Assembly: GCA_021808285.1 (NCBI GenBank)
Contig: JAKBBV010000001.1
Span: 1-64,000 of the forward strand
DNA: 64,000 nt
Direction: 5' to 3'
Source of the DNA: Pseudomonadota bacterium
GTDB taxonomy: Bacteria; Pseudomonadota; Alphaproteobacteria; Caulobacterales; Caulobacteraceae
In this document: positions 1-64,000 of the stretch, piece after piece
Numbering within the stretch: position 1 is the first letter of the stretch
Layout: the number at the start of each line of letters is the position of its first letter
Program-made: the position numbers and the translations under genes
The notes under the pieces: model-generated
Database searches by the model: none
Seen by the model: the letters and a program-made list of their open reading frames with translations, nothing else
What the model was told of the DNA's origin: nothing

Positions 1-341
1 ATTCCGGTGCACACATCGAAGGCCCCTTCCGGCCAGTCCCAGCGCGTCAGATCGACGAGGCGCAGGTCAAGCTCGACGCCCCGGGCCGCGGCCAAGCGTC
101 GCGCCTTGGTCTGGGCGACGGCCGAGCCGTCCACCGAAACCGTGGCCAGGCCCTGTCCGGCGAGCCAGACGCCGTTGCGTCCCTCCCCATCGGCGACCGC
201 CAGAGCAAGGCCGGAAGGCGGCAGGCGGAATTTCTGACGGACGAGAAAGGCGTTGGGAGTCTCGCCGAAGAGATAGTCCTCGCCCGCGAACCTCTGATCC
301 CACTGGGCTATGCCTGGGGAAGCTGGCGTCTCCGATGTCAT
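1..341 (-). CDS. SAM-dependent methyltransferase, TehB-like, partial (N-terminal 113 residues)
   Basis: The 3' part lies beyond the left window edge. The visible N-terminus has the YLFGETPNAFL segment (residues 23-33) common in TehB/thiopurine-type class I methyltransferases. A nucleotide-binding motif I-like stretch, ALAVADGEGRNG, follows at residues 47-58, and an acidic VDLTRWDW segment near residue 97 would be motif II or III. The start ATG sits 11 bases after the stop of the histidine phosphatase gene, so the two are probably one transcript. The substrate cannot be told from this fragment. Confidence 0.75.
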   Translation of the reverse strand, partial: MTSETPASPGIAQWDQRFAGEDYLFGETPNAFLVRQKFRLPPSGLALAVADGEGRNGVWLAGQGLATVSVDGSAVAQTKARRLAAARGVELDLRLVDLTRWDWPEGAFDVCTG

Positions 342-352
342 CCCATGCCCCC

Positions 353-928
353 TCAGACCCGCTCGGCGAGATGCGGCTGCTCGTTCAGCGACACGACGCC
401 GCGCTCGCCTCGACGCGAGCAGGCATAGCGGTTGAGGCTTGTATAGCCCGGCTGGAAGAACAGGCGCGGCGCCAAGCCAAGCACATGGGCGGTCCAGACG
501 TTGATTACCCCGCCGTGGCAGAAGACGGCGACGCGCTGGCCGGGATGGGCGGCGATAATCTCTTCAATTCCGGCCACGACCTCGTCGCGGAACGCGGTCA
601 TGTCAAAGCCATGCTCTCCCGCTGACTGGGCCCGCCACGCCTCATAGTTCTCGACCTTGAGCACTTCGTCCGGAATATAAATTCCGCTGCTGCTGTCATA
701 TTCCCGGATGCCGTGATGGGTCTGGACCCCAATGCTAAGAACCGCCGCCAGAGGAGCGGCGGTCTCCCGCGCCCGGACCATGGTGCTCGACCATACGGCG
801 TCGAGCTGCTCGGCTTGAAGGACATCGCATACCCGCTGGGCCTGGTCGCGGCCGATCTCGGACAGTGGCGGATCGGCGGTGACGGCGCTGCGCTCGGGCA
901 AGCCATGGCGGATGAGGATCAGATCCAA
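353..928 (-). CDS. Histidine phosphatase family protein (phosphoglycerate mutase-like)
   Basis: 191 residues, a full-length single-domain member of the family. The N-terminus LILIRHGLPERS carries the RHG motif, with His8 expected to be the phosphorylated residue. The second catalytic His lies in VAVFCHGGVINVW. The conserved Arg-Glu of the substrate pocket is in VRARETAAPL. Family members include broad phosphatases, alpha-ribazole phosphatase and phosphoglycerate mutase. Nothing here picks the substrate, and no cobalamin genes are nearby. It is upstream of and probably cotranscribed with the methyltransferase at the window edge. Confidence 0.85.
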   Translation of the reverse strand: MDLILIRHGLPERSAVTADPPLSEIGRDQAQRVCDVLQAEQLDAVWSSTMVRARETAAPLAAVLSIGVQTHHGIREYDSSSGIYIPDEVLKVENYEAWRAQSAGEHGFDMTAFRDEVVAGIEEIIAAHPGQRVAVFCHGGVINVWTAHVLGLAPRLFFQPGYTSLNRYACSRRGERGVVSLNEQPHLAERV

Positions 929-1147
929 TGCGGGGCTCCCTTGGAGGTCAGGTAGCGACTTCGGCCGCCAAGCTTCCTATGCCGCAACGCCCCCTGGCGG
1001 TCGATGGGACGAGGGCGTATCGGCGCGATCTCGAGTGGGCGCCGGCTCAGACGGGTCGGATCCGGCCTTGACCGCGCGAGCCGAAGCGCGATGGATCGGT
1101 CTGGAGCGAAAGCAGCCATGGCCAAAGGCGGACGGGGAGCTGGTTTC

Positions 1148-1984
1148 ATGGACATGGGGCAAGTCCTCCCGCCCGGTCTCGACGCCTTTGCGCCCTGGCT
1201 CAGTCGCTGGCGCCTGACGCCGGATGGCGAGCCCTTCGAGACCCAATTCGGAAACCTCCTCGTGCCGGTTCTCCGGCGCGGCCAGTCGGCCATGCTCAAG
1301 ATCGCCGGCGGCGAGGAGGAGAGGCGCGGCGGCGCGCTCATGGCTTGGTGGAAGGGCGAGGGGGCGGCCCGGGTCCTGGCGCGCAAGGGTGAGGCGATTC
1401 TGCTCGAACGCCTGATCGGCCCACGGGATCTTGCGGCGATGTCGCGCAACGGCGGCGATGTCGAGGTGACGCTGATCCTCTGCCAGACGGCCGCTCGGCT
1501 GCACGCTCCTCGATCCGAGCCGCCGCCTTGCACCCTTATCCCCTTGGATCGGTGGTTTGGGGCCCTGGCGCCGGCTGCCGCGACCCATGACGGGGCCTAT
1601 CGGCGCGCGTGGGTGGCTGCACGGCGCCTGCTCGCCGAGCCGCGAGATGAGGTCGTTCTTCACGGTGATCTGCACCATGAGAATGTGCGCGACGGCGGTC
1701 CGCGTGGCTGGTGCGCCATTGATCCCAAGGGCCTCTGGGGCGAACGCGCCTTCGACTACGCAAATCTCTTCCGCAATCCCTGTGCGGAGGTCGCCCTTGC
1801 GCCGGGCGCCCTCAGGCGGCGACTTGACCTGGTGTGTGGGACCGCCGGACTAGAACCGCGCCGCATGCTCAGTTGGGTGCTGGTCTATGCGGGTCTGGGC
1901 GCCTCCTGGAGCCTTCAGGGCGGCCAGGATCCCGGCGCCAGCCTGGCCATCGCTGAACTCGCAGCCGCCGAGCTTGGCCTTTGA
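1148..1984 (+). CDS. Aminoglycoside phosphotransferase family kinase, APH(6)/hydroxyurea-kinase type
   Basis: 278 residues from the chosen ATG, which has a GGGGAG ribosome binding site 8 bases upstream. An in-frame ATG lies further upstream but lacks one. The catalytic loop VVLHGDLHHENV (about residues 170-181) and the metal-binding AIDPKGLWGERAFDYANLF are diagnostic of the APH fold and of the subfamily containing streptomycin 6-phosphotransferases. Family membership is clear. Whether it gives streptomycin resistance is unknown, since most chromosomal homologues have no tested substrate. It is convergent with the CocE-type hydrolase (10-base gap) and divergent from the histidine phosphatase. 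Confidence 0.8.
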   Translation: MDMGQVLPPGLDAFAPWLSRWRLTPDGEPFETQFGNLLVPVLRRGQSAMLKIAGGEEERRGGALMAWWKGEGAARVLARKGEAILLERLIGPRDLAAMSRNGGDVEVTLILCQTAARLHAPRSEPPPCTLIPLDRWFGALAPAAATHDGAYRRAWVAARRLLAEPRDEVVLHGDLHHENVRDGGPRGWCAIDPKGLWGERAFDYANLFRNPCAEVALAPGALRRRLDLVCGTAGLEPRRMLSWVLVYAGLGASWSLQGGQDPGASLAIAELAAAELGL

Positions 1985-1994
1985 CGCGGCGCGC

Positions 1995-3932
1995 CTATTT
2001 CTCCACCGGCAGGTCGATATAGGACTCGTCGGGCCCAGCGATGACCACCTTCTGGGTCGCCTTCACATAGTCCTCCGGCTTGGCGAAGAAGATGTTGGGG
2101 ACGAAGGTCTGAGGGTTGCGGTCATAGAGTGGGAACCAGCTCGACTGGATCTGCACCATGATCCGGTGACCCGGCAGGAACACATGGTCCACCTGCGGCA
2201 GGGCGAAGCTGTAGAGAAGCGGGACATTGGGCGTCAGGGGCTTGGCCTCGCTCAGGCTCTCGCGATAGCGGCCGCGGAAGATGTCCATGGCGATGGCGAA
2301 CTGATAGCCGCCCATCTCCCGGTGGATCGGAACCTCGTCGGGATAGACGTCGATCAGCTTGACCACCCAGTCGCTGTCCGTTCCGCTGGTGGAGGCCACG
2401 AGATGCACCTGTGGCTGGCCGGACACCATCACCGGTGTGGTCAGCGGCTCTGAGACAAAGGTCAGGACGTCCGGACGGGAGGCGGCGTTGCGCTGGTCGG
2501 TGGTCAGCCAGTCCGTCCAGTGGTCGTCCTCATAGCTCACCGGTCTGACCGGCCGGGGTACAAAGGTCACTGGGTGGGCCGGGTCAGAGACATAGTCCGC
2601 CGTCTGAAACGCTCCGCCGGCGGGGCTGAAGCTGAGGCCCATGCCCGGCTTGAGATAGAGCTTGGTGGTGGCCGGGACGAGCGGCCAGGTGGCGAGCCTG
2701 CGCCATTCATTGGTTCCGGACTGGAAGGCTGTGACCTTGGCGACGTCCATCGGCGCATCTTTGAGATAGTGGGCCAGAAAGGGCGCAAGAACGTGCCAGC
2801 GCCACCACTTGGCGGCGTCCTGGTCCCAGACGATCTTGCCGCTGTGCGTCCCATCGTCGATCTCCTGGCCGTGGTGCCAGGGGCCGAGCGTCAGATAGAG
2901 ATTCTCCGACGCGCCGGCTTTGTCCTTCAGGGCCCGATAGACTGCAGACGCCCCATAGATGTCCTCCTGGTCCCATAGGGAGTGTACCAAAAGAGTCGGC
3001 ACCGTCAGGGGCTGGGCCGCCAGGATCTTGTCCATGGCCTGGGCCTGCCAGAAGGCGTCATAGGCCGGGTGCGAGGTCAGCTTGGCCCAGAAGCCGATCT
3101 GGTCGAGACCGTGCTCTCGGCCGTCTTCCCCAGCGGACACGGCGTCCATGAAAGCGTCGTAGAGGTCGGCGTGATTCCACCAGAACTTGTCGGAGCTGTC
3201 ACGCGTGGCGACCTGCTCCCAGATGTACTCCGTGTTGAGCTGGCGATAGGCGCCGTTGTGGAACCAGTCGTCGCCCCGCCAGCCGTCCACCATGGGGTTC
3301 ATGGGTACGGCGACTTTCAGGGCGGGATTTGGGTGGATGAGCGGAGTGAGCGCCTCATAGCCGTCATAGGAAATGCCCAGAACGCCGACCCGGCCATTGC
3401 TCTCAGGCACGTTCGCCGCCAGCCAGCCGATTGTGTCGTAGGCATCGGTGGCGTCATCTACCTGGGTGGGGTTGAGGCCGCTGCCCACAAGGGGGCGGTT
3501 CATCACGTAGGTTCCCTGCGAACCGTACTTGCCGCGCACGTCCTGAATCACGCGGATGTAGCCGCCGGCAACGATGATATCGTCGGCATTGTCATAGCCA
3601 TCCAGCGCCGCCGCCAGTCGGCCGCTCGGTACGTTCGCCGTGAGTTGATCGGCGCTATAGGGCGTGCGGGTGAGCAGAATCGGCGCCGCCTTGGCCCCCT
3701 TGGGAATCAGGATCACGGTATGCAGCTTGATCCCGTCGCGCATGGGGATCTCGACCACGCGCCGCTCATAGTCCCAGCCATAGCGCGAGGGTGTCAGGTT
3801 CGCCGGGCGTTCGTCATAGACCGGCGCCGCGGCTGTCGCGGCCGGCGCCTCAGCCGCCCTGGCGAGTCCCACGGCCAGCAGGGCGCCGGCCAGTCCCGCG
3901 ACCGCGCACGCGGTCCACTGCGTCGATTTCAT
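1995..3932 (-). CDS. CocE/NonD family hydrolase (X-Pro dipeptidyl-peptidase S15-like), exported
   Basis: 645 residues. A signal peptide is evident (hydrophobic segment to the ARAAEA cleavage region near residue 27). The alpha/beta-hydrolase domain follows, with nucleophile motif GISYDG (Ser near residue 188), preceded by ESNGRVGVL. The catalytic His is probably in LGPWHHGQ. The C-terminal third is the jelly-roll PepX_C domain (VHLVASTSGTDSDW, VDHVFLPGHRIMVQIQSSWFP). Known relatives are cocaine esterase, glutaryl-7-ACA acylase and X-Pro peptidases acting on esters or amides. The substrate here is unknown; the periplasmic location is inferred from the signal peptide. Confidence 0.88.
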   Translation of the reverse strand: MKSTQWTACAVAGLAGALLAVGLARAAEAPAATAAAPVYDERPANLTPSRYGWDYERRVVEIPMRDGIKLHTVILIPKGAKAAPILLTRTPYSADQLTANVPSGRLAAALDGYDNADDIIVAGGYIRVIQDVRGKYGSQGTYVMNRPLVGSGLNPTQVDDATDAYDTIGWLAANVPESNGRVGVLGISYDGYEALTPLIHPNPALKVAVPMNPMVDGWRGDDWFHNGAYRQLNTEYIWEQVATRDSSDKFWWNHADLYDAFMDAVSAGEDGREHGLDQIGFWAKLTSHPAYDAFWQAQAMDKILAAQPLTVPTLLVHSLWDQEDIYGASAVYRALKDKAGASENLYLTLGPWHHGQEIDDGTHSGKIVWDQDAAKWWRWHVLAPFLAHYLKDAPMDVAKVTAFQSGTNEWRRLATWPLVPATTKLYLKPGMGLSFSPAGGAFQTADYVSDPAHPVTFVPRPVRPVSYEDDHWTDWLTTDQRNAASRPDVLTFVSEPLTTPVMVSGQPQVHLVASTSGTDSDWVVKLIDVYPDEVPIHREMGGYQFAIAMDIFRGRYRESLSEAKPLTPNVPLLYSFALPQVDHVFLPGHRIMVQIQSSWFPLYDRNPQTFVPNIFFAKPEDYVKATQKVVIAGPDESYIDLPVEK

Positions 3933-4019
3933 TTCATCCCCCTGCCTCTCGCCCTACCCGACGGCGAGGCCACTTCACGCTCTTTGGCGCCTGGGCTCAA
4001 GCCGCCCCGTTTGGGGGGA

Positions 4020-4394
4020 TCAGCTTGCGGTCTCAAGCTCCACCACCATCACCTCGATAGGCGCGTCGCCAATATTGACGTCCTTGTGGCCTGACCCTGC
4101 CGGGTTGGCCGGCAGCCAATAGGCGCGCCCAGTCTTCCACACATGGGTCTCCCGGGCGCCGGTGTCTTCGACGATCTGCATCGTCCCGCCCTTAAGTGCG
4201 ATGATCACCCGCGGATGCTCATGACGGTGCATCGGCAGAGGGCTGTGTGGCAGGACAAGCGACTTCCAAACCTTGACCTCGGCGTTTTCGAACTGAGACT
4301 CGCGACCGGTCCGTACGTCTGCGACCTACGCTGTGGCATAGCGGGCGACAAAGGCTAGGCTCGTCAGCCCGACGGCGATCACAGATGACCTCAT
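4020..4394 (-). pseudogene. Secreted cupin-domain protein interrupted by one in-frame amber codon
   Basis: From the ATG at 4394 the frame encodes a signal-peptide-like start (MRSSVIAVGLTSLAFVA, ending ATA). It then meets TAG at 4326-4328 after 22 codons. The same frame continues without further stops into VRTGRESQFENAEVKVW and a small cupin domain (PMHRHEHPRVIIALKGGTMQI, then AYWLPANPAG and VMVVELE). The cupin metal-ligand pattern HRHEH is intact. No ATG or GTG lies between the TAG and the Met at 4232, so any product would begin inside the cupin fold (70 residues) and lack the signal peptide. Either the gene is dead, the amber codon is read through, or the base is a sequencing error. Confidence 0.7.
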
Positions 4395-4440
4395 GAGCGC
4401 GAATCCCCCTAGTGTAGTGCGAGGAACCCGTTCCTCCGCC

Positions 4441-6150
4441 TCAGCCGAAGGTGAAGGTAAAGGCCTGCGCGCCGGGATCGTCAAATACGATCTCGAAGGT
4501 CCGATCGGCCACGACGCCCTTCTGTCGCACCAGCTGGTAAAGTCTCTGGTCCGTCACCGCGCCGCGACCCTCGGCATCCGTGTCGACCCCGTGGTCTGGG
4601 CCTGGTGGGCGTCCATTGAGCAGGATGTGGAAGCGCACGGGTCGGCCATCGGCGGCTCCCAGCACCATATGCAGGTCGCGGGCATGGAAGCGAAAGGCGA
4701 TCTCCCCGCCGCTTCGCTCCAGGGTGGCGTGCTCGGCGCTGACGGTCCAGTCCCCGCCGAGGCCCCAGGTGTTCAGCCTCGTTGGATGGGGCTCCGGATA
4801 GATATGCGCCTGGTTCCGGACGGCCTCGCCCAGCATGTCCGCGCCGCGTCCATATCCAAGATAGGTCTCGCCCGAACGGATGTCGCCCATATCGGCTGCC
4901 GCCGTCGCCCCGCGGCACTCAACCCAGACCACGCCCTGGCTGAGGGCCATGTCCCCGTTCTCGACCAGAAGGCGCTGGATGATGCGCTCGGACTGCGCTT
5001 CATCGCCCTCGCCAAAGTGGTGGGCGCGAATGTGGCCCTGGCCGTCGACGAAAAAGTCAGCCGGCCAGTATTGATTGTGGAAGGCGTCCCAGATGCGGTG
5101 GCGGCTGTCTACAGCCACGGGGAAGGCGATGCCGAGGTCGCGCACCGCTCTCTCCACATTGGCTGGTTCGCGCTCGAAAGCGAACTCGGGTGTGTGGACG
5201 CCGATCACCACCAGGCCCTGGCTCGCATACTTGGCCGCCCACGCCTTTACATAGGGTATGGAGCGCAGACAGTTGATGCAGGAATAGGTCCAGAAATCCA
5301 CCAGGACGACCTTGCCGCGCAGGGTCGCGCGAGTGAGCGGCGGCGAGTTGATCCACTCCACCGCGCCGTCGAGCGCAGGCATCTGACCTTCCACCGGCAG
5401 GGGGCCGGTCGCGGCCGGGTTGCTGTTCCTGGGGCCCATATGAACCCGGGCGAGCAGGGCAGCTTCGAGCTTCGAGGTGCTGGCGGCTGAGACCCGCGTC
5501 AGAAGTCCAGTGTCGAGGTGGAGGGCGATGGCCACTACCCCTGCGAGAACCAAGGCGCCTAAGCCCCGGCGAATCCGCTCCCCTGCATGCAGGGACCGCT
5601 TCATGGCCGAGAATACCCGCTCCCCCGCCAGTAGGGCCAGAGCGAGCGAAGTCGCCGCCCCGGCGGCATAGGCCAGGAGCAGGCCGGTGGTTTCCCAGCT
5701 CGCGCCTTTGAGGGCGGCGGCGGTGAGAATCAGGCCGAGGATTGGGCCGGCGCAGGGGGCCCATAGAAGGCCGGTAGCGACACCCAGAAGCAGGGAGCCG
5801 GCGATCGATCCCTCGCGCCCGATGTGGTTCGACAGACCCGCACCCAGAGCCACGAGGGGCCGGGTCAGATGGTCCGCCAGGGCGGGCAGAAGCAGCATGA
5901 GGCCGAAAAGCGTCAGCACGACCATGGCCGCGACCCGCGCAACGCCGTTGACCTGCACCGCCCATCCGCCTCCCACCGCCGCCAGCGTGGCTACAGCCGC
6001 AAACGTCGCACCCATACCCAGCAGAAGCGGCAGTCCGCTCCTGACGAAAGGTCTGTCCGAGCGCGCAAATACGAAGGGCAACACCGGCAGGATGCACGGG
6101 CTGAGAATGGTGAAAGCGCCGCCAGCATAGGCGAGCAGGATCAGAACCAC
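4441..6150 (-). CDS. dipZ: DipZ-type protein: CcdA membrane domain, thioredoxin domain and C-terminal module
   Basis: 569 residues. The N-terminal half is a CcdA/DsbD-type electron-transfer membrane domain with the two redox cysteines in LSPCILPVLPF and LLWAPCAGPI. A periplasmic TlpA/thioredoxin-like domain follows, with a CINC active site near residues 290-293 (DFWTYSCINCLRSIPYV). A C-terminal beta-rich module (EIAFRFHARDLHMVLG, PDHGVDTDAEGRG) is the usual third part of DipZ. Known role: moving electrons from cytosolic thioredoxin across the membrane to periplasmic thiols. The gene is divergent from the sigma-factor locus, whose TlpA-like protein could be a downstream partner (inference). 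Confidence 0.88.
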   Translation of the reverse strand: MVLILLAYAGGAFTILSPCILPVLPFVFARSDRPFVRSGLPLLLGMGATFAAVATLAAVGGGWAVQVNGVARVAAMVVLTLFGLMLLLPALADHLTRPLVALGAGLSNHIGREGSIAGSLLLGVATGLLWAPCAGPILGLILTAAALKGASWETTGLLLAYAAGAATSLALALLAGERVFSAMKRSLHAGERIRRGLGALVLAGVVAIALHLDTGLLTRVSAASTSKLEAALLARVHMGPRNSNPAATGPLPVEGQMPALDGAVEWINSPPLTRATLRGKVVLVDFWTYSCINCLRSIPYVKAWAAKYASQGLVVIGVHTPEFAFEREPANVERAVRDLGIAFPVAVDSRHRIWDAFHNQYWPADFFVDGQGHIRAHHFGEGDEAQSERIIQRLLVENGDMALSQGVVWVECRGATAAADMGDIRSGETYLGYGRGADMLGEAVRNQAHIYPEPHPTRLNTWGLGGDWTVSAEHATLERSGGEIAFRFHARDLHMVLGAADGRPVRFHILLNGRPPGPDHGVDTDAEGRGAVTDQRLYQLVRQKGVVADRTFEIVFDDPGAQAFTFTFG

Positions 6151-6251
6151 CGGAGACCTCGTGGAGAAGCTGGGCTTCGACTCTCTTACGTTGCCCAGGC
6201 GGGAAGAGTTACAGCTCGGCGCCCGGTTGGATAGGGCCCCTCGGCAGCTCG

Positions 6252-6281
6252 TTGACGCAGACCGCGCCGAAACCCTAAACT
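6252..6281 (+). promoter_or_regulatory. Candidate promoter of the sigma/FecR/TonB-receptor locus
   Basis: TTGACG at 6252-6257 and TAAACT at 6276-6281 are separated by 18 bases, a reasonable vegetative-type promoter about 140 bases upstream of the leader ORF. The 272-base interval between dipZ and the leader ORF has no other convincing signal. A FecI-type operon may also use its own sigma factor further downstream, which I could not identify. Confidence 0.35.
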
Positions 6282-6421
6282 ACTCTTCGTTTGGCGGGGG
6301 TCGCGCGGCGACCGGTCTACCTATCCAAGAACCTGAATGCGGATCCCTATTTTGCGCTTCCGCGGCTGCGCGCAAACGCAAGGCGCACTGGGGCGAGGCA
6401 GGAACCCTAAGGAGCGCGACC

Positions 6422-6553
6422 ATGGCCGTCCATCCCCCGGTGCGGAGGTCTGGCCGCAGTCGCGCCGCCGTCCGCGAGGTCGCTGCCGGGCCTCGCGTCG
6501 CGTGCGCCCGGATCGTGGGGGCGTTCGACTATCGTCGCGTCGGCGATGGCTGA
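6422..6553 (+). CDS. 43-residue leader ORF overlapping the sigma-factor start
   Basis: The ATG at 6422 is preceded by a near-consensus AAGGAG at 6409-6414 with a 7-base spacer, the best ribosome binding site in this region. The ORF ends with TGA at 6551-6553, overlapping the sigma-factor ATG (6546) by 8 bases. The peptide is Arg/Ala/Val-rich (starts MAVHPPVRRSGRSRAAV) and I recognise no family. The sigma ATG has no good site of its own, so translational coupling is the likely purpose. It could instead mark an alternative N-terminus after a frameshift. Confidence 0.45.
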   Translation: MAVHPPVRRSGRSRAAVREVAAGPRVACARIVGAFDYRRVGDG

Positions 6554-7070
6554 CGACGTCCCGGCGCGCGGCCTTGTAGAGACCTACCTCGAACGCCGCC
6601 TTGATCTCGAACGTCACTTCTCGGCGCGTCTGGGTTCGCAGGACGCCGCGCGCGGCCTAGTGCAAGACATCTATCTCAAAATCGCTCACAGGCCGGTAGA
6701 GCCGATCGACAATCCGGTGGCCTATCTCTACCGCCTGGGCGCCAATCTTATGCTCGACCAACTCAGGTCCGAGCGGCGGGCCAAGGCTCGCGCCATGGCC
6801 TGGAGCGAGATTCACACACCCGTCCAGGGCGTCCAGGTCGCCGCCGAGGAACCATCGGCCGAGACGGTGGTTCTCGCACGGGAGCAACTCCAGCGCGTGC
6901 TTGAGGCGGTCCGGGAGCTTCCGTCGCCGGTCCAGGAGGCATTCCGGCTGCATAAGCTTGAGGGGCGCAGCCATGCGGAAACCGCCGCCGCCATGGGCGT
7001 CTCCCGCTCAAGCGTGGAGAAATATCTCATGACCAGTCTCAAATGGATCCTGGCGAGGGTCCATCGATGA
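6546..7070 (+). CDS. ECF RNA polymerase sigma factor, FecI type
   Basis: 174 residues, typical ECF length. Region 2 is seen in LVQDIYLKIAHRPVEPIDNP and AYLYRLGANLMLDQLRSERR. Region 4 with its helix-turn-helix is LPSPVQEAFRLHKLEG then SHAETAAAMGVSRSSVEKYL. FecI-type factors are held by a FecR anti-sigma protein and released when a TonB receptor with an N-terminal signalling domain binds its ligand; both partners lie downstream. The stop overlaps the start of the 35-codon micro-ORF (ATGA at 7067-7070), so translation is probably coupled. Confidence 0.92.
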   Translation: MADDVPARGLVETYLERRLDLERHFSARLGSQDAARGLVQDIYLKIAHRPVEPIDNPVAYLYRLGANLMLDQLRSERRAKARAMAWSEIHTPVQGVQVAAEEPSAETVVLAREQLQRVLEAVRELPSPVQEAFRLHKLEGRSHAETAAAMGVSRSSVEKYLMTSLKWILARVHR

Positions 7071-7174
7071 AGGTCGCCAAGCCTTTCGACCGCGAGATTG
7101 AGGTGCGGCGCGCGCTACGGCGTCTAGAGTCCGCGACCATTCTCACGGTCCGGGAGATGGGGCTCTCAGCATGA
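7067..7174 (+). CDS. 35-residue micro-ORF bridging the sigma factor and FecR by ATGA overlaps
   Basis: The ATG at 7067 overlaps the sigma-factor stop (ATGA), and its own TGA at 7172-7174 overlaps the fecR ATG at 7171 (again ATGA). It fills the whole 100-base gap between those genes with an open frame. The peptide starts MKVAKPFDREIEVRRALRR and ends TVREMGLSA; it looks like one charged amphipathic helix. No family recognised. Likely a translational relay keeping sigma and anti-sigma in proportion, possibly with a function as a peptide. The double overlap is directly visible; the role is inferred. Confidence 0.55.
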   Translation: MKVAKPFDREIEVRRALRRLESATILTVREMGLSA

Positions 7175-8190
7175 CTGACCGCACCCTCAGAGATATCCCG
7201 CAGTCGGTTCGCGACGAGGCTGTCGCATGGCTGGTGCGCATTGAGTCCGATCAGGTGACGGGGGACGATTATGCCGCCCTGACCGCCTGGCTTGAGCAGT
7301 CCGACGCCCATGTCCAGGCCTTCAACGCGGCCGAGGCGTTCTCTCGGCGTCTCGAAGCCGCAGCCGGCCAGATCTCCACGGCGCTCGGCGACCGCTCCGG
7401 CCGCGGCGTCGCGGACGACGTTTGCTCAATCAACTCGGCATCGCCCGTTCGATCCCATCGCCCCGTTCCCATCTGGCGGTCTCCCGCCCTGAGGGCGGCC
7501 GCCCTCGCCGCCCTGACCGTTCTTGGAGGCGTGGCCGTCACGCGCGCCTATATCGGCTCCGTGACCGCCTATCGGACTGCTCCTGGAGAAACGCGGGCTC
7601 TGGCCTTGAGGGACGGCACCCGTCTCGAACTCGACGCCGATACCCATGTGTCGGTGCGTTTCGGCTGGACCGCCCGGCGGGTCGATCTCGTCGAGGGAGA
7701 GGTCAGCTTCGATGTGGCCAAGGATCCGCGGCGGCCCTTTCTGGTCGATATCGGCGACGAGACGGTGCGGGTTGTCGGCACTCAGTTCAACATCCGACGC
7801 TTTGGCGGCGAGACGGCGGTGACGGTGCGTCGTGGTGTTGTCGAGGTCTATGACGGCGCCCCTGTGGGCGCGCCGGTGGCGCGCCTGACCCGGGGCTGGG
7901 CCCTGGTCCACAGGGATGGTGCGGCGGGCTCCCAGGTCTCCACGGTAGACCCCGATGTGGCCTTTGCCTGGACCAAAGGTCAGTTGATCTGCGACGACCA
8001 GCCCTTGCCGGAGATCGTCGGCTACCTTAATCGCCGCTTTCCCGTCCCGATCCATCTGTCGGAGGAAGCGGCCAAGCGCAGATTCTCCGGCGTGCTGGCC
8101 TTGCGAAGTCAGCAAGAGGCGGCACGAGATCTCGCCCAGTATCTCTCCCTATCTGAAGAGCAGACCGACCGCGGCATCGTCCTGCGATGA
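7171..8190 (+). CDS. FecR family anti-sigma / signal-transducing membrane protein
   Basis: 339 residues. An N-terminal cytoplasmic DUF4880-type domain (VRDEAVAWLVRIESDQVTGD, DYAALTAWLEQSDAHVQAFN) binds the sigma factor. One membrane segment lies at about residues 107-128. The periplasmic FecR domain follows (YRTAPGETRALALRDGTRLE, VEGEVSFDV, VRVVGTQFNIR). The C-terminal part (LPEIVGYLNRRFPVPIHLSE, RFSGVLAL) resembles DUF4974 and would contact the receptor's signalling domain. Its stop at 8188-8190 overlaps an ATG at 8187, which would be the expected coupled start of the receptor, except that this ATG is out of frame with it. Confidence 0.92.
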   Translation: MTDRTLRDIPQSVRDEAVAWLVRIESDQVTGDDYAALTAWLEQSDAHVQAFNAAEAFSRRLEAAAGQISTALGDRSGRGVADDVCSINSASPVRSHRPVPIWRSPALRAAALAALTVLGGVAVTRAYIGSVTAYRTAPGETRALALRDGTRLELDADTHVSVRFGWTARRVDLVEGEVSFDVAKDPRRPFLVDIGDETVRVVGTQFNIRRFGGETAVTVRRGVVEVYDGAPVGAPVARLTRGWALVHRDGAAGSQVSTVDPDVAFAWTKGQLICDDQPLPEIVGYLNRRFPVPIHLSEEAAKRRFSGVLALRSQQEAARDLAQYLSLSEEQTDRGIVLR

Positions 8191-10633
8191 GTCCGCCGGC
8201 TCAGCCTGGAGTGCCGGGCGACGGCTGTGGATCGCCGTCGGCCTGGCGCTCGCGTGTGGCGCGCTGATCCCGCCATCTCCTACCGAAGCCGAGGCCGCAG
8301 ACCGAGCCGTCTATTTCAATATACCGTCCGGCCCCTTGGGGAGGGAGTTGGTCGCTTTCGCCGTTCAGGCCGGCGTGTCCATCGACACGCGCCGCGCCAG
8401 CGCCTGTGGGCCGGTTGGGCGCGCGGTCATCGGCCGGTTCACGGCCTCGGCCGCCCTGAAGCGCATTCTGGCCGGCGGGCGGTGCAGCTTCCGCTTGGTC
8501 GGGGAGGGGGCCTTCGATCTGGCGCCCAGGCCGTCGAGACCCTCAACGTCACGACCGCCTCCGCCTTCGCTCTCCTATGCGCCTGCCGAAGGTGAGGTGG
8601 CGCCGCTGATCGTTCTGGCGCCCGAACGCCCGACGACGGCGGATCGGCTCGCCGACGCCGTCACCGCCCAATCTGGATCGACCCTGCTGGCCCAGGGGGT
8701 GGCCGACCTGTCTGGAGTGGCCCAGATCGTCCCGGGGATGATCGAGACGAATTTGGGAGCGGGCCGCGATAAGATATTCCTTCGTGGCCTTTCGGACGGC
8801 CCCCTGACGGGCAACACCCAGTCCGTGGTCGCGATCTATCTTGATGATGTCCGGCTGACCTTCAACGCACCGGACCCGGACCTGCGGCTGACCGACATGG
8901 AGAGGGTCGATGTGTTGCGCGGGCCACAGGGCGCTCTTTACGGCGCCGGATCCCTGGGCGGGGTCGTCCATCTGGTCTCCACGCCGCCCAACCCGGACCG
9001 GCTCGAAACCTGGGCCCAGGCGAGTTATGGCCTCACGGCGGCAGGGGGAGACTCCCAGGCCCTGGACGGGGTCCTCAACCTGCCCTTCGGCGGCGGGCGC
9101 GGCGCGGCGCGTCTGGTGCTCTATCGCGAGATCGACGGCGGTTATCTCGACAATCCGGGACTCGGTCTCACGAACACAAATCAGACTCTGCGCCAGGGGG
9201 GGCGGCTAGCCGCGGCCTTCACCTTGCCCGATGGCTGGAGCCTGAGTCTCGGCGGGGTTCTCCAGAGCCTGAACGCCAATGACACCCAATATACGACCGA
9301 CCCGACCATCCCCTATGTCCGCAACACCGCGATTCTTGAGCCCTACGACAATGACTTCGGCGAACTTCACTTCGGCCTCCATGGCGATGCCGGCCCGGCC
9401 GTGGCCAATCTCTCACTGGCCTACATCCACCATGTCCTCGACAGTCGCTATGACGCCTCAACTGCGCCTCCTCTCGGCCCCGCCTCGGGCCCGGCCGCCT
9501 ATGACGAGCACGACGCCAATGATGGAATGGTGGCGGAGGGGACCCTGGCCTCGCATCCCTCTTCCCCAACCCAATGGCTGCTCGGCGCCTTCTTCGCCCA
9601 GACCCGCGAACTCGGTAGCGCCGCCCTAATTGACCTGGGATCGCCGGCGACGACCGTGGACCAGAGCAACCGCGTGGGTCTGCTGACCGAAGGCGCGCTC
9701 TACGGCGAAGTCGTCTTCCCGCTGCTGCGCGGCCTGGACCTGACGACGGGAGGCCGACTGTTTGTCTATGACGACGCCATCTCGTCCACGGTCTTCGCGC
9801 CGGGCTTTCCCTCGGCGACACCCTTCTTCGGCCGCGTGTCGCATGTGGGCGTCGCTCCCAAGCTGGTGCTCAGCTACACGCCGTCCTCGACGATTCTGTT
9901 CTATGCGCAGGCGGCGGAAGGATACCGCGGTCCCGGAATCAATACCGCGGCGACGCCGCTGGAAGCCTTCGGCGGGACCGCCGGCATCGTGCGTAGCTAC
10001 CAAGCCGATGAACTCTGGGGACTGGAAACGGGCCTCAAGCTTCGCCTGTTCGACGACCGCCTGCACCTGAGGACCGCCTTGTTCCAGGACGACTGGACCG
10101 GCGTGCAGAGCGATCAACTCCTGCCCTCGGGCCTGCCCTACACGGCTAATATCGGCGACGGGCGTGACAGAGGCGTCGAGGCGGAGATTGACTATCGCCA
10201 GGGGGGGCTGAACCTGAGCGGTTCGCTCCTCGCGGATCACCCCGAACTCATTCGCGCCGCCCCCGGATTCACCAACCTCGTCGGCAGCGATCTTGGCGCC
10301 GCGCCGGAATTCATGGCCAATCTGGAAGCCGTCTACGGATGGAGTCTCTCGACGTCTTGGCGGTTTGAGGCCGATGGACGGGTCAGTTATGTGGGCCCCT
10401 CCCAACTCACCCTGAACACGGTCCCTACCCGGACGATGACCGGCTATACGACCGGTCGTCTCGCCCTCAGCCTGGCCCAGACGCGATGGCGCCTCACCCT
10501 CGCCGTCGAAAATCCGGCCGACATCCAGGGAGACACCTTCGCCTATGGCAATCCCTTCACGCTGCGCGCCCAACGCCAGGTCACGCCCTTGAGGCCGCGT
10601 ATGGTGAGCCTAGCACTCCAGGTCGCGTATTGA
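8187..10633 (+). CDS. TonB-dependent outer-membrane receptor with signalling (STN) domain; apparent frameshift at its start
   Basis: The continuous frame encodes a signal peptide (RRLWIAVGLALACG, ending EAEA), an STN domain (RAVYFNIPSGPLGRELVAFA) and a plug with DMERVDVLRGPQGALYGAGS. A 22-strand-type barrel then runs to the aromatic terminus VSLALQVAY. That frame has no ATG, GTG or TTG before a TTG at 8336, which lies inside the STN domain. The ATG at 8187, overlapping the fecR stop, is one base out. One extra G in the GGG at 8216-8218 would join it in frame to the signal peptide. Open frame without correction: 8336-10633, 765 residues. STN domains signal to FecR; the ligand is unknown. Confidence 0.85.
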
Positions 10634-10704
10634 GGCCGAAGGACGTGGTCGAAAAAAACAGGCCGCACAATTGAGGTGATCCCGCTGCGGCGGCGTCTCA
10701 CTTG

Positions 10705-11271
10705 ATGCGGCCGGGCTTGGCGGCCGCGCGACCCGGAATCGCCACCTTGCCGACCGTCCCCTTGTCATCCGCCCAGCACCCTGAGGGACCGGGGCGCCGG
10801 CGACGCTGGTCTCGCTCCGCCTTGGCAGGGCTCATGGTCTGGGTCTTGGGCCTGGTCCTGGCGGCTCCAGCGACCGTCAGCGCCCGCGCGGCGCCCTTGG
10901 ACCTCACCCCCTACAAGGGAAAGGTCGTCTACCTGGACTTCTGGGCGTCCTGGTGTGGGCCCTGTCGCCTGTCCTTTCCCTATATCGAGCAGGTCGCCTC
11001 TGCCTATTCGAGCCACGACCTCGTCGTCCTTGCGGTGAATGTCGACCACTCTCGCGCCAAAGCAGACGGCTTCCTGAACAGCATGGGGATCCACCCCACG
11101 GTCATCTACGACCCGTCAGGCGCCATCGCTCGCAGCTTTCACATTTCGGAGATGCCAACTTCTATTTTGATCGATCGATCAGGCCATACGCGCTTCATTC
11201 AACAGGGATTTTTCGAGAACAAGATCAGCGAATATCAAGCTCATATCGAGACCCTCATTCATGAAAGATAA
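10705..11271 (+). CDS. TlpA-like periplasmic thioredoxin
   Basis: 188 residues. An Arg-rich n-region and hydrophobic segment (residues about 38-60) form a signal peptide or anchor ending at VSARA. The redoxin domain has the WCGPC active site (Cys84, Cys87) in LDFWASWCGPCRLSFPYIEQ. The cis-Pro is in FHISEMPTSILIDRSG. Expected job: reducing disulfides or thiols outside the cytoplasm. The gene is 71 bases after the receptor and overlaps the DUF4266 gene by 11 bases, so it belongs to the same unit. A likely client is the CGC tail of the DUF4266 lipoprotein (inference). DipZ, encoded divergently, could supply its electrons. Confidence 0.88.
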   Translation: MRPGLAAARPGIATLPTVPLSSAQHPEGPGRRRRWSRSALAGLMVWVLGLVLAAPATVSARAAPLDLTPYKGKVVYLDFWASWCGPCRLSFPYIEQVASAYSSHDLVVLAVNVDHSRAKADGFLNSMGIHPTVIYDPSGAIARSFHISEMPTSILIDRSGHTRFIQQGFFENKISEYQAHIETLIHER

Positions 11272-11509
11272 GCAGAAACAACTCGAGGTCATGAAGCAAA
11301 TCTTATTGTACGCGGTCGGCGGGGTGCTGGCCTTCATGGTTTCGGGATGTATGGGAGCGGCGGCCTGGGATCGCGACCTCCTCGCCCAAAGGCCGATGTC
11401 GCTCAACGCCTATCCCAACCTGGCTGCATTCCACGACCACATCTATTTCAGCAAGGAAGGGTCAAGCGGCGGCCGCACCACCGATGGAGGCGGCTGCGGA
11501 TGCAACTGA
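11261..11509 (+). CDS. DUF4266-type small lipoprotein with Gly-rich CGC tail
   Basis: 82 residues. A lipobox VSGC places the lipidated cysteine at residue 30 (or 20 from the second Met at 11291). The mature part reads AWDRDLLAQRPMS, then HIYFSKEGSSGGRT, and ends TTDGGGCGCN with Cys79 and Cys81. This pattern (WDRDLL, YFSKEG, Gly tail, CGCN) is what I recognise as the DUF4266 family, whose function is unknown. It overlaps both neighbours: the TlpA gene by 11 bases and the DUF3570 gene by 10. The Ser/Thr-Gly segment beside an ApbE gene suggests a flavinylation or metal-binding tail, a hypothesis only. Confidence 0.8.
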   Translation: MKDKQKQLEVMKQILLYAVGGVLAFMVSGCMGAAAWDRDLLAQRPMSLNAYPNLAAFHDHIYFSKEGSSGGRTTDGGGCGCN

Positions 11510-12906
11510 GATCACGCGGTCGCGGCCGGCTCTGCCGCACACTCGGCCTGCTGACGGCCAACCTGTTCGTCGTCACGGGCGTCCAGGCTCAGCAGGCGCC
11601 CTCCGGATCTAACGAGGCGACGCCCAGCACTGAACTTGTCAGCGACGAGGCCCCGCAGTCCGACTTGGGCATGACCCGGATCGATACCTCGGTCCTGTTC
11701 TACCAGGAGGACGGCGGACGTGTCCGGACCATAGAGCCTGTGGCGCTGGCGACACTCAATGCCGATAACGGCGACATCCTGACGGTCAAGCTGACCTCGG
11801 ACACGCTCACGGGCGCCACGCCTAACGGCGCCACGCCCTGGACCTCAACCCAGACCTTCACCACCCCGGCGCATGCGCCAGGGACCCAGTCCGTGGTCAC
11901 CGGGTCCTCCGGCGGCAGCAAGCTCGTCACAATCCCCGGCGTCGGCACGATCGTACGGCAATATAGCACTGCGCCGAACCAGCTCCCCGTGGATGCCGGA
12001 TTCCGGGACCAGCGCGAAGCCATCGACCTGGGCTATTCCTCCCAGCTCAATGCGGACACCAGCCTGAGCGGCGGCCTCGGAGGCAGCGTCGAGCGCGACT
12101 ACACCTCTCTGACGGGAAGTCTGGGCGGCGCGCGCGACTTCAACCACAAGAACACGACGCTCTCCGCCAGCTTCAATTTCGAGTATGACCTTTCACGCCC
12201 CTATTTCGGTACGCCGACCCCGCTCACCGTGATGAGCGGCGACCCCAAGGGGCCCAGCGCCAGCAAACGCGTCTACAATGTCGTTCTGGGCGTTACCCAG
12301 GTCATGACACGACGATGGCTGCTGGAGCTGAACTACAGTTACGGATCAACCCAGGGCTACCAGACCGATCCTTATCTCATCATCTCGGTCGTCGATCCCA
12401 CCGGCGCGCCGCTCGAATATCTCTATGAAAGCCGGCCCAATACGCGGACGCGCGAGAGCGTCTATATGGACAACAGGATCGCGGTCGGTCCCACTTTCGC
12501 CGACCTCACGGCGCGTTATTATTGGGACAGTTGGGGGATCAAGTCCGTGACCGTGGGAGCATCCGATCGCATCCCGCTCATTGGCGGCCTCTATGTTGAA
12601 CCGGAGGGACGTTACTACGATCAGACCGCGGCGAGCTTCTTCCACAACTACCTGCTCTCCACCCAGCCCATCCCGACCTATGCCAGTTCTGACAGCCGTT
12701 TGAGCAAATTCTCCGCCGTCACAGCCGGGGCTCGGATCGGGCTCAAGGTCGGCTCCACGGGTGAACTCTATTTGGAGGGTGAGCGTTACATTCAGACGGG
12801 CGTCAACCACCCCGCTGGCGCGCCGGGCGCGCTTGCCATGGAGAACCTATTCAGCGGGGTCTCCGCCACGAGCTTCGTTCTGGGCTATACCTTCGCCTTC
12901 TACTGA
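11500..12906 (+). CDS. DUF3570 family outer-membrane protein
   Basis: 468 residues from the ATG at 11500, which overlaps the DUF4266 stop. A signal peptide is seen (CRTLGLLTANLFVVTGVQAQ). The mature protein has alternating beta-strand patterns (TTLSASFNFEYDLSRPYFG, RWLLELNYSYGSTQGY, ADLTARYYWDSWGIKSVTVG) and ends FVLGYTFAFY with a C-terminal aromatic, typical of outer-membrane barrels. The position between a DUF4266 lipoprotein and ApbE is the arrangement I associate with this family. The function is unknown; a porin or export partner for the lipoprotein or its cofactor is inferred. Confidence 0.82.
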   Translation: MQLRSRGRGRLCRTLGLLTANLFVVTGVQAQQAPSGSNEATPSTELVSDEAPQSDLGMTRIDTSVLFYQEDGGRVRTIEPVALATLNADNGDILTVKLTSDTLTGATPNGATPWTSTQTFTTPAHAPGTQSVVTGSSGGSKLVTIPGVGTIVRQYSTAPNQLPVDAGFRDQREAIDLGYSSQLNADTSLSGGLGGSVERDYTSLTGSLGGARDFNHKNTTLSASFNFEYDLSRPYFGTPTPLTVMSGDPKGPSASKRVYNVVLGVTQVMTRRWLLELNYSYGSTQGYQTDPYLIISVVDPTGAPLEYLYESRPNTRTRESVYMDNRIAVGPTFADLTARYYWDSWGIKSVTVGASDRIPLIGGLYVEPEGRYYDQTAASFFHNYLLSTQPIPTYASSDSRLSKFSAVTAGARIGLKVGSTGELYLEGERYIQTGVNHPAGAPGALAMENLFSGVSATSFVLGYTFAFY

Positions 12907-12953
12907 CGACGCCTCTTGGCGAGGGGCCCGGACCGGCGGGAGGCTCGTCGCTT

Positions 12954-13907
12954 TTGCGCAGGGCCAGTGTGTCCATGACCGCCACGGGCGTTCTGAGCCG
13001 AATCGAAGGTGGGTATCTCCATTCCTTCCGGGCCATGGCCTCGCCGTGCGAACTGCGCGTCCTGTGCGACGATGAGGCGCTGTCCGCTCGCCTGGGCAGG
13101 ATGGTTGAGAATGAGGCTCTGCGGATCGAGCGCAAGTTCAGCCGTTATCGGGACGACAGCGTCATCGGGCGGATCAATAAGGCCGGGGGTGCGGCGGTGG
13201 AGGTCGACGAGGAGACGGCCGGTCTTCTCGACTACGCAGACCGGATCTATGCCCTCAGCGGCGGGCGGTTCGACATCACTTCCGGTGTTCTGCGCCGGCT
13301 ATGGAGGTTCGACGGATCCGACCGGATCCCCTCGGCGGCGGAAGTCCGCTCACTCCTGCCCCTGATCGGTTGGCGCAAGGTGGTTTGGCGCGACCGGCGC
13401 CTCGCCCTGAGAGCCGGGATGGAGATCGACTTCGGCGGTTTGGGCAAGGAATATGCGGTGGACCGCTGCCTGCTCATGGTTCAGGCCGCCGCCCCCGCGA
13501 CCCCGGCTCTCGTCAATTTTGGCGGCGACCTCCGGGTGAGCGGGCCGCGCGCGGATGGGTCGCGTTGGCGCGTAGCCATCGAGTCGGTGGATGGAGGCCA
13601 GACCTATGAGGGGTGGCTGGAAATCGCTTCCGGCGCCCTCACCACCAGCGGCGACGCGCGTCGCTTCCTGCTCAAGGACGGCATCCGCTACAGCCACATT
13701 CTCGACCCGCGCACGGGTTGGCCGGTGAGAGATCCTCCCCGTTCGGTTACGGTCGCCGCAGCTACCTGTCTGGAGGCGGGCCTGCTCTCGAGCCTGGCTA
13801 TGATGCATGGGAGGGACGCCGAAGCCTTCCTCGCTCGTGAGGGGGTCAAGGCTTGGTGGGTGCGGGATGACGCGGCGACTGGCGCCGTCACGAAGAACGC
13901 TTCCTAG
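12954..13907 (+). CDS. apbE: FAD:protein FMN transferase, ApbE family, without a signal peptide
   Basis: 317 residues from a TTG with GGGAGG about 10 bases upstream; an ATG at 12975 is the alternative. ApbE motifs are present: FSRYRDDSVIGRIN, GRFDITSGVL, DFGGLGKEYAVDR, ALTTSGDARRF and YSHILDPRTGWPV. ApbE moves FMN from FAD to a Ser/Thr of a target protein, usually in the periplasm. No signal peptide or lipobox is visible, and the bases between DUF3570 and the start encode no hydrophobic stretch, so this copy looks cytoplasmic. Last gene of the locus; no classical target such as NqrC or RnfG is in the window. Confidence 0.88.
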   Translation: MRRASVSMTATGVLSRIEGGYLHSFRAMASPCELRVLCDDEALSARLGRMVENEALRIERKFSRYRDDSVIGRINKAGGAAVEVDEETAGLLDYADRIYALSGGRFDITSGVLRRLWRFDGSDRIPSAAEVRSLLPLIGWRKVVWRDRRLALRAGMEIDFGGLGKEYAVDRCLLMVQAAAPATPALVNFGGDLRVSGPRADGSRWRVAIESVDGGQTYEGWLEIASGALTTSGDARRFLLKDGIRYSHILDPRTGWPVRDPPRSVTVAAATCLEAGLLSSLAMMHGRDAEAFLAREGVKAWWVRDDAATGAVTKNAS

Positions 13908-14244
13908 AGGGCCCCCTTCTCCTGACTATATTGAACCTGCGGGGCGCCAGAGGAGCCTCTGCTGATGCGCCATGTGGGATATTCCACCTCAGGGCCCCAG
14001 GGAGCGGCCGGGATTTGCCGGTATGCAGGCTGCTCGTCGAGATGAGCCGAATCCTCTCAATTCTGAAAAAGTTAGGCGCTCCAGGCGGGCGGACCTGGAG
14101 CGCCTGTTGCGTCAGGCCGGATTGCGGGAGCACCGACGCAATATCCTGCGGAGCGAGCCCCAGGGGTCTATGCCCCGCAGAGATCAATAAGTTGCAAACA
14201 TGAAATATACCGAGCGTTCGGTTTCGTCAAATGCCGTTTTTCCG
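13908..14244. other. Convergent intergenic region
   Basis: 337 bases between apbE (+) and the universal stress protein gene (-). It holds the hairpin listed separately. A 72-codon open frame (13972-14190, +) runs straight through that hairpin, is Arg-rich and matches nothing I know, so I do not call it. The last 60 bases are noticeably richer in A+T. Confidence 0.5.
14065..14104 (-). terminator. Rho-independent terminator of the universal stress protein gene
   Basis: A perfect 11-bp stem (GGCGCTCCAGG at 14075-14085 and its complement at 14094-14104) with an 8-base loop. Read on the minus strand it is followed by TAACTTTTTC. It lies about 140 bases beyond the stop of the universal stress protein gene. 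Confidence 0.6.
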
Positions 14245-15072
14245 TCAATGGGAGAGAAGCACCGACCGCATGGGTCGAAGCAGGAGATCGTAGGTTACGC
14301 CGCCGAATATCCATTCTCGTAGCCGGGCATGTCCGTAGGCTCCGGCAATCACGAGGTTCGCGTCTTTGGCCTTTGCCACTTGGATGAGGCGGCTGGCGTC
14401 GGAGTGGTGTGCGGTCACGACCTCATGTATCGAATTGACGCCATGACGGGACAGCCAGGCGCTGACGTCTTCGACACGTCGTCTCGCATCGGGCAGGTCG
14501 ACCTCCGGCGCGATCTCGACGACGCTAACCTCCGAGGCGGCGCGCATGAAGGGGAGACCGTCAAGGGCGGCGCGACGCGCCTCGCGCGTATCGCGCCAGG
14601 CCAGCATGACATGATCAAATCCGGCCACCGAAGGTGTCGCCGGTGCGATAAGCACAGGCCGTCCGCAGCCCATGACCAGATTGCCGACCACCGTGCGTCG
14701 CGTCGACTCAAAAGGGGCCCCGCCGATGTCAGGTCCAGTGATAATGAGATCGGCCGAACGCGACTCTTCGGCAATAGCCTCGGCGAGGGGGCGATGGGTT
14801 AAAAGGGCGCGCCAGTCGAGAATGCGATCCGCCGGGATGGCGGCGCGGAATTCGCCCTCGACCTTGTCCATCTCGGCGGCGATCTGGTCTCGGTCCAACT
14901 TTAGAAGATCGCCGGCGGCATAGACCTCCGCATACAGAATCTGCATCGGTTGGCTGGCCGCGATACCTATCACCTTGGCATTGAAGCGCGCGGCCAAGAC
15001 CTGGGCCGACGTCAGAACGGCCTCGTTCGCGCGGCCCAATTCAAGGTGCACCAATAGGGTCTGGATAGTCAT
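14245..15072 (-). CDS. Universal stress protein with two UspA domains
   Basis: 275 residues starting MTIQTLLVHLELG; an upstream Met at 15111 has no family support. Two tandem Usp domains are seen. The second ends with the ATP-binding pattern G-2x-G-9x-G-G (AGAYGHARLREWIFGGV) followed by TYDLLLRPMRSVLLSH. The first ends FESTRRTVVGNLVMGCGRPV, a variant that may not bind nucleotide. Tandem Usp proteins in Proteobacteria are stress- and oxygen-responsive; the role here is unspecified. The neighbour upstream on the same strand is groEL, separated by a hairpin. Confidence 0.88.
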   Translation of the reverse strand: MTIQTLLVHLELGRANEAVLTSAQVLAARFNAKVIGIAASQPMQILYAEVYAAGDLLKLDRDQIAAEMDKVEGEFRAAIPADRILDWRALLTHRPLAEAIAEESRSADLIITGPDIGGAPFESTRRTVVGNLVMGCGRPVLIAPATPSVAGFDHVMLAWRDTREARRAALDGLPFMRAASEVSVVEIAPEVDLPDARRRVEDVSAWLSRHGVNSIHEVVTAHHSDASRLIQVAKAKDANLVIAGAYGHARLREWIFGGVTYDLLLRPMRSVLLSH

Positions 15073-15204
15073 TGACGGGTCAGGTCCCAAATACCTGTTG
15101 CGGCAGTCCAATTCGACCTTGCTGGATAAACGCGCTCCGTGCCTTGAGGCGTATCAAGACCCTGCCGCCGCCAACGCTCAACCCACCTCGGCGTGGAACG
15201 CAAA

Positions 15205-15232
15205 GAGGGCGGGATCTTTCGACCCCGCCCTC
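15205..15232 (-). terminator. Terminator-like hairpin after groEL
   Basis: A 9-bp stem GAGGGCGGG (15205-15213) pairs with CCCGCCCTC (15224-15232) around a 10-base loop. On the minus strand it is followed by TTTGCG, a short T run. It sits about 35 bases past the groEL stop. Confidence 0.55.
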
Positions 15233-15266
15233 CCGCATCTGGCAGTGAGAGATGGAACGATGCGGA

Positions 15267-16937
<1,671 letters not shown>

Positions 16938-16978
16938 CTAACGTTGAATGGGATGGGGAGGGACTGCGATCTGACGGC

Positions 16979-17266
16979 TCAGTCGAGCACGCCCAGAACG
17001 TCGCTTTCCTTCATGATGAGAAGGTCTTCGCCTTCCAGCTTGATTTCGCTGCCCGACCACTTGCCGAACAGAATGCGGTCCCCCGCCTTGAGATCAAGGG
17101 GCTGAACCTTGCCGTGCTCGTCACGTGCGCCAGGGCCCACAGCGATCACCTTGCCTTCTTGCGGCTTCTCTTTGGCGGTATCGGGAATGATAATTCCGCC
17201 CTTGGTTTTTTCCTCTTCCTCGACGCGGCGGACGAGGACGCGATCTCCAAGCGGACGAAACGCCAT
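16979..17266 (-). CDS. groS: Co-chaperonin GroES (10 kDa)
   Basis: 95 residues, the usual length. [20 protein letters not shown] is the canonical start, the mobile loop is [18 protein letters not shown], and the end is ESDVLGVLD. GroES caps the GroEL ring. First gene of the groESL operon, 59 bases before groEL. Regulation is visible upstream: a heat-shock-type promoter and a CIRCE operator. Confidence 0.99.
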
Positions 17267-17334
17267 GGATTTTCTCTCCGTTCAGACTTAGCAAAATGGT
17301 TCAAAAGCGACAGTCGCCAGCCACTCGCGCGATG

Positions 17335-17361
17335 TTAGCAGATGCCCCGCCCGAGTGCTAA
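17335..17361 (-). promoter_or_regulatory. CIRCE operator (HrcA binding site) of groESL
   Basis: TTAGCAGAT, 9 bases, GAGTGCTAA. One arm matches the CIRCE consensus exactly (GAGTGCTAA); the other matches 6 of 9 (TTAGCA, then GAT for CTC), with the canonical 9-base spacer. It sits between the promoter and the groES start, where HrcA would block transcription. No hrcA gene is in the window. Confidence 0.85.
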
Positions 17362-17365
17362 CGTG

Positions 17366-17394
17366 GAGATAGGAACGGCGATCCCTATCGTCAA
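17366..17394 (-). promoter_or_regulatory. groESL promoter, sigma-70/sigma-32 type
   Basis: On the minus strand, CTTGACG, 17 bases, TATCTC (within CCTATCTC), ending just 4 bases before CIRCE. The CTTG and CCTATCT elements also fit the alphaproteobacterial sigma-32 (RpoH) pattern, so heat induction through RpoH and release of HrcA are both plausible. Confidence 0.65.
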
Positions 17395-17736
17395 GAGCAG
17401 CGGATATATCCCTGAATTGTCCGAGGTCGCGTCGGCGCTCGAACATCCGGGGCTCTGGCCCACGGACGCCGATATCCCGCGCCCCCGCGACGCCTGGACG
17501 CTGCGCTGCAGGCGCAGAAGAGTTCATGCTCGACGTGACGAACCTGTCCGCGAGCTCGCCGCACGGTTCCGCCGCACGTGGGAGTTCTTATCTACCGAGC
17601 TCGCGGGCCAGCATCAGCGAAGACGGCCAAATGAACCTTGAATTTCAGTTTGGTCGCGACAGTTACGCCCCCCTGACACCCGGACATGTCAGGGGAGGTC
17701 CGCGTCTGCGGGCGGTTCCGTCGACCGGATAGGCAA
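17395..17736. other. Intergenic region upstream of the groESL promoter
   Basis: About 340 bases between the groESL promoter and the acyl-CoA dehydrogenase stop. Only the hairpin at 17670-17695 stands out. Open frames on the + strand here begin inside the CIRCE or promoter region, are Arg-rich and have no recognisable domain. Confidence 0.5.
17670..17695 (-). terminator. Hairpin after the acyl-CoA dehydrogenase gene
   Basis: CCCCTGACA (17670-17678) pairs perfectly with TGTCAGGGG (17687-17695) around an 8-base loop, about 40 bases beyond the stop of the acyl-CoA dehydrogenase gene. No T run follows, so a factor-dependent or processing role is possible. Confidence 0.4.
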
Positions 17737-19035
17737 TCAGCGCATGCCGACGGGCACTCGCTCAGCGTCACGCTCGGCCCTGATCTTGGCGTGAAGATCG
17801 CCATATTTCGCGAACTCCATCCGCGCTATGGTGCGGTTGTGCACCTCGTCAGGACCGTCGGCGATGCGAAGCGTTCTCTGGCTCGCATACATGCGGGCGA
17901 GTCCGAAGTCGCTGGTGACGCCGCCGCCGCCATGGGCCTGGATGGCGTCGTCTATGATGCGCAGGGCCATGTTCGGGGCCGAGACCTTGATCATCGAAAT
18001 CTCAAGACGGGCATTCTTGTTGCCGGCCTTGTCCATCATATCCGCCGCCTTGAGGCAGAGGAGACGATTCATCTCGATATCGGTTCGCGCCTGTGCGACG
18101 CGCTGCTCCCAAACCGAATGTTCGGACACATATTTGTTGAAAGCCTTGCGGCTCATAAGGCGCTTGCACATCCGCTCCAGCGCGACCTCCGCCGCGCCAA
18201 TCGTGCGCATGCAGTGGTGGATCCGACCAGGTCCCAGCCGGGCTTGGGAGATCTCGAAACCGCGTCCTTCACCGAGGACCAGTGACTCCTCCACAGGCAC
18301 GCGCACGTTCTCGAGCAACACCTCCGCATGGCCGTGCGGGGCATCATCATAGCCGAAAACCGGGAGCATCCTCAGCACCTTGACGCCTGGTGCGTCGAGC
18401 GGAACAAGCACCTGGGACTGTTGCTGATGCGGGGCGGCGTTGGGGTTCGTTTTGCCCATGACGATAGCGACTTTGCAGCGGGGATCGCCAACGCCGGAAG
18501 ACCACCATTTGCGGCCGTTAATCACGTAGTGGTCGACGTCGCGCTCGATCCGAGTCTCGATATTGGTCGCGTCCGAGGAAGCCACGAGCGGCTCAGTCAT
18601 CAAGAAGGCCGAGCGGATATCGCCGTTCATCAGCGGGCGAAGCCAACGCTCCTTCTGTTCGCGTGTTCCGAACCGGTTGAGCACTTCCATATTGCCGGTG
18701 TCCGGGGCCGAGCAATTGAATACCTCCGAAGCGAAGCTGACGCGGCCAAACATCTCGCAGATCGGCGCATATTCGAGATTGCTAAGTTGAATGCCTTCGA
18801 ACTCGAAGCTGTCGTCCACCGGCGGCACGCCGGAGTGCGGCGGCATGAACATGTTCCAAAGCCCGGTCTTTCTGGCCTTGACCTTGAGCTCCTCGACGAT
18901 GGGGATGACCTTCCATCGCTCGCCGGCGTGGGCTTGTTCCTCATAGATTGGGACGGCGGGAAGGATATGCTCATCCATGAAGTCGGAGACCCGCTGAATG
19001 AGTTCCTTCTGGCGGGGGGAAAAATCAAAATCCAT
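17737..19035 (-). CDS. Acyl-CoA dehydrogenase, ACAD10/11-like
   Basis: 432 residues, longer than classical short-chain enzymes and typical of the ACAD11-like group. An N-terminal helical domain ([20 protein letters not shown]) is followed by the FAD/substrate loop [18 protein letters not shown]. The middle domain has [20 protein letters not shown], and the C-terminal helical domain has [20 protein letters not shown]. The reaction is FAD-dependent alpha,beta-dehydrogenation of an acyl-CoA. The next gene upstream is an SDR of the type paired with such enzymes in fatty-acid or steroid side-chain oxidation. The chain-length preference cannot be read. Confidence 0.92.
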
Positions 19036-19121
19036 GGTCGGTCTCCGGTTTCAAACGGTTGTTCGAGGCATTTGGCACGGCGCGACGGGCGCGGGCAAGG
19101 TAAGAGGGCTTGGCTTGTGGC

Positions 19122-20012
19122 CTAAGGGCCGAAGGCGGTTGAGGCCGTGAGCTTACGCAAATCCTCGGGGAAAAAGATCTCCTCCGAATGCCGGGCCAAC
19201 TCTGCGGCTGTGTAAGGCCCCTGGGGGATGAAGCCGGTGGTTTCCAGCATTCGAATTTCTCGCACCCCTCGGGATGAAACCCCAAGCACGATGCCCGTGC
19301 GATCGCCAGAGAGGTCGCTGACCAGATAGAGCACGGCGGGGGCGACGGCGCTTTCGGGTAGGCTCAGAGGGTCCGGCTCCCGGTCGCGGCGACCCGGCAA
19401 ATCGGCGGTCATCCGCGTGTAAGCGCCGGGCGCAAGACCGAAGACCCGGATACCGTATCTGCGTCCCTCTATGGCAAGCACTCGCATGAAACCATAGAGT
19501 CCCGCCTTGGCCGCCCCATAATTGGCCTGCCCGAAATTTCCGTAGAGACCGGAGGTCGAGGAGGTTTGGACGATGACCCCCTTGACCCCATTGTCCTTCA
19601 TCCATCGCCAGACCGGCAGGGTGACGCAATAGGCGCCCTTGAGGTGGACCTTCATGACCGCGTCCCAATCCGCTTCGCTGGTATTGGCGAAGCTCCGGTC
19701 CCGCAGGATTCCGGCGTTGCTGACCAGGATGTCGACTCGGCCGAAGGCGTCCAGCGCTGTGTTCAGGATGGCCGCGCCACCCCCGACGGTCGAGACGTCG
19801 TCACCATTGGCCACGGCCCTGCCGCCGGCGGCGGCAATGGCATCGACGACCTTCTGGGCGGCGGATCGGTCGGCCCCGGCGCCATCCCTCGCGCTTCCTA
19901 GGTCGTTGACCACGACTGAGGCGCCTTCTCTTGCAAAGAGCTCGGCATAGGCCTTGCCGAGGCCATTAGCGGCGCCCGTGATGATCGCGACCTTGCCCTC
20001 CAGAAGTCCCAT
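19122..20012 (-). CDS. Short-chain dehydrogenase, MFE-2 (3-hydroxyacyl-CoA dehydrogenase) type
   Basis: 296 residues. The Rossmann motif TGAANGLG is at residues 12-19, NDLG at 36-39 (NAD preference), NAG at 99-101, and the catalytic Ser at 151-152 with YGAAK (Tyr165, Lys169). The sequence around SNAGILRDRSFAN is characteristic of the dehydrogenase domain of peroxisomal multifunctional enzyme 2. Likely reaction: NAD-dependent oxidation of a 3-hydroxyacyl-CoA. It lies 86 bases upstream of the acyl-CoA dehydrogenase on the same strand, giving two steps of one beta-oxidation-like route (inference). Confidence 0.85.
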   Translation of the reverse strand: MGLLEGKVAIITGAANGLGKAYAELFAREGASVVVNDLGSARDGAGADRSAAQKVVDAIAAAGGRAVANGDDVSTVGGGAAILNTALDAFGRVDILVSNAGILRDRSFANTSEADWDAVMKVHLKGAYCVTLPVWRWMKDNGVKGVIVQTSSTSGLYGNFGQANYGAAKAGLYGFMRVLAIEGRRYGIRVFGLAPGAYTRMTADLPGRRDREPDPLSLPESAVAPAVLYLVSDLSGDRTGIVLGVSSRGVREIRMLETTGFIPQGPYTAAELARHSEEIFFPEDLRKLTASTAFGP

Positions 20013-20081
20013 CTCTCTGGCTCCCTAAATGCTCTGTGCGACATCCTCCGCCCGGAGCCGAATTGGAGCAAGTGGCGGTCC

Positions 20082-20540
20082 TCAACGCCGAGCGCGGAAG
20101 AAAGAGCGCAGCAGAACCGCCGATTCCGGGCCCAGGACACCTGATACGAGGGCGGGACGCCAGTGGCAGGTGGGCTGGTCGAAGACCCGCGCCCCATGCA
20201 ATACGCCGCCGCCTTTGGGATCCGAGGCGCCAATGATAAGGTGTCCGATCCGCGCGTGGCTGATCGCTCCCGCGCACATGGCGCACGGCTCTAATGTGAC
20301 CGCCAATCCAAGGCCGGTGAGCCGATAATTGCCGACGAGTTTGGCGGCAAGGCGAAGAGCCAAGATCTCTGCATGAGCTGTGGGGTCTGATCGCGAGATC
20401 GGCGCATTCGATCCGGCCGCGATCACCGCGCCGCTCTGGGGCTCGAACACCACGGCGCCGACCGGGGTCTCGCCAGCGCGAGCGGCGGCTTGCGCCTGAT
20501 CCAGCGCCAAGCGCATCATGGCGAGATCATGGTCGCGCAT
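20082..20540 (-). CDS. tadA: tRNA-specific adenosine deaminase TadA
   Basis: 152 residues from the ATG at 20540, the start that fits the family; a longer in-frame start at 20576 is possible. Zinc and catalytic motifs HAE (DPTAHAEILAL) and PCAMC (LEPCAMCAGAISHARIGHL) are present. IGASDPKGGGVLHG is the usual tRNA-deaminase continuation. TadA converts A34 to inosine in tRNA-Arg(ACG). Its start region overlaps head to head with the rluB start (20529), so the two genes are divergent with no separate promoter space. Confidence 0.88.
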   Translation of the reverse strand: MRDHDLAMMRLALDQAQAAARAGETPVGAVVFEPQSGAVIAAGSNAPISRSDPTAHAEILALRLAAKLVGNYRLTGLGLAVTLEPCAMCAGAISHARIGHLIIGASDPKGGGVLHGARVFDQPTCHWRPALVSGVLGPESAVLLRSFFRARR

Positions 20541-21575
20541 CGCTCTCAACGAAACGACGCTCGGGGCCGAGGTCAAGACGCATCAGCGCAGATCCCGCCG
20601 CCTGAAGACGCCTTCGCCTCTGATGGGGAGAGGATCGCGAAGGTTTTGGCGCGCTCCGGAGTGGCCTCGCGCCGGGAAATCGAACGCCTAGTCGCGGCCG
20701 GCCGAGTGACGCTCAACGGCGCGATTCTGACGACGCCTGCGGTCAGGGTGAGAGCTGAAGACACCCTCGCTGTGGATGGCAAGGTCATCGGCGCCGCTGA
20801 TCCGGCGCGCCTCTTTCTTTATCACAAACCCCCAGGTCTGGTGACCACGCATCGGGATCCCGGCGGGCGGCCAACGGTGTTTGACGGTCTGCCCAAGGGG
20901 TTGCCCCGCCTGATCTCGGTAGGCCGTCTCGACCTCAATTCCGAAGGGCTCCTCCTGCTGACCAACGACGGCGAGCTGTCGCGGGCGCTGGAGCTTCCAG
21001 CGACGGGATTGCCGCGCCGCTACCGCGCCCGCGCCAGGGGAGTGATCGATCAGGCTCGGCTCGACGATCTGGCCGAGGGAATCGACATTGCAGGCGTGCG
21101 CTATGGACCGATCACGGCGCGTCTCGATAAGGTCAAGGAGGCTGCGGGCCGCAACTCCGCCAACCTTTGGATCTCGGTCGTTCTCACCGAGGGGAAAAAC
21201 CGCGAAGTCCGTCGCGTGCTAGAGCACCTCGGATTGAAGGTGAATCGCCTTATCCGTCTAGCTTATGGGCCCTTTGCGCTCGGCGAACTGGAGCGTGGCG
21301 GCGTCCAGGAAGTCGATCCCCGGGTCGTGCGCGAGCTGCTCGCCCCGTACATCTCGCCAAGGAACCTGCCGACGGGGGACCGCGCATCCTGGCCGCCCGC
21401 AGGAAGGGCCGCCAGCGATGGCCCTGAGCGCGATGTTCGGCGCGGGGCGCCGCCCCAGGGGCCGTACCCCCAGGCCTCATGCCCCCGCCCCACAAATACG
21501 CGGCGCGATCCCCACACCTGGCGCGCATCCGACGCCGTGACGCCCCGTCGCGGCCCGCCGCGCCGGCCTCGCTGA
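20529..21575 (+). CDS. rluB: 23S rRNA pseudouridine synthase, RluB type
   Basis: 348 residues from the ATG at 20529. An S4 RNA-binding domain (RIAKVLARSGVASRREIERL) is followed by the catalytic domain with ISVGRLDLNSEGLLLLTNDG, where the Asp of GRLD is catalytic, and by LTEGKNREVRRVLEHLGLKV. RluB makes pseudouridine 2605 in 23S rRNA. The tail from about residue 275 is Pro/Arg-rich and disordered, as in many alphaproteobacterial members. No better start exists between 20529 and the S4 domain, so the head-to-head overlap with tadA seems real. Confidence 0.88.
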   Translation: MVAHRSQRNDARGRGQDASAQIPPPEDAFASDGERIAKVLARSGVASRREIERLVAAGRVTLNGAILTTPAVRVRAEDTLAVDGKVIGAADPARLFLYHKPPGLVTTHRDPGGRPTVFDGLPKGLPRLISVGRLDLNSEGLLLLTNDGELSRALELPATGLPRRYRARARGVIDQARLDDLAEGIDIAGVRYGPITARLDKVKEAAGRNSANLWISVVLTEGKNREVRRVLEHLGLKVNRLIRLAYGPFALGELERGGVQEVDPRVVRELLAPYISPRNLPTGDRASWPPAGRAASDGPERDVRRGAPPQGPYPQASCPRPTNTRRDPHTWRASDAVTPRRGPPRRPR

Positions 21576-21582
21576 TTTTAGC

Positions 21583-22575
21583 CTAATCGCTCAGACTGCA
21601 TTCCCGCTCATTGTCCGGCGGGCTGAGATCCTGCCGGCGAACCCCGGTAAGCCGTCGTAGAAGAGGCGCGTGCACGACCGCCTCGGTGATAATGAAATAG
21701 CCAACGACCAGACTCAAATCCTCGACCAGCGAGAAGGCCGAGATCTGTGTGCTTTCCGGCTGAAAGTTAAGCGGCTCGAGCAAGAGCACAATGAGCATGT
21801 TGTGAGCGGCGTGGACGCCTGTGGAAAATTCGATGCCGCCCAGCCTCAGTGTCATATAGGCGAAGCCGCCGCCCATGATGGCGCGGGTCATGAAGGCGTC
21901 CGGGTTGAAGTCGAGGTGCGCGGCGGCGAACACCAGGCCTGTTCCGACGATCAGAACGGCGGAATGGGCGTTGAATGCAGCCAGCCGACGCAGAAGCCAG
22001 CCCCGGAAGACCAGTTCCTCGGCGGCGGCGGCCGGCAGGAGCAGGAGCGCCGCGGCGCCATAGGCGATACGATCTGGCAGCCCCGCGCCGATAGTGAGGA
22101 TGGGCGGCGCACCGTCGCTGGCGAACTGACGTTCAGCCACGGCCAAAGGCGTCAACATCAGGATTGCCAGAATCATGCCGGCGGCCACCAGTCGCCAGCG
22201 AATCTGCGGCGCTGAGGTCATGGCCTTGTGCAACGGCTCGCGAGCGACGGCGACGGCGAAGGCCGCGAACACCAGAAGGAAGCCCCCGTCCACAGCCGCC
22301 GTCACCACCAGTCGAGCGATCTGGACCGGCAGTCCTTCCGCGGCCGGATTCACGAGAACCCGCGCGGCCTGCGCCAGCCCCTGAAGACCCTGAGGCGCAA
22401 GGCCGATCGCAGTGGTGAAGCCGACCATCGTCAGGCACCAGGCGGCGATCCCGGCTACAGCCGCGACGACGAGGCCGCCCAGCACCGCCCCGATCAGTCT
22501 GAGAAGGTTGCGGTCCGATGCCGGTCGTCCGTCAAGAAAGGGCGACTCGGCCAGCCCGGACCAGACTCCCATCAT
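21583..22575 (-). CDS. CPBP family intramembrane metalloprotease
   Basis: 330 residues with about eight membrane segments. The glutamate motif EELVFRGWLLRRL, the FAAAHLDFN segment and HAAHNMLIVLLLEPLN give the EExxxR, HxxxN/D and HxxxN motifs of the Rce1-like CPBP (Abi) family. Members cleave within membranes or process prenylated or bacteriocin-related substrates; the bacterial housekeeping ones are mostly uncharacterised. The substrate is unknown. It is convergent with rluB (7 bases) and divergent from rsmD. Confidence 0.88.
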   Translation of the reverse strand: MMGVWSGLAESPFLDGRPASDRNLLRLIGAVLGGLVVAAVAGIAAWCLTMVGFTTAIGLAPQGLQGLAQAARVLVNPAAEGLPVQIARLVVTAAVDGGFLLVFAAFAVAVAREPLHKAMTSAPQIRWRLVAAGMILAILMLTPLAVAERQFASDGAPPILTIGAGLPDRIAYGAAALLLLPAAAAEELVFRGWLLRRLAAFNAHSAVLIVGTGLVFAAAHLDFNPDAFMTRAIMGGGFAYMTLRLGGIEFSTGVHAAHNMLIVLLLEPLNFQPESTQISAFSLVEDLSLVVGYFIITEAVVHAPLLRRLTGVRRQDLSPPDNERECSLSD

Positions 22576-22659
22576 GCACCTGGCTCCTCGCCTGACACCA
22601 AGGGCACTCGCCCGGCCCCCCTGTCATCCTCTAAGACTGATCGAAACCCAAGGGCGCAA

Positions 22660-23217
22660 ATGAGAATCATCGCCGGAGACCACCGCGGGCGGTCTATTTC
22701 GACGCCACAGGGGCTGGGCACCCGTCCGACCTCCGATAAGGCGCGCCAAGCCCTGTTCAATGTCCTTGGGCACGCCGTTTGGGCGCCGCCGCTTCCGGGG
22801 GCGCGGGTGCTCGACATGTTTGCGGGATCCGGGGCTCTGGGCCTCGAGGCGCTGTCCAGGGGCGCCGAGTTCGCCGCCTTTATCGATATGGCGCCTGCTG
22901 CGGTCACGGCTTTGAGCAAAAATATAACCTCTTTGCGCCTGGACGCGCGGGCCCAGGTGCTCAAGCGCCACGCGGGGCGCCTGGGGAACTGGAGCGGCGT
23001 CCCCTTCGCCTTGGTCTTTTTGGATCCACCTTATCACAAGGGCCTTGTCGCGCCGGCGCTCGAGGGATTGGCGAGGGGCGGGTGGCTGTCGCCGGCGGCA
23101 ACCCTGGCGGTGGAGCATGGGGCGGAGGAAGTTCTCGTAACTCCTGACTTTATGGGTGAGCTTGATCAACGGACATGGGGTGCGGCAACGGTGAGCTTTC
23201 TGCGGTATCTTGGCTGA
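22660..23217 (+). CDS. rsmD: 16S rRNA (guanine966-N2)-methyltransferase RsmD
   Basis: 185 residues, standard length. It starts MRIIAGDHRGRSISTPQG. The SAM-binding motif is VLDMFAGSGALGLEALSRGA and the catalytic motif is VFLDPPYHKG (DPPY). RsmD methylates G966 of 16S rRNA on the assembled 30S particle. It is convergent with mutL, with only 6 bases between the stops. Confidence 0.93.
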   Translation: MRIIAGDHRGRSISTPQGLGTRPTSDKARQALFNVLGHAVWAPPLPGARVLDMFAGSGALGLEALSRGAEFAAFIDMAPAAVTALSKNITSLRLDARAQVLKRHAGRLGNWSGVPFALVFLDPPYHKGLVAPALEGLARGGWLSPAATLAVEHGAEEVLVTPDFMGELDQRTWGAATVSFLRYLG

Positions 23218-23223
23218 GCCCGA

Positions 23224-25059
23224 TCAGCGACGGCCGAACAGGCGCTCGATGTCGGCCAGCTTTAGCTCCACATAGGTGGGCCGACCGTGATTGCACTGGC
23301 CGGAAAGCGGCGTCGTCTCCATGGAGCGAAGCAGGGCGTCCATCTCTGCGGCCTGTAGCCGACGCCCGGCTCGGACCGAGCCATGGCAGGCCATGGTGGA
23401 GCAAACCTCAGCCAATCGCTCCCCAAGTATGAGGGGAGAGTCATTCTCGGCCAGGTCGTCGGCGATATCCCGCACGAGCCCCGCCGCATCGGTATCGCCC
23501 AGCAACGCCGGGGTCTCGCGAACCAGGACCGCGCCAGGGCCGAAAGCCTCCAGGACCAGGCCGAGTGCGGCGAGTTCCTCGGCCCGGCTCACCAGTCTTT
23601 CTGCGTCCGCAGGATCAAGCTCCACCACTTCGGGCAGGAGCAGAGCCTGTCTCGCGACGCCACCTTCGGCCATCTGCGCCTTCGTGGCCTCATAGACCAG
23701 ACGCTCGTGCGCCGCGTGCTGATCGACAATGACCAGGCCGTCGCGAGTCTGGGCGAGGATATAGGTCTCGTGAAGTTGAGCGCGCGCGGCTCCGAGTGGA
23801 TACTCGACCTCAGGGACCGCTGAAGTGGGATCCGCTCCAGGGACAGAGGGGCCCGTTGTCGGACCGATCCAAGGCTCGGGGCGGGCGGAGACGCCGCTGA
23901 GGCCGGGAAGGTCAGGTCCAGTCGCAGCGCGGCCATAGTGCGGCGCCCACCCCCCTTCCCGCCAGACCGAGGCGCCTCCCGGATCTGGGCCCGAGCGAAA
24001 ACGGCCCAGGGCTTGGCCGGCAATGCTCGTGGACGCTCTGTGGCCTGCCCCCGCAAGGGCATGGCGCAGCGCGCCGATGATGAGGCCCCTGGCGAGACCG
24101 GGATCGCGAAAGCGCACCTCGGCCTTTGCGGGATGGACGTTCACATCCACAAGGCACGGGTCCAGATCCAGGAAGAGGACCGCCACGGGATGCCGTTCTC
24201 GCGCCAGCACGTCGGCATAGGCGGCTCGCAGCGCGCTGGAGAGCAGGCGGTCTCGGACCGGGCGCCCATTGACGAAAAGATATTGATGCTGCGCTCCGCC
24301 CCGACTGAAGGTTGGCAGGCTGGCATATCCTGTTAGTCGAAGTCCTTCGCGTTCCTGATCCAGTTCGAGCGCATTGTCGGCGAATTCGCCTCCGAGTACC
24401 GCCGCTATCCGGGCGAGCCGTCCGGTGGGGCCGTCGCCCGCCTTCGGAAGCCTCAGCGCCTTGCGGCCATCGAGATCGAGAGAAAAAGCGACCTGGGCTT
24501 CGGCCAAGGCCTGGCGCCGCACCGCCTCGGCGATCGCCATGTCCTCCGAGCGCGCCGATTTCATGAATTTGAGACGGGCCGGCGTCGCGGAAAACAATTC
24601 GCGCACCTCCACGCGCGTTCCATGCGGATTCGGGAATGGTGCTGGAAAGGGACCCTCAAGGCGGCCGGCGTCCACCGTAAGCCCGTGCGCCTCGTCCACG
24701 CCACGAGGTCGGGAGGTCAAGGAGAGCCGCGCCACCGAGCCGATGGACGGCAGGGCCTCACCACGGAAGCCGAGAGTGGCGATGCGCAGCAGGTCGTAGG
24801 CCCCAGATCCGTCGGGCGACAGTTTGGATGTGGCGTGACGCTCGACCGCCAAGAGCAGTTCTGCGGCGGACATGCCATCACCGTCATCAGCGACGAGAAT
24901 GCGCGATAACCCGCCTCCCTCGACCTGGATCTCGATTCGCTGCGCCCCGGCGTCGAGGGCGTTCTCCACCAATTCCTTTACCGCGCTGGCGGGCCGCTCG
25001 ACCACTTCGCCCGCGGCGATGCGGTTGATTAGATCCGGCGGCAAACGGCGGATGGTCAT
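23224..25059 (-). CDS. mutL: DNA mismatch repair protein MutL (endonuclease type)
   Basis: 611 residues. N-terminal GHKL ATPase motifs: [44 protein letters not shown] and [19 protein letters not shown]. The C-terminal dimerisation domain has the nuclease metal motif [12 protein letters not shown], plus [10 protein letters not shown] and [11 protein letters not shown]. MutL links MutS mismatch recognition to strand incision. The DQHA motif is expected in bacteria without MutH. No other repair genes adjoin. Confidence 0.97.
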
Positions 25060-25237
25060 GGTGAGACTATAGCGGGATTCCCGGGCAGGCCGGAATCACA
25101 AACCCTGTGGCCCGAAAGCCGCAGCGAGAGGCCCCCTTCCTGATGGGCTCGCCCTGACTCTTGCGATCTTCGCAGGCGCACAACATATGGGCTGTATGGC
25201 AAGGCTTGATCATGCTTTTTCCGAAGCGTCGGGAGCG

Positions 25238-25711
25238 ATGGCCCGATTGCGCCTCGGATTCTGCGCTGTGACCCTTGCCGCGGCCCTCCTGGTTCCGTTG
25301 AGCTCGGCCCTTGCTGCGGAGATCGCGGTGAGTGTGGCGGGCGTCACCTCTGCCCAGGGACATGTTCGGGTGTCGCTGTGCACGCGTGAGACGTTTCTCA
25401 CATCCAATTGTCCTTTCGAGGGTTCCGCTCCCGCCGAGGCTGGGGTGACGGTGATCCATATGACCGACATTCCTCCGGGGCGTTATGCCATCCAGGCCTT
25501 TGACGACGACCTCGACGCCGGCCGGGTGCACTTCAATCTCCTCGGACTGCCGCGTGAGCGGATCGGATTCTCCAATGACGCCCCGCTGCACCTTCGCGGG
25601 CCCCGGTTCGACGAAGCCTCGTTTGATGTGGGCGAGCCGGTTCGCAAGCTCCGCTTGCGTCTTCGCCGCCTTGCGCCCAGCCTTCACGGGGACGGGAACC
25701 CAACGCCCTAG
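25238..25711 (+). CDS. DUF2141 domain-containing exported protein
   Basis: 157 residues from MARLRLGFCAVTLAAALLVP, a clear signal peptide ending SALAAE; earlier in-frame ATGs at 25187 and 25196 would add a non-hydrophobic head. The mature domain matches DUF2141: GHVRVSLCTRETF, MTDIPPGRYAIQAFDDDLDA and NLLGLPRERIGFSNDA. It is a small beta-sandwich of unknown function with two cysteines probably forming a disulfide. It runs convergently into the DsbA-family gene, overlapping it by 4 bases. Confidence 0.85.
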   Translation: MARLRLGFCAVTLAAALLVPLSSALAAEIAVSVAGVTSAQGHVRVSLCTRETFLTSNCPFEGSAPAEAGVTVIHMTDIPPGRYAIQAFDDDLDAGRVHFNLLGLPRERIGFSNDAPLHLRGPRFDEASFDVGEPVRKLRLRLRRLAPSLHGDGNPTP

Positions 25712-26364
25712 TTGGCCGCCAGGGATGCCGCCTCCAGGGCCCTGGCGAAACGGCCGATCACCGGCAGAACCTGCGTCGTGGGCTGGAACCCGCGGGTGAT
25801 CGGCACATAAGATCCATCCGGAGATGGCCCGAGGATGAGGGTGGGAAAGCCCGTCACGCCGGCTCGCTGGGCGATGGCGTAGTCATGCCACGCCGCCTGA
25901 ATCGCCTCTTCGGACTCCATTTCGGTCATGAACGCGTCCGCATCGAGGCCAAACTCGCAGGCGTATTCCGCGAGTACCGCCAGGTCGGTGATATCGGCTC
26001 CGTCCGCGTAGAAGGCCTTCTGAAGTGCGTGCAGCGCGTCAAGCTCGCGGCCGGGTGCATGGCGGCGAATCACGGCGACCGTCCGGGCGGCGGGATCGGT
26101 GTCGTAAATGAATCCGGGCGTCGACAAGGCGGTCGCGCCGAACGGCTGGCCCGACGCTTCGGTCACATGTCCCCAATGGTCACGCAGGCGATCGCGGGCC
26201 TCATCGGTCATGGGCGTGGTCTCGCCCGGGCGCAGCCCGCCCAGAACAAGCCGGATTGGCAGGGTATCGGCGAAGCTTTCCTGGATCGCCGCGATCACAG
26301 GGGCGAATCCCCAGCACCATGAGCACATGGGGTCGGCGAAATAGATGAGTTGGCGATCTCCCAA
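25708..26364 (-). CDS. DsbA family protein (FrnE-like) with a nine-base G tract before its start
   Basis: 218 residues from a TTG start: then GDRQLIYFADPMCSWCWGFAP, giving the CSWC redox motif near residues 13-16. The helical insert and FPTLILGPSPDGSYVPITRG end match the DsbA/FrnE-like oxidoreductase group, which is mostly cytoplasmic and acts on thiols or glutathione adducts. Upstream of the TTG the coding strand reads GAAGGGGGGGGGC. The purine run may act as the ribosome binding site, and its length could vary by slippage. A longer frame reaches 26490 through the tract, but its head matches nothing. Confidence 0.8.
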   Translation of the reverse strand: MGDRQLIYFADPMCSWCWGFAPVIAAIQESFADTLPIRLVLGGLRPGETTPMTDEARDRLRDHWGHVTEASGQPFGATALSTPGFIYDTDPAARTVAVIRRHAPGRELDALHALQKAFYADGADITDLAVLAEYACEFGLDADAFMTEMESEEAIQAAWHDYAIAQRAGVTGFPTLILGPSPDGSYVPITRGFQPTTQVLPVIGRFARALEAASLAAN

Positions 26365-27127
<763 letters not shown>

Positions 27128-27227
27128 TCGCGCCACTCTCATGGGGCGGGCGTCGCAGGAGCGGGGCCCCGAAGCCCATGGCTTAAAGATGACATCGCCT
27201 TACAAGAGCAGGGACTGAGTAACCAAG

Positions 27228-28553
27228 ATGCGTAAAAGAGATGCCAGCCTCAGACTCTGGGGGGGTGGGACGACGATCGCGGCCCTGGCGGCGCCCGCCG
27301 TGACTTGGGCCCAGTCCACGGCGCCGAAGATCGATTCGGGCGACACAGCCTGGATGCTCGTTTCCTCGCTCCTGGTCCTGATGATGACCATACCGGGGCT
27401 GGCGCTCTTCTATGCTGGCATGGTGCGTCGAAAGAACATCCTGGCCACCCTCGCCCAGAGTTTCGGCGCCACCTGCGTTATCACTGTCCTCTGGATGATC
27501 GCCGGCTATTCCCTGGCCTTCACGGGATCAGGGCCTTGGATAGGGGGCTTCACATATGTCCTCCTCAAGCCACTGGGGCTCACCTCGATCAGCGCTCTGG
27601 CGCCGACGATCCCGGAATCCGTCTACATGATGTTCCAAATGACCTTCGCCATCATCACGCCGGCGCTGATAGCCGGCGCCCTGGCGGACCGGATGAAGTT
27701 TTCCGCCTTTCTGCTGTTCATGGCCGCCTGGCTGTTGCTCGTCTATTGCCCCATCGCCCATTGGGTCTGGGGCGGCGGCTGGCTCGGCGCCGCCGGGGCC
27801 CTGGACTATGCTGGCGGCACCGTGGTGCACCTGAATGCTGGAACTGCGGGTCTGGTGGCTGCTCTGATGCTGGGCAAGCGCAAGGGCCTGGGGACGGAGA
27901 GCTTCGCGCCCCATAACCTCGCCTACAGCGTCATCGGAGCTTCGCTTCTTTGGGTCGGCTGGTTCGGCTTCAATGCAGGCTCGGCCCTCACCTCGGGCTT
28001 CAACGCCGGCATGGCGATGGTCGCCACCCAGATCGCGACGGCGGGCGCGGCCCTGGCCTGGATGGCGGCGGAATGGGCCGTCGCCAAGAAGCCGTCGGTG
28101 CTGGGCATGGTCTCCGGGGCCGTGGCGGGTCTCGTCGCGATCACGCCGGCTTCGGGCTATGTGAACGCGTCGGGCGCCCTCCTCATCGGTCTGGCCGCAG
28201 GGGCGGTCTGCTATCTCTCAGCCGTCCACCTCAAGCACAGGTTCGGATATGACGACGCTCTTGACTGCTGGGGCGTGCACGGAGTGGGCGGGGCGCTCGG
28301 CGCAATTCTCACGGGCGTGTTCGCGATGAAGGAGATCAATCCCTCGGCGGCGCCCAAGGGCGGCTGGCTTGAAGGGAACTTTCACCAGCTCGCGCTTCAG
28401 GTCCTCGATGTGGGTGTCACCTTTGTCTATTGCGCGGCGGTGACGGCGGCCATTCTGTTCGTGCTCAAGGTGACGATCGGCATCCGGGTCAGCGAAGACG
28501 TCGAGCGCGAGGGGCTCGACATCAACTTGCATGGTGAGGTGGTGCACGCCTGA
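27228..28553 (+). CDS. amtB: Ammonium transporter AmtB
   Basis: 441 residues with a signal-peptide-like start (ending TWAQ) and eleven membrane helices. Conserved parts: LALFYAGMVRRKNILATLAQ, YCPIAHWVWGGGWLGAAGAL (first pore histidine region) and DCWGVHGVGGALGAILTGVF (second pore histidine region). It conducts ammonium or ammonia and is gated by GlnK, encoded just upstream. The last 32 bases overlap antisense with the C-terminus of the glycosyltransferase-like gene on the other strand. Confidence 0.96.
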   Translation: MRKRDASLRLWGGGTTIAALAAPAVTWAQSTAPKIDSGDTAWMLVSSLLVLMMTIPGLALFYAGMVRRKNILATLAQSFGATCVITVLWMIAGYSLAFTGSGPWIGGFTYVLLKPLGLTSISALAPTIPESVYMMFQMTFAIITPALIAGALADRMKFSAFLLFMAAWLLLVYCPIAHWVWGGGWLGAAGALDYAGGTVVHLNAGTAGLVAALMLGKRKGLGTESFAPHNLAYSVIGASLLWVGWFGFNAGSALTSGFNAGMAMVATQIATAGAALAWMAAEWAVAKKPSVLGMVSGAVAGLVAITPASGYVNASGALLIGLAAGAVCYLSAVHLKHRFGYDDALDCWGVHGVGGALGAILTGVFAMKEINPSAAPKGGWLEGNFHQLALQVLDVGVTFVYCAAVTAAILFVLKVTIGIRVSEDVEREGLDINLHGEVVHA

Positions 28554-30075
28554 TCGCCGGGCTTCGCCAGAAGGAGAGGAGCCACGCGCTTATCGCCCTT
28601 AGCCGCATCGGCAACCCTTGGGCCGCGAGAAAGGCCAGGATCGCCCATAGCGGGACGATCCAGGCCATGCGCATCTGATAACGCGGAAAAACGCCCGAAA
28701 CGGCCCCGCAGAAGAGCGCATTGCCCAGGGTCAGCAGAAGCACCGCGAAGGCCGCCGTCGCATCCCGGCCTTCCAGGGGCTTGAGGGCTAGGCGTCTGGC
28801 AAATGGCGCCAAGCCGGCGACGAGCCTCAAGACCAGATAGGCGGCTGAGAGCGCCAGGGTCGCGCCGATGGCGTATTGAGAGTCAATCTGAAAGGCCGTG
28901 GGATAGCAGAGGTTGGGCCGGCGCACACACACGCTCAACGGGGGAAATGGCGGCGAAAAGCCTGGGCCGCGAGCCGTCAGGGCAAAGTCGCGATAGCCGA
29001 GCGTATCGATCACCGTGACGTCCGCCGTCTCCCGCCAGGCGTCTCGCAGCAGGTCAAGCGTGGTGCGCCACGGCTCCAGTCTGAAGACAGCGGCGACGAA
29101 GGCCGGCTCCTGCCGCGTCATGGCCAGACGCACCGCGTAGGGCGCCGGCTCGTACACGCCGGAGGTCTTGCTGGGCGACCAGAGAATGGCGTTGGCGTCA
29201 GTCATGGGACGACCCAGATCGGGACAGAGCGCCAAGGGCTCATGCTGGGCGCAAGCCTTGGTGAGATAGTCACGCCCTGGACCGTCAGCGAGTAGGCGCG
29301 CGGTGAGAAAAGGGGGGCGGGACAAGGGCCGGTGGGCCAGCGCCTGCACAAGGCGGGGATAGGCGAGGAAGGCGAGCGTCGCGGCGAGGGCGGCGACGAG
29401 GCATATGGCTATGCCCGGCAGGGTGTCTCGGGCCTTGACCCCTCTGAGCGCGAGGCCCGCCAGGGCGGCCGCGACCACGGCCATGAGGATCGGCGGATTG
29501 GAGGCATGAAAGCTGAGGGCGAGGCCAAGTCCCAGGCCCAGGCCCCATCGCTCCGGGATCGAAAGGCGGTCGAAATAGAAGACGAGCAGGACCGCAGCGA
29601 GGCCGAGATAGCCCATGAATACGTCCGGCATCATGAGGATGGCGAACCAGGGAAGACTGGTGGCCAGGGTCATGATCCCGACCACGGCCAGGAACAGGGA
29701 GAGGCGCAACTCGCCGATCAGCACCCTGACGCTCAAAGCGATGAGAATTGATCCCGCCAGGGCCTGCAGCGCCGCCATGGCCCAGGCGGAGCCCCGGTTG
29801 GTCACGCCGAAGAGGAGGAAGCTGTAATAGGGCGACCGGGCTCCCGCCATGGTGAAGAAGAGGCCGAGATCGGCCCGGTGACGCATGAAGGCGAAGCCGC
29901 CCCGCGGATCCAGACCCAGCCGCTCCATCAGCCATTGCCCGACCAGTTCATAAGCTGAGGTGTCAGGAAAGACGTCGGCGTGGCCGATCAGGAAGGCCGG
30001 AGTCATCAGGACGAGGGCGCCGAGCCCGATCGCCGCCAGAACGGCGCCGCGCCGCGACAAGGTGGAGTGGCCCAT
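28522..30075 (-). CDS. Polytopic membrane protein, ArnT/PMT-like glycosyltransferase candidate
   Basis: 517 residues, about eleven membrane segments. An early periplasmic loop HADVFPDTSAYELVGQW carries an acidic residue in the place of the GT-C catalytic Asp. A long soluble loop lies between about residues 265 and 400 (ANAILWSPSKTSGVYEPAPY). I do not recognise a named family. It starts 10 bases after the GT2 polyprenyl-phosphate-type transferase stop, and that pairing (lipid-linked sugar synthesis, then transfer outside) supports a GT-C role. The 3' end overlaps amtB antisense. Confidence 0.6.
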   Translation of the reverse strand: MGHSTLSRRGAVLAAIGLGALVLMTPAFLIGHADVFPDTSAYELVGQWLMERLGLDPRGGFAFMRHRADLGLFFTMAGARSPYYSFLLFGVTNRGSAWAMAALQALAGSILIALSVRVLIGELRLSLFLAVVGIMTLATSLPWFAILMMPDVFMGYLGLAAVLLVFYFDRLSIPERWGLGLGLGLALSFHASNPPILMAVVAAALAGLALRGVKARDTLPGIAICLVAALAATLAFLAYPRLVQALAHRPLSRPPFLTARLLADGPGRDYLTKACAQHEPLALCPDLGRPMTDANAILWSPSKTSGVYEPAPYAVRLAMTRQEPAFVAAVFRLEPWRTTLDLLRDAWRETADVTVIDTLGYRDFALTARGPGFSPPFPPLSVCVRRPNLCYPTAFQIDSQYAIGATLALSAAYLVLRLVAGLAPFARRLALKPLEGRDATAAFAVLLLTLGNALFCGAVSGVFPRYQMRMAWIVPLWAILAFLAAQGLPMRLRAISAWLLSFWRSPAIRRAPPHHAS

Positions 30076-30085
30076 GGCCGCCCGA

Positions 30086-31354
30086 TCAGGCGGCGTCGCG
30101 CCAGTCCTCAGCCGTCGTCATCACCGCTCTCAGCCTTGGACGAGTCGCCGCCGGGGCCAGGAACCCGGCCTGATTGCCGCCAAGGATCGCCAGCAGGAAG
30201 CCGCCCAGGACCGATTGGGCCCCGAGCGTCAGGAGCAAGACGCCGAGCACGGCGGGGAGCACATTAACCGCCCGGACGAAATCCCGCGCCGACCAAGCGA
30301 AGACCACGGTCACCAGGTCGGCAAGGCCGAGCGCGCCGGCCAGGGCGCCGAAGACGAGCATCGACTCCAGATTGATCACTCCAGCCAGCCTCGCCACCCA
30401 TCCCGCCGGGGCGCGATAGCCGGATCGGACCTGATGTAAATGGGTGGCCATGCCCATGATCGCGGCCAAGTGACCGAGCGCTACCAGAGAGCCCGCGAGA
30501 ATGACCCAGTAGTCGCCGAAAAAGAACAGCTTGCGCGGCGCCAGCAGCGCCGCTCCGCCGGCTAGGGCGAGGATGACGACGCCCGCCCCGGCCATGACCA
30601 TGGCCGGCAGCGTGAAGACCCACCAGGGGCTCAACATGAAGAGATAGCGCAGATGACGCCAGCCGTCGCGCCACGGGCGCAAGTGAGGGGGGCGGTCGCG
30701 CAAGTCGGGCGACAGGGTCGCGGGGCGTTCTGCGATCCGCTCGCCCTTGAGGACGGCCTTGATCACCATCTCGCTGGCGAACTCCATGCCGTCGCCTTCC
30801 AGGCGAAGCCGCTCGAAACAGTCCCGGGTCAGAGCGCGCAGGCCGCAATGGGCGTCGCCGATCTTCGAGCCGAAGAGGATGTTGAGCAGCCCGGTCAGCA
30901 AGGGATTGCCGATATAGCGGTTCTTCCACGGCATGGCGCCCGGCGCGATCCCGCCCTTGAACCGCGAGCCCATGCACAGGTCCGCGCCGTCGATCAGCGC
31001 CCCCACCATGTCCGCGGCTTCGCGAAAATTGTACGAGCCGTCGGCGTCGCCCATCACCAGATAGCGACCATAGGCGCCGGAGAAGCCGCCCCGCAAGGCC
31101 GCTCCATAGCCCTTCTCGGCGACCGGCACGACCCGCGCCCCCAGGGACTCGGCCAGCGCCTGGCTTCCGTCCGTACTGCCATTGTCGGCGACAACGATCT
31201 CGCCGGTGAGCCCGAAGCGCGCGGCGATCAAGTCCAGCGCCTCGCGGCAGGCGTCGATGCACGGCGCCAAAGATTTGACCTCGTTGAGACAGGGCATGAC
31301 GAACGACACGTCCACCCTCGTCGCCTCGCGGCGGAGACCCGAATTGCCGTCCAC
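30086..31354 (-). CDS. Family 2 glycosyltransferase, dolichol/polyprenyl-phosphate sugar synthase-like
   Basis: 422 residues from a GTG with GAGGAG about 9 bases upstream. The GT-A domain starts VDVSFVMPCLNEVKSLAPCI. IVVADNGSTDGSQALAESLG and VMGDADGSYNFREAADM (DxD-type) mark the nucleotide-sugar and metal sites. A C-terminal region with about four membrane helices anchors it. Relatives move a sugar from a nucleotide to polyprenyl phosphate on the cytoplasmic face. The multi-helix protein downstream would be the matching second-step transferase. Confidence 0.85.
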   Translation of the reverse strand: MDGNSGLRREATRVDVSFVMPCLNEVKSLAPCIDACREALDLIAARFGLTGEIVVADNGSTDGSQALAESLGARVVPVAEKGYGAALRGGFSGAYGRYLVMGDADGSYNFREAADMVGALIDGADLCMGSRFKGGIAPGAMPWKNRYIGNPLLTGLLNILFGSKIGDAHCGLRALTRDCFERLRLEGDGMEFASEMVIKAVLKGERIAERPATLSPDLRDRPPHLRPWRDGWRHLRYLFMLSPWWVFTLPAMVMAGAGVVILALAGGAALLAPRKLFFFGDYWVILAGSLVALGHLAAIMGMATHLHQVRSGYRAPAGWVARLAGVINLESMLVFGALAGALGLADLVTVVFAWSARDFVRAVNVLPAVLGVLLLTLGAQSVLGGFLLAILGGNQAGFLAPAATRPRLRAVMTTAEDWRDAA

Positions 31355-31497
31355 TTTGCCGCTCCTCGTGATGGATCGAACCTGTGAGGTCGCGGCGCTC
31401 TCACTCCGCCGCCCGCGGCCAGCCCCCCGACCCGACCGCACTGTTCACTAATCCGTGAACACCAGCCCGGAATCGCAGATTTCCACGCGCGCGTAAA

Positions 31498-31525
31498 GGC
31501 CGACGACCCTCGAGGATCGTCGGCC
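31498..31525 (-). terminator. Terminator of the glycine-zipper protein gene
   Basis: A 9-bp stem GGCCGACGA (31498-31506) and TCGTCGGCC (31517-31525) with a 10-base loop. On the minus strand it is followed by TTTACGC. It lies about 65 bases past the stop of the glycine-zipper gene. Confidence 0.6.
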
Positions 31526-31589
31526 CTGACTGTGGGCGAAAAATGAAGCGGCCTGGGAAGCGGCTCAGTCTTTTGCCGCCGTCCCGGTC

Positions 31590-32285
31590 CTAGTGATGAA
31601 AATCGCCATGGCCCCAGTGGTCGCGGTGTTCGCGCCAGTCCTCTCCGCGCCAGCCGTGATGACGCCAGTACCACTCCCGATAGGGAACATAGGTGAACTG
31701 TCCGCCGCCGACGCCAACCCAGGGATTGTATCCGGCCGGGATATAGGGAGCGGGGCCGGGGTAGTAGAAGGCGGGAGCATTCGGTTGCATGACGAGGCCC
31801 GGCGGGCATCCGTTGTTCGCCGCCTGCTGCTCGCCGATCGCGTGACCGGCGACCCCGCCAACCACCGCGCCCCCGGCCCCGCCCAGAAGCGCGCCGCCGA
31901 TGCCACCGTGGGCCACGCCGCCGCCTAGAATGGCGCCCAGGGCCCCGCCGATCACCGCGCCGGCGACCGTGGAGTGATTTGTCGGCTCGGCGCAGTATTC
32001 CTGCGCCCAGGATTCGTACCGCTGGGCATAGGCCGCGTCGATCTGCTGCGCCTCGGGGCTATAGGCGTCGGGCGGGGGCCCGTAGTCGCCCGGCGCGCCA
32101 GGGCCGGGCTGGCCATAGCCCGGCGGAGGTCCGCCATAGCCTTGACCGCCGTATCCTGGCTGCCCGCCATAGCCGGGTCCGCCGTATCCCGGATAGCCTT
32201 GAGCGCCGGCGGCGCCGGCCGCGAGCAGGGCGGCGATCGCGGTCAGCGCGGTCAGAGCCCGTCTCGGGGTCTTGGTCGTGATCAT
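31590..32285 (-). CDS. Exported glycine-zipper protein with PGYGG repeats
   Basis: 231 residues. Signal peptide (ALTALTAIAALLAAGAAGAQ). Residues about 30-70 are a low-complexity GYGGQ/PGYG repeat tract. Residues about 107-150 form a glycine-zipper 2TM-like domain (GAVIGGALGAILGGG, GGIGGALLGG and a third GG run). The tail is His/Trp-rich (YREWYWRHHGWRG, then DHWGHGDFHH). Such zippers insert in the outer membrane or its inner leaflet. The His-rich tail might bind metal (inference). Monocistronic, with its own terminator. Confidence 0.75.
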   Translation of the reverse strand: MITTKTPRRALTALTAIAALLAAGAAGAQGYPGYGGPGYGGQPGYGGQGYGGPPPGYGQPGPGAPGDYGPPPDAYSPEAQQIDAAYAQRYESWAQEYCAEPTNHSTVAGAVIGGALGAILGGGVAHGGIGGALLGGAGGAVVGGVAGHAIGEQQAANNGCPPGLVMQPNAPAFYYPGPAPYIPAGYNPWVGVGGGQFTYVPYREWYWRHHGWRGEDWREHRDHWGHGDFHH

Positions 32286-32372
32286 GCTCGGTCCCTCCTC
32301 TGGGGCTGATGACGGGAGCGATGTGCCCCAGATCGCGTGAACCCCTGCTGAACGCAGATGTGCGTGTTTCGG

Positions 32373-34193
32373 TCAGGTATCAAGCCTGTTTCGCGCGCCC
32401 GTTCGACGCGCGGCGCGGCGGGCGAAGCGGTCCGGTTCCATGAGGGCGGCCGCGCCGCGGGGCAGGGGCGAGGGGAGGCCGAGGATCTGGGCGGCCAGAT
32501 GCTCACCCAGCAAAGGCGCCAGGACAAAGCCTCGGCCACCCAGTCCGGTCAGGGCGAATAGGCCGGGCGCCAGGGGACCGACGATCGGCAGATAGTCAGG
32601 GCTCGCCGCCCTGATTCCGACCCAGGAGCGGAGCGGGACTTCCGAGAGCCTTGCGGCGAGAGCCGGGATGCGCGGGGCTAGGGCCGCAAGATTGCGCGCC
32701 CGGTCTTCGCCGCGAGCATCGCGGCCCTCGTCATCGCGGTCGTGGGTGGCGCCGAAGGCGAGACCGTCCTTCAGGGGCAGGATCCAGGCTCCGAAGTTCA
32801 GCGCCAGCCCGGGGCGAGCCTCTGGAAGCGTCGCGAATTCGGCCTGGCCGCGCACCGCCTGGAGCGGCAGGGCGGGGTGGAGCTCCCGGCTGTCGATGCC
32901 GGCCGCCAGCACCACAGACGCGGCCTCTGCGAGGAGCCCGCCTTCGGGGTCCATCACACGCCAGCCGATCGTCGACGGCTCCAGACTCGCCGCGCATCCA
33001 GGGAGGACCTCTCCTGACCAGGCCTCGAGTATCGCAGCCGGATCGACCACTCGCGCCGTGTCGAGGGCCAAGGCGGGGCCTGAGGCGCCGTCGAGGAAGG
33101 TCGAAGCCTCCACGGTCCGGGCCGCGCCCGGCGCAAAGAGGTCGGACCCGGCGATGGCGGCGAATCGGGCGTCGTCCTTGGGGCCGGCGGCCAGATGGGC
33201 GCAGCGCCGGGCGATCACCGCGCCGGGCAGGACGTCATAGAGGTCGGCGGCGCGGCGGACGGCCTGAGCGAACAGGGCGGCGATGGGCCCGAGCCCCGCG
33301 TCCAGGCGCGGCGCCGACAGAGCCGCGGGGACCCCGGAGGCCCCGGCGCCCGGATGCCGCGCCTCTATCAGCGTCACCCTCGCCCCCTCCGCGCGCAGGG
33401 CCCGGGCGAGCGAGACGCCGGCGATCCCGGCGCCGATCACGACGATCGGCGGTCCGGGCGGCGTCCATGAGGACGAGCCGGGCGCCCTGGCCTCAAGCCT
33501 CTGGCGTTTGCGTCCGTGGCCCGGCGCCCGCGCAACCTCGAACCCGGCGCCTTCCAGGGCGCGCCGCACCTGGCCGGCGACGGTGTAGGTGGCCAGGCGC
33601 GCGCCTGGCGCGCAACGCGCGGCGACCGCGGCCATGACCTCCTCGCGCCAGAGCGCCGGGTCTCTGGCCGGGGAGAACCCATCGAGGAACCAGGCGTCTG
33701 CGGCGCCGTCCCAGGCCCGGACGGCCTCGGCGGCTTCGAACTGGGCGATGTCGAGGCTGACGCCCCAGTCTGCCATATCCAGGCGGTGGAAGCCCCGAAG
33801 GCGCGGCGGCCAAAGGGCGCAGAGCCGGGCGGCCTCGTCCGCGATCTGCGGCCAGGCGGCGAGCGCGCGACCGGCTTCGGCGCCGGTCAGAAGGTCGTTC
33901 TCGACGCTGAAGATGTTGAGGCGCGCGCCCGGTTCGCGGGTCTCGCGCCAGAGGCGGATCAGAGCGGCGATGTTGCGTCCGGCGCCGAAGCCGAGTTCGC
34001 CCACGACGAATCGCCGCCGTCCCGCCCAGGCTTCGGGAAGTCCGCAGCCCTTGAGGAAGACGACCCGAGCTTCGCCGAGGCCGTCGTGGGCGGAAAAATA
34101 GACATCGCCATGCTGGCGCGACCTGGGAGGACCCTCATCGTCCCAGAGTGCGATCGGGGACTGCGAGTCGGGCGGCGAGTCGGGGCGGCTCAT
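32373..34193 (-). CDS. mnmC: Bifunctional tRNA mnm5U34 biosynthesis protein MnmC
   Basis: 606 residues. The N-terminal methyltransferase half (MnmD; GELGFGAGRNIAALIRLWRE, DAWFLDGFSPARDPALW) is fused to an FAD-dependent oxidase half. The latter starts with a Rossmann motif (IVVIGAGIAGVSLARALRAE, then LIEARHPGAGASG) and ends GLGGRGFVLAPLLGEHLA. The oxidase half turns cmnm5U34 into nm5U34 and the methyltransferase half makes mnm5U34 in the wobble position of several tRNAs. Both halves look complete. Monocistronic on the minus strand. Confidence 0.93.
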   Translation of the reverse strand: MSRPDSPPDSQSPIALWDDEGPPRSRQHGDVYFSAHDGLGEARVVFLKGCGLPEAWAGRRRFVVGELGFGAGRNIAALIRLWRETREPGARLNIFSVENDLLTGAEAGRALAAWPQIADEAARLCALWPPRLRGFHRLDMADWGVSLDIAQFEAAEAVRAWDGAADAWFLDGFSPARDPALWREEVMAAVAARCAPGARLATYTVAGQVRRALEGAGFEVARAPGHGRKRQRLEARAPGSSSWTPPGPPIVVIGAGIAGVSLARALRAEGARVTLIEARHPGAGASGVPAALSAPRLDAGLGPIAALFAQAVRRAADLYDVLPGAVIARRCAHLAAGPKDDARFAAIAGSDLFAPGAARTVEASTFLDGASGPALALDTARVVDPAAILEAWSGEVLPGCAASLEPSTIGWRVMDPEGGLLAEAASVVLAAGIDSRELHPALPLQAVRGQAEFATLPEARPGLALNFGAWILPLKDGLAFGATHDRDDEGRDARGEDRARNLAALAPRIPALAARLSEVPLRSWVGIRAASPDYLPIVGPLAPGLFALTGLGGRGFVLAPLLGEHLAAQILGLPSPLPRGAAALMEPDRFARRAARRTGARNRLDT

Positions 34194-34235
34194 CTGAGCT
34201 TCCGCGCATGCGGGAAACGAAACGGGAAACGAAAA

Positions 34236-34259
34236 GGGCCGCCCCGTGAGGAGCGGCCC
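34236..34259 (-). terminator. Rho-independent terminator after the small lipoprotein gene
   Basis: GGGCCGC (34236-34242) pairs with GCGGCCC (34253-34259). Read on the minus strand the hairpin is followed by TTTTCGTTT. It lies about 45 bases past the stop of the 70-residue lipoprotein gene and separates it from mnmC. Confidence 0.75.
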
Positions 34260-34302
34260 CTGCCGTGAAGACCCGCGAACGGGCCTTCTGAAGGCGCAAG
34301 AC

Positions 34303-34515
34303 TTATTGCTTGGCCGGAGCCGCGGGGGCGGCGTCGGTCGCGGCCGTCGAGGTCGCGGCGGCGGCGTCCATGGCCGAAGAGCTGGCCGACATGTCGGTCG
34401 CGGCCGGGGCCGAGGTCGAGTCGGAGGTGCTCGCGGCAGGCTTGGAGCAAGCGGCGGCGGACAGGGCGGCGATGGCGGCGCCGGCCACCAGCACGTTGCG
34501 GAGGACTTGGGTCAT
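34303..34515 (-). CDS. Small Ala/Ser/Thr-rich lipoprotein
   Basis: 70 residues. The N-terminus MTQVLRNVLVAGAAIAALSA ends in a lipobox-like AAAC with the lipidated Cys at residue 23. The mature chain is almost entirely Ala, Ser, Thr, Asp and Pro, with no fold expected. No family recognised. It sits between the MltB-type transglycosylase gene and a strong terminator. It may be a wall or outer-membrane spacer peptide like other small lipoproteins, but that is inference. Confidence 0.6.
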   Translation of the reverse strand: MTQVLRNVLVAGAAIAALSAAACSKPAASTSDSTSAPAATDMSASSSAMDAAAATSTAATDAAPAAPAKQ

Positions 34516-34629
34516 GTTGTCTTTCCCTAGGGTGAGGAGGACGCCCCTGCGACTCTCCGGCGAACCGACGAGCCCTGGACGAACGCAGGACGATTATGAC
34601 GGCTTTGGCCTGCGACGCAAGACCAGACT

Positions 34630-35985
34630 TCACGGATGTGTGAACGCCCCTGGCGTCGCGGGGCAGTTCCCGCTCTCGGATGGACCCGCCGGCGCGCAGG
34701 CGGAGGCGGCCGCTTCGGCCTTCAGGCGGGCGATGATCTGGGGAGAGAAATAGGCGTCAGCGGGGAGATGGTTCGCCTTCTGCCAGGCGCGCAGGGCGCC
34801 GCGCGCCCGGGTCCCGATGATGCCGTCGATGTTGCCCGGATCATAGCCGAGGGTCTTGAGCGACGACTGCGCGGCCAGGCGGTCGTCGAGCGACAGGGGC
34901 GTCTCATGCGGCCAGGGAATCTGGGGTGGCGCGCCGGCGAAGAAGCCGTCGGCCAGGAGGCCCACCGTCAGGGCGTAGGCGAGGGAGTTGTTATAGCGCC
35001 GGATGACGAAATGATTGGGGAAGGCCAGGAAGGCGGGCCCCTGGGCTCCGCAGGGCAGGAGCAGGACCGCTTCAGCCGCGCCGTCGGCCCCGGTCCAGGG
35101 GCGACCATCGATGGGGGTGACGCCCCGCTCGGCCCAGGCGTAGGGCGCTTCGGCGGGCCCCTCGGCCAGGCCGTAGTCGAACCCGGCGGGCAGGGTGACC
35201 TGACGCGCCCATCCCTCGCCCCGGCGCCAGCCCGCTTTGGCCAGGAGATTGGCCGCCGAGGCCAGGGCGTCGGGCGCCGAGCCCCAGATGTCGCACTTGC
35301 CGTCCCCATCGGCATCGACGCCGTCAGCCAGATAGACGCTGGGCAGGAGCTGGGTCTGGCCCATGGCCCCGGCCCAGGAACCGACCAGATGCGTCCCCGG
35401 CGCCTTGCCCGACTGCAGGACCTGGAAACTGGCCAGAAGCTCGGACTCCGCCCAGGGCCGACGCCGGCCAAGCGCCGCCAGGGTCGAGAGGGAGCGAAAG
35501 ATGTCCAGATCGCCCTGCAGGCGGCCGAACTCGGATTCGAGCGCCCAGACCCCGACCAGGATGTCGCGAGGGACGCCGAAGCGGTCCTCGATCGCAGGGA
35601 ACTGCGAGATGGCGTCGCGGCGCGTCACGCCCTGGGCGATGCGCGCCGGCGTGATCTGGGCCTCCACATAGGCGCTCACCGGCCGGGCGAACTCGGGCTG
35701 GGCGGTATCGTGGGCGGCGACGCGCGGATCGGGGGAGAGCCCCGACAGGGCCTGTTCGATCAGGCCTTGCGGCACTCCCGCGGCCAGGGCCCGGGCATAG
35801 AAGGCGTTCAGCCAGTCGGTGAAATAGGGCTCGCCGCTGGCCCCCAGCAGGTCCGAGGGGGTCGGCGCGACTGGGGCGCCGGGTGCGATCGGGGCGGGCG
35901 CGTCCTGGGCCAGAGCCGTCTCGCCGGCGAAGGCGCCGGCCAGGGCGGCCCGGGAAAGCCAGAACAGAGCGTCGCGTCGGCGCAT
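34630..35985 (-). CDS. Lytic murein transglycosylase, MltB family, with peptidoglycan-binding domain
   Basis: 451 residues. Signal peptide with a paired-Arg start (MRRRDALFWLSRAALAGAFA, ending ALAQ). The SLT2 catalytic domain has the acid Glu in LVGVWALESEFGRLQG, and AGAMGQTQLLPSVYLADGVD plus DIWGSAPDALASAANLL. Near residues 370-425 a PG_binding_1 domain (LAAQSSLKTLGYDPGNIDGI, IGTRARGALRAWQKANHLP) follows. It cleaves the MurNAc-GlcNAc bond, releasing 1,6-anhydro ends. The small lipoprotein gene is 114 bases downstream. Confidence 0.92.
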   Translation of the reverse strand: MRRRDALFWLSRAALAGAFAGETALAQDAPAPIAPGAPVAPTPSDLLGASGEPYFTDWLNAFYARALAAGVPQGLIEQALSGLSPDPRVAAHDTAQPEFARPVSAYVEAQITPARIAQGVTRRDAISQFPAIEDRFGVPRDILVGVWALESEFGRLQGDLDIFRSLSTLAALGRRRPWAESELLASFQVLQSGKAPGTHLVGSWAGAMGQTQLLPSVYLADGVDADGDGKCDIWGSAPDALASAANLLAKAGWRRGEGWARQVTLPAGFDYGLAEGPAEAPYAWAERGVTPIDGRPWTGADGAAEAVLLLPCGAQGPAFLAFPNHFVIRRYNNSLAYALTVGLLADGFFAGAPPQIPWPHETPLSLDDRLAAQSSLKTLGYDPGNIDGIIGTRARGALRAWQKANHLPADAYFSPQIIARLKAEAAASACAPAGPSESGNCPATPGAFTHP

Positions 35986-36169
35986 ATCCCGGAGTCTAGG
36001 CTGCGTCGCGACCCGGCTCCAGCCACATCACCGTGTCTTCGGGTCCGCGTCCTTGGGCGGCGCCGGCTTCGCACGGGCGGCGGGGTTAGAGCTTGGGCGC
36101 CCGATGCAGGGCGTCTATAGTCGACATCTCCCGCGCGCTTGGTCGGGACGATGCGGAGAACGTGACCGG

Positions 36170-37867
36170 ATGGTCGGCTTGCGCGCCCTGCGACCCGGCC
36201 TTCTGGCCGGCGCCCCCGGCGCCCTGGCGCTGCTGACGGCCGCGGCCGGGGTGATGCTGCTGGCCTCAGGGGCCACGCCCTCGGATCCGGACCGCTTCAT
36301 GTGGCTGGCCAGCCACGCGCCCATCGTCCTGATCGAGGTGGCGCATTTCGTCTCCAGCCTGCTGGGCATCGTCCTGATCCTGTTGGCGTTCGGGCTGTCG
36401 CGCCGCCTGGACGCCGCTTGGGGCGCCTCCATCGCCTGCCTGCTGTCCGCCGCCATCCTGGCCCTGTTCAAGGGTTTCGACTGGGAGGAGACGGTGGCTC
36501 TCACCGTCCTGGCGGTCGCCCTGGTGCCCTGTCGCGGCGCCTTTCCGCGGCGCGCGCGTCTGACCCGGCTGGAGGTCACGCCCGGCTGGCTGCTGTCCGC
36601 AGCGGCGGCGGTGGGCGGCACCGCCCTGGCCGGCTGGTGGTCGTTCCAGAACCTCGACTACGCCAATCTCTCGGTGCTCAAGGTCATGAGCGATCAGGAC
36701 GCCGAGCGCGCCATCCGGGCCTCGGTGGGCGCGGCCCTGTTCCTGCTCGTGGTCGGGGTCTGGCGGATGCTCGCGACCCCCGCCATGCCCCCTGTCATGG
36801 GCGAGACCGATCCCGACTTCGCCCGGGTCAAGTGCATTCTGCAGAACGCCGATTGTCTGGAGCCCTGGGCCAATCTGGCGCTTCGCGGAGACAAGCGGTT
36901 CCTGTTTTCCGAGAGCGGCCAGAGCTTTCTGATGTTCGGCGTGCGCGGCCGATCCTGGATCTCGCTGGGGACCCCGGTGGGCGCCCGGGAAGAGCGGCTT
37001 GAGCTGATGTGGCGCTTTCGCGAGCTGGCCGACGCCCACGCCGCGCGGCCCTGCATCTATGGCGCGGGGCCCGAGGACCTGCCGGACCTGGTGGATCTGG
37101 GCTTCACCCTGCAGAAGGTCGGCGAGACCGCGGCCGTGCCGCTCGACAGCTTCTCCCTGGACGGCCGGCGCAAGGGCAATCTGCGCCGCTCCTGGCGCAA
37201 GACCTGCGAGGAGGGGGCCTGTTTCGAGGTGCTGGAGGGTGAGGCGGTCCGCGCCTTGGCGGGGGAGCTTCGCCGTGTCTCCGATGAGTGGCTGTCCCAC
37301 CATGCCGGGGGCGAGAAGACCTTCTCCATGGGCGGTTTCGAGGCCCCTTATGTGTTCGAGTTCCCCTGCGCCATGGTGCGCATCGAGGGGCGGATCATGG
37401 CCTTCGCGACCCTTTGGACCACGGCCCAGCGCACGGCCTTCTCCATCGACCTGATGCGCTATGCCGACGACGCGCCCAAGGACATCATGGACTATCTCTT
37501 CGTCGAGCTCCTGCACTGGGGCCGCGAGCAGGGTTATGTGGCCTTCGAGTTCGGCATGGCGCCCCTGGCCGGGCTGGAGGATCGGCCCCTGGCCCCCGTC
37601 CTCTCGCGGGTCGGCAACCTGCTCTTCGAGCGCGGCGAGGAGATCTACAATTTCCGCGGCGTGCGGCGGTTCAAGGACAAGTACGATCCGGTCTGGCTGC
37701 CCCGCTATGTGGCCGCGCCGAGCAAGTGGTCCATCCCCATCCTGCTCGCCGATATCGGCCTTCTGACCTCGGGCGGCATGCAGGGCCTGGGCCTGAGGGG
37801 CAAGAAGGCCAAGGATAAGGCCAGGCTTCTGGACCCGGCGCCGCACGCCCTGATGCCCCGACCGTGA
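36170..37867 (+). CDS. MprF-like membrane aminoacyltransferase (DUF2156 / phosphatidylglycerol lysyltransferase domain)
   Basis: 565 residues from the ATG at 36170 (purine-rich GGAGAA upstream). The N-terminal third has about six membrane helices. The C-terminal part is the DUF2156 double-GNAT domain: LFSESGQSFLMFGVRGRSWI, RRKGNLRRSWRK, GFEAPYVFEFPCAMVRIEGR and YNFRGVRRFKDKYDPVW. MprF proteins transfer Lys or Ala from tRNA to phosphatidylglycerol, changing surface charge. The amino acid used is unknown. Its TGA overlaps the start of the metallo-beta-lactamase-fold gene, so the two are translationally coupled. Confidence 0.85.
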   Translation: MVGLRALRPGLLAGAPGALALLTAAAGVMLLASGATPSDPDRFMWLASHAPIVLIEVAHFVSSLLGIVLILLAFGLSRRLDAAWGASIACLLSAAILALFKGFDWEETVALTVLAVALVPCRGAFPRRARLTRLEVTPGWLLSAAAAVGGTALAGWWSFQNLDYANLSVLKVMSDQDAERAIRASVGAALFLLVVGVWRMLATPAMPPVMGETDPDFARVKCILQNADCLEPWANLALRGDKRFLFSESGQSFLMFGVRGRSWISLGTPVGAREERLELMWRFRELADAHAARPCIYGAGPEDLPDLVDLGFTLQKVGETAAVPLDSFSLDGRRKGNLRRSWRKTCEEGACFEVLEGEAVRALAGELRRVSDEWLSHHAGGEKTFSMGGFEAPYVFEFPCAMVRIEGRIMAFATLWTTAQRTAFSIDLMRYADDAPKDIMDYLFVELLHWGREQGYVAFEFGMAPLAGLEDRPLAPVLSRVGNLLFERGEEIYNFRGVRRFKDKYDPVWLPRYVAAPSKWSIPILLADIGLLTSGGMQGLGLRGKKAKDKARLLDPAPHALMPRP

Positions 37868-38793
37868 TGGATCGGCGTCGCCTGATCGCCGCCGGCCTCG
37901 CCGGTCTCCTCGCCGCCCCCGCCGCCAGGGCCGAAGCCCCGCCCAGGCGCGCGTCCCGCCTGATCCTGCTTGGCACCGGCGGCGGGCCGACGCCCAAGGC
38001 CCGTCGCTCCGCCCCGGCCAGCGCCATCGTCGTGGGGGACGCGGCCTATGTCATCGACTGCGGCAACGGCGTCGCGCGGCAGATGGTGCGGGCAGGGATC
38101 CCCCTGACATCCCTCCGCTGCGTGTTCATCACCCACCAGCATTCCGACCATAACGCCGACTACGGCAACCTTCTCCTGCTCAGCTGGGCCGCCGACCTCG
38201 CCACGCTCGTGGACGCCTATGGCCCGCCGCCCCTGGCGCGGATGACCGACCTGTTCCTGGAGATGAACGACTATGACATCGAAACGCGGATCAAGGACGA
38301 AGGCCGCCCGCCCTTCAAGTCGCTGATCCGGGTGCATGAGATCTCCACCGGGGGGCCGGTCATGCGCGATTCCCGGGTGACGGTGACGGCGGCCCTGGTG
38401 GATCATCCGCCTATCACCCCCGCCTTCGCCTATCGGTTCGACTGCCCCGACCGGTCCATCGTCTTCTCCGGCGATACCCGACCCTCGGCGAACCTCGTTC
38501 GTCTGGCGAACGGCGCGGACGTCCTGGTGCATGAGGTCATGTACGGCCCGGCCATGGCGCGCCTCGCCGCCTCCGAGCCCAACGCCAGGACCCTCCTGGC
38601 GCATCTGCGCGCCGCTCACACCACCGCCGAGGAGGTGGGCGCCGTCGCTGCGGCGGCGGGGGTCAAGACCCTGGTCCTCAATCACTTCGTCCCAGGCGGC
38701 GAGCCGGCCATCCCCGATCAGGTCTGGCTGGACGCGGTGCGGCCCCATTTCGCCGGCCGGATCATCGTCGGGCGCGATCTCATGGAGATCTGA
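37867..38793 (+). CDS. Exported MBL-fold metallo-hydrolase, RNase Z/arylsulfatase-like
   Basis: 308 residues from the ATG at 37867, which overlaps the preceding stop (TGATG). The Arg-rich signal peptide MDRRRLIAAGLAGLLAAPAA might be Tat-type. The zinc motif is VFITHQHSDHNADYG (HxHxDH, about residues 87-95), with further ligands in SIVFSGDTRPS and LVLNHFVPG. The fold is the RNase Z-like MBL branch, whose periplasmic members hydrolyse sulfate or phosphate esters and lactones. Coupling to an MprF-like gene suggests action on a lipid or peptide-linked substrate, but this is inference. Confidence 0.88.
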   Translation: MDRRRLIAAGLAGLLAAPAARAEAPPRRASRLILLGTGGGPTPKARRSAPASAIVVGDAAYVIDCGNGVARQMVRAGIPLTSLRCVFITHQHSDHNADYGNLLLLSWAADLATLVDAYGPPPLARMTDLFLEMNDYDIETRIKDEGRPPFKSLIRVHEISTGGPVMRDSRVTVTAALVDHPPITPAFAYRFDCPDRSIVFSGDTRPSANLVRLANGADVLVHEVMYGPAMARLAASEPNARTLLAHLRAAHTTAEEVGAVAAAAGVKTLVLNHFVPGGEPAIPDQVWLDAVRPHFAGRIIVGRDLMEI

Positions 38794-38829
38794 GCGAGAG
38801 CCCCAAAGATCACCGCTTGAGCGTCGCCC

Positions 38830-41433
38830 TCACGCCAGACCCTTTTCGGCCAGTTCGCGGACGTGGGCGGAGAGGCCTTCGACAGCCGCCAGGCGCGCCA
38901 GCTCTGCGCGCATCGGCTCGCCCAGCGCGGGGATGACATTGCGCCAGCCGGTCAGGGGCTCGACCAGGCGGGCGGCGAGGTTGGGGTTGAAGGCGTCGGC
39001 GGCCAGGACCTGGTCGGCCAGGAAGCGATATCCGCCGCCCTCGGCGTCGTGGAAGCGGGCCGGATTGCCCACCGCGAAGCCGAGCGCCAGGCTGCGCACC
39101 CGGTTGGGATTGCGCGGCTCGAAGGCGGGATGGGCGGTGAGCCCCAGCACCCGGCCCAGCGCCCCCTCGCCCGGGTCCTGGGCCTGGACGGAAAACCACT
39201 TGTCGATCACCAGGGGTTCGGCCTTCCAGGTCTCGTAGAAATGGGCGAGCGCCGCCTCCGCCTCCTCGCCGCCGCGCTGGATCAGGGCCGTCAGACCGCC
39301 CATGGCGTCGGTCATGTTGGCGGCGGCGTCGAAATGGCCCTTGGCCCGGCGCCGGTCCAGCAGGTGGTCATTGACGCAAAGCATGATCAGGGCCGCGTTG
39401 CGCAGGGCCCGGCGCCCGGCCGCCGCGGCGTCGGCCGAGAACTCGCCGCCGTCCTGAAGGCCCCCGTGCAGATCGCGCAGCAGGTCGGCCAGATGCGCGG
39501 CGATGCGCCGGCGCAGGGCGTCGCGGGCCTCGTGCAGGGCGCGCGGATCGGCCGGGCGCGACATCAGGGCCAGATCGGTCTCGCTCGGCAGGGCCAGGAG
39601 AAGGGCCTTGAAGGCGGGATCGGAGGCCTGGTCGCGCAGAGCCCGGCCGAGCGCGTCGGCGAAACGCTCCTCGCCCACCTCGTCGGGGCGCCCGGCGGCG
39701 CGGCCGAGGATCAGGTCCCGCGCCAGGCCCTGCCCGGCCTCCCAGCGGTTGAAGAGGTCGGGATCGGCGGCCAGCCGCAGATAGGCGTCCCTGGCCGGCT
39801 CCGCATAGTCGAGCGTCACCGGGGCGGAGAAGCCGCGCAGGGCCGAGACCACGGGGGCTTCATCCAGGTCCGGGACCTCCAGGGTCAGGCTCTCGCCCTC
39901 CAGAAGCACGAGGCGCGTCTCGCCGATCTCCTCGCCCTCGGCGTCGATCAGGCCGAGCGCCACGGGAATGGTGAGGGGCCGCTTCGTCGGCTGGCCGGGG
40001 GTGGGGGCGGTGGACTGGCGCAAGCTGAGGGTGGCGCGCCGGGCCTCTTGGTCGAAGGCGGTCTCAAGCGAGACGCGCGGCGTGCCGGCCTGCTCGTACC
40101 AGGTGAAGAAGGGGTCGAGGTCGCGACCCGAGGCTTCCGCGAAACAGGCGATGAAGGCCTCCACCGTGGTCGCCTCGCCGTCGTGGCGGCTGAAATAGAG
40201 GTCCATGCCGGCGCGGAAGGCGTCATCGCCGATGATCAGCTTCAGCATGCGGATCAGCTCCGCGCCCTTCTCATAGATGGTCGCGGTGTAGAAATTATCG
40301 ATCTTCACATAGGTCGAGGGCCGCACCGGGTGGGCGATGGGCGAGGCGTCCTCCACGAATTGGCGCCCGCGCAGGGCCCGGACCTCCTTGATCCGCTGCA
40401 CGGCGTGGCCGCGCATGTCGGCGGAGAAGGCCTGGTCGCGGAACACGGTCAGGCCCTCCTTGAGGCAGAGCTGGAACCAGTCGCGGCAGGTGATCCGGTT
40501 GCCCGTCCAGTTGTGGAAGTATTCGTGCGCCACCACCCCCTCAATGCGCTCATAGTCGAGGTCGGTGGCCGTGGCCGGATCGGCCAGCAGCAGGCTGGAG
40601 TTGAAGATGTTGAGGCCCTTGTTCTCCATGGCCCCGAAATTGAAGTCGCGCACGGCGACGATCATGAAGAGATCGAGGTCGTATTCGCGCCCAAACACCT
40701 CCTCGTCCCAGCGCATGGCCCGCTTGAGGCTATCCATGGCGTAGGCGGCGCGCGGGGCCATGCCCGGATCGACGAAGATGCGCAGGGCCACCTGGCGGCC
40801 ACTCATGGTGGTGAAGCTGTCTTCCAGGAGGTCAAGCTCGCCCGCGACCAGGGCGAAGAGATAGGCGGGCTTGGGGAAGGGGTCGAACCAGACGGCGTAA
40901 TGGCGCCCGCCGGGCAGGGGCCCCGCATCCATCAGGTTTCCGTTGGAGAGGAGATGCGGGAAGGCTTGGTCCGCCACGATCCGAACCTCGAAACGCGAGA
41001 GCACATCCGGCCGGTCGGGATAGAAGGTGATCTTGCGGAAACTCTCGGCCTCGCACTGGGTGCAGAAGCGGCCGCCGGACATGTAGAGTCCCTCCAGGGC
41101 CAGATTGGCGGCGGGGTCGATCTCCACCTCGCTCTCCAGCACGAAGGCGTCAGGGACGTCGGCGAGGGTCAGGCCCTCCAGATCGAGCACGGCGTCATCG
41201 GGCCCCAGAGCGCGGCCATCCAGGTGAAGCGAGATCAGCTTCAGCCGCTGCCCGTCGAGGCGCAGAGGCGCGCCGGGAACGGTCCCCTCGGCCGTGTTGC
41301 GGCGCAGGGCAAGCCTGGCCTTCACCCGCGTTCCGGCAGGCGCCAGGTCGAAATCGAGCCGCACTTCGGCCACCAGAAAGGCGGGCGGGCGATAGTCGGT
41401 CAGGCGGACGAGGGGTGGGGCTTCGGTGCGCAT
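38830..41433 (-). CDS. pepN: Aminopeptidase N (M1 family)
   Basis: 867 residues from MRTEAPPLVRLTDYRPPAFL, the usual PepN start; 29 upstream in-frame codons are low-complexity and rejected. GAMENKGLNIFNSSLLL is the exopeptidase motif, VVAHEYFHNWTGNRITCRDW the HExxH zinc site, and LKEGLTVFRDQAF supplies the third ligand Glu. DUF3458-type C-terminal domains complete the protein. It removes N-terminal residues from peptides in the cytoplasm. Confidence 0.95.
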   Translation of the reverse strand: MRTEAPPLVRLTDYRPPAFLVAEVRLDFDLAPAGTRVKARLALRRNTAEGTVPGAPLRLDGQRLKLISLHLDGRALGPDDAVLDLEGLTLADVPDAFVLESEVEIDPAANLALEGLYMSGGRFCTQCEAESFRKITFYPDRPDVLSRFEVRIVADQAFPHLLSNGNLMDAGPLPGGRHYAVWFDPFPKPAYLFALVAGELDLLEDSFTTMSGRQVALRIFVDPGMAPRAAYAMDSLKRAMRWDEEVFGREYDLDLFMIVAVRDFNFGAMENKGLNIFNSSLLLADPATATDLDYERIEGVVAHEYFHNWTGNRITCRDWFQLCLKEGLTVFRDQAFSADMRGHAVQRIKEVRALRGRQFVEDASPIAHPVRPSTYVKIDNFYTATIYEKGAELIRMLKLIIGDDAFRAGMDLYFSRHDGEATTVEAFIACFAEASGRDLDPFFTWYEQAGTPRVSLETAFDQEARRATLSLRQSTAPTPGQPTKRPLTIPVALGLIDAEGEEIGETRLVLLEGESLTLEVPDLDEAPVVSALRGFSAPVTLDYAEPARDAYLRLAADPDLFNRWEAGQGLARDLILGRAAGRPDEVGEERFADALGRALRDQASDPAFKALLLALPSETDLALMSRPADPRALHEARDALRRRIAAHLADLLRDLHGGLQDGGEFSADAAAAGRRALRNAALIMLCVNDHLLDRRRAKGHFDAAANMTDAMGGLTALIQRGGEEAEAALAHFYETWKAEPLVIDKWFSVQAQDPGEGALGRVLGLTAHPAFEPRNPNRVRSLALGFAVGNPARFHDAEGGGYRFLADQVLAADAFNPNLAARLVEPLTGWRNVIPALGEPMRAELARLAAVEGLSAHVRELAEKGLA

Positions 41434-42086
41434 GCCAGGAGGTCTAGCGCCTTGGAGGAGCGAGGGCGAGGGGAGGGGCGCGGCCGGCGAGGCGCGGCGG
41501 CCCAGGGGGCGAAGGGGCAACTGCGGAAAACACGATGGCGGTGAGTGAGAGATTAGCCTTCTGAAAAAACAAACTTTTTATTGCGATATCGGCGCCTGCC
41601 GCGCCGTAGGATGCGGCCAAAATGGCAACATTCCTGGTCACATCCTGGTCACGTTTTGGGAAACATTTGGCTGCGTCGTGGACGCATGTGGGTCTCGTCC
41701 TGGGCCCGCCCTTGGTCACGTCTAGGACGCAGGGCCGAGCGCGGGTGGAAGCGCGGGCGCCGTGCCGAGGTCTGGCCGCATCGCTCTTTTGAAGCCCCCT
41801 CCACCGCTTCGCGGTCCCCCTCCCCCGCTTCGCAGGGGAGGATCGCCTTTTCGCCCTTCAGGGTCGTTCTTCGCTCCGCTTCGCAGAGGCCGGTGAGGGC
41901 GCCCTCATCCTCCCCCATCGTGATGGGGGAGGGGGACCGCGGAACGCGGTGGACGGGGCTCGCCTGGGGCGAAACGTCTCCGGCCGCGGGGTCTGCCGCC
42001 GCCGGAGTGACCGGATTGCAAGCTACGGATCGAGGAGCCGGAGGCCGGAATCGCAAGGTCCCGCACGTTTTTTACGGGGCAGGGGG
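41434..42086. other. Intergenic region with double-hairpin repeats
   Basis: 653 bases between pepN and the vapC remnant. The first 150 would hold the pepN promoter; an AT-rich patch with AAAAAACAAACTTTTTATTG lies near 41564-41583. Two copies of the GC-rich repeat in opposite orientation occupy 41791-41960. I see no convincing gene. Confidence 0.6.
41791..41960. repeat. GC-rich double-hairpin repeat, inverted pair
   Basis: The forward copy (41791-41844) reads CCCCCTCCACCGCTTCGCGG then TCCCCCTCCCCCG and GGGGAGGATC. The reverse copy (41907-41960) has ATCCTCCCCC, GATGGGGGAGG and CCGCGGAACGCGGTGG. Each unit has two small palindromes: the ACCGC/GCGGT hairpin and the CCTCCCCC/GGGGGAGG hairpin. The same unit recurs at 44931, 44983, 45080, 46394, 55986, 56568 and 56681. 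Confidence 0.8.
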
Positions 42087-42524
42087 TCAGCAGGGGATGA
42101 CCGACAGGTAGTCTGGATCGTCGGCCGCGATCTTCTGCATCAGCCTATCCCGTGTCACGATGGGAACGCGCCGGGCGCGGGCCGAGGCGATCGGGTAGCA
42201 ATCTCCGGGATCTCTATGCCCGGTGGCGATCACAACCTTCGCGGCCACAAGCGCGATTCTCTGATGGATTGGAATGATCTTCGCCGTGGTGGCCCTGACA
42301 GCTTCCCTGAACCAGATATCAGCGGGTACGGCGCCAAGGTTGGGGCGTCCACGCGCGGGTGGTTTCTGACCGGCTATTTAGAGTTCCCACGCGCTGATCG
42401 GCGAGACATAAAGACAGCCGGCGTCCTGGGCGAGGCCGATTTCCACCAGCGCCTCATCGGCGAGGCCCTGTTCGCCGCTCACAAGCCAGAATAGCGCGTG
42501 AGTGTCGACCAGCAGGCCCGGCAA
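42087..42524 (-). pseudogene. VapC-type PIN-domain toxin with an in-frame ochre codon
   Basis: From a TTG at 42524 the frame reads LLVDTHALFWLVSGEQGLAD, the classic PIN start with its first Asp, then CLYVSPISAWEL. TAA follows at 42378-42380 after 48 codons. The same frame continues to TGA at 42087: IWFREAVRATTAKIIPIHQR, GHRDPGDCYPIASARARRVP and IVTRDRLMQK, that is, the missing C-terminal half of a VapC with its later acidic residues. So a single stop breaks a gene of about 145 codons. The 65-residue upstream gene, ending 3 bases before the TTG, may be its antitoxin. Confidence 0.8.
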
Positions 42525-42527
42525 GGA

Positions 42528-42725
42528 TCAGCGCTTGTGGGCGGCGGATGACTTGGGGCCCTTCGACGCTTGTGCGGCGATGGGCAGGGTCAGGTCCACG
42601 CCCTTTCTGAGCGCGAACTTGCCCTTCAGCGCGCCGACGCCGCGCACGGTGACGAACTGCCCCGTCTTCGCGTTGCGGACCACCTGGAATGAGCCCTCAA
42701 GTGAAGGATTAGCTGTTTTCACCAT
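42528..42725 (-). CDS. Small basic protein upstream of the vapC remnant, possible antitoxin
   Basis: 65 residues: MVKTANPSLEGSFQVVRNAK, then GQFVTVRGVGALKGKFALRK, and a basic tail ending SSAAHKR. A Met further upstream (42818) would add a head with no support. It is not a Phd, AbrB or RHH protein that I can recognise by eye, but its size, basic tail and 3-base spacing to vapC fit the antitoxin position. It appears intact while the toxin gene is broken, the usual order of decay. Confidence 0.6.
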   Translation of the reverse strand: MVKTANPSLEGSFQVVRNAKTGQFVTVRGVGALKGKFALRKGVDLTLPIAAQASKGPKSSAAHKR

Positions 42726-43165
42726 GGCGCCAAGATAGCGCTCTGACGCGCGAAAGTCAGCGTTTGAAGACCGGACCAGATTCATTTTTCGAGTGGCGGG
42801 TGTCGCCGATATGCCCACCGGCCCGGCTAGCCCGCCCCGCCTTCACGGGCAGTCGTTCGACGCCCTCCTCGTTGTTTTGGGTCGGCAAGGATGTGTCGGC
42901 CAGTCGTTGTTGCCTTGTAAGATATTACGGCATAACCAGCGAGCAATCGCGCTTGCTAGGCCTCTGCCCTCTGGGGCACGCACACTTGGCGGGCCTTTTT
43001 GTTTTCGGGGTCCGTGAAGGCTGCGCGGACGCCATTCGCCAAGCCCTCGCTGACCATTGACCAGCGGCTTACGAATCCTCGCGCGGACATACCCAATAGA
43101 GCTTGGCTCGCGGCCAGCGTCCGGCCACTCTCTGCTGGGCTTCTGAATGCAGGTGAGGCGGGATC
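42726..43165. other. Intergenic region between the vapC-type locus and the HNH gene
   Basis: 440 bases. It contains GGCGGGCCTTTTTGTTTT near 42988-43005, which could end transcription on the + strand, but I see no clean stem. Open frames here are antisense or low-complexity. It would include the promoters of the divergent antitoxin-like and HNH genes. Confidence 0.45.
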
Positions 43166-44056
43166 ATGCGCGTGAGCCACATGATGCAATCGGACGGCGA
43201 CGTCCTGATCAAGAGCGAATGGGGGCCTCTGGACCAGAACTGGCCCTGCGTCTCGTTTTCGAAAAAGAGCGCCGAAGAGATGTTGCGGGGTCTGATGCCT
43301 GGGCGCGACATTTTGATCTTTGTGGGAACGTCCGGACGTCAGACGGAGAAGCCGGAGCATCGGAGTCGTCTCCTTCAGGCCGTGACCGTCGATCCCTACC
43401 AGGTGTTCGAGACGAGGCAGCTCGTACCCGCCGAACGGCATCATCTGCTGACGGACGAGAAGGGCCGCCCTCGCTGGCCGCATTCACTCAAATTTCTGAG
43501 GTCCGCCGATTTCACCGGACCTGAACTCCCCAAGGCGCGCGAGATCATCCCGTCGGGCTATCGCCGCCTTGGCTCCGAACGCCGCGTCGGGGTCGTGAAG
43601 CTTGACGGCGCCGAGCGGGATGCCGTGATGAGGCTTGAAGTGGAGGAGCGACAGATCACGCGGTATTTTGGCGTGATGACGCCTGGGGCCGGCGGCGAGG
43701 TCATGGTTCCCTCGAAGGAGGCCGCCCTCGACCGCATGGCCCAGGGGATCGCGCAGCGCGTCGCCGGCAGCAGCGGCGCCGAAAGCCAGACCGTCAACCC
43801 GGTCCGGGAGGCGGCGCCGAACATCAGGACGATCCTGGAAGACAAGTGGAACGGTTGTTGCGCCTTGTGCGGAGGGCGGATCGGCCCCGAGTACGGCAAC
43901 CCCATGCTCCGGGCTTCCGCCGACAGGATCGACAGCCGCGTTCCCCGATATGATCGGGACAATACTCAGATCGTCCACCGCGCCTGCAATTGGGCTAAGA
44001 ACGCCTGCACCCAGGAGGAGTTCGACGCCTGGCTTCAGATGGTGCGGCTTGGTTAG
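43166..44056 (+). CDS. HNH nuclease with N-terminal EVE/PUA-like domain, candidate modification-dependent endonuclease
   Basis: 296 residues. The N-terminal ~160 residues (LDQNWPCVSFSKKSAEEMLR, GRDILIFVGTSGR, SRLLQAVTVDPYQVFETRQL, GSERRVGVVKL) look like an EVE/PUA-type fold, which in nucleases reads modified bases; this assignment is by eye. The C-terminus has a zinc HNH: CCALCGGRIGPEYGNP (Cys pair about 231-235), DRIDSRVPRYDRDNTQIVHR and ACNWAKNACTQEEFDAW. N-terminal reader plus C-terminal HNH matches known type IV enzymes (EVE-HNH, SRA-HNH). It sits next to a dead TA locus, and no methyltransferase adjoins it. Confidence 0.75.
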   Translation: MRVSHMMQSDGDVLIKSEWGPLDQNWPCVSFSKKSAEEMLRGLMPGRDILIFVGTSGRQTEKPEHRSRLLQAVTVDPYQVFETRQLVPAERHHLLTDEKGRPRWPHSLKFLRSADFTGPELPKAREIIPSGYRRLGSERRVGVVKLDGAERDAVMRLEVEERQITRYFGVMTPGAGGEVMVPSKEAALDRMAQGIAQRVAGSSGAESQTVNPVREAAPNIRTILEDKWNGCCALCGGRIGPEYGNPMLRASADRIDSRVPRYDRDNTQIVHRACNWAKNACTQEEFDAWLQMVRLG

Positions 44057-44118
44057 CGCAATCGACAGGCGCCGCGGTTCGCACCAGTCCCCTCACCGCG
44101 ATCCCGCCCCGGGCTAGG

Positions 44119-44820
44119 CTACTCCAGCAACGGCTTGCAGAACTCCGCGACCTCAGCCTCGGCGGCGGGGAAGTGAAAGGGGGTCGGCGTGACCCCCAGG
44201 CTGCCATCCGCGTCGGCGAAGGCGCGGCCGGCGCTGGCCCGCGAACGCAGGGTCAGGTCGACCTTGCTTTCCAGGGTCTCGGCTTCGGCCTCCGCCTGGT
44301 GGAGCGCCGACCAATCGGCCTCGGTGAGGATTTCGGGTTGGTCAATGAGCGAAAGGCGAGCCCAGATCTGTGCTTCCTGGTTCTGCTTGTCGCGCAGCCA
44401 GGCGATGTTTCCGTAGGCGGAGGCGTAGCGACGCCGGACCGCCGGAGGCATGTGAGAAATGCTCTGATCGGCGACGGCGGTCTCCCAGATCGCGCTGTCG
44501 AGATAGGTGAAGTTGGGCCAGCCGAAGGGGCGCACCATCCGTACCGGCTGACCAGCCGCATGGCGCCGGAAGATCGTTCGCAGCTCCGCCAGACGCCGGG
44601 CCATGCACGGGGATTCGTCGAGCCGCACCTGGGCGCGGCCAGAGTCGAGGGCCAGCTCGCGCCTGAGGGCGGCGCGCGTCTCGGCGCCGACATGGCGCCA
44701 GTGCAGCCACTCGATCGCCTGTTCGCCGCCAAGCGCGATGGCGATGCCCACCACGATGACCAGGATCTCCGACAGGAACTCCCTCAGGCCGTGTACGGGC
44801 TTGGGTTTGTGGACGTGCAT
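44119..44820 (-). CDS. Membrane-anchored protein of unknown function (DUF6090-like)
   Basis: 233 residues. One membrane helix near the N-terminus (LREFLSEILVIVVGIAIALG, then GEQAIEWLHWRH) is followed by a helical periplasmic part. The segment FLSEILVIVVGIAIAL recurs in many alphaproteobacterial and Bacteroidetes proteins of unknown role. The soluble part has a Trp/Asn patch (PFGWPNFTYLDSAIWETAVA) and many Arg and Ala. No enzyme motif is seen. Convergent with the HNH gene; not obviously part of it. Confidence 0.65.
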   Translation of the reverse strand: MHVHKPKPVHGLREFLSEILVIVVGIAIALGGEQAIEWLHWRHVGAETRAALRRELALDSGRAQVRLDESPCMARRLAELRTIFRRHAAGQPVRMVRPFGWPNFTYLDSAIWETAVADQSISHMPPAVRRRYASAYGNIAWLRDKQNQEAQIWARLSLIDQPEILTEADWSALHQAEAEAETLESKVDLTLRSRASAGRAFADADGSLGVTPTPFHFPAAEAEVAEFCKPLLE

Positions 44821-45243
44821 GCGGCCCCCGAAGGCGCCGTTCGGCGGCGCCGTTTCCGCCCATATTTGCCCAGAGCTCTCCTCTGTCCAGAGCGCGTTGG
44901 GCGACCGTCAGGCCTTCTGGAGCCCCCTCCACCCCTTCGGGGTCCCCCTCCCCCGTTGCACGGGGGAGGATCAATGTGCGCTCATCCTCCCCCATCGTGA
45001 TGGGGGAGGGGGACCGCCGGGGCGGAGCCTGTCCGAGCGCGGGGACGCCGGGCCGGGCCTGACCGCCTCGCCGTTTTGAAGTCCCCTCCACCGCTTCGCG
45101 GTCGTTCGTTCGCTCCGCGACCTCACCCCCCGCTTCGCAGGGGAGGATTGACCTCGGGTCAGACTTTTCCGGCGTCGGAAGAGGCGTAATGTCGGGGCGG
45201 GAAACGCGGACCGGAGAGGTCCGGCCCGGGAGGATGACGCGGC
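44821..45243. other. Intergenic region filled with repeats
   Basis: 423 bases between two divergent genes. Three copies of the GC-rich repeat take up much of it (44931-45149). The remaining 90 bases before the acyl-CoA dehydrogenase start must hold its promoter, with a GGGAGG at 45228-45233 upstream of the ATG at 45244. Confidence 0.6.
44931..45149. repeat. GC-rich double-hairpin repeat, three copies
   Basis: Forward copy 44931-44972, reverse copy 44983-45026, and a second forward copy 45080-45149. The last is stretched by about 25 extra bases (TCGTTCGTTCGCTCCGCGAC) between its two hairpins. The first pair forms a long interrupted palindrome centred near 44978. Confidence 0.8.
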
Positions 45244-46359
45244 ATGGATTTCGACTTTTCCGACGACCAGAAATTCCTCAAGGGCGAGGCGCGCAAGTTC
45301 CTGGAGGCGCGCTGCCCGGTGAGCGTGGTGCGCGGCGTGCTGGACGATCCGGCGCGGTCGCACGATGCGGCCCTGTGGGCGGCCGTGGCCGAGCAGGGCT
45401 GGCTGGGAACGGCGATCCCGGAGACGGAGGGCGGGCTCGGGCTGGGCCGGCTGGAGCTCTGCGCCATCGCCGAGGAGCTGGGCCGGGCCCTGGCGCCGAT
45501 CCCCTTCGCCTCCACCGTCTATTTCGTCGCCGAGGCCCTGATGCTGGCCGGATCGCCGGCGCAGAAGGCGAAGTGGCTGCCCAGGATCGCGGCGGGCGAG
45601 GTCATCGGCTGTTTCGCCACGGTGGAGCGCGCCGGCGCCCTGACCGAGGCGCAGGTTCAGGCGCGGGTGGAGGGCGGCCGGCTGAGCGGGGCGAAGATGC
45701 CGGTGACTGACGGCGCCATCGCCGACCTCGCGGTTGTCCTGGCCCGGGAGGGAGCGAAGACCTCGCTCTTCCTTGTGGAGCTGGGCGCGGGCGGGGTGAC
45801 GCGCGAGGCCCTGCAGAGCCTGGACCCGACGCGCGGCGTGGCCAGGCTGGCCTTCGCCGACGCCGCCGCCGAACGCCTGGGCGAAGCGGGCGAGGGCCTC
45901 AGCCTGGCCGAAGCGGTGATGGATCGCGCCGCCGTCTATCTGGCCTTCGAGCAGGTGGGCGGGTCGGACCGGGCCCTGGAGATGGCCAAATCCTATGCCC
46001 TGGAGCGCTACGCCTTCGGCCGGCCGATCGGCAGCTATCAGGCCATCAAGCACAAGCTGGCCGACATCTATATCAAGACCGAGCTGGCGCGCTCGAACGC
46101 CTATTACGGCGCCTGGGCCCTGGACAGCGGGGCGGCCGAATTGCCCCTGGCGGCGGCCGCCGCCAGGGTCAGCGCCAGCGAGGCCTTCTGGTTCGCCGCC
46201 AAGGAGAGCCTGCAGACGCATGGCGGCATGGGCTTCACCTGGGCCGTGGATTGCCACCTCTTCTATCGCCGCGCTCAGCAGCTCGGCCTCGTCGCCGGCG
46301 GGGCCAAGGCGTGGAAGGAGAAGCTGGTCAGCCAGCTCGAACGCCGCAACGCCGCGTGA
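45244..46359 (+). CDS. Acyl-CoA dehydrogenase, smaller partner
   Basis: 371 residues. MDFDFSDDQKFLKGEARKFL start; GWLGTAIPETEGGLGLGRLE, VIGCFATVERAG and the C-terminal YALERYAFGRPIGSYQAIKH and QTHGGMGFTWAVDCHLFYRR mark the family. The FAD/CoA middle-domain loop is shorter and less conserved than in the next gene. Two adjacent divergent acyl-CoA dehydrogenases of about 370 and 410 residues resemble the heteromeric pairs used for steroid side-chain or dicarboxylic acyl-CoAs. An alpha-beta complex is therefore likely, though inferred. A repeat lies between the two genes. Confidence 0.9.
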   Translation: MDFDFSDDQKFLKGEARKFLEARCPVSVVRGVLDDPARSHDAALWAAVAEQGWLGTAIPETEGGLGLGRLELCAIAEELGRALAPIPFASTVYFVAEALMLAGSPAQKAKWLPRIAAGEVIGCFATVERAGALTEAQVQARVEGGRLSGAKMPVTDGAIADLAVVLAREGAKTSLFLVELGAGGVTREALQSLDPTRGVARLAFADAAAERLGEAGEGLSLAEAVMDRAAVYLAFEQVGGSDRALEMAKSYALERYAFGRPIGSYQAIKHKLADIYIKTELARSNAYYGAWALDSGAAELPLAAAAARVSASEAFWFAAKESLQTHGGMGFTWAVDCHLFYRRAQQLGLVAGGAKAWKEKLVSQLERRNAA

Positions 46360-46393
46360 GGGGCGATGACGGGATTCGCCTCGCCCTGGACCT

Positions 46394-46445
46394 GCCCCCT
46401 CCACCGCTTTCAGCGGTCCCCCTCCCCCGTTGCACGGGGGAGGAT
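46394..46445 (+). repeat. GC-rich double-hairpin repeat between paired acyl-CoA dehydrogenase genes
   Basis: A clean copy: CCCCCTCCACCGCTTTCAGC, GGTCCCCCTCCCCCG, then CACGGGGGAGGAT. It lies between two genes of a probable operon and ends 17 bases before the second start, so its hairpins would form in the shared transcript. Confidence 0.85.
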
Positions 46446-46462
46446 GAAAAAGGACTGACCCC

Positions 46463-47692
46463 ATGAACTTCAATGACACCCCAGAAGAAGCCGCCTATCG
46501 CGCCAAGGTGCGCGCCTGGCTGGAGGCCAACGCCCCAAAGGCGGGCGCCGCGGGCGCCGATCCGCTGGGCGATGAGGCCGGGGATCTGGGCCCGGCCCGA
46601 GCCTGGCAGAGGAAGAAGGCGGAGGCGGGCTATGCCTGCATCACCTGGCCCGCGGCCTGGGGCGGCGGCGGCGGGGCGCCCTGGCAGGCGGTGATCTTCG
46701 CCCAGGAGGAGGCCAAATTCGCCACCCCCGGCAATCCCTTCGCCATCGGCCTTGGCATGTGCGTGCCCACCGTTCTCACCTGCGGCAACGAGGCGGACAA
46801 GGCGCGCTTCGCCCGCCCGGCGGTGCTGGGCGAGGAGATCTGGTGCCAGCTCTTCAGCGAGCCCTCCGGCGGATCGGACGCGGCGGCGGCGCGCACCCGG
46901 GCTGTGCAGGGGCCGAACGGCGACTGGGTGGTCAACGGCCAGAAGGTCTGGACAAGCGGGGCGCACTATTCCGATTTCGGCCTCCTTCTGGCGCGCACCG
47001 ATCCGGACGTGCCCAAGCACAAGGGCCTGACCATGTTCTGGATCGACATGCGCGCTCCGGGCGTGGAGGTGCGGCCGATCCACCAGATGTCCGGGGCGAG
47101 CAATTTCAACGAGGTCTATTTCACCGATTTCGTTCTCAAGGACTCCCAGCGCGTGGGCGAGGTGGGCGAGGGCTGGAAGGTGGCTGTCGTCACCCTCATG
47201 AACGAGCGCCTTAGCGTCGGCGGCGGGGCCAGCGGATCGAGCCACGCCCGGGTGCTGAAGCTGGCCTCCGACATCGCCACCCTGGCTGGGCCGGCCAGCA
47301 AGGACGCGGCCCTGCGCGAGAAGATCGCCGACTGGTTCGTCCAGGCCGAGGGTCTGAAATACACCACCTTCCGCACCCAGACGGCTCTGTCGCGCGGCCA
47401 GACCCCAGGGCCGGAGAACTCCATCGCCAAGGTGGTCTCCGCCAGCCTGATGCAGGACATGGCCAACGCCGCCATGGATCTGGAGGACCAGTTCGGCATC
47501 CTCACCGATCCGGCGCTTTCGCCTCTCGGCGCCAGCTTCCAGCAGATGCTGCTCTCCGCGCCCGGCCTGCGCATCGCCGGCGGCACGGACGAGATCCTGC
47601 GCAACATCATCGCCGAGCGGGTCCTGGGCCTCCCCGCCGACGTGCGCCTGGACAAGGATGTGGCCTTCAAGGACATCCCCAGCGGCCGGTGA
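46463..47692 (+). CDS. Acyl-CoA dehydrogenase, larger partner
   Basis: 409 residues; AAAAAGGA precedes the ATG by 7 bases. FNDTPEEAAYRAKVRAWLEA start; the substrate/FAD loop is CQLFSEPSGGSDAAAARTRA, then VVNGQKVWTSGAHYSDFGLL. The C-terminal segment is APGLRIAGGTDEILRNIIAE. It is an FAD-dependent acyl-CoA dehydrogenase, probably working as a complex with the preceding gene product. The electron acceptor would be ETF, not encoded here. The transcript runs into the first REPIN-like element 10 bases after the stop. Confidence 0.92.
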   Translation: MNFNDTPEEAAYRAKVRAWLEANAPKAGAAGADPLGDEAGDLGPARAWQRKKAEAGYACITWPAAWGGGGGAPWQAVIFAQEEAKFATPGNPFAIGLGMCVPTVLTCGNEADKARFARPAVLGEEIWCQLFSEPSGGSDAAAARTRAVQGPNGDWVVNGQKVWTSGAHYSDFGLLLARTDPDVPKHKGLTMFWIDMRAPGVEVRPIHQMSGASNFNEVYFTDFVLKDSQRVGEVGEGWKVAVVTLMNERLSVGGGASGSSHARVLKLASDIATLAGPASKDAALREKIADWFVQAEGLKYTTFRTQTALSRGQTPGPENSIAKVVSASLMQDMANAAMDLEDQFGILTDPALSPLGASFQQMLLSAPGLRIAGGTDEILRNIIAERVLGLPADVRLDKDVAFKDIPSGR

Positions 47693-47702
47693 GGGGGGAC
47701 CC

Positions 47703-47793
47703 GCCTATTTCGGGGACGCTATATTTAATTCATGACAAGCGGGGTAGATGCCTCGGCCAAATCTGAATTAAATATAGCGTCCCCGAAATAGGC
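47703..47793. repeat. REPIN-like palindromic element 1
   Basis: Perfect 29-base inverted arms (47703-47731 and 47765-47793) around a 33-base centre. The arm core is GGGGACGCTATATTTAATTC. The same core forms elements 2 and 3 within 3.2 kb. It lies between an acyl-CoA dehydrogenase stop and the 3' end of tRNA-Met, so it could also terminate transcription from both sides. Confidence 0.9.
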
Positions 47794-47810
47794 CGAAACA
47801 GGCGAAATGT

Positions 47811-47887
47811 TGGTAGCTGGGGGCGGGATCGAACCGCCGACCTGTGGGTTATGAATCCACCGCTCTAACCATCTGAGCTACCCAGCC
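47811..47887 (-). tRNA. tRNA-Met (CAT anticodon)
   Basis: 77 bases including encoded CCA. The arms fold as GGCTGGG/CCCAGCT acceptor (G1-U72 wobble), GCTC/GAGC D stem, and GGCGG/CCGCC T stem with TTCGATC loop. The anticodon loop is TTCATAA, with an A-C mismatch closing the stem. The anticodon CAT serves elongator Met, or Ile(AUA) if C34 becomes lysidine. It lacks the C1-A72 and GC-rich anticodon stem of initiator tRNA. Both flanks carry REPIN-like elements. Confidence 0.92.
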
Positions 47888-47901
47888 AGGGCGAGGGCGG
47901 G

Positions 47902-47930
47902 TCTATAGGGATTTGTCGGGAGCCCTTCAA
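47902..47930 (-). promoter_or_regulatory. Promoter of tRNA-Met
   Basis: On the minus strand TTGAAG, 17 bases, TATAGA, ending 14 bases before the mature tRNA 5' end. This is a good vegetative promoter. REPIN-like element 2 starts 6 bases upstream of its -35 box. Confidence 0.75.
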
Positions 47931-47936
47931 GCCGGG

Positions 47937-48025
47937 CTATTTCGGGGACGCTATATTTAATTCTCGATCCTGGAGTTAATAGCGGCTACGCCCGTCAGGA
48001 ATTGAATATAGCGTCCCCGAAACAG
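47937..48025. repeat. REPIN-like palindromic element 2
   Basis: Arms at 47937-47963 and 47999-48025 share the GGGGACGCTATATTTAATTC core with two mismatches between arms (GGACGCTATATTCAATTC type on the right). The centre is 35 bases and unrelated in sequence to that of element 1. It lies between the tRNA-Met promoter and pgsA. Confidence 0.88.
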
Positions 48026-48072
48026 CGCGACGCTGGCGTGACGGCGAGCCGGCCTCGGGGTAGGGTCGGGGC

Positions 48073-48729
48073 ATGTGGAGACTTCCCAACCTCGTCACCG
48101 GCCTTCGGCTGTTTCTGGCCATCGTCACCTTCTTCGCCCTGGCCGGGGCCGCTCTGCTGAGCGAGAGCCTGACGCCGGATCAGCAGTTCGCCCTGGAGCG
48201 GCTGGCCTTCTGGGCCTTCACGGTCGCCGCCCTCACCGACTTCGTCGACGGCTGGCTGGCGAGGCGCCTGAACGCCACCAGCCTGTGGGGCGCGATCCTG
48301 GACCCCATCGCCGACAAGGTGCTGGTGTGCGGGGTGGTGCTGGGCCTCCTCACCCTGGGCGGCAACGGCATGGTGGCCATCCCCGCGGCCCTGATCCTGT
48401 TCCGCGAGTTCACCGTCAGCGCCCTGCGCGAGGCGGCGGCGGGGAAGGGGGTGTCCCTGCCCGTGACCCTGCTGGCCAAGTGGAAGACGACGCTGCAGCT
48501 TCTGGCGCTGGGCGCGGCCCTGCTGGTGGCCTGCTGGGGCGCCTTTGGCCTCAGCGATGATCCGGCCGTGCAGGGCCTGGCGCGCAATATCGCCAATCTC
48601 CTGCTGTGGATCGCCGCGGCCATCACCGTCGTCACCGGCCTGCAGTACTGGGAGCGCGCGCACTTCGCCCTGATCCCCCACGCCCACCCCCGCGTCCGGG
48701 GGGATGGCGCGGCCGAAGGCGAGGCTTGA
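48073..48729 (+). CDS. pgsA: CDP-diacylglycerol--glycerol-3-phosphate 3-phosphatidyltransferase
   Basis: 218 residues, about five membrane helices. The CDP-alcohol phosphatidyltransferase motif D-G-x2-A-R-x8-G-x3-D-x3-D is present in DFVDGWLARRLNATSLWGAI followed by LDPIADK. It makes phosphatidylglycerophosphate, the precursor of phosphatidylglycerol. That lipid is also the substrate of the MprF-like enzyme at 36-38 kb. The long C-terminal region is a little extended relative to E. coli PgsA. Confidence 0.93.
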   Translation: MWRLPNLVTGLRLFLAIVTFFALAGAALLSESLTPDQQFALERLAFWAFTVAALTDFVDGWLARRLNATSLWGAILDPIADKVLVCGVVLGLLTLGGNGMVAIPAALILFREFTVSALREAAAGKGVSLPVTLLAKWKTTLQLLALGAALLVACWGAFGLSDDPAVQGLARNIANLLLWIAAAITVVTGLQYWERAHFALIPHAHPRVRGDGAAEGEA

Positions 48730-48786
48730 CGGCGCCCCCGCGCGCGGGCTCATGAGCGCCGCGGGAATTCATCAGGGAGAAGACGG

Positions 48787-50742
48787 ATGACGCGTCGGGT
48801 TTCGCGGAGCTTCAGGGCGCGCCTGTGCGCCGCATCGGGCCTGGTTCTGGCGCTTGCGGGGGCCCATGCGGCCCTGGCCCAGGTTCAGCCCCAGCCCCAG
48901 CCGACGCCCTATCCGCCCGCCATTCCGACGCCCCGGGACATCCCCTATGTCGGCCCCCTGACGCTGGATGTGGACGCCACCGACCTCGCCCACGCCATCT
49001 ATTCCGTACGCGAGAGCGTGCCCGTGGCCGGACCGGGCGATGTCATCCTGCTGTTCCCAAAATGGCTCCCGGGGACCCACTCCCCGACCGGACAGATCGA
49101 CAAGCTGGCGGGCCTCAAGGTCTATGCCGACGGCCAGCGCCTGGAATGGAAGCGCGACCCGGTGGATGTCTATGCCTTTCACGTCATGGCGCCGGCCGGA
49201 GCCAAGGCGCTGGACGTGCGCTTCCAGTATCTCTCGGCGACGAGCGCCCATGACGGCCATGTGCAGGTCGATCCGAACCTCCTCAATCTGGAGTGGAACG
49301 ACGTCGCCCTCTATCCGGCCGGCTATTTCAGCCGCGATATCCCCGTAAACGTCTCCGTGACCCTGCCGGCGGGTTTCGACTACGCCACGGCGCTCGACAC
49401 CGATCACGCCGACGGCCAGAACGTCCATTTCAAGACCACGAGCTTCAACACCCTGGTGGATTCGCCCCTGATCGCCGGGCGCTACATGAAGCATGTCGAG
49501 CTCGACCCGGGCGGGCCGGCGCGGGTGACGCTGGACGTCATGGCGGACCATCCCGGCGACCTGGAGATGACGCCGGACGAGATCGCCGCGCACAAGGCCC
49601 TGGTGACCCAGGCCTACCGCCTCTATGGCTCGCACCATTACGGCCACTATGACTTTCTGTTCTGGCTGAGCGACCGGATCGGCGGCCAGGGCCTGGAGCA
49701 TCACCAGTCCAGCGAGGACGGAACCGGGGCCAGCTATTTCACCGACTGGGCCCATACCGCGCCGATGCGCGACCTCCTGGCGCACGAATACACCCATAGC
49801 TGGAACGGCAAGTTCCGCCGCCCGGCTGACCTCTGGACCCCCAATTTCGACGTGCCCATGCGCGACAGCCTGTTGTGGGTCTATGAGGGCCAGACTCAAT
49901 ATTGGGGCTATGTCCTGGCGGCGCGTTCCGGCTTGATCAGCCACGAGCAGGCGATCGACGCCATCGCCGCCACGGCGGCGGCCTATGACCACCAGGTCGG
50001 GCGCGACTGGAAGGCCCTTCAGGACACCACCAATGATCCCATCACCGCCGAGCGCGCGCCGCTGTCCTGGCGGGCCTGGCAGCGCAGCGAGGACTATTAT
50101 TCCGAGGGCCAGCTGATCTGGCTCGACGCCGACACCCTGATCCGCAAGCTCTCGGACGGGAAACGCTCGCTGGACGATTTCGCCAAGGTCTTCTTCGGCG
50201 TCTATAATGGCAGCTATATCACCGCCCCCTACGGCTTCGACGACGTGGTCGCCGCGCTGAACAAGGTCGAGCCCTATGACTGGGCCAAGTTCCTGCGCAC
50301 GCGTCTGGACGGGCACGGCCCGGGCGCTCCCCTCGATGGCCTCGCGCGCGGCGGCTACAAGCTCGTCTACACCGACCAGCCCACGCCCTATTTCAAGGAT
50401 ACCGAGACGCGTCGGCACATCTTCGACGAGACCTATTCCCTGGGTCTGGCGGTGAGCACCCAGAGCCCCGGCCAGGTGGCTTCGGTGCTGTGGGACAGCC
50501 CGGCCTTCAGGGTGGGCATGACCGACGGCGACAAGATCCTGGCGGTGAACGGCGAGGCTTTCACCGCCGACGTGCTCGACAAGGCGGTCCGGGCCAAGGC
50601 CCCGGTGAGCCTGACCGTGGAGAACAACAAGGAGGTACGGACCATCACCGTCGACTATCGCGGCGGGCCGCAATATCCGCACCTGGAGAAGATCGGCGCC
50701 GGCCCGGCCAGCCTCGACGCCATCCTGACGCCCAAGGGGTAG
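48787..50742 (+). CDS. M61 family glycyl aminopeptidase, exported, with PDZ domain
   Basis: 651 residues. Signal peptide ending HAALAQ. An N-terminal beta domain (TLDVDATDLAHAIYSVRESV, FPKWLPGTHSPTGQI) precedes the thermolysin-like catalytic domain. The latter has LLAHEYTHSWNGKFRRPADL (HExxH) and WVYEGQTQYWGYVLA (third ligand Glu). A C-terminal PDZ domain follows (GLAVSTQSPGQVASVLWDSP, VGMTDGDKILAVNGEAF). M61 enzymes remove N-terminal Gly or Ala from peptides, here in the periplasm. The transcript ends at REPIN-like element 3, which begins right after the stop. Confidence 0.92.
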   Translation: MTRRVSRSFRARLCAASGLVLALAGAHAALAQVQPQPQPTPYPPAIPTPRDIPYVGPLTLDVDATDLAHAIYSVRESVPVAGPGDVILLFPKWLPGTHSPTGQIDKLAGLKVYADGQRLEWKRDPVDVYAFHVMAPAGAKALDVRFQYLSATSAHDGHVQVDPNLLNLEWNDVALYPAGYFSRDIPVNVSVTLPAGFDYATALDTDHADGQNVHFKTTSFNTLVDSPLIAGRYMKHVELDPGGPARVTLDVMADHPGDLEMTPDEIAAHKALVTQAYRLYGSHHYGHYDFLFWLSDRIGGQGLEHHQSSEDGTGASYFTDWAHTAPMRDLLAHEYTHSWNGKFRRPADLWTPNFDVPMRDSLLWVYEGQTQYWGYVLAARSGLISHEQAIDAIAATAAAYDHQVGRDWKALQDTTNDPITAERAPLSWRAWQRSEDYYSEGQLIWLDADTLIRKLSDGKRSLDDFAKVFFGVYNGSYITAPYGFDDVVAALNKVEPYDWAKFLRTRLDGHGPGAPLDGLARGGYKLVYTDQPTPYFKDTETRRHIFDETYSLGLAVSTQSPGQVASVLWDSPAFRVGMTDGDKILAVNGEAFTADVLDKAVRAKAPVSLTVENNKEVRTITVDYRGGPQYPHLEKIGAGPASLDAILTPKG

Positions 50743-50857
50743 GAGTTTCGGGGACGCGGAGAATCGGGGACGCTATATTTAATTCGGCCGCAGGATCGCG
50801 ATCGGCACGTGCCTTGGCGAATTAAATATAGCGTCCCCGAATCTCCCCCGAAACTCG
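50743..50857. repeat. REPIN-like palindromic element 3, nested, between convergent genes
   Basis: The inner arms (50759-50786 and 50818-50845) share the same GGGGACGCTATATTTAATTC core with one mismatch. Outer arms GAGTTTCGGGG and CCCCCGAAACTC add a second palindrome. The element fills the whole gap between the M61 stop (50742) and the mbfA stop (50860), so it must also act as the bidirectional terminator of both genes. Confidence 0.88.
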
Positions 50858-50859
50858 GG

Positions 50860-51969
50860 TTAGCGGATGAGGAGCTCGGCGAGGCGGCCGAGACCGTAGG
50901 TGAGGGCGGCGGCGGCATAGCCGATGGCGAGCTGGCGCGCCGCCGAGAACACCAGGCCGCGACCGGTGAACAGACCGGTGGAAATCCCGATCAGGGCCAG
51001 GGCCGCGCCGCTGGCGGCCGCGCTGGCGATGATCGCCGGCGCGCCGGTGAGGAAGAGGAACGGCGCCACGGGCACGAAGGCGCCGGCGGCGAAGAGGGCG
51101 GCCGAGGCCCCGGCCGCCGTCCAGGCAGACCCGCCCAGCTCGTCCGGATCGACGCCCAGCTCCTCTCGCACCAGGGTATCGAGCGCCGCCTCGCGGTTCT
51201 CGAACAGCCGCGCGGCGAGGGCGCGGGCCGCGGCCTCGTCCAGCCCCTTGGACTGATAGATCAGGGCCAGCTCCTCCTGCTCCATCTCCGGAGCCTCGGC
51301 CAGCTCCTGGGCCTCGGCGTCGATCTGGCGCTGGGCCAGCTCGCGCGCGCTGCTCACCGACAGCCACTCGCCCATGGCCATGGAGCCGGCCCCGGCGACG
51401 AGGCCCGCCAGGCCCGTGAGCAGAAGGGCGCGGCCTTGCACCGCCGCCCCGGCCACGCCCATGACCAGGCTGAGATTGGAGACCAGACCGTCATTGGCGC
51501 CCAGAACCGCGGCGCGCAGGGCGTTGCCGCCGCCGCCGCGATGACGCCCTTCCAGGCGCCCCACGGCAGGGCCGGAGAGACCCTGGCCGGCGCTGACCGC
51601 GGCCTGGAGCACCCGGGCGTGCGAGCGCTCGTCCGCCGGCATGCCCTGCGCCGCGGCCTCGGGCTGATCGTCATAGCCGCCGCTGTCGCGCGCCTCGGCC
51701 TCGGCCAGGGTCGGCAGGACGAAGGCGGCGCCGAACCGCCGGCTGAGAAAGGCCAGGAGACGCGCCCGGGGGCTCGGCCGGACAGCCTTGCCCTCGGCGT
51801 CCAGGCGTTTGGCCCAGAACTCCGCATGGGCGCGCTCCACCTTGGCGAGGCGGCGATAGACTTCCGCCAGCTTCGGGTCGGCCTCGGCCTCCGCCATGGC
51901 CTCATAGACCGTCGCCCCGTCGATCTCGCTCTGCAAATTCTGACGATAGCGGCGTTTGGCGTCGGCCAT
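50860..51969 (-). CDS. mbfA: MbfA-type erythrin-VIT1 iron transporter
   Basis: 369 residues from MADAKRRYRQNLQSEIDGAT; ten further upstream codons are possible. The N-terminal rubrerythrin-like domain carries Glu/His ligands (SEIDGATVYEAMAE, VERAHAEFW, PADERSHARVL). The C-terminal VIT1/CCC1 membrane domain follows (AVLGANDGLVSNLSLVMGVA, GSMAMGEWLSVSSARELAQR, AAALTYGLGRL). Alphaproteobacterial MbfA exports iron from the cytoplasm and is normally controlled by Irr; I saw no clear Irr box upstream. Confidence 0.9.
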   Translation of the reverse strand: MADAKRRYRQNLQSEIDGATVYEAMAEAEADPKLAEVYRRLAKVERAHAEFWAKRLDAEGKAVRPSPRARLLAFLSRRFGAAFVLPTLAEAEARDSGGYDDQPEAAAQGMPADERSHARVLQAAVSAGQGLSGPAVGRLEGRHRGGGGNALRAAVLGANDGLVSNLSLVMGVAGAAVQGRALLLTGLAGLVAGAGSMAMGEWLSVSSARELAQRQIDAEAQELAEAPEMEQEELALIYQSKGLDEAAARALAARLFENREAALDTLVREELGVDPDELGGSAWTAAGASAALFAAGAFVPVAPFLFLTGAPAIIASAAASGAALALIGISTGLFTGRGLVFSAARQLAIGYAAAALTYGLGRLAELLIR

Positions 51970-52274
51970 GGCCGGTCCCCCTTTGGAAGCGCGGCCCAAG
52001 CTTAGCTCAAGAGCGCGCCCCTCGCCCAGGCGGAGGCGTCAGAGAGGATCAGCGCGGAAGCTGGGGTGCGCGGGGATCGCGGACCTGGTCGAGGCGCAGG
52101 GAGAGATGGTCGAGAGAGAGGGATCGAAGCTTTGGATCCGCGCGGCGGATCTCGTGGAGGCTGGCCTTGGGTCGGCGGGCGAGGATCTCTCTAAGGCGTG
52201 TGTTGCTGTCAGGTATATATCTGTAATTCATCACGTTTCTTGTTCTTATGACGTCGTATAGGCAGAATCAGGAG
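51970..52274. other. Region between mbfA and the cold-shock gene with a possible 61-codon ORF
   Basis: 305 bases. On the minus strand 52049-52234 is open for 61 codons (starts MMNYRYIPDSNTRLREILAR, Arg/Leu-rich helix-forming). It has a weak AAGAAACG before its ATG and no recognised family. It may be a small protein or simply the mbfA leader. I see no Irr or Fur box. Confidence 0.35.
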
Positions 52275-52300
52275 GGAGCGGCGGCCGAGGCCGCCGCTCC
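52275..52300 (-). terminator. Strong hairpin after the cold-shock gene
   Basis: A perfect 12-bp inverted repeat, GGAGCGGCGGCC at 52275-52286 and its complement at 52289-52300, with a 2-base centre. It lies 7 bases past the cold-shock stop. No T run follows, so it may stabilise the transcript 3' end as much as terminate. Confidence 0.6.
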
Positions 52301-52307
52301 GCAAGGA

Positions 52308-52517
52308 TCAGGCCGCCTGAAGCTGGCCCGCCGAGGACTTGCCGGTGCGCTTGTCGCGCTCGATCTCGAAGGAGATCTTCTGGCCTTCCTGAAGCGAATC
52401 CATGCCCGCGCGCTCAACGGCGGAGATGTGAACGAACACATCGCCCCCGCCCTGGTCGGGCTGGATGAAGCCATAGCCCTTTTGGCCGTTGAACCACTTG
52501 ACTGTACCGGTTTGCAT
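52308..52517 (-). CDS. Cold-shock domain protein
   Basis: 69 residues, standard single-domain length. RNP1 is in [14 protein letters not shown] and RNP2 in [13 protein letters not shown]; the start [18 protein letters not shown] is typical. It binds single-stranded RNA or DNA and melts RNA structure. The 295-base region upstream of the ATG (to 52812) contains no gene. It probably holds a promoter and a structured 5' leader, as is usual for csp genes. Confidence 0.95.
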
Positions 52518-52812
52518 TGAGTGTCCCTTTCCGGACATGCGTTCTCGAACCCGAAATTGGGGGAGCGAGATCAAATTTTCGGAGAGGTCGGTATCTTGGA
52601 GGCGCCGGGGCCTTGGGCCGGGCGAGTTCGAGAAAGGCGAGCCTGAACGATATTTGACGGTCCTATCATGGAGGCGTCCTGCGCCGAGCGCAAGGGGTTT
52701 GGTCACGGGCGCGGGGATGGCCCGCTCTGAACGGGGACGGAAGCGGCGTTGGGCGGACATGGACGAGGCGGCAGGACGGAGGCGATTTAAGATTTGTCGA
52801 CGCGTCCGGCGC

Positions 52813-53586
52813 CTAAGCCGGGCTCATCGCGAGTTCGTCCAACACCACCTCGCCTATCTCCTCGATCGTGACGAAGTCGGAGAGCAGCTGGACGTGAAAG
52901 ACCACGACCTTGGCGCCCTGATCTAGCGAATGAGTCATGACAGGTTGGAAACGGGTGAGGGACACCTGTTCCGCTTTCAGCCGTTCATAGGATTCCAAAT
53001 CGCGAGATGTCAGCGCCAGGGTCTTTTCCGCTTCTATTTGCTGGTATCTGTCCACGTCCGCAGGGTCGATCGTGAAGGGCGGGATATAGAGCGGAATCCG
53101 GTGCGCCAAGGCGTCCCGGAAGTCTTTGAGATGGGCAAACCAGTCGGCTCGGCTGTCGAGATAGCTGCGGAAACTTGGAGTCAGCGAATCCCTGACAAGC
53201 GTGTAGTCGGGGCCAAGGCCGACTTGGGCGGGCCGCAACGGCCGACCATCCGGCGATTTGATCTCACGTTCATTCACCCAGATCCAGGCGATGTTTTCAC
53301 AACATCCGAAGGCGTTCATGACAAAGGCCTGGATATTGATTGTGGCGTCCAGCGTTGTGGTCCGTTCTGGAATGTCCGCCAGATCGGGCGGAAGAAGTTG
53401 AAAGGTTCGCTCGACGCAGCGGGTCATGTCCCCAAGACGCCGTACAAGGCCGTGAGCGGCGTGTTCCCGCGCGGCATCCGTCCTGAAGTCGTGCATGAAG
53501 AGGCGCTGCCGCAGCGCCTCAAACTTCGGCGCAATCTTGCTCAGGCCGGTCCGGAGGTCCTCGATCTCAGTCGTGTTGAAATACAT
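52813..53586 (-). CDS. HEPN-like protein with Rx4H motif, third gene of a toxin-antitoxin-like operon
   Basis: 257 residues from [20 protein letters not shown], starting 5 bases after the PemK/MazF-like stop. Almost entirely alpha-helical in composition. Residues about 155-168 read [14 protein letters not shown], an R-x4-H as in HEPN RNases and HEPN-type toxin or abortive-infection proteins. [17 protein letters not shown] and [20 protein letters not shown] lie before it. I do not recognise a named family. Being third in a Phd-PemK operon suggests an added effector or regulator; whether it is catalytic is unknown. Confidence 0.65.
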
Positions 53587-53591
53587 GCCTG

Positions 53592-54023
53592 TCAATCCCG
53601 TGGAACCAGCGTCCGGCCCGTCGGGTGGAGCTTGAGAAAGGCGGCGAGAACCTGGTCGAACAGGCGCGGCGGCAGGAAGCCGTAATCGTAACTGTCGCGG
53701 CGAACCCGCGTGCGCAGGTCGTAGCCCGGCCAGACGAAGGTGTTGCCTTCGGTCACGACGATCCATGAGGTTGAGTCGTCCAGGCCCAGGTGACGTTTCA
53801 CCGGAAGCGGAATCTCGACGGCCTCGCCCGGTTGTTCCGGCGCGCGGTGGGTGATGGGCAAGACCGTCACCATTGAGGCGCCTTCGGCGCCGCGCTCGAC
53901 CGCCAGTACGATCACGCTGGGCCGGTCCTTCCGACCTTCGTCCTGGCCGATCAGGCGCTCGCGTCGCCAGAGATAGGCATAATTGATGACCAGGCCCGCC
54001 TCCGGGGTCGGGATCGTGGCCAT
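53592..54023 (-). CDS. PemK/MazF-like toxin
   Basis: 143 residues. PemK-like fold markers: INYAYLWRRERLIGQDEGRK, DRPSVIVLAV, MVTVLPITHRAPEQPGEAVE and STSWIVVTEGNTFVWPGYDL. The family is ribosome-independent or dependent mRNA interferases. The Arg-Pro-Ser-Val core (KDRPSVIVL) matches the usual (R/K)P-x-(L/V)V position. The tail GFLPPRLFDQVLAAFLK is typical of a chromosomal branch. It follows the Phd-type antitoxin gene by 9 bases and precedes the HEPN-like gene by 5. Confidence 0.85.
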   Translation of the reverse strand: MATIPTPEAGLVINYAYLWRRERLIGQDEGRKDRPSVIVLAVERGAEGASMVTVLPITHRAPEQPGEAVEIPLPVKRHLGLDDSTSWIVVTEGNTFVWPGYDLRTRVRRDSYDYGFLPPRLFDQVLAAFLKLHPTGRTLVPRD

Positions 54024-54032
54024 CCGCCGCGG

Positions 54033-54302
54033 CTATTCCTGATCGAGCAGGGCGTCGAGGTGCGCGTGCCGGGGATCCATACGCGACTTGGCGATGGCGG
54101 CGATCCTGTCGTCCGAGAGTTCGACCGTCGCGAAGCTCTGCCGCTGCGCCCTGAAGCGCTTGAACTCTTCATAGTCGTCCGGCCCCACGAAATACCCCGT
54201 GACCTGGCCATGACTCGACACCGCCACAGGCTCCCGCTGGGCCTGCATACGGTAGCGACCGAAATTGCGAGTGAACTCAGATGCGGGAACGGTGGCGGCC
54301 AT
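54033..54302 (-). CDS. Phd/YefM family antitoxin
   Basis: 89 residues from MAATVPASEFTRNFGRYRMQ. The Phd fold is clear: ASEFTRNFGRYRM, EPVAVSSHGQVTGYFVGPDD and YEEFKRFR, with a C-terminal tail (ATVELSDDRIAAIAKSRMD) that would wrap the toxin. The partner PemK/MazF-like gene starts 9 bases after its stop. Phd-type antitoxins repress their own operon, and tandem 9-bp repeats lie 40 bases upstream. Confidence 0.88.
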   Translation of the reverse strand: MAATVPASEFTRNFGRYRMQAQREPVAVSSHGQVTGYFVGPDDYEEFKRFRAQRQSFATVELSDDRIAAIAKSRMDPRHAHLDALLDQE

Positions 54303-54341
54303 GTGGCTTCTCCATTTGGGCCCAATATGCGTTATCCGCGT

Positions 54342-54368
54342 AAATTGCGCAAATTGCGCAAATTGCGC
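54342..54368 (-). promoter_or_regulatory. Iteron operator of the Phd-PemK-HEPN operon
   Basis: Three exact tandem copies of AAATTGCGC (54342-54350, 54351-54359, 54360-54368), also giving two overlapping palindromes TTGCGCAA. On the coding strand TTGCGC and CATATT are 17 bases apart, so the repeats may overlap the -35 box. This is the expected binding site of the Phd-type antitoxin. Confidence 0.75.
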
Positions 54369-54440
54369 GGGCGAGGTCAGGCAGATGTGATGCGCCTCAA
54401 CCAAGGCCGCCCCTCGGGCTTCCTCGAACGGCGGGCCTTC

Positions 54441-55277
54441 TCAGATTGCGCGGGCGATCAGCTCCACCGGCGCGAGGATGTCGGCCTCCAGAAGGGCGAT
54501 GAGGTGGGCCGTGCGGCGCGGTGTGTCGGGGCCCATGATGAGGTGCAGACCAAGCGCCGGGGGGGCATCTCCGCCGGGGGCGGACGGCGCGCGCAGACGC
54601 CGCAAGGCGTCCAGGGCGAAGTCGCGGCGGCATCGACGGGCCTCCACCGCGAAGCCGGCGGCGTCCAGGGCCGCGAGGTAGGTCTGCGGCTGCGCGACGA
54701 AGCTGACCTCCGGACCGGAGGCCCAGGGCAGGGGAAAACGCAGCTCGCCCTGCGCCGGACCGCGCATGACGTCATAGATCCCCAGCCGCGCGCCGGGCCG
54801 CAGGACCCGCCGGATCTCGCCGAACAGGCGGAGCTTGTCGGCGATGTTCATGCCCACGTGCAGCATATAGGCGCCGTCGAAGGCGCCGTGCTCGAAGGGC
54901 ATGTCGAGCGCGCTGCCTTCGAGATAGCGGGTGCGATCGGCCAGACCCACAGCCCTGGAGAGCGCCCGCGCGGTCTCGACGAAGGCGGGCGTCAGGTCGA
55001 GGCCGGTGACGTGGCAGGCGGCTTCGCCGGCGAAATGGCGCGAGGGCCCGCCAAGTCCTGAGCCGATGTCCAGCAGGCGGCTCTCGGGAGCGAAGGCGAG
55101 CTGGGTCGAAAGTTCGAGGGTCGCCTGGCGCCCGCCGATATGGAACTCGTCCAGGGGTGCGAGGTCGGCGGGGGTGAGGGCGTTCAGATCCTTGCCCGCG
55201 GCGGCCAGGGCCCCGAGCACGGTCTGGGTGAGGGCGCTTCGCCCGTAATGGGCGGCGACGGCGGGGGCTTCATCCAT
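54441..55277 (-). CDS. Class I SAM-dependent methyltransferase
   Basis: 278 residues from MDEAPAVAAHYGRSALTQTV. Motif I is RLLDIGSGLGGPSRHFAG (about residues 67-84), followed by HVTGLDLTPAFVETARAL and LEGSALDMPFEHGAFDGAYM. It resembles the sarcosine/dimethylglycine or gamma-tocopherol type methyltransferases with DEFHIGGRQAT before motif I. The substrate is unknown. Its start is 7 bases beyond the SHOCT-like gene stop, so it is the last of a four-gene transcript. Confidence 0.85.
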   Translation of the reverse strand: MDEAPAVAAHYGRSALTQTVLGALAAAGKDLNALTPADLAPLDEFHIGGRQATLELSTQLAFAPESRLLDIGSGLGGPSRHFAGEAACHVTGLDLTPAFVETARALSRAVGLADRTRYLEGSALDMPFEHGAFDGAYMLHVGMNIADKLRLFGEIRRVLRPGARLGIYDVMRGPAQGELRFPLPWASGPEVSFVAQPQTYLAALDAAGFAVEARRCRRDFALDALRRLRAPSAPGGDAPPALGLHLIMGPDTPRRTAHLIALLEADILAPVELIARAI

Positions 55278-55284
55278 GAGACGC

Positions 55285-55710
55285 CTATTCGCAGAAAACG
55301 CGCACCTTGGCGCGGTCGGAGGCGACATCGACGCTGAGTTCGCCGATCTGGTCGATCAGGGCCTCGAGATTCTCCGGACGGAGCTGATTGATGTCGAAGT
55401 CCACGCCCTGGCGGCGTATGGCGGCGTTGATCTCATCGCGGGTGCGCTCGGGCATCAGGCTGGAGAAGCGGACCCCGGCGCGCAGGAGCTGCATGGGCAC
55501 ACGCACATTGACCTTGCCGCCGCGCCGACCTTCCTCGTCCGAATCCACCACCACCCGCAGATAGCGATAGCGGCGTGGCGGGGGCTGTGCGCCGACGGGC
55601 CCGGCTTCGGGGGCCGGACGCTCCAGGGCGGCGAGCAGGCGTTCGGCCTCATCGGCGGTGACCTTGCCCTGGGCCAGAAGGTCGAGGACGGAGCGGGCGT
55701 CAGGGGTCAT
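55285..55710 (-). CDS. SHOCT-like/DUF4097-leader-type small protein
   Basis: 141 residues. The N-terminal MTPDARSVLDLLAQGKVTAD followed by EAERLLAALE is the short helix pair seen at the start of YvlB-like and SHOCT-like proteins. A linker follows, then a domain with YRYLRVVVDSDEEGRRGGKV, VNVRVPMQLLRAGVRFSSL and a C-terminal helix-rich part. No enzyme motifs. It follows the DUF2089 and membrane genes in one unit, a set that often acts in envelope-stress or sigma-factor-like regulation (inference). Confidence 0.7.
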   Translation of the reverse strand: MTPDARSVLDLLAQGKVTADEAERLLAALERPAPEAGPVGAQPPPRRYRYLRVVVDSDEEGRRGGKVNVRVPMQLLRAGVRFSSLMPERTRDEINAAIRRQGVDFDINQLRPENLEALIDQIGELSVDVASDRAKVRVFCE

Positions 55711-55721
55711 GACGGGCCTTT

Positions 55722-56069
55722 CTAGATAAAGCGCAGATTGAGCCGGGCGCGCGGAGTTGCCACCTGGATCGCGGTCCCGGACAGGGCGAAGACAAGGCCG
55801 ATGAGGGCCAACACGGCGCGCCCGGGGGGCACGCCGCGGCGGGAAAGGGCGGGGGCGGCGATCAGGGCGGCGATCAGGAGGAGGGGAAGGGAGAGGACGA
55901 CCAGGGCCGAGGTCGGCGCCCAGAGACTGAGCCGGCGCGGATGGCGGGGCCGAAGCCGTCTCGGGGCGGACGCCTCGCCCAGCCGGGCCCCCTCCCCCGC
56001 GTTCCGCGGTCCCCGTCCCCCGTACAGACGGGGGAGGATCAGGCGGCGCGGAGGGGAAGCGACGCTCAT
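55722..56069 (-). CDS. Small membrane protein with a repeat-derived N-terminus
   Basis: 115 residues. The start overlaps the DUF2089 stop (ATGA at 56066-56069). Residues about 10-28 (LILPRLYGGRGPRNAGEGAR) are translated from a copy of the GC-rich repeat. Then comes a basic linker and two membrane helices (WAPTSALVVLSLPLLLIAAL, then RAVLALIGLVFALSGTAI). Unrepeated relatives of this operon would be expected to start closer to the helices. No function recognised. Confidence 0.6.
   Translation of the reverse strand: MSVASPPRRLILPRLYGGRGPRNAGEGARLGEASAPRRLRPRHPRRLSLWAPTSALVVLSLPLLLIAALIAAPALSRRGVPPGRAVLALIGLVFALSGTAIQVATPRARLNLRFI
55986..56040 (-). repeat. GC-rich double-hairpin repeat inside a coding frame
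   Basis: CCCCCTCCCCCGCGTTCCGC, GGTCCCCGTCCCCCG and GACGGGGGAGGATC, the same family as at 41.8-46.4 kb but wholly within the open frame 55722-56069. Its length (55 bases) plus flanks keeps the frame open, so it is tolerated as a protein insert. Confidence 0.75.
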
Positions 56070-56464
56070 GCGAGCCTCTCCAGGGCGGCGATGGCGGCGG
56101 CGGCGGTGATCTCGCCGGCGGCGAGGCGCGCCAGGATGTCGCGGCGCGCGTCGGTTGGCGCGGGAGAAGGCTCCTCCACCTCCACCGGGCCGAAGTCGAG
56201 ATGGGCGGCGATGCGATTCAGCCGCGACTTCACCGTGGGATAGCTGACGCCGAACACCTGCTCCATCTCCTTGATCGAGCCGTGGGCGCGCAGGAAAGCG
56301 GCGACGAACACCTGATCCTCGCCGGAGAGCGAGGCCAGTCGCGGCGGGACAAAGGCGCCCTCGATCACCACGCCGCGACCAGGAAGACGGACCCGCTCGA
56401 CCTGGAAGGCCTCGCCCCGGGTCAGGTCGACAAGCTCGCTCCAGTCATGTGGCGCATCGGCCAT
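56066..56464 (-). CDS. DUF2089 family regulator
   Basis: 132 residues with AGGAG 8 bases before the ATG. LSGEDQVFVAAFLRAHGSIK, then EMEQVFGVSYPTVKSRLNRI, is a helix-turn-helix and the hallmark of DUF2089. The C-terminal helix (RDILARLAAGEITAAAAIAA) repeats the short helical pair also found at the start of the SHOCT-like protein. Likely a DNA-binding regulator of this operon. Translation is coupled to the membrane protein gene through ATGA. Confidence 0.8.
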   Translation of the reverse strand: MADAPHDWSELVDLTRGEAFQVERVRLPGRGVVIEGAFVPPRLASLSGEDQVFVAAFLRAHGSIKEMEQVFGVSYPTVKSRLNRIAAHLDFGPVEVEEPSPAPTDARRDILARLAAGEITAAAAIAALERLA

Positions 56465-56738
56465 GGGTTTGGCTCCTGTCTTGGTGAGATATTAACAATA
56501 GCAATTGAATAATCAAGTTATTTAATTTTTTCCCGTCAAAAACTCTCGTTTCTGGATATTCACCTCTCATCCTCCCCCATGAACATGGGGGAGGGGACCC
56601 CGAAGGGTGGAGGGGGCTTCAGGAGGGCGCGGCGGTCGGGCCTGGCGCGGCGCAGCCTCACGGAGAGGCCTCGTCCGTGCGAGCCCCCACCACCGCGCTC
56701 CGCGGTCCCCTCCCCCGTGAACGGGGGAGGAGAGGGCG
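56465..56738. other. AT-rich promoter region and repeat pair upstream of the DUF2089 operon
   Basis: 274 bases. Positions 56488-56545 are the most A+T-rich patch in the window (TTAACAATAGCAATTGAATA, then TTATTTAATTTTTT). They probably hold the operon promoter and an operator: CAATTG and offset ATTGAATAATCAAG half-sites. The rest is an inverted pair of GC-rich repeats and the end of the pirin gene's transcript. Confidence 0.5.
56568..56735. repeat. GC-rich double-hairpin repeat, inverted pair before the pirin gene
   Basis: Reverse copy 56568-56621 (ATCCTCCCCCATGAACATGG, GGGAGGGGACCCCGAAGGGT) and forward copy 56681-56735 (CCCCCACCACCGCGCTCCGC, GGTCCCCTCCCCCG, CGGGGGAGGA). They are separated by about 60 unrelated bases, and the forward copy ends 3 bases before the pirin stop codon. 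Confidence 0.8.
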
Positions 56739-57632
56739 TCAGCCGGTCTTGAGCCGGGCGCCGGGAGGGTCGGGAGGAAGGGGGATGAACTCGCCGGAGT
56801 CGAGGTCGGGCAGCTTCATGCGCCCGGCGCGCCAGTCGGCCTTGGCCTGGGCGATCCGATCGGCCGAGGAGGAGACGAAGTTCCAGTCGAGGAAGCGCGG
56901 GCCCAGCGGCTCGCCCCCCAGGAGCATGATCTCGCAGGGCTCGAGCGCGGTGAAGACCGGCGAACCGGGCCCCAGAATGGCCATCTGGCCGGGCTCCAGC
57001 GCCTGGCCTTCGACCTCCGCCCGGCCGGAGACGATGAAGGCGGCGCGTTCGGGATAGTCGGCCGAGAGCTGGGCCTGGGCTCCGGTTTCCAGGCGCCAGT
57101 GGACATAGAACAGCGGCGAATGGGTGCGAACGGGCGCGCGGGCTCCGAACGCCTCGCCGGCGATCAGGCGGGCCCACAGGCCGCCGCCCTCATAGGTGGG
57201 GAGCTCGGCCGCGCCGTGGTGAAAGAAGGCGGGATCGGTCTCCTCGTCCTTCTGCGGCAGGGCGACCCAGGCCTGGAGTCCGTGCAGCGTCCCGCCATCG
57301 CGGCGCAGGGTCTCGAACCGCTCCGAGTGGGTCACGCCGCGCCCGGCCACCATCCAGTTCACCTCGCCCGGGTGGATGGCGATGTCCGAGCCCACGCTGT
57401 CGCGATGGGTGATCTCGCCGGCGAAGAGATAGGTGAGGGTGGAGAGGCCGATATGGGGGTGGGGACGCACGTCCAGGCCGCGATCGAACCCCGCCTCGAA
57501 GCGCTTGGGGCCCATATGATCGAAAAAGACGAACGGACCGACGCTGCGCCGCGCCGCCCGGGGCAGGGCGCGGCCGACCTGGAAACCGCCGCCGATATCG
57601 TGGGGCCGCGCCTCGAAGACGTCGAGGATCAC
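56739..57632 (-). CDS. Pirin family protein (bicupin)
   Basis: 297 residues. The N-terminal cupin has the metal ligands in RPHPHIGLSTLTYLFAGEIT and EVNWMVAGRGVTHSERF; the C-terminal cupin starts near LFYVHWRLETGAQAQLSADY. Bacterial pirins act as quercetin 2,3-dioxygenases or as redox-linked regulators of metabolic enzymes; the role here is open. Its ATG overlaps the Lrp-type regulator stop by 4 bases, so the two share a transcript. Confidence 0.9.
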   Translation of the reverse strand: MILDVFEARPHDIGGGFQVGRALPRAARRSVGPFVFFDHMGPKRFEAGFDRGLDVRPHPHIGLSTLTYLFAGEITHRDSVGSDIAIHPGEVNWMVAGRGVTHSERFETLRRDGGTLHGLQAWVALPQKDEETDPAFFHHGAAELPTYEGGGLWARLIAGEAFGARAPVRTHSPLFYVHWRLETGAQAQLSADYPERAAFIVSGRAEVEGQALEPGQMAILGPGSPVFTALEPCEIMLLGGEPLGPRFLDWNFVSSSADRIAQAKADWRAGRMKLPDLDSGEFIPLPPDPPGARLKTG

Positions 57633-58141
57633 GCCGCCCGGTCCGCGCGGGTGGGCGCCAGATAGGGCGTGACGAGGCCCAGGGGCGCGGCGGTGGAGTT
57701 CTTCACCGAGCGAATGACAATGCGGCTCTCAATATTGGAGACGAGGCCGAGCGCCAGCATCTTGTCGCGCAGGAAGTCGTCGAAGGCGTGCATGTCGCGC
57801 GTGACGATGCGCAGTTCGTAGTCGGCGGCGCCGGTGACCGTGGCGCACTGCACCACTTCGGGCCAGGCGAAGACCGCCTTCTCGAAGGTGTCCAGGTTCT
57901 GTTTGGTGGGCAGGGACAGCTTGACCGTGCAGTAGACCTCGAAGGTGAGGCCGAGTTTCTCCTTGTCGAGAATGGTCACCCGGCGCTGGATGATGCCCTC
58001 CTCCTCCAGGCGCTTGATGCGCCGCCAGCACGGGCTGGAGGAGAGCCCGACCCGCTCGGCGATCTCGGCCACGGAGAGAGAGGCGTCGGTCTGGATCAAA
58101 TCGAGGATGCGGGCGCCGACAGGATCGAGGGTCTCGGACAT
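57629..58141 (-). CDS. Lrp/AsnC family transcriptional regulator
   Basis: 170 residues. The N-terminal helix-turn-helix (ARILDLIQTDASLSVAEIAE, RVGLSSSPCWRRIKRLEEEG) is followed by the RAM ligand-binding domain (VYCTVKLSLPTKQNLDTFEK, VTGAADYELRIVTRDMHAF). It responds to amino acids or their keto acids. It is divergent from the indolepyruvate oxidoreductase with 146 bases between starts. Regulation of that enzyme by an aromatic amino or keto acid is therefore likely (inference). Confidence 0.92.
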   Translation of the reverse strand: MSETLDPVGARILDLIQTDASLSVAEIAERVGLSSSPCWRRIKRLEEEGIIQRRVTILDKEKLGLTFEVYCTVKLSLPTKQNLDTFEKAVFAWPEVVQCATVTGAADYELRIVTRDMHAFDDFLRDKMLALGLVSNIESRIVIRSVKNSTAAPLGLVTPYLAPTRADRAA

Positions 58142-58287
58142 ATTATGCCTTTTTTGGCGCGCAAAGCCGCATCTTCGTGCCGTGAACTTTGGCCGAGCCG
58201 GGAAAAATCAGCAAGCGTTTCCTGGCGTTCGGCCACATCTTCGGCCTTCGTGTCCTAGCGCCATCACATCGCTCATCGGGAGGAGCC

Positions 58288-61200
58288 GTGCGGCACACCG
58301 ACGTCACGCTCGACGACAAATATGCCCTCGAAGAGGGCCGGGTGTTCATCACCGGCGTCCAGGCCCTGTTGCGGGTCCTGATCGATCAGTCCCGGCGCGA
58401 CGCCGCCGCGGGACTGAACACGGCGGGGTTCGTCTCCGGCTATCGCGGCTCTCCCCTGGGTGGACTGGACCAGCAGGCGGAGCGCGCCAAGGCCTTCCTG
58501 GCGCCGCGAAACATCCTCTTCCGCGAGGCCATCAACGAGGATCTGGGCGCCACGGCGGTATGGGGCACGCAGCAGGTGAACCTCTTCCCAGGCGCCCGCC
58601 ACGATGGCGTCTTTGGCATGTGGTACGGCAAGGCCCCGGGCGTGGACCGCACCGGCGACGCCTTCCGCCACGCCAATTTCGCCGGGACCTGGGCCAAGGG
58701 CGGGGTGCTGGCGGTGGCCGGCGACGACCATGCCTGCAAGTCCTCCACCCTGCCGTCCCAATCCGAATATGCCTTCCAGGACCTGGAGATGCCGGTCCTC
58801 GCCCCCGCCGACGTCCAGGAGGTGCTGGACTATGGCCTGATCGGCTATGCCCTGTCGCGCTTCTCGGGGCTCTGGGTCGGGCTGATCGCACTCGCCGACA
58901 CCATGGATTCGGGGGCGACCATCGCGGTCGGGCGCCAGCGCGGCGCGGTCGTCACGCCCGACGCCTTCCCCCTGCCGCCGGGGGGGCTGGGCATCCGCCT
59001 CAAGGACCAGCCCATGGACAAGGAGCGGCGCCTGCGCCTGCATCGCCTGCCCGCGGCCCTGGCCTTCGCTCGCGCCAACAGCCTCGACCGCACGGTCCTC
59101 GCCTCGCCCCGGGCGCGGCTGGGGGTGGCGGCGCATGGCCAGGCCTGGGCCGACGTGCTCGAAGCTCTCTCCGCCATGGGACTGTCACTGGAGGAGGCGG
59201 CCGCTCTCGGCCTGTCGCTCTACAAGGTGGGCATGCCCTGGCCGCTGGAGCCCACCGGCCTTCGCGCCTTTGCCTCGGGTCTGGAGACCCTGCTGGTGGT
59301 GGAGCACAAGCGCCCGATCCTGGAGAGCCAGGTCCGCGCCGCGCTCTACGAGCTTCCCGCCCACGCCCAGCCGCGGGTCATCGGCAAGGTGGACGAGCAA
59401 GGCCACCCCCTGCTCTCGCAACTGGGCGCCGTCTCGGTGGCCGAGATCGCTTTGGCCATCGCCGACCGCCTGCCGCCCGGCCCGCACATGGAGCGGGTGC
59501 ACGCCTATCTCGACCGAGTCTCGGCCGCCGGCATGGCCGCGGTGACCCTGGCCTCGGACCAGACGCGAAAGCCCTTCTTCTGCTCGGGCTGTCCGCACAA
59601 CACCTCCACCCGCCTGCCCGAGGGCTCGCGCGCCCTGGCCGGGATCGGCTGCCACTACATGGCCAGCTTCAACGACCCTAACACGGACCTGACGAGCCAT
59701 ATGGGCGGGGAGGGCCTGACCTGGTCCGGCGCCGCGCCGTTCACGGACGAGCCGCATGTCTTCGTCAATCTGGGCGATGGGACCTACAACCACTCCGGGT
59801 CCCTGGCCATTCGCGGCTCGATCGCGATGAAGGCCAATATCACCTACAAGCTGCTCTTCAACGACGCCGTCGCCATGACCGGGGGGCAGCAGGCCGAAAG
59901 CGGCTTCACTGTGCCCCAGATCACCCGCCAGCTGGCCGCCGAGGGGGTGAGCCGCACGGTGATCGTGGCCGACGATGTCAACCGGTATGACGGCGTGAAG
60001 GACCTCGCGCCGGGCGTCGAGGTGCATCCCCGCTCCGAGCTGATCGCCGTGCAGAAGGCCCTGCGCGAGGCCGGCGGCGTGAGCGTGCTCATCTATGACC
60101 AGGTCTGCGCCACAGAGAAGCGTCGACGGCGCAAGCGCGGGCGCATGGCGGCGGCCCCGCGCCGCGTGTTCATCAATCCGCTGGTGTGCGAGGGCTGCGG
60201 CGACTGCTCGGCGGCCTCCAACTGCATTTCGGTCGAACCGCTGGAGACGCCCTTCGGCCGCAAACGCAAGATCGACCAGTCGACCTGCAATCAGGACTAT
60301 TCCTGCGTCGACGGCTTCTGCCCCTCCTTCGTCACCCTGGAGGGGGCCGAGCCGGTCAGGGCGACGGCGCGCCCGGCGCTCACGGCCGAGTCCACGCCCC
60401 TGCCGCAGATGGCCGAATTCGACAGTATACGTAATATTCTCCTCACCGGAGTGGGCGGGACGGGCGTGACCACCACCGCCTCGATCCTGGCCATGGCCGC
60501 CCATATCGACGGTTTCGCCGCCAGCGTGGTGGATATGACGGGGCTGGCCCAGAAGGGGGGAGCGGTGTTCAGCCATGTGCGCCTGGCCCCGCGCGAGGAC
60601 CAGGCGGTGCGCGGCCGCGTGCCCGCCGCCAGCGCCCATCTGGTGGTCGCCTGCGACGCCCTGGTGGCCGCCAGTCCGGAGGCTCTCGCGCTCTACGCCA
60701 AGGACCGCACCGTGGCGCTGGCCAATCACGATCTCCTGCCCACGGCCGATTTCGTCTCGGACCGCGACGCGAGGTTCGAGGCCGTCCCGCTGGAGCGCGC
60801 CCTCTCCGCCGCCTGCCGCGACTTCGCCGCCTGTCCGGCGGCCCAGATCGCCGAGCGGGAGCTCGGCGACACGGTGTTCGCAAATATGATCATGCTGGGC
60901 TTCGCCTGGCAGAAAGGTCTGATCCCGGTCTCCAGTCGCGCTCTCTATCGCGCCATCGCCCTGAATGGCGTCGCCCGGGAGGCCAATCTTCAGGCGTTCG
61001 AGCTGGGTCGCATCTTCGCCCATGATCCCGCCAGCCTGTCGCAGGACGCCGCGGGAACCGTCCCCGCCCCGGAGACAGAAGATCTCGACGCCCTGATCGC
61101 GCGGCGCGAGGCCGAACTGGTCGCCTATCAGGACGCCGCCTACGCCCGCCGCTACCGGGAGCGGATCGACCGCCTGCGGGATGCCGAAGCCCGCCAGGGC

Positions 61201-61719
61201 GCCGATCCGGAGGCGAGCGGGGCCGCAACCCGCGCCGCAGCCCATCAGCTGTTCCGCCTCATGGCCATCAAGGACGAATATGAGGTCGCCCGTCTGTATA
61301 CGGATGGTCGTTTCGCCAAGGCTCTCGGCGAGACCCTGACCGGGGGCGCGGCCAAGGTCTGGCTGTCGCCGCCCCTGCTGGCTCCCAAGGATGAGGCGGG
61401 CAAGCCGCGCAAGATGGCCTTTGGGGCCTGGACGCTCACCGGACTCTTCCCGATCCTCGCCCGGCTCAAGGGTCTGCGCGGCGGCCCGCTCGACCTCTTC
61501 GGCGCCAGCGAAGAGCGGCGCCAGGAGCGCCGGCTGCTGGCCGATTACGAGGCGGCGCTGGATCGGCTGACCGCGGGTCTGACGCCAGAGCGAGCGAATC
61601 TCGCCGTGGAGATCGCCCGCGCGCCCGGGTCGGTGCGGGGCTTTGGCCATGTCAAGCTCAAGGCCCTCCAGGCCTTCCGCCCCCGCTTCGAGGAGCTGCT
61701 CGCCCGCTGGGAGGGGTGA
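58288..61719 (+). CDS. Indolepyruvate ferredoxin oxidoreductase, fused alpha-beta type
   Basis: 1143 residues from the GTG at 58288 (GGGAGGAG upstream). It begins TDVTLDDKYALEEGRVFITG. The first half binds thiamine diphosphate, with FFCSGCPHNTSTRLPEGSRA and NLGDGTYNHSGSLAIRGSIA. An iron-sulfur segment follows (VCEGCGDCSAASNCISVEP, then STCNQDYSCVDGFCPSF). The gamma-type domain has ILLTGVGGTGVTTTASILAM. The enzyme decarboxylates aryl- or branched-chain pyruvates to acyl-CoA, passing electrons to ferredoxin. It is divergent from an Lrp regulator. Confidence 0.93.
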   Translation: MRHTDVTLDDKYALEEGRVFITGVQALLRVLIDQSRRDAAAGLNTAGFVSGYRGSPLGGLDQQAERAKAFLAPRNILFREAINEDLGATAVWGTQQVNLFPGARHDGVFGMWYGKAPGVDRTGDAFRHANFAGTWAKGGVLAVAGDDHACKSSTLPSQSEYAFQDLEMPVLAPADVQEVLDYGLIGYALSRFSGLWVGLIALADTMDSGATIAVGRQRGAVVTPDAFPLPPGGLGIRLKDQPMDKERRLRLHRLPAALAFARANSLDRTVLASPRARLGVAAHGQAWADVLEALSAMGLSLEEAAALGLSLYKVGMPWPLEPTGLRAFASGLETLLVVEHKRPILESQVRAALYELPAHAQPRVIGKVDEQGHPLLSQLGAVSVAEIALAIADRLPPGPHMERVHAYLDRVSAAGMAAVTLASDQTRKPFFCSGCPHNTSTRLPEGSRALAGIGCHYMASFNDPNTDLTSHMGGEGLTWSGAAPFTDEPHVFVNLGDGTYNHSGSLAIRGSIAMKANITYKLLFNDAVAMTGGQQAESGFTVPQITRQLAAEGVSRTVIVADDVNRYDGVKDLAPGVEVHPRSELIAVQKALREAGGVSVLIYDQVCATEKRRRRKRGRMAAAPRRVFINPLVCEGCGDCSAASNCISVEPLETPFGRKRKIDQSTCNQDYSCVDGFCPSFVTLEGAEPVRATARPALTAESTPLPQMAEFDSIRNILLTGVGGTGVTTTASILAMAAHIDGFAASVVDMTGLAQKGGAVFSHVRLAPREDQAVRGRVPAASAHLVVACDALVAASPEALALYAKDRTVALANHDLLPTADFVSDRDARFEAVPLERALSAACRDFAACPAAQIAERELGDTVFANMIMLGFAWQKGLIPVSSRALYRAIALNGVAREANLQAFELGRIFAHDPASLSQDAAGTVPAPETEDLDALIARREAELVAYQDAAYARRYRERIDRLRDAEARQGADPEASGAATRAAAHQLFRLMAIKDEYEVARLYTDGRFAKALGETLTGGAAKVWLSPPLLAPKDEAGKPRKMAFGAWTLTGLFPILARLKGLRGGPLDLFGASEERRQERRLLADYEAALDRLTAGLTPERANLAVEIARAPGSVRGFGHVKLKALQAFRPRFEELLARWEG

Positions 61720-61769
61720 AAGGCGCCGCGCCGGTTCCGTTTGCCGCCGGATTCCGTTAGGCGGGGCGG

Positions 61770-62894
61770 ATGAGTTTCGATTTCGATGCGGCGGTGGTGG
61801 GCGCGGGCGCTGTGGGCCTGGCCGCCGCCTATGCCCTCTGCCAGCGCGGCATGAGCGTGGTGGTGCTGGAGCGCGAGGCGGCCATCGGCCAGGGCGTCTC
61901 GGCGCGCAATTCCGAAGTCATCCACGCTGGGCTCTATTATCCCACCGGATCGCTCAAGGCGCGGCTGTGCGTGGCCGGACGCCGGGCGCTCTACGCCTTC
62001 CTGGAGACGCGCCACATCGCCTTCAGCCGCTGCGGCAAGCTGGTGGTCGCCGCCGAGGACGACCAGATCCCGCGCCTGGAGGCGATTCTCGACCAGGCCC
62101 GGACCAACGATGTCGAAGGTATGGAGTTGATCTCCGGCGCCGCGGCTATGGCCCTGGAGCCCGGCCTTTTCGCCCGCGCCGCCCTGGTCTCTCCAGAAAG
62201 CGGGGTCTTCGACAGCCACGGCTATATGCTGGCCCTGCGCGGCGAGATCGAGGCCGCTGGCGGGGCGGTGGTGTGCGCCACGCCGTTCGAGGGAGCGAGG
62301 CCGCGCGAGGGCGGGGGGTTCGACCTCCTCGCCGGGGGCGAGGCGCCGGCGGAGCTCAGCGTGGGGCGGCTGATCCTGGCGGCGGGCCTCGGCGCCCAGG
62401 CCGCGGCGGCGCGGGTGGAGGGCTTCCCCGTCGACCAGATCCCCGCGCGTCATTTCGGCAAGGGGGTCTATTTTCGCCTCAGCGGCAAGGCGCCCTTCAG
62501 TCGCCTGATCTATCCGCCGCCGATCCCCGGCGCGCTAGGCACCCACTATCGCCGCGATCTGGGCGGGCAGGGGGTGTTCGGCCCCGACCTCGCTTTCGTC
62601 GAGAGCGAGGATTACAGCGTCGACCCGGCGCGGGCCGAAGGGTTCTATGCCTATGTCCGCCGCTTCTGGCCGGGCCTTCCGGATGGCGCGCTCCTGCCCG
62701 ACTATGCCGGGATCAGGCCCAAGATCCACGGTCCGGGCGAACCGCAGCCGGACTTCCGCGTCGACACCGCCGACCGCCATGGCCTTCCGGGCCTGATCGC
62801 CATGTTCGGCATCGAGAGCCCGGGATTGACCTCATCCCTGGCCCTGGGCGCCCTGGCCGCCGCCCGTCTGGAGGGCGAGACCGACCCAGCCTGA
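61770..62894 (+). CDS. FAD-dependent oxidoreductase, L-2-hydroxyglutarate dehydrogenase-like
   Basis: 374 residues. An N-terminal Rossmann motif, AAVVGAGAVGLAAAYALCQR, then VVLEREAAIGQGVSARNSEV and IHAGLYYPTGSLKARLCVAG are typical of the LhgO/DadA-like group. FPVDQIPARHFGKGVYFRLS and GIESPGLTSSLALG complete it. Known relatives oxidise L-2-hydroxyglutarate or glycine-type substrates and feed the quinone pool. It starts 50 bases after the indolepyruvate oxidoreductase, probably the same transcript, so a 2-hydroxyacid tied to keto-acid catabolism fits. Confidence 0.88.
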   Translation: MSFDFDAAVVGAGAVGLAAAYALCQRGMSVVVLEREAAIGQGVSARNSEVIHAGLYYPTGSLKARLCVAGRRALYAFLETRHIAFSRCGKLVVAAEDDQIPRLEAILDQARTNDVEGMELISGAAAMALEPGLFARAALVSPESGVFDSHGYMLALRGEIEAAGGAVVCATPFEGARPREGGGFDLLAGGEAPAELSVGRLILAAGLGAQAAAARVEGFPVDQIPARHFGKGVYFRLSGKAPFSRLIYPPPIPGALGTHYRRDLGGQGVFGPDLAFVESEDYSVDPARAEGFYAYVRRFWPGLPDGALLPDYAGIRPKIHGPGEPQPDFRVDTADRHGLPGLIAMFGIESPGLTSSLALGALAAARLEGETDPA

Positions 62895-62943
62895 ACGACG
62901 CCCGTCCGGCGTCTGGCCCCAGGCCGCGCGGGCCCGCGCCACC

Positions 62944-64000
62944 CTATTTGCGGAAATGGTCGAAGATGCGCTGGGCCAGGGCCTCGCTGACGCCATCGAC
63001 CTTGACGAGATCCTCCACCGACGCGGCGGCGGCGCCCCGGGCCGAGCCGAAGGCGTGCAGGAGGGCCCGCTTGCGCGCCGGGCCGACGCCGTCGATCTCG
63101 TCCAGGGGGTTGGCGAACATCTCGCCGGCGCGGCGGGCGCGGTGCGTGCCGATGGCGAAGCGGTGCGCCTCATCGCGCAGGCGCTGAAGGAAATACAGCA
63201 CCGGGCTCTTGGGTTCGAGCATGAACGGCGCCTTGCCCGGCAGGAAGAACCGCTCCAGCCCGGCGTCCCGGTCCGGGCCCTTGGCGACCCCGACCACGGC
63301 GATGTCCTCAAGGCCAAGATCGGCCATGACCTCCAAGGCGGCGGCCAGCTGACCGGCGCCCCCGTCCACCAGGACAAGATCGGGTCGCGGCGGCTGGGCG
63401 CCTTCGGCCTCCTCATTGGCCAGGCGGGAAAAGCGGCGGCGCAGGACCTCGTTCATCATCGCATAGTCATCGCCGGGGGTGAGATCAGTCCCCTTGATGT
63501 TGAATTTGCGATACTGGCTCTTCTGGAAGCCGTCCGGGCCGGCGACGATCATGCCGCCCACCGCATGGGTCCCCATGATGTGGGAATTGTCATAGACCTC
63601 GATGCGCTCGGGCGGCGCCTCCAGCCCGAAGGCTTCCCCGACTCCAGCCAGCAGGCGCGACTGGGCGGAGCCTTCCGCCAGGCGCCGGCCCAGCGCCTCG
63701 CGCGCGTTCTGCGCCGCGTGATTGACGAGGTCGCGCTTTTCGCCGCGCTGGGGCCTCAGGATCTGCACCCTGCGACCGGATTTGAGACCGAAGGCCTCGG
63801 CCAGGAGCGCGGCGTCCTCGGGCTCGCGGTCCACGAGGATCAGGCGTGGGATCGGCTTGTCGTCATAGAACTGGCCCAGGAAGGCGGCGAGCACGCCCGC
63901 CTCGTCCTCGCCCCCCTCGGCGCGGGGAAAATAGGCGCGGTTGCCCCAGTTCTGCCCGGCGCGAAAGAAGAACACCTGGATACAGATCGCCCCGCCCTCG
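62944..64000 (-). CDS. uvrC: Excinuclease ABC subunit C, C-terminal part
   Basis: About 352 residues are visible; the N-terminal GIY-YIG half is cut by the window edge. The UvrBC-linker and RNase H-like domain is here ([58 protein letters not shown]). The helix-hairpin-helix tail follows ([39 protein letters not shown]). UvrC makes both incisions in nucleotide excision repair. The stop is 49 bases after the FAD oxidoreductase stop, in convergent orientation. Confidence 0.96.

What the first reader, a model, noticed from the sequence alone, without database searches (positions are those of the whole stretch)
6422..13907. Self-regulated envelope redox locus: ECF sigma, FecR, TonB receptor, TlpA, DUF4266 lipoprotein, DUF3570 barrel and ApbE
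Nine consecutive + strand ORFs are packed with overlaps or gaps under 75 bases. They join a ligand-sensing FecI/FecR/TonB-receptor circuit to a thiol-redox protein, a CGC-tailed lipoprotein, an outer-membrane barrel and a flavin transferase. Known: FecR circuits sense a ligand at the receptor; ApbE attaches FMN; TlpA reduces thiols. Inferred: the receptor imports or senses a metal, cofactor or peptide, and the other four genes build a flavin- or thiol-bearing surface protein that works with it. The DUF4266/DUF3570 pair has no assigned function that I know of.
Basis: partly seen in the sequence, partly recalled or inferred. Interest (0 to 1): 0.72.

Follow-up and report, generated by a model that had tools for sequence, protein, structure and literature searches.

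The report
Flavin-carrying outer-membrane barrel redox cassette
This is a known but poorly understood gene set that builds a flavin-bearing outer-membrane barrel protein and its thiol electron donors, here placed behind a self-regulated nutrient receptor; new signs are that the flavin is fixed on before the protein leaves the cytoplasm and ends up at the outer mouth of the barrel.

Summary
The locus is real: seven genes, not nine. ECF sigma 6546-7070, FecR 7171-8190, STN-TonB receptor ~8201-10633, TlpA 10705-11271, DUF4266 11261-11509, DUF3570 11500-12906, ApbE 12975-13907, in a Caulobacteraceae MAG. The TlpA/DUF4266/DUF3570/ApbE core is published (Meheust 2021): ApbE flavinylates DUF3570. New here: (1) DUF3570 is predicted to be a 16-stranded outer-membrane barrel. 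Its flavin residue (mature Thr77) sits at the extracellular mouth, where conserved polar residues concentrate (16 upper half, 1 lower). (2) ApbEs of these cassettes lack a signal peptide (0/45), whereas 19/20 other ApbEs from the same genomes have one. So flavinylation probably precedes export. (3) DUF4266 (C-terminal CGCN) and DUF3570 occur in the same 29 of 398 Pseudomonadota genomes. (4) The FecI/FecR/receptor module lies near the cassette in 9 of 13 Caulobacteraceae carriers, in three orientations, but almost never elsewhere, where two-component systems often take its place. Best reading: a thiol-to-flavin relay delivering electrons to the outer surface, coupled in this family to uptake of a siderophore-like ligand. 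The ligand, electron acceptor and direct electron transfer are inferred. Verdict: new variant of a known kind.

The parts
6546..7070 (+). ECF (FecI-type) sigma factor
   Evidence: Pfam Sigma70_r4_2 1e-12, Sigma70_r2 1e-5; 46-60% identical orthologues sit next to the same receptor clade in G061 and G008
7171..8190 (+). FecR anti-sigma / signal transducer
   Evidence: Pfam FecR 4e-22, DUF4880 2e-11
8201..10633 (+). STN-type TonB-dependent receptor (transducer); start codon unresolved
   Evidence: Pfam barrel 1e-24 and plug 5e-15; signalling domain matches HasR/FemA/FoxA; best NCBIfam hit TonB-siderophor 1e-23, below cut-off; no canonical in-frame start
10705..11271 (+). exported TlpA/ResA-like thioredoxin (WASWCGPC)
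   Evidence: Pfam Redoxin 2e-19; present in 49 of 54 tabulated loci
11261..11509 (+). DUF4266 lipoprotein (VSGC lipobox)
   Evidence: Pfam 4e-18; present beside DUF3570 in all loci
11495..11506 (+). codons of the C-terminal CGCN tail of DUF4266; the last codons overlap the DUF3570 start ATG at 11500
   Evidence: C-terminal CGCN in 55 of 56 homologues; sequence
11500..12906 (+). DUF3570 outer-membrane barrel, ApbE substrate
   Evidence: Pfam 4e-91; AlphaFold2 16-stranded barrel, pTM 0.72
11800..11820 (+). flavinylation motif D-T-L-T-G-A-T (mature residues 71-77, acceptor Thr77), acceptor is the first residue after strand 3
   Evidence: sequence; fits D-x-x-[S/T]-G-A-[S/T] (PMC12052999); site aligned in 43 of 54 homologues
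11824..11835 (+). second, imperfect site N-G-A-T
   Evidence: sequence; a double site was shown for the C. luteolum protein (PMC8238504)
12975..13907 (+). ApbE flavin transferase without signal peptide
   Evidence: Pfam 7e-69; only ApbE of the genome; no signal peptide
4441..6150 (-). divergent neighbour: DipZ-like fusion (CcdA-like membrane part, thioredoxin-like domain, Thioredoxin_10), possible electron source; not a conserved neighbour
   Evidence: Pfam Thioredoxin_10 3e-42, AhpC-TSA 2e-10; full-length copy seen beside the cassette only in this window

Best explanation
Electrons come from the inner-membrane DsbD (elsewhere in this genome) or the DipZ-like neighbour. They are passed by the exported thioredoxin TlpA to the CGC tail of the lipoprotein DUF4266, and from there to FMN held covalently in the outer-membrane barrel DUF3570. 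ApbE has no signal peptide, so it attaches the FMN to Thr77 (mature numbering) in the cytoplasm, on the unfolded chain, before Sec export and barrel assembly. In the folded barrel the FMN points into the lumen at the extracellular mouth, beside a ring of conserved charged residues, where it can reduce an external acceptor. In Caulobacteraceae the cassette is placed with a FecI/FecR/TonB-receptor circuit, so it is probably made when the receptor's ligand (most likely a ferric chelate) is present and serves to reduce or release that ligand's metal. Shown: gene content, motif, absence of a signal peptide, predicted barrel topology, obligate pairing. Known for the family: ApbE flavinylates DUF3570. 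Inferred: electron route, surface reduction, iron, cytoplasmic timing.
For: C. luteolum DUF3570 is flavinylated by its cognate ApbE (PMC8238504). Canonical motif in the window and at the same aligned position in 43 of 54 homologues. This genome has one ApbE, one DUF3570, no FMN_bind and no DUF2271, so DUF3570 is the only recognised substrate. Two models made from the same 11 sequences give 16 strands with the acceptor residue right after up-going strand 3; structural matches are outer-membrane barrels. Conserved strand positions: 25 upper half vs 4 lower half, p 1e-5; at the next threshold polar ones 16 vs 1. Side-chain parity puts D71..T77 inward. Signal peptides: ApbE 0/45, against TlpA 33/40, DUF4266 44/45 and DUF3570 49/53; other ApbEs of the same genomes 19/20, p 2e-15. 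DUF4266 and DUF3570 in the same 29 of 398 genomes. DsbD directly behind ApbE in genus g15. Receptor clade in 13/13 DUF3570 carriers vs 134/286 non-carriers of the family, p 7e-5, not corrected for relatedness.
Against: No Fur box was found, and VIT1 lies near only 1 of 12 Caulobacteraceae cassettes and 9.9 kb away, so iron rests on receptor class and on published associations. The receptor clade is mostly found without DUF3570. Eleven homologues keep DUF4266 and DUF3570 but lack the flavin site, so flavin is not essential to the whole family; four Bacteroidota ones lack it although ApbE is adjacent. AlphaFold used 11 sequences (mean pLDDT 72; loops below 50). No coordinates were available, so inward orientation is from alternation only.
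Confidence: 0.5

Rival explanations
1. The cassette is a thiol-disulfide and flavin repair or stress system for outer-membrane proteins (reducing disulfides or oxidised residues at the cell surface), and the receptor circuit is an unrelated neighbour kept close by chance and shared ancestry.
For: TlpA/DsbD partners are typical of envelope repair. Outside Caulobacteraceae the cassette has other neighbours, such as two-component systems in 14-16 of 42 loci. The receptor clade exists without the cassette in most genomes.
Against: Linkage in 9 of 13 carriers, in three different orientations, is far above the about 1% expected per genome by distance alone. Receptor co-occurrence 13/13 vs 134/286. 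No repair enzyme (Msr) was noticed in the conserved set.
Confidence: 0.2
2. DUF4266 is a metal-binding or metal-delivery lipoprotein (CGC binds Cu or Fe), TlpA keeps its thiols reduced, and the DUF3570 barrel is a metal channel whose flavin changes the metal's redox state during passage.
For: Invariant C-terminal CGC. Conserved charged lumen. Pairing persists in members without the flavin site.
Against: No metal transporter or metallochaperone was found to be conserved in the loci. No metal-specific regulator was identified: the histidine kinases score below the heavy-metal cut-off.
Confidence: 0.15
3. The system is a respiratory or extracellular electron-transfer conduit that disposes of electrons to external acceptors, comparable in role to MtrCAB but without cytochromes.
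For: Flavin predicted at the outer mouth. MtrB appears among the structural matches (rank 36). Flavinylation serves extracellular electron transfer in other bacteria (PMC8238504).
Against: No quinol dehydrogenase or respiratory gene was seen in the conserved set. MtrB's match is no better than that of ordinary porins. Placement under a ligand-sensing uptake circuit suggests assimilation instead.
Confidence: 0.15

Closest known systems
DsbD-type DUF3570 flavinylation system (Meheust et al. 2021, eLife 10:e66878, PMC8238504)
   Same: ApbE, DUF3570 with [S/T]GA[S/T] motif, thioredoxin-like protein and DUF4266 with C-terminal CXC, in one cluster
   Different: Here no DsbD is adjacent; a FecI/FecR/TonB-receptor module stands in front. 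Barrel position of the flavin, absence of an ApbE signal peptide and the swap of regulators are not mentioned in the passages of the paper read here
FecI/FecR/FecA ligand-sensing circuit
   Same: ECF sigma, FecR with DUF4880, receptor with N-terminal signalling domain, in that order
   Different: Ligand unknown; receptor below every curated siderophore, haem or B12 cut-off; flavin/thiol cassette downstream instead of a FecBCDE-type importer
PepSY-like flavinylation clusters with TonB receptor
   Same: Flavin-based reduction proposed for siderophore iron next to a TonB receptor (PMC8238504)
   Different: No DUF2271 or FMN_bind in this genome; the flavin carrier is an outer-membrane barrel
MtrCAB trans-outer-membrane conduit
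   Same: Would carry electrons through an outer-membrane barrel to the surface
   Different: 16 predicted strands, no haem; covalent flavin and thiols instead; electron conduction not shown

Membership tests
DsbD-type DUF3570 flavinylation system | ApbE in the cluster | tested here: met
   Pfam 7e-69 at 12975-13907
DsbD-type DUF3570 flavinylation system | DUF3570 with D-x-x-[S/T]-G-A-[S/T] site | tested here: met
   DTLTGAT at 11800-11820; second site NGAT is imperfect
DsbD-type DUF3570 flavinylation system | Thioredoxin-like protein | tested here: met
   Redoxin/AhpC-TSA at 10705-11271, CGPC; the paper names PF13899, here another Pfam family of the fold
DsbD-type DUF3570 flavinylation system | DUF4266 with C-terminal CXC | tested here: met
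   CGCN tail
DsbD-type DUF3570 flavinylation system | DsbD in the same cluster (optional: the paper counts 316 clusters without it) | tested here: not met
   Only Pfam-level DsbD of the genome is on another contig; the adjacent DipZ-like fusion is a possible substitute
DsbD-type DUF3570 flavinylation system | Covalent FMN on DUF3570 in vivo | not testable with these tools
   needs mass spectrometry or UV gel
FecI/FecR/FecA-type circuit | ECF sigma, FecR and receptor adjacent in order | tested here: met
FecI/FecR/FecA-type circuit | Receptor with N-terminal signalling (STN) domain | tested here: met
   matches HasR and FemA signalling domains, query residues 27-112; Pfam STN itself did not reach 0.001
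FecI/FecR/FecA-type circuit | Ligand-dependent induction of the downstream genes | not testable with these tools
   needs expression data; no promoter above chance
Known siderophore receptor families | Score above a curated NCBIfam cut-off | tested here: not met
   best TonB-siderophor 83.5 bits vs cut-off 223.5
Outer-membrane beta-barrel | Even-stranded barrel, short periplasmic turns, C-terminal aromatic, signal peptide | tested here: met
   16 strands; C-terminal aromatic; signal peptide-like core in 49 of 53 homologues

The most novel reading that the evidence does not exclude
DUF3570/DUF4266 is a cytochrome-free conduit across the outer membrane. The flavin is attached in the cytoplasm, carried through SecYEG and the Bam machinery on the unfolded chain, and ends at the extracellular mouth of the barrel. 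The glycine-rich CGCN tail of DUF4266 threads into the lumen from the periplasm to hand over electrons.
Probability: 0.3. Interest if true: 0.85.

Novelty: new variant of a known kind. Interest (0 to 1): 0.55.

Why it matters
If right, a covalently flavinylated outer-membrane barrel would be a way to bring electrons to the cell surface without haem, and the first flavinylation known to me that is completed before export to the outer membrane. It would give a function to two conserved families (DUF3570, DUF4266), make the timing of flavinylation testable by moving ApbE between compartments, and tie surface reduction to uptake through a self-regulated TonB receptor.

Tried and rejected
Nine-gene reading: rejected, extra ORFs are shadows. 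DUF4266 as flavin carrier: no motif; the site is in DUF3570. Second ApbE substrate in this genome: FMN_bind and DUF2271 absent. Fur or Irr box and sigma-70 promoters: nothing above shuffles. The genome's own copy of the T_hemolysin operon that accompanies the receptor clade: T_hemolysin absent. Copper or heavy-metal signal from the neighbouring two-component systems of other proteobacteria: best families are mostly QseC/PmrB/BaeS-like, all below cut-off. Sequence homologue of DUF3570 in PDB: none. Cassette-linked receptors as one clade: not so, three label changes on the tree, though sampling was centred on the window's receptor. Literature on the T_hemolysin/haem-oxygenase-like operon: nothing found.
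Full report
Observation. The window lies in a Caulobacteraceae MAG (G000, 2.9 Mb; nearest named relatives are uncultured Caulobacteraceae). The reported stretch holds seven genes: ECF sigma, FecR, STN-type TonB receptor, TlpA, DUF4266, DUF3570 and ApbE. The rest of the listed ORFs are shadows in other frames. TlpA/DUF4266 and DUF4266/DUF3570 overlap: the codons of the DUF4266 tail GCGCN-stop contain the DUF3570 start. The receptor frame has no ATG, GTG or TTG before its signal peptide, so its start is unresolved.

What was known. Meheust et al. 2021 (PMC8238504) showed that the Chlorobium luteolum DUF3570 is flavinylated by its cognate ApbE at two [S/T]GA[S/T] motifs. They described clusters of ApbE, DUF3570, a thioredoxin-like protein, DUF4266 (C-terminal CXC) and often DsbD as a hybrid thiol/flavin electron-transfer system of uncertain function, with some links to the VIT1 iron transporter. 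Full-text searches found no other paper in the held library naming either DUF. The passages read do not mention a barrel, FecR or sigma factors, nor in their text the missing signal peptide of the DUF3570-linked ApbE; figures and supplements were not available.

Neighbourhoods. DUF3570 occurs in 13 of 299 Caulobacteraceae, 5 of 385 of the class sample (one of them below the family's cut-off) and 29 of 398 of the phylum sample. DUF4266 was found in all 56 DUF3570 loci examined, adjoining DUF3570 in all but L007, and its C-terminus is CGCN in 55 and CGCY in one. In the 398-genome sample DUF4266 above cut-off and DUF3570 occur in the same 29 genomes, with matching copy numbers in the three genomes that hold two. 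Regulators differ by lineage: FecR lies in the fetched stretch in 8 of 12 Caulobacteraceae loci and 1 of 42 others; a histidine kinase or response regulator in 0 of 12 and 14-16 of 42. A few stretches were cut short by contig ends.

Receptor link. Homologues of the window receptor (E below 1e-90) are in 147 of 299 Caulobacteraceae, among them all 13 DUF3570 carriers; Fisher p 7e-5, without correction for relatedness. Linked within about 10 kb: the window and G061 (same direction, upstream), G008 (divergent), five genomes of one genus (convergent), and G018 (convergent, about 9 kb), nine of 13 in all. G085 and G294 have the receptor on another contig, G119 lacks it nearby, G277 is a fragment. 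On a tree, cassette-linked receptors need three label changes. In genomes without DUF3570 the same receptor, with its own ECF and FecR, usually stands divergent to a T_hemolysin, AMP-binding, haem-oxygenase-like and SDR operon, sometimes followed by VIT1. G061 has both arrangements at once. This genome lacks T_hemolysin. I infer that the receptor takes up a small secreted product, possibly a metal chelate, which some lineages make and this one may only scavenge.

Flavin site and barrel. The window motif DTLTGAT fits the seven-residue ApbE motif (PMC12052999). A G-containing site is at the aligned position in 43 of 54 homologues; the remaining 11 mostly have S or N instead of G. AlphaFold models of the window protein (pTM 0.72, strands mostly pLDDT 80-94) and of a Rheinheimera homologue (pTM 0.67), both from the same 11 sequences, agree on 16 strands, short turns on one side and long loops on the other, with the acceptor residue first after up-going strand 3. 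Foldseek and VIA-align return outer-membrane barrels, with no specific relative. Of strongly conserved strand positions, 25 lie in the extracellular half and 4 in the periplasmic half (p 1e-5); polar or charged ones 16 and 1. Alternation of hydrophobicity over 54 sequences puts D71, G75 and T77 on the inward side. So the working site is probably the outer part of the lumen, around the flavin.

ApbE location. None of the 45 ApbE frames in flavin-motif loci has a signal-like core before the domain; in several an in-frame stop leaves fewer than 25 residues. With a comparable criterion TlpA has one in 33 of 40, DUF4266 in 44 of 45 and DUF3570 in 49 of 53. Of 20 other ApbEs from the same genomes 19 have one, mostly with a lipobox. 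The one exception lies about 5 kb from a motif-less DUF3570 copy. The criterion is a simple hydrophobicity window, not a trained predictor. Cytosolic ApbEs are known for a cytosolic fumarate reductase (PMC12052999); here the substrate is exported. Since ApbE needs only a short linear motif and the site would be buried in the barrel, flavinylation before export is the simplest reading. SecYEG is reported to pass bulky adducts (Bonardi 2011, cited in PMC8082313; content of that paper from memory).

Mechanism. Electrons: DsbD (other contig) or the DipZ-like neighbour, then TlpA, then DUF4266 CGC, then FMN in DUF3570, then an external acceptor. The DUF4266 tail is 48-60 residues from the lipobox Cys to the CGC, long enough to enter the barrel; this is inference. 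Pairing of DUF4266 with DUF3570 even where the flavin site is absent suggests that the tail-barrel contact is the older core and flavin an added relay.

Judgement. The core is published, so the finding is a new variant of a known kind. What raises interest is the combination of a predicted surface-level covalent flavin, an apparently cytoplasmic transferase and an obligate thiol-tailed partner, all directly testable.

Noticed in passing
L073, L074, L084, L095, L098-L102: A second DUF3570 class: most members have S or N in place of the flavin-site G and no adjacent ApbE. It sits in a conserved cluster with an HZS_alpha-domain protein, an SH3-barrel protein, TPR and laminin-G proteins; function unknown.
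   Followed up: partly
L134-L152, L034:13649-18045: Conserved operon T_hemolysin, AMP-binding, haem-oxygenase-like (PF14518), SDR, TPR, divergent from the ECF-FecR-receptor module: looks like an undescribed small-molecule pathway with its own receptor, sometimes with VIT1.
   Followed up: partly
L008-L011: Bacteroidota DUF3570s have ApbE next door but no [S/T]GA[S/T] site at the aligned position; a TGGIGTE segment is conserved in most instead.
   Followed up: no
window 8100-8340: Receptor lacks a canonical start codon in frame; the ATG overlapping the FecR stop is out of frame, suggesting an indel in the MAG or an unusual start.
   Followed up: partly
window 11495-11509: The stop region of DUF4266 (TGC GGA TGC AAC TGA) doubles as the start of DUF3570 (ATG CAA CTG); ATGCAA overlap is found in 34 of 56 loci.
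   Followed up: partly
window 4441-6150: DipZ-like fusion on the opposite strand; its full-length form is seen beside the cassette only here.
   Followed up: partly
window 956-1981: Aminoglycoside/hydroxyurea phosphotransferase-like gene (APH_6_hur, 6e-74).
   Followed up: no
L035:3858-4961, L141:5581-6513, L142:8429-9556: Another ApbE with an EF-hand neighbour lies near the cassette or near the receptor in different genomes; its substrate is unknown.
   Followed up: partly
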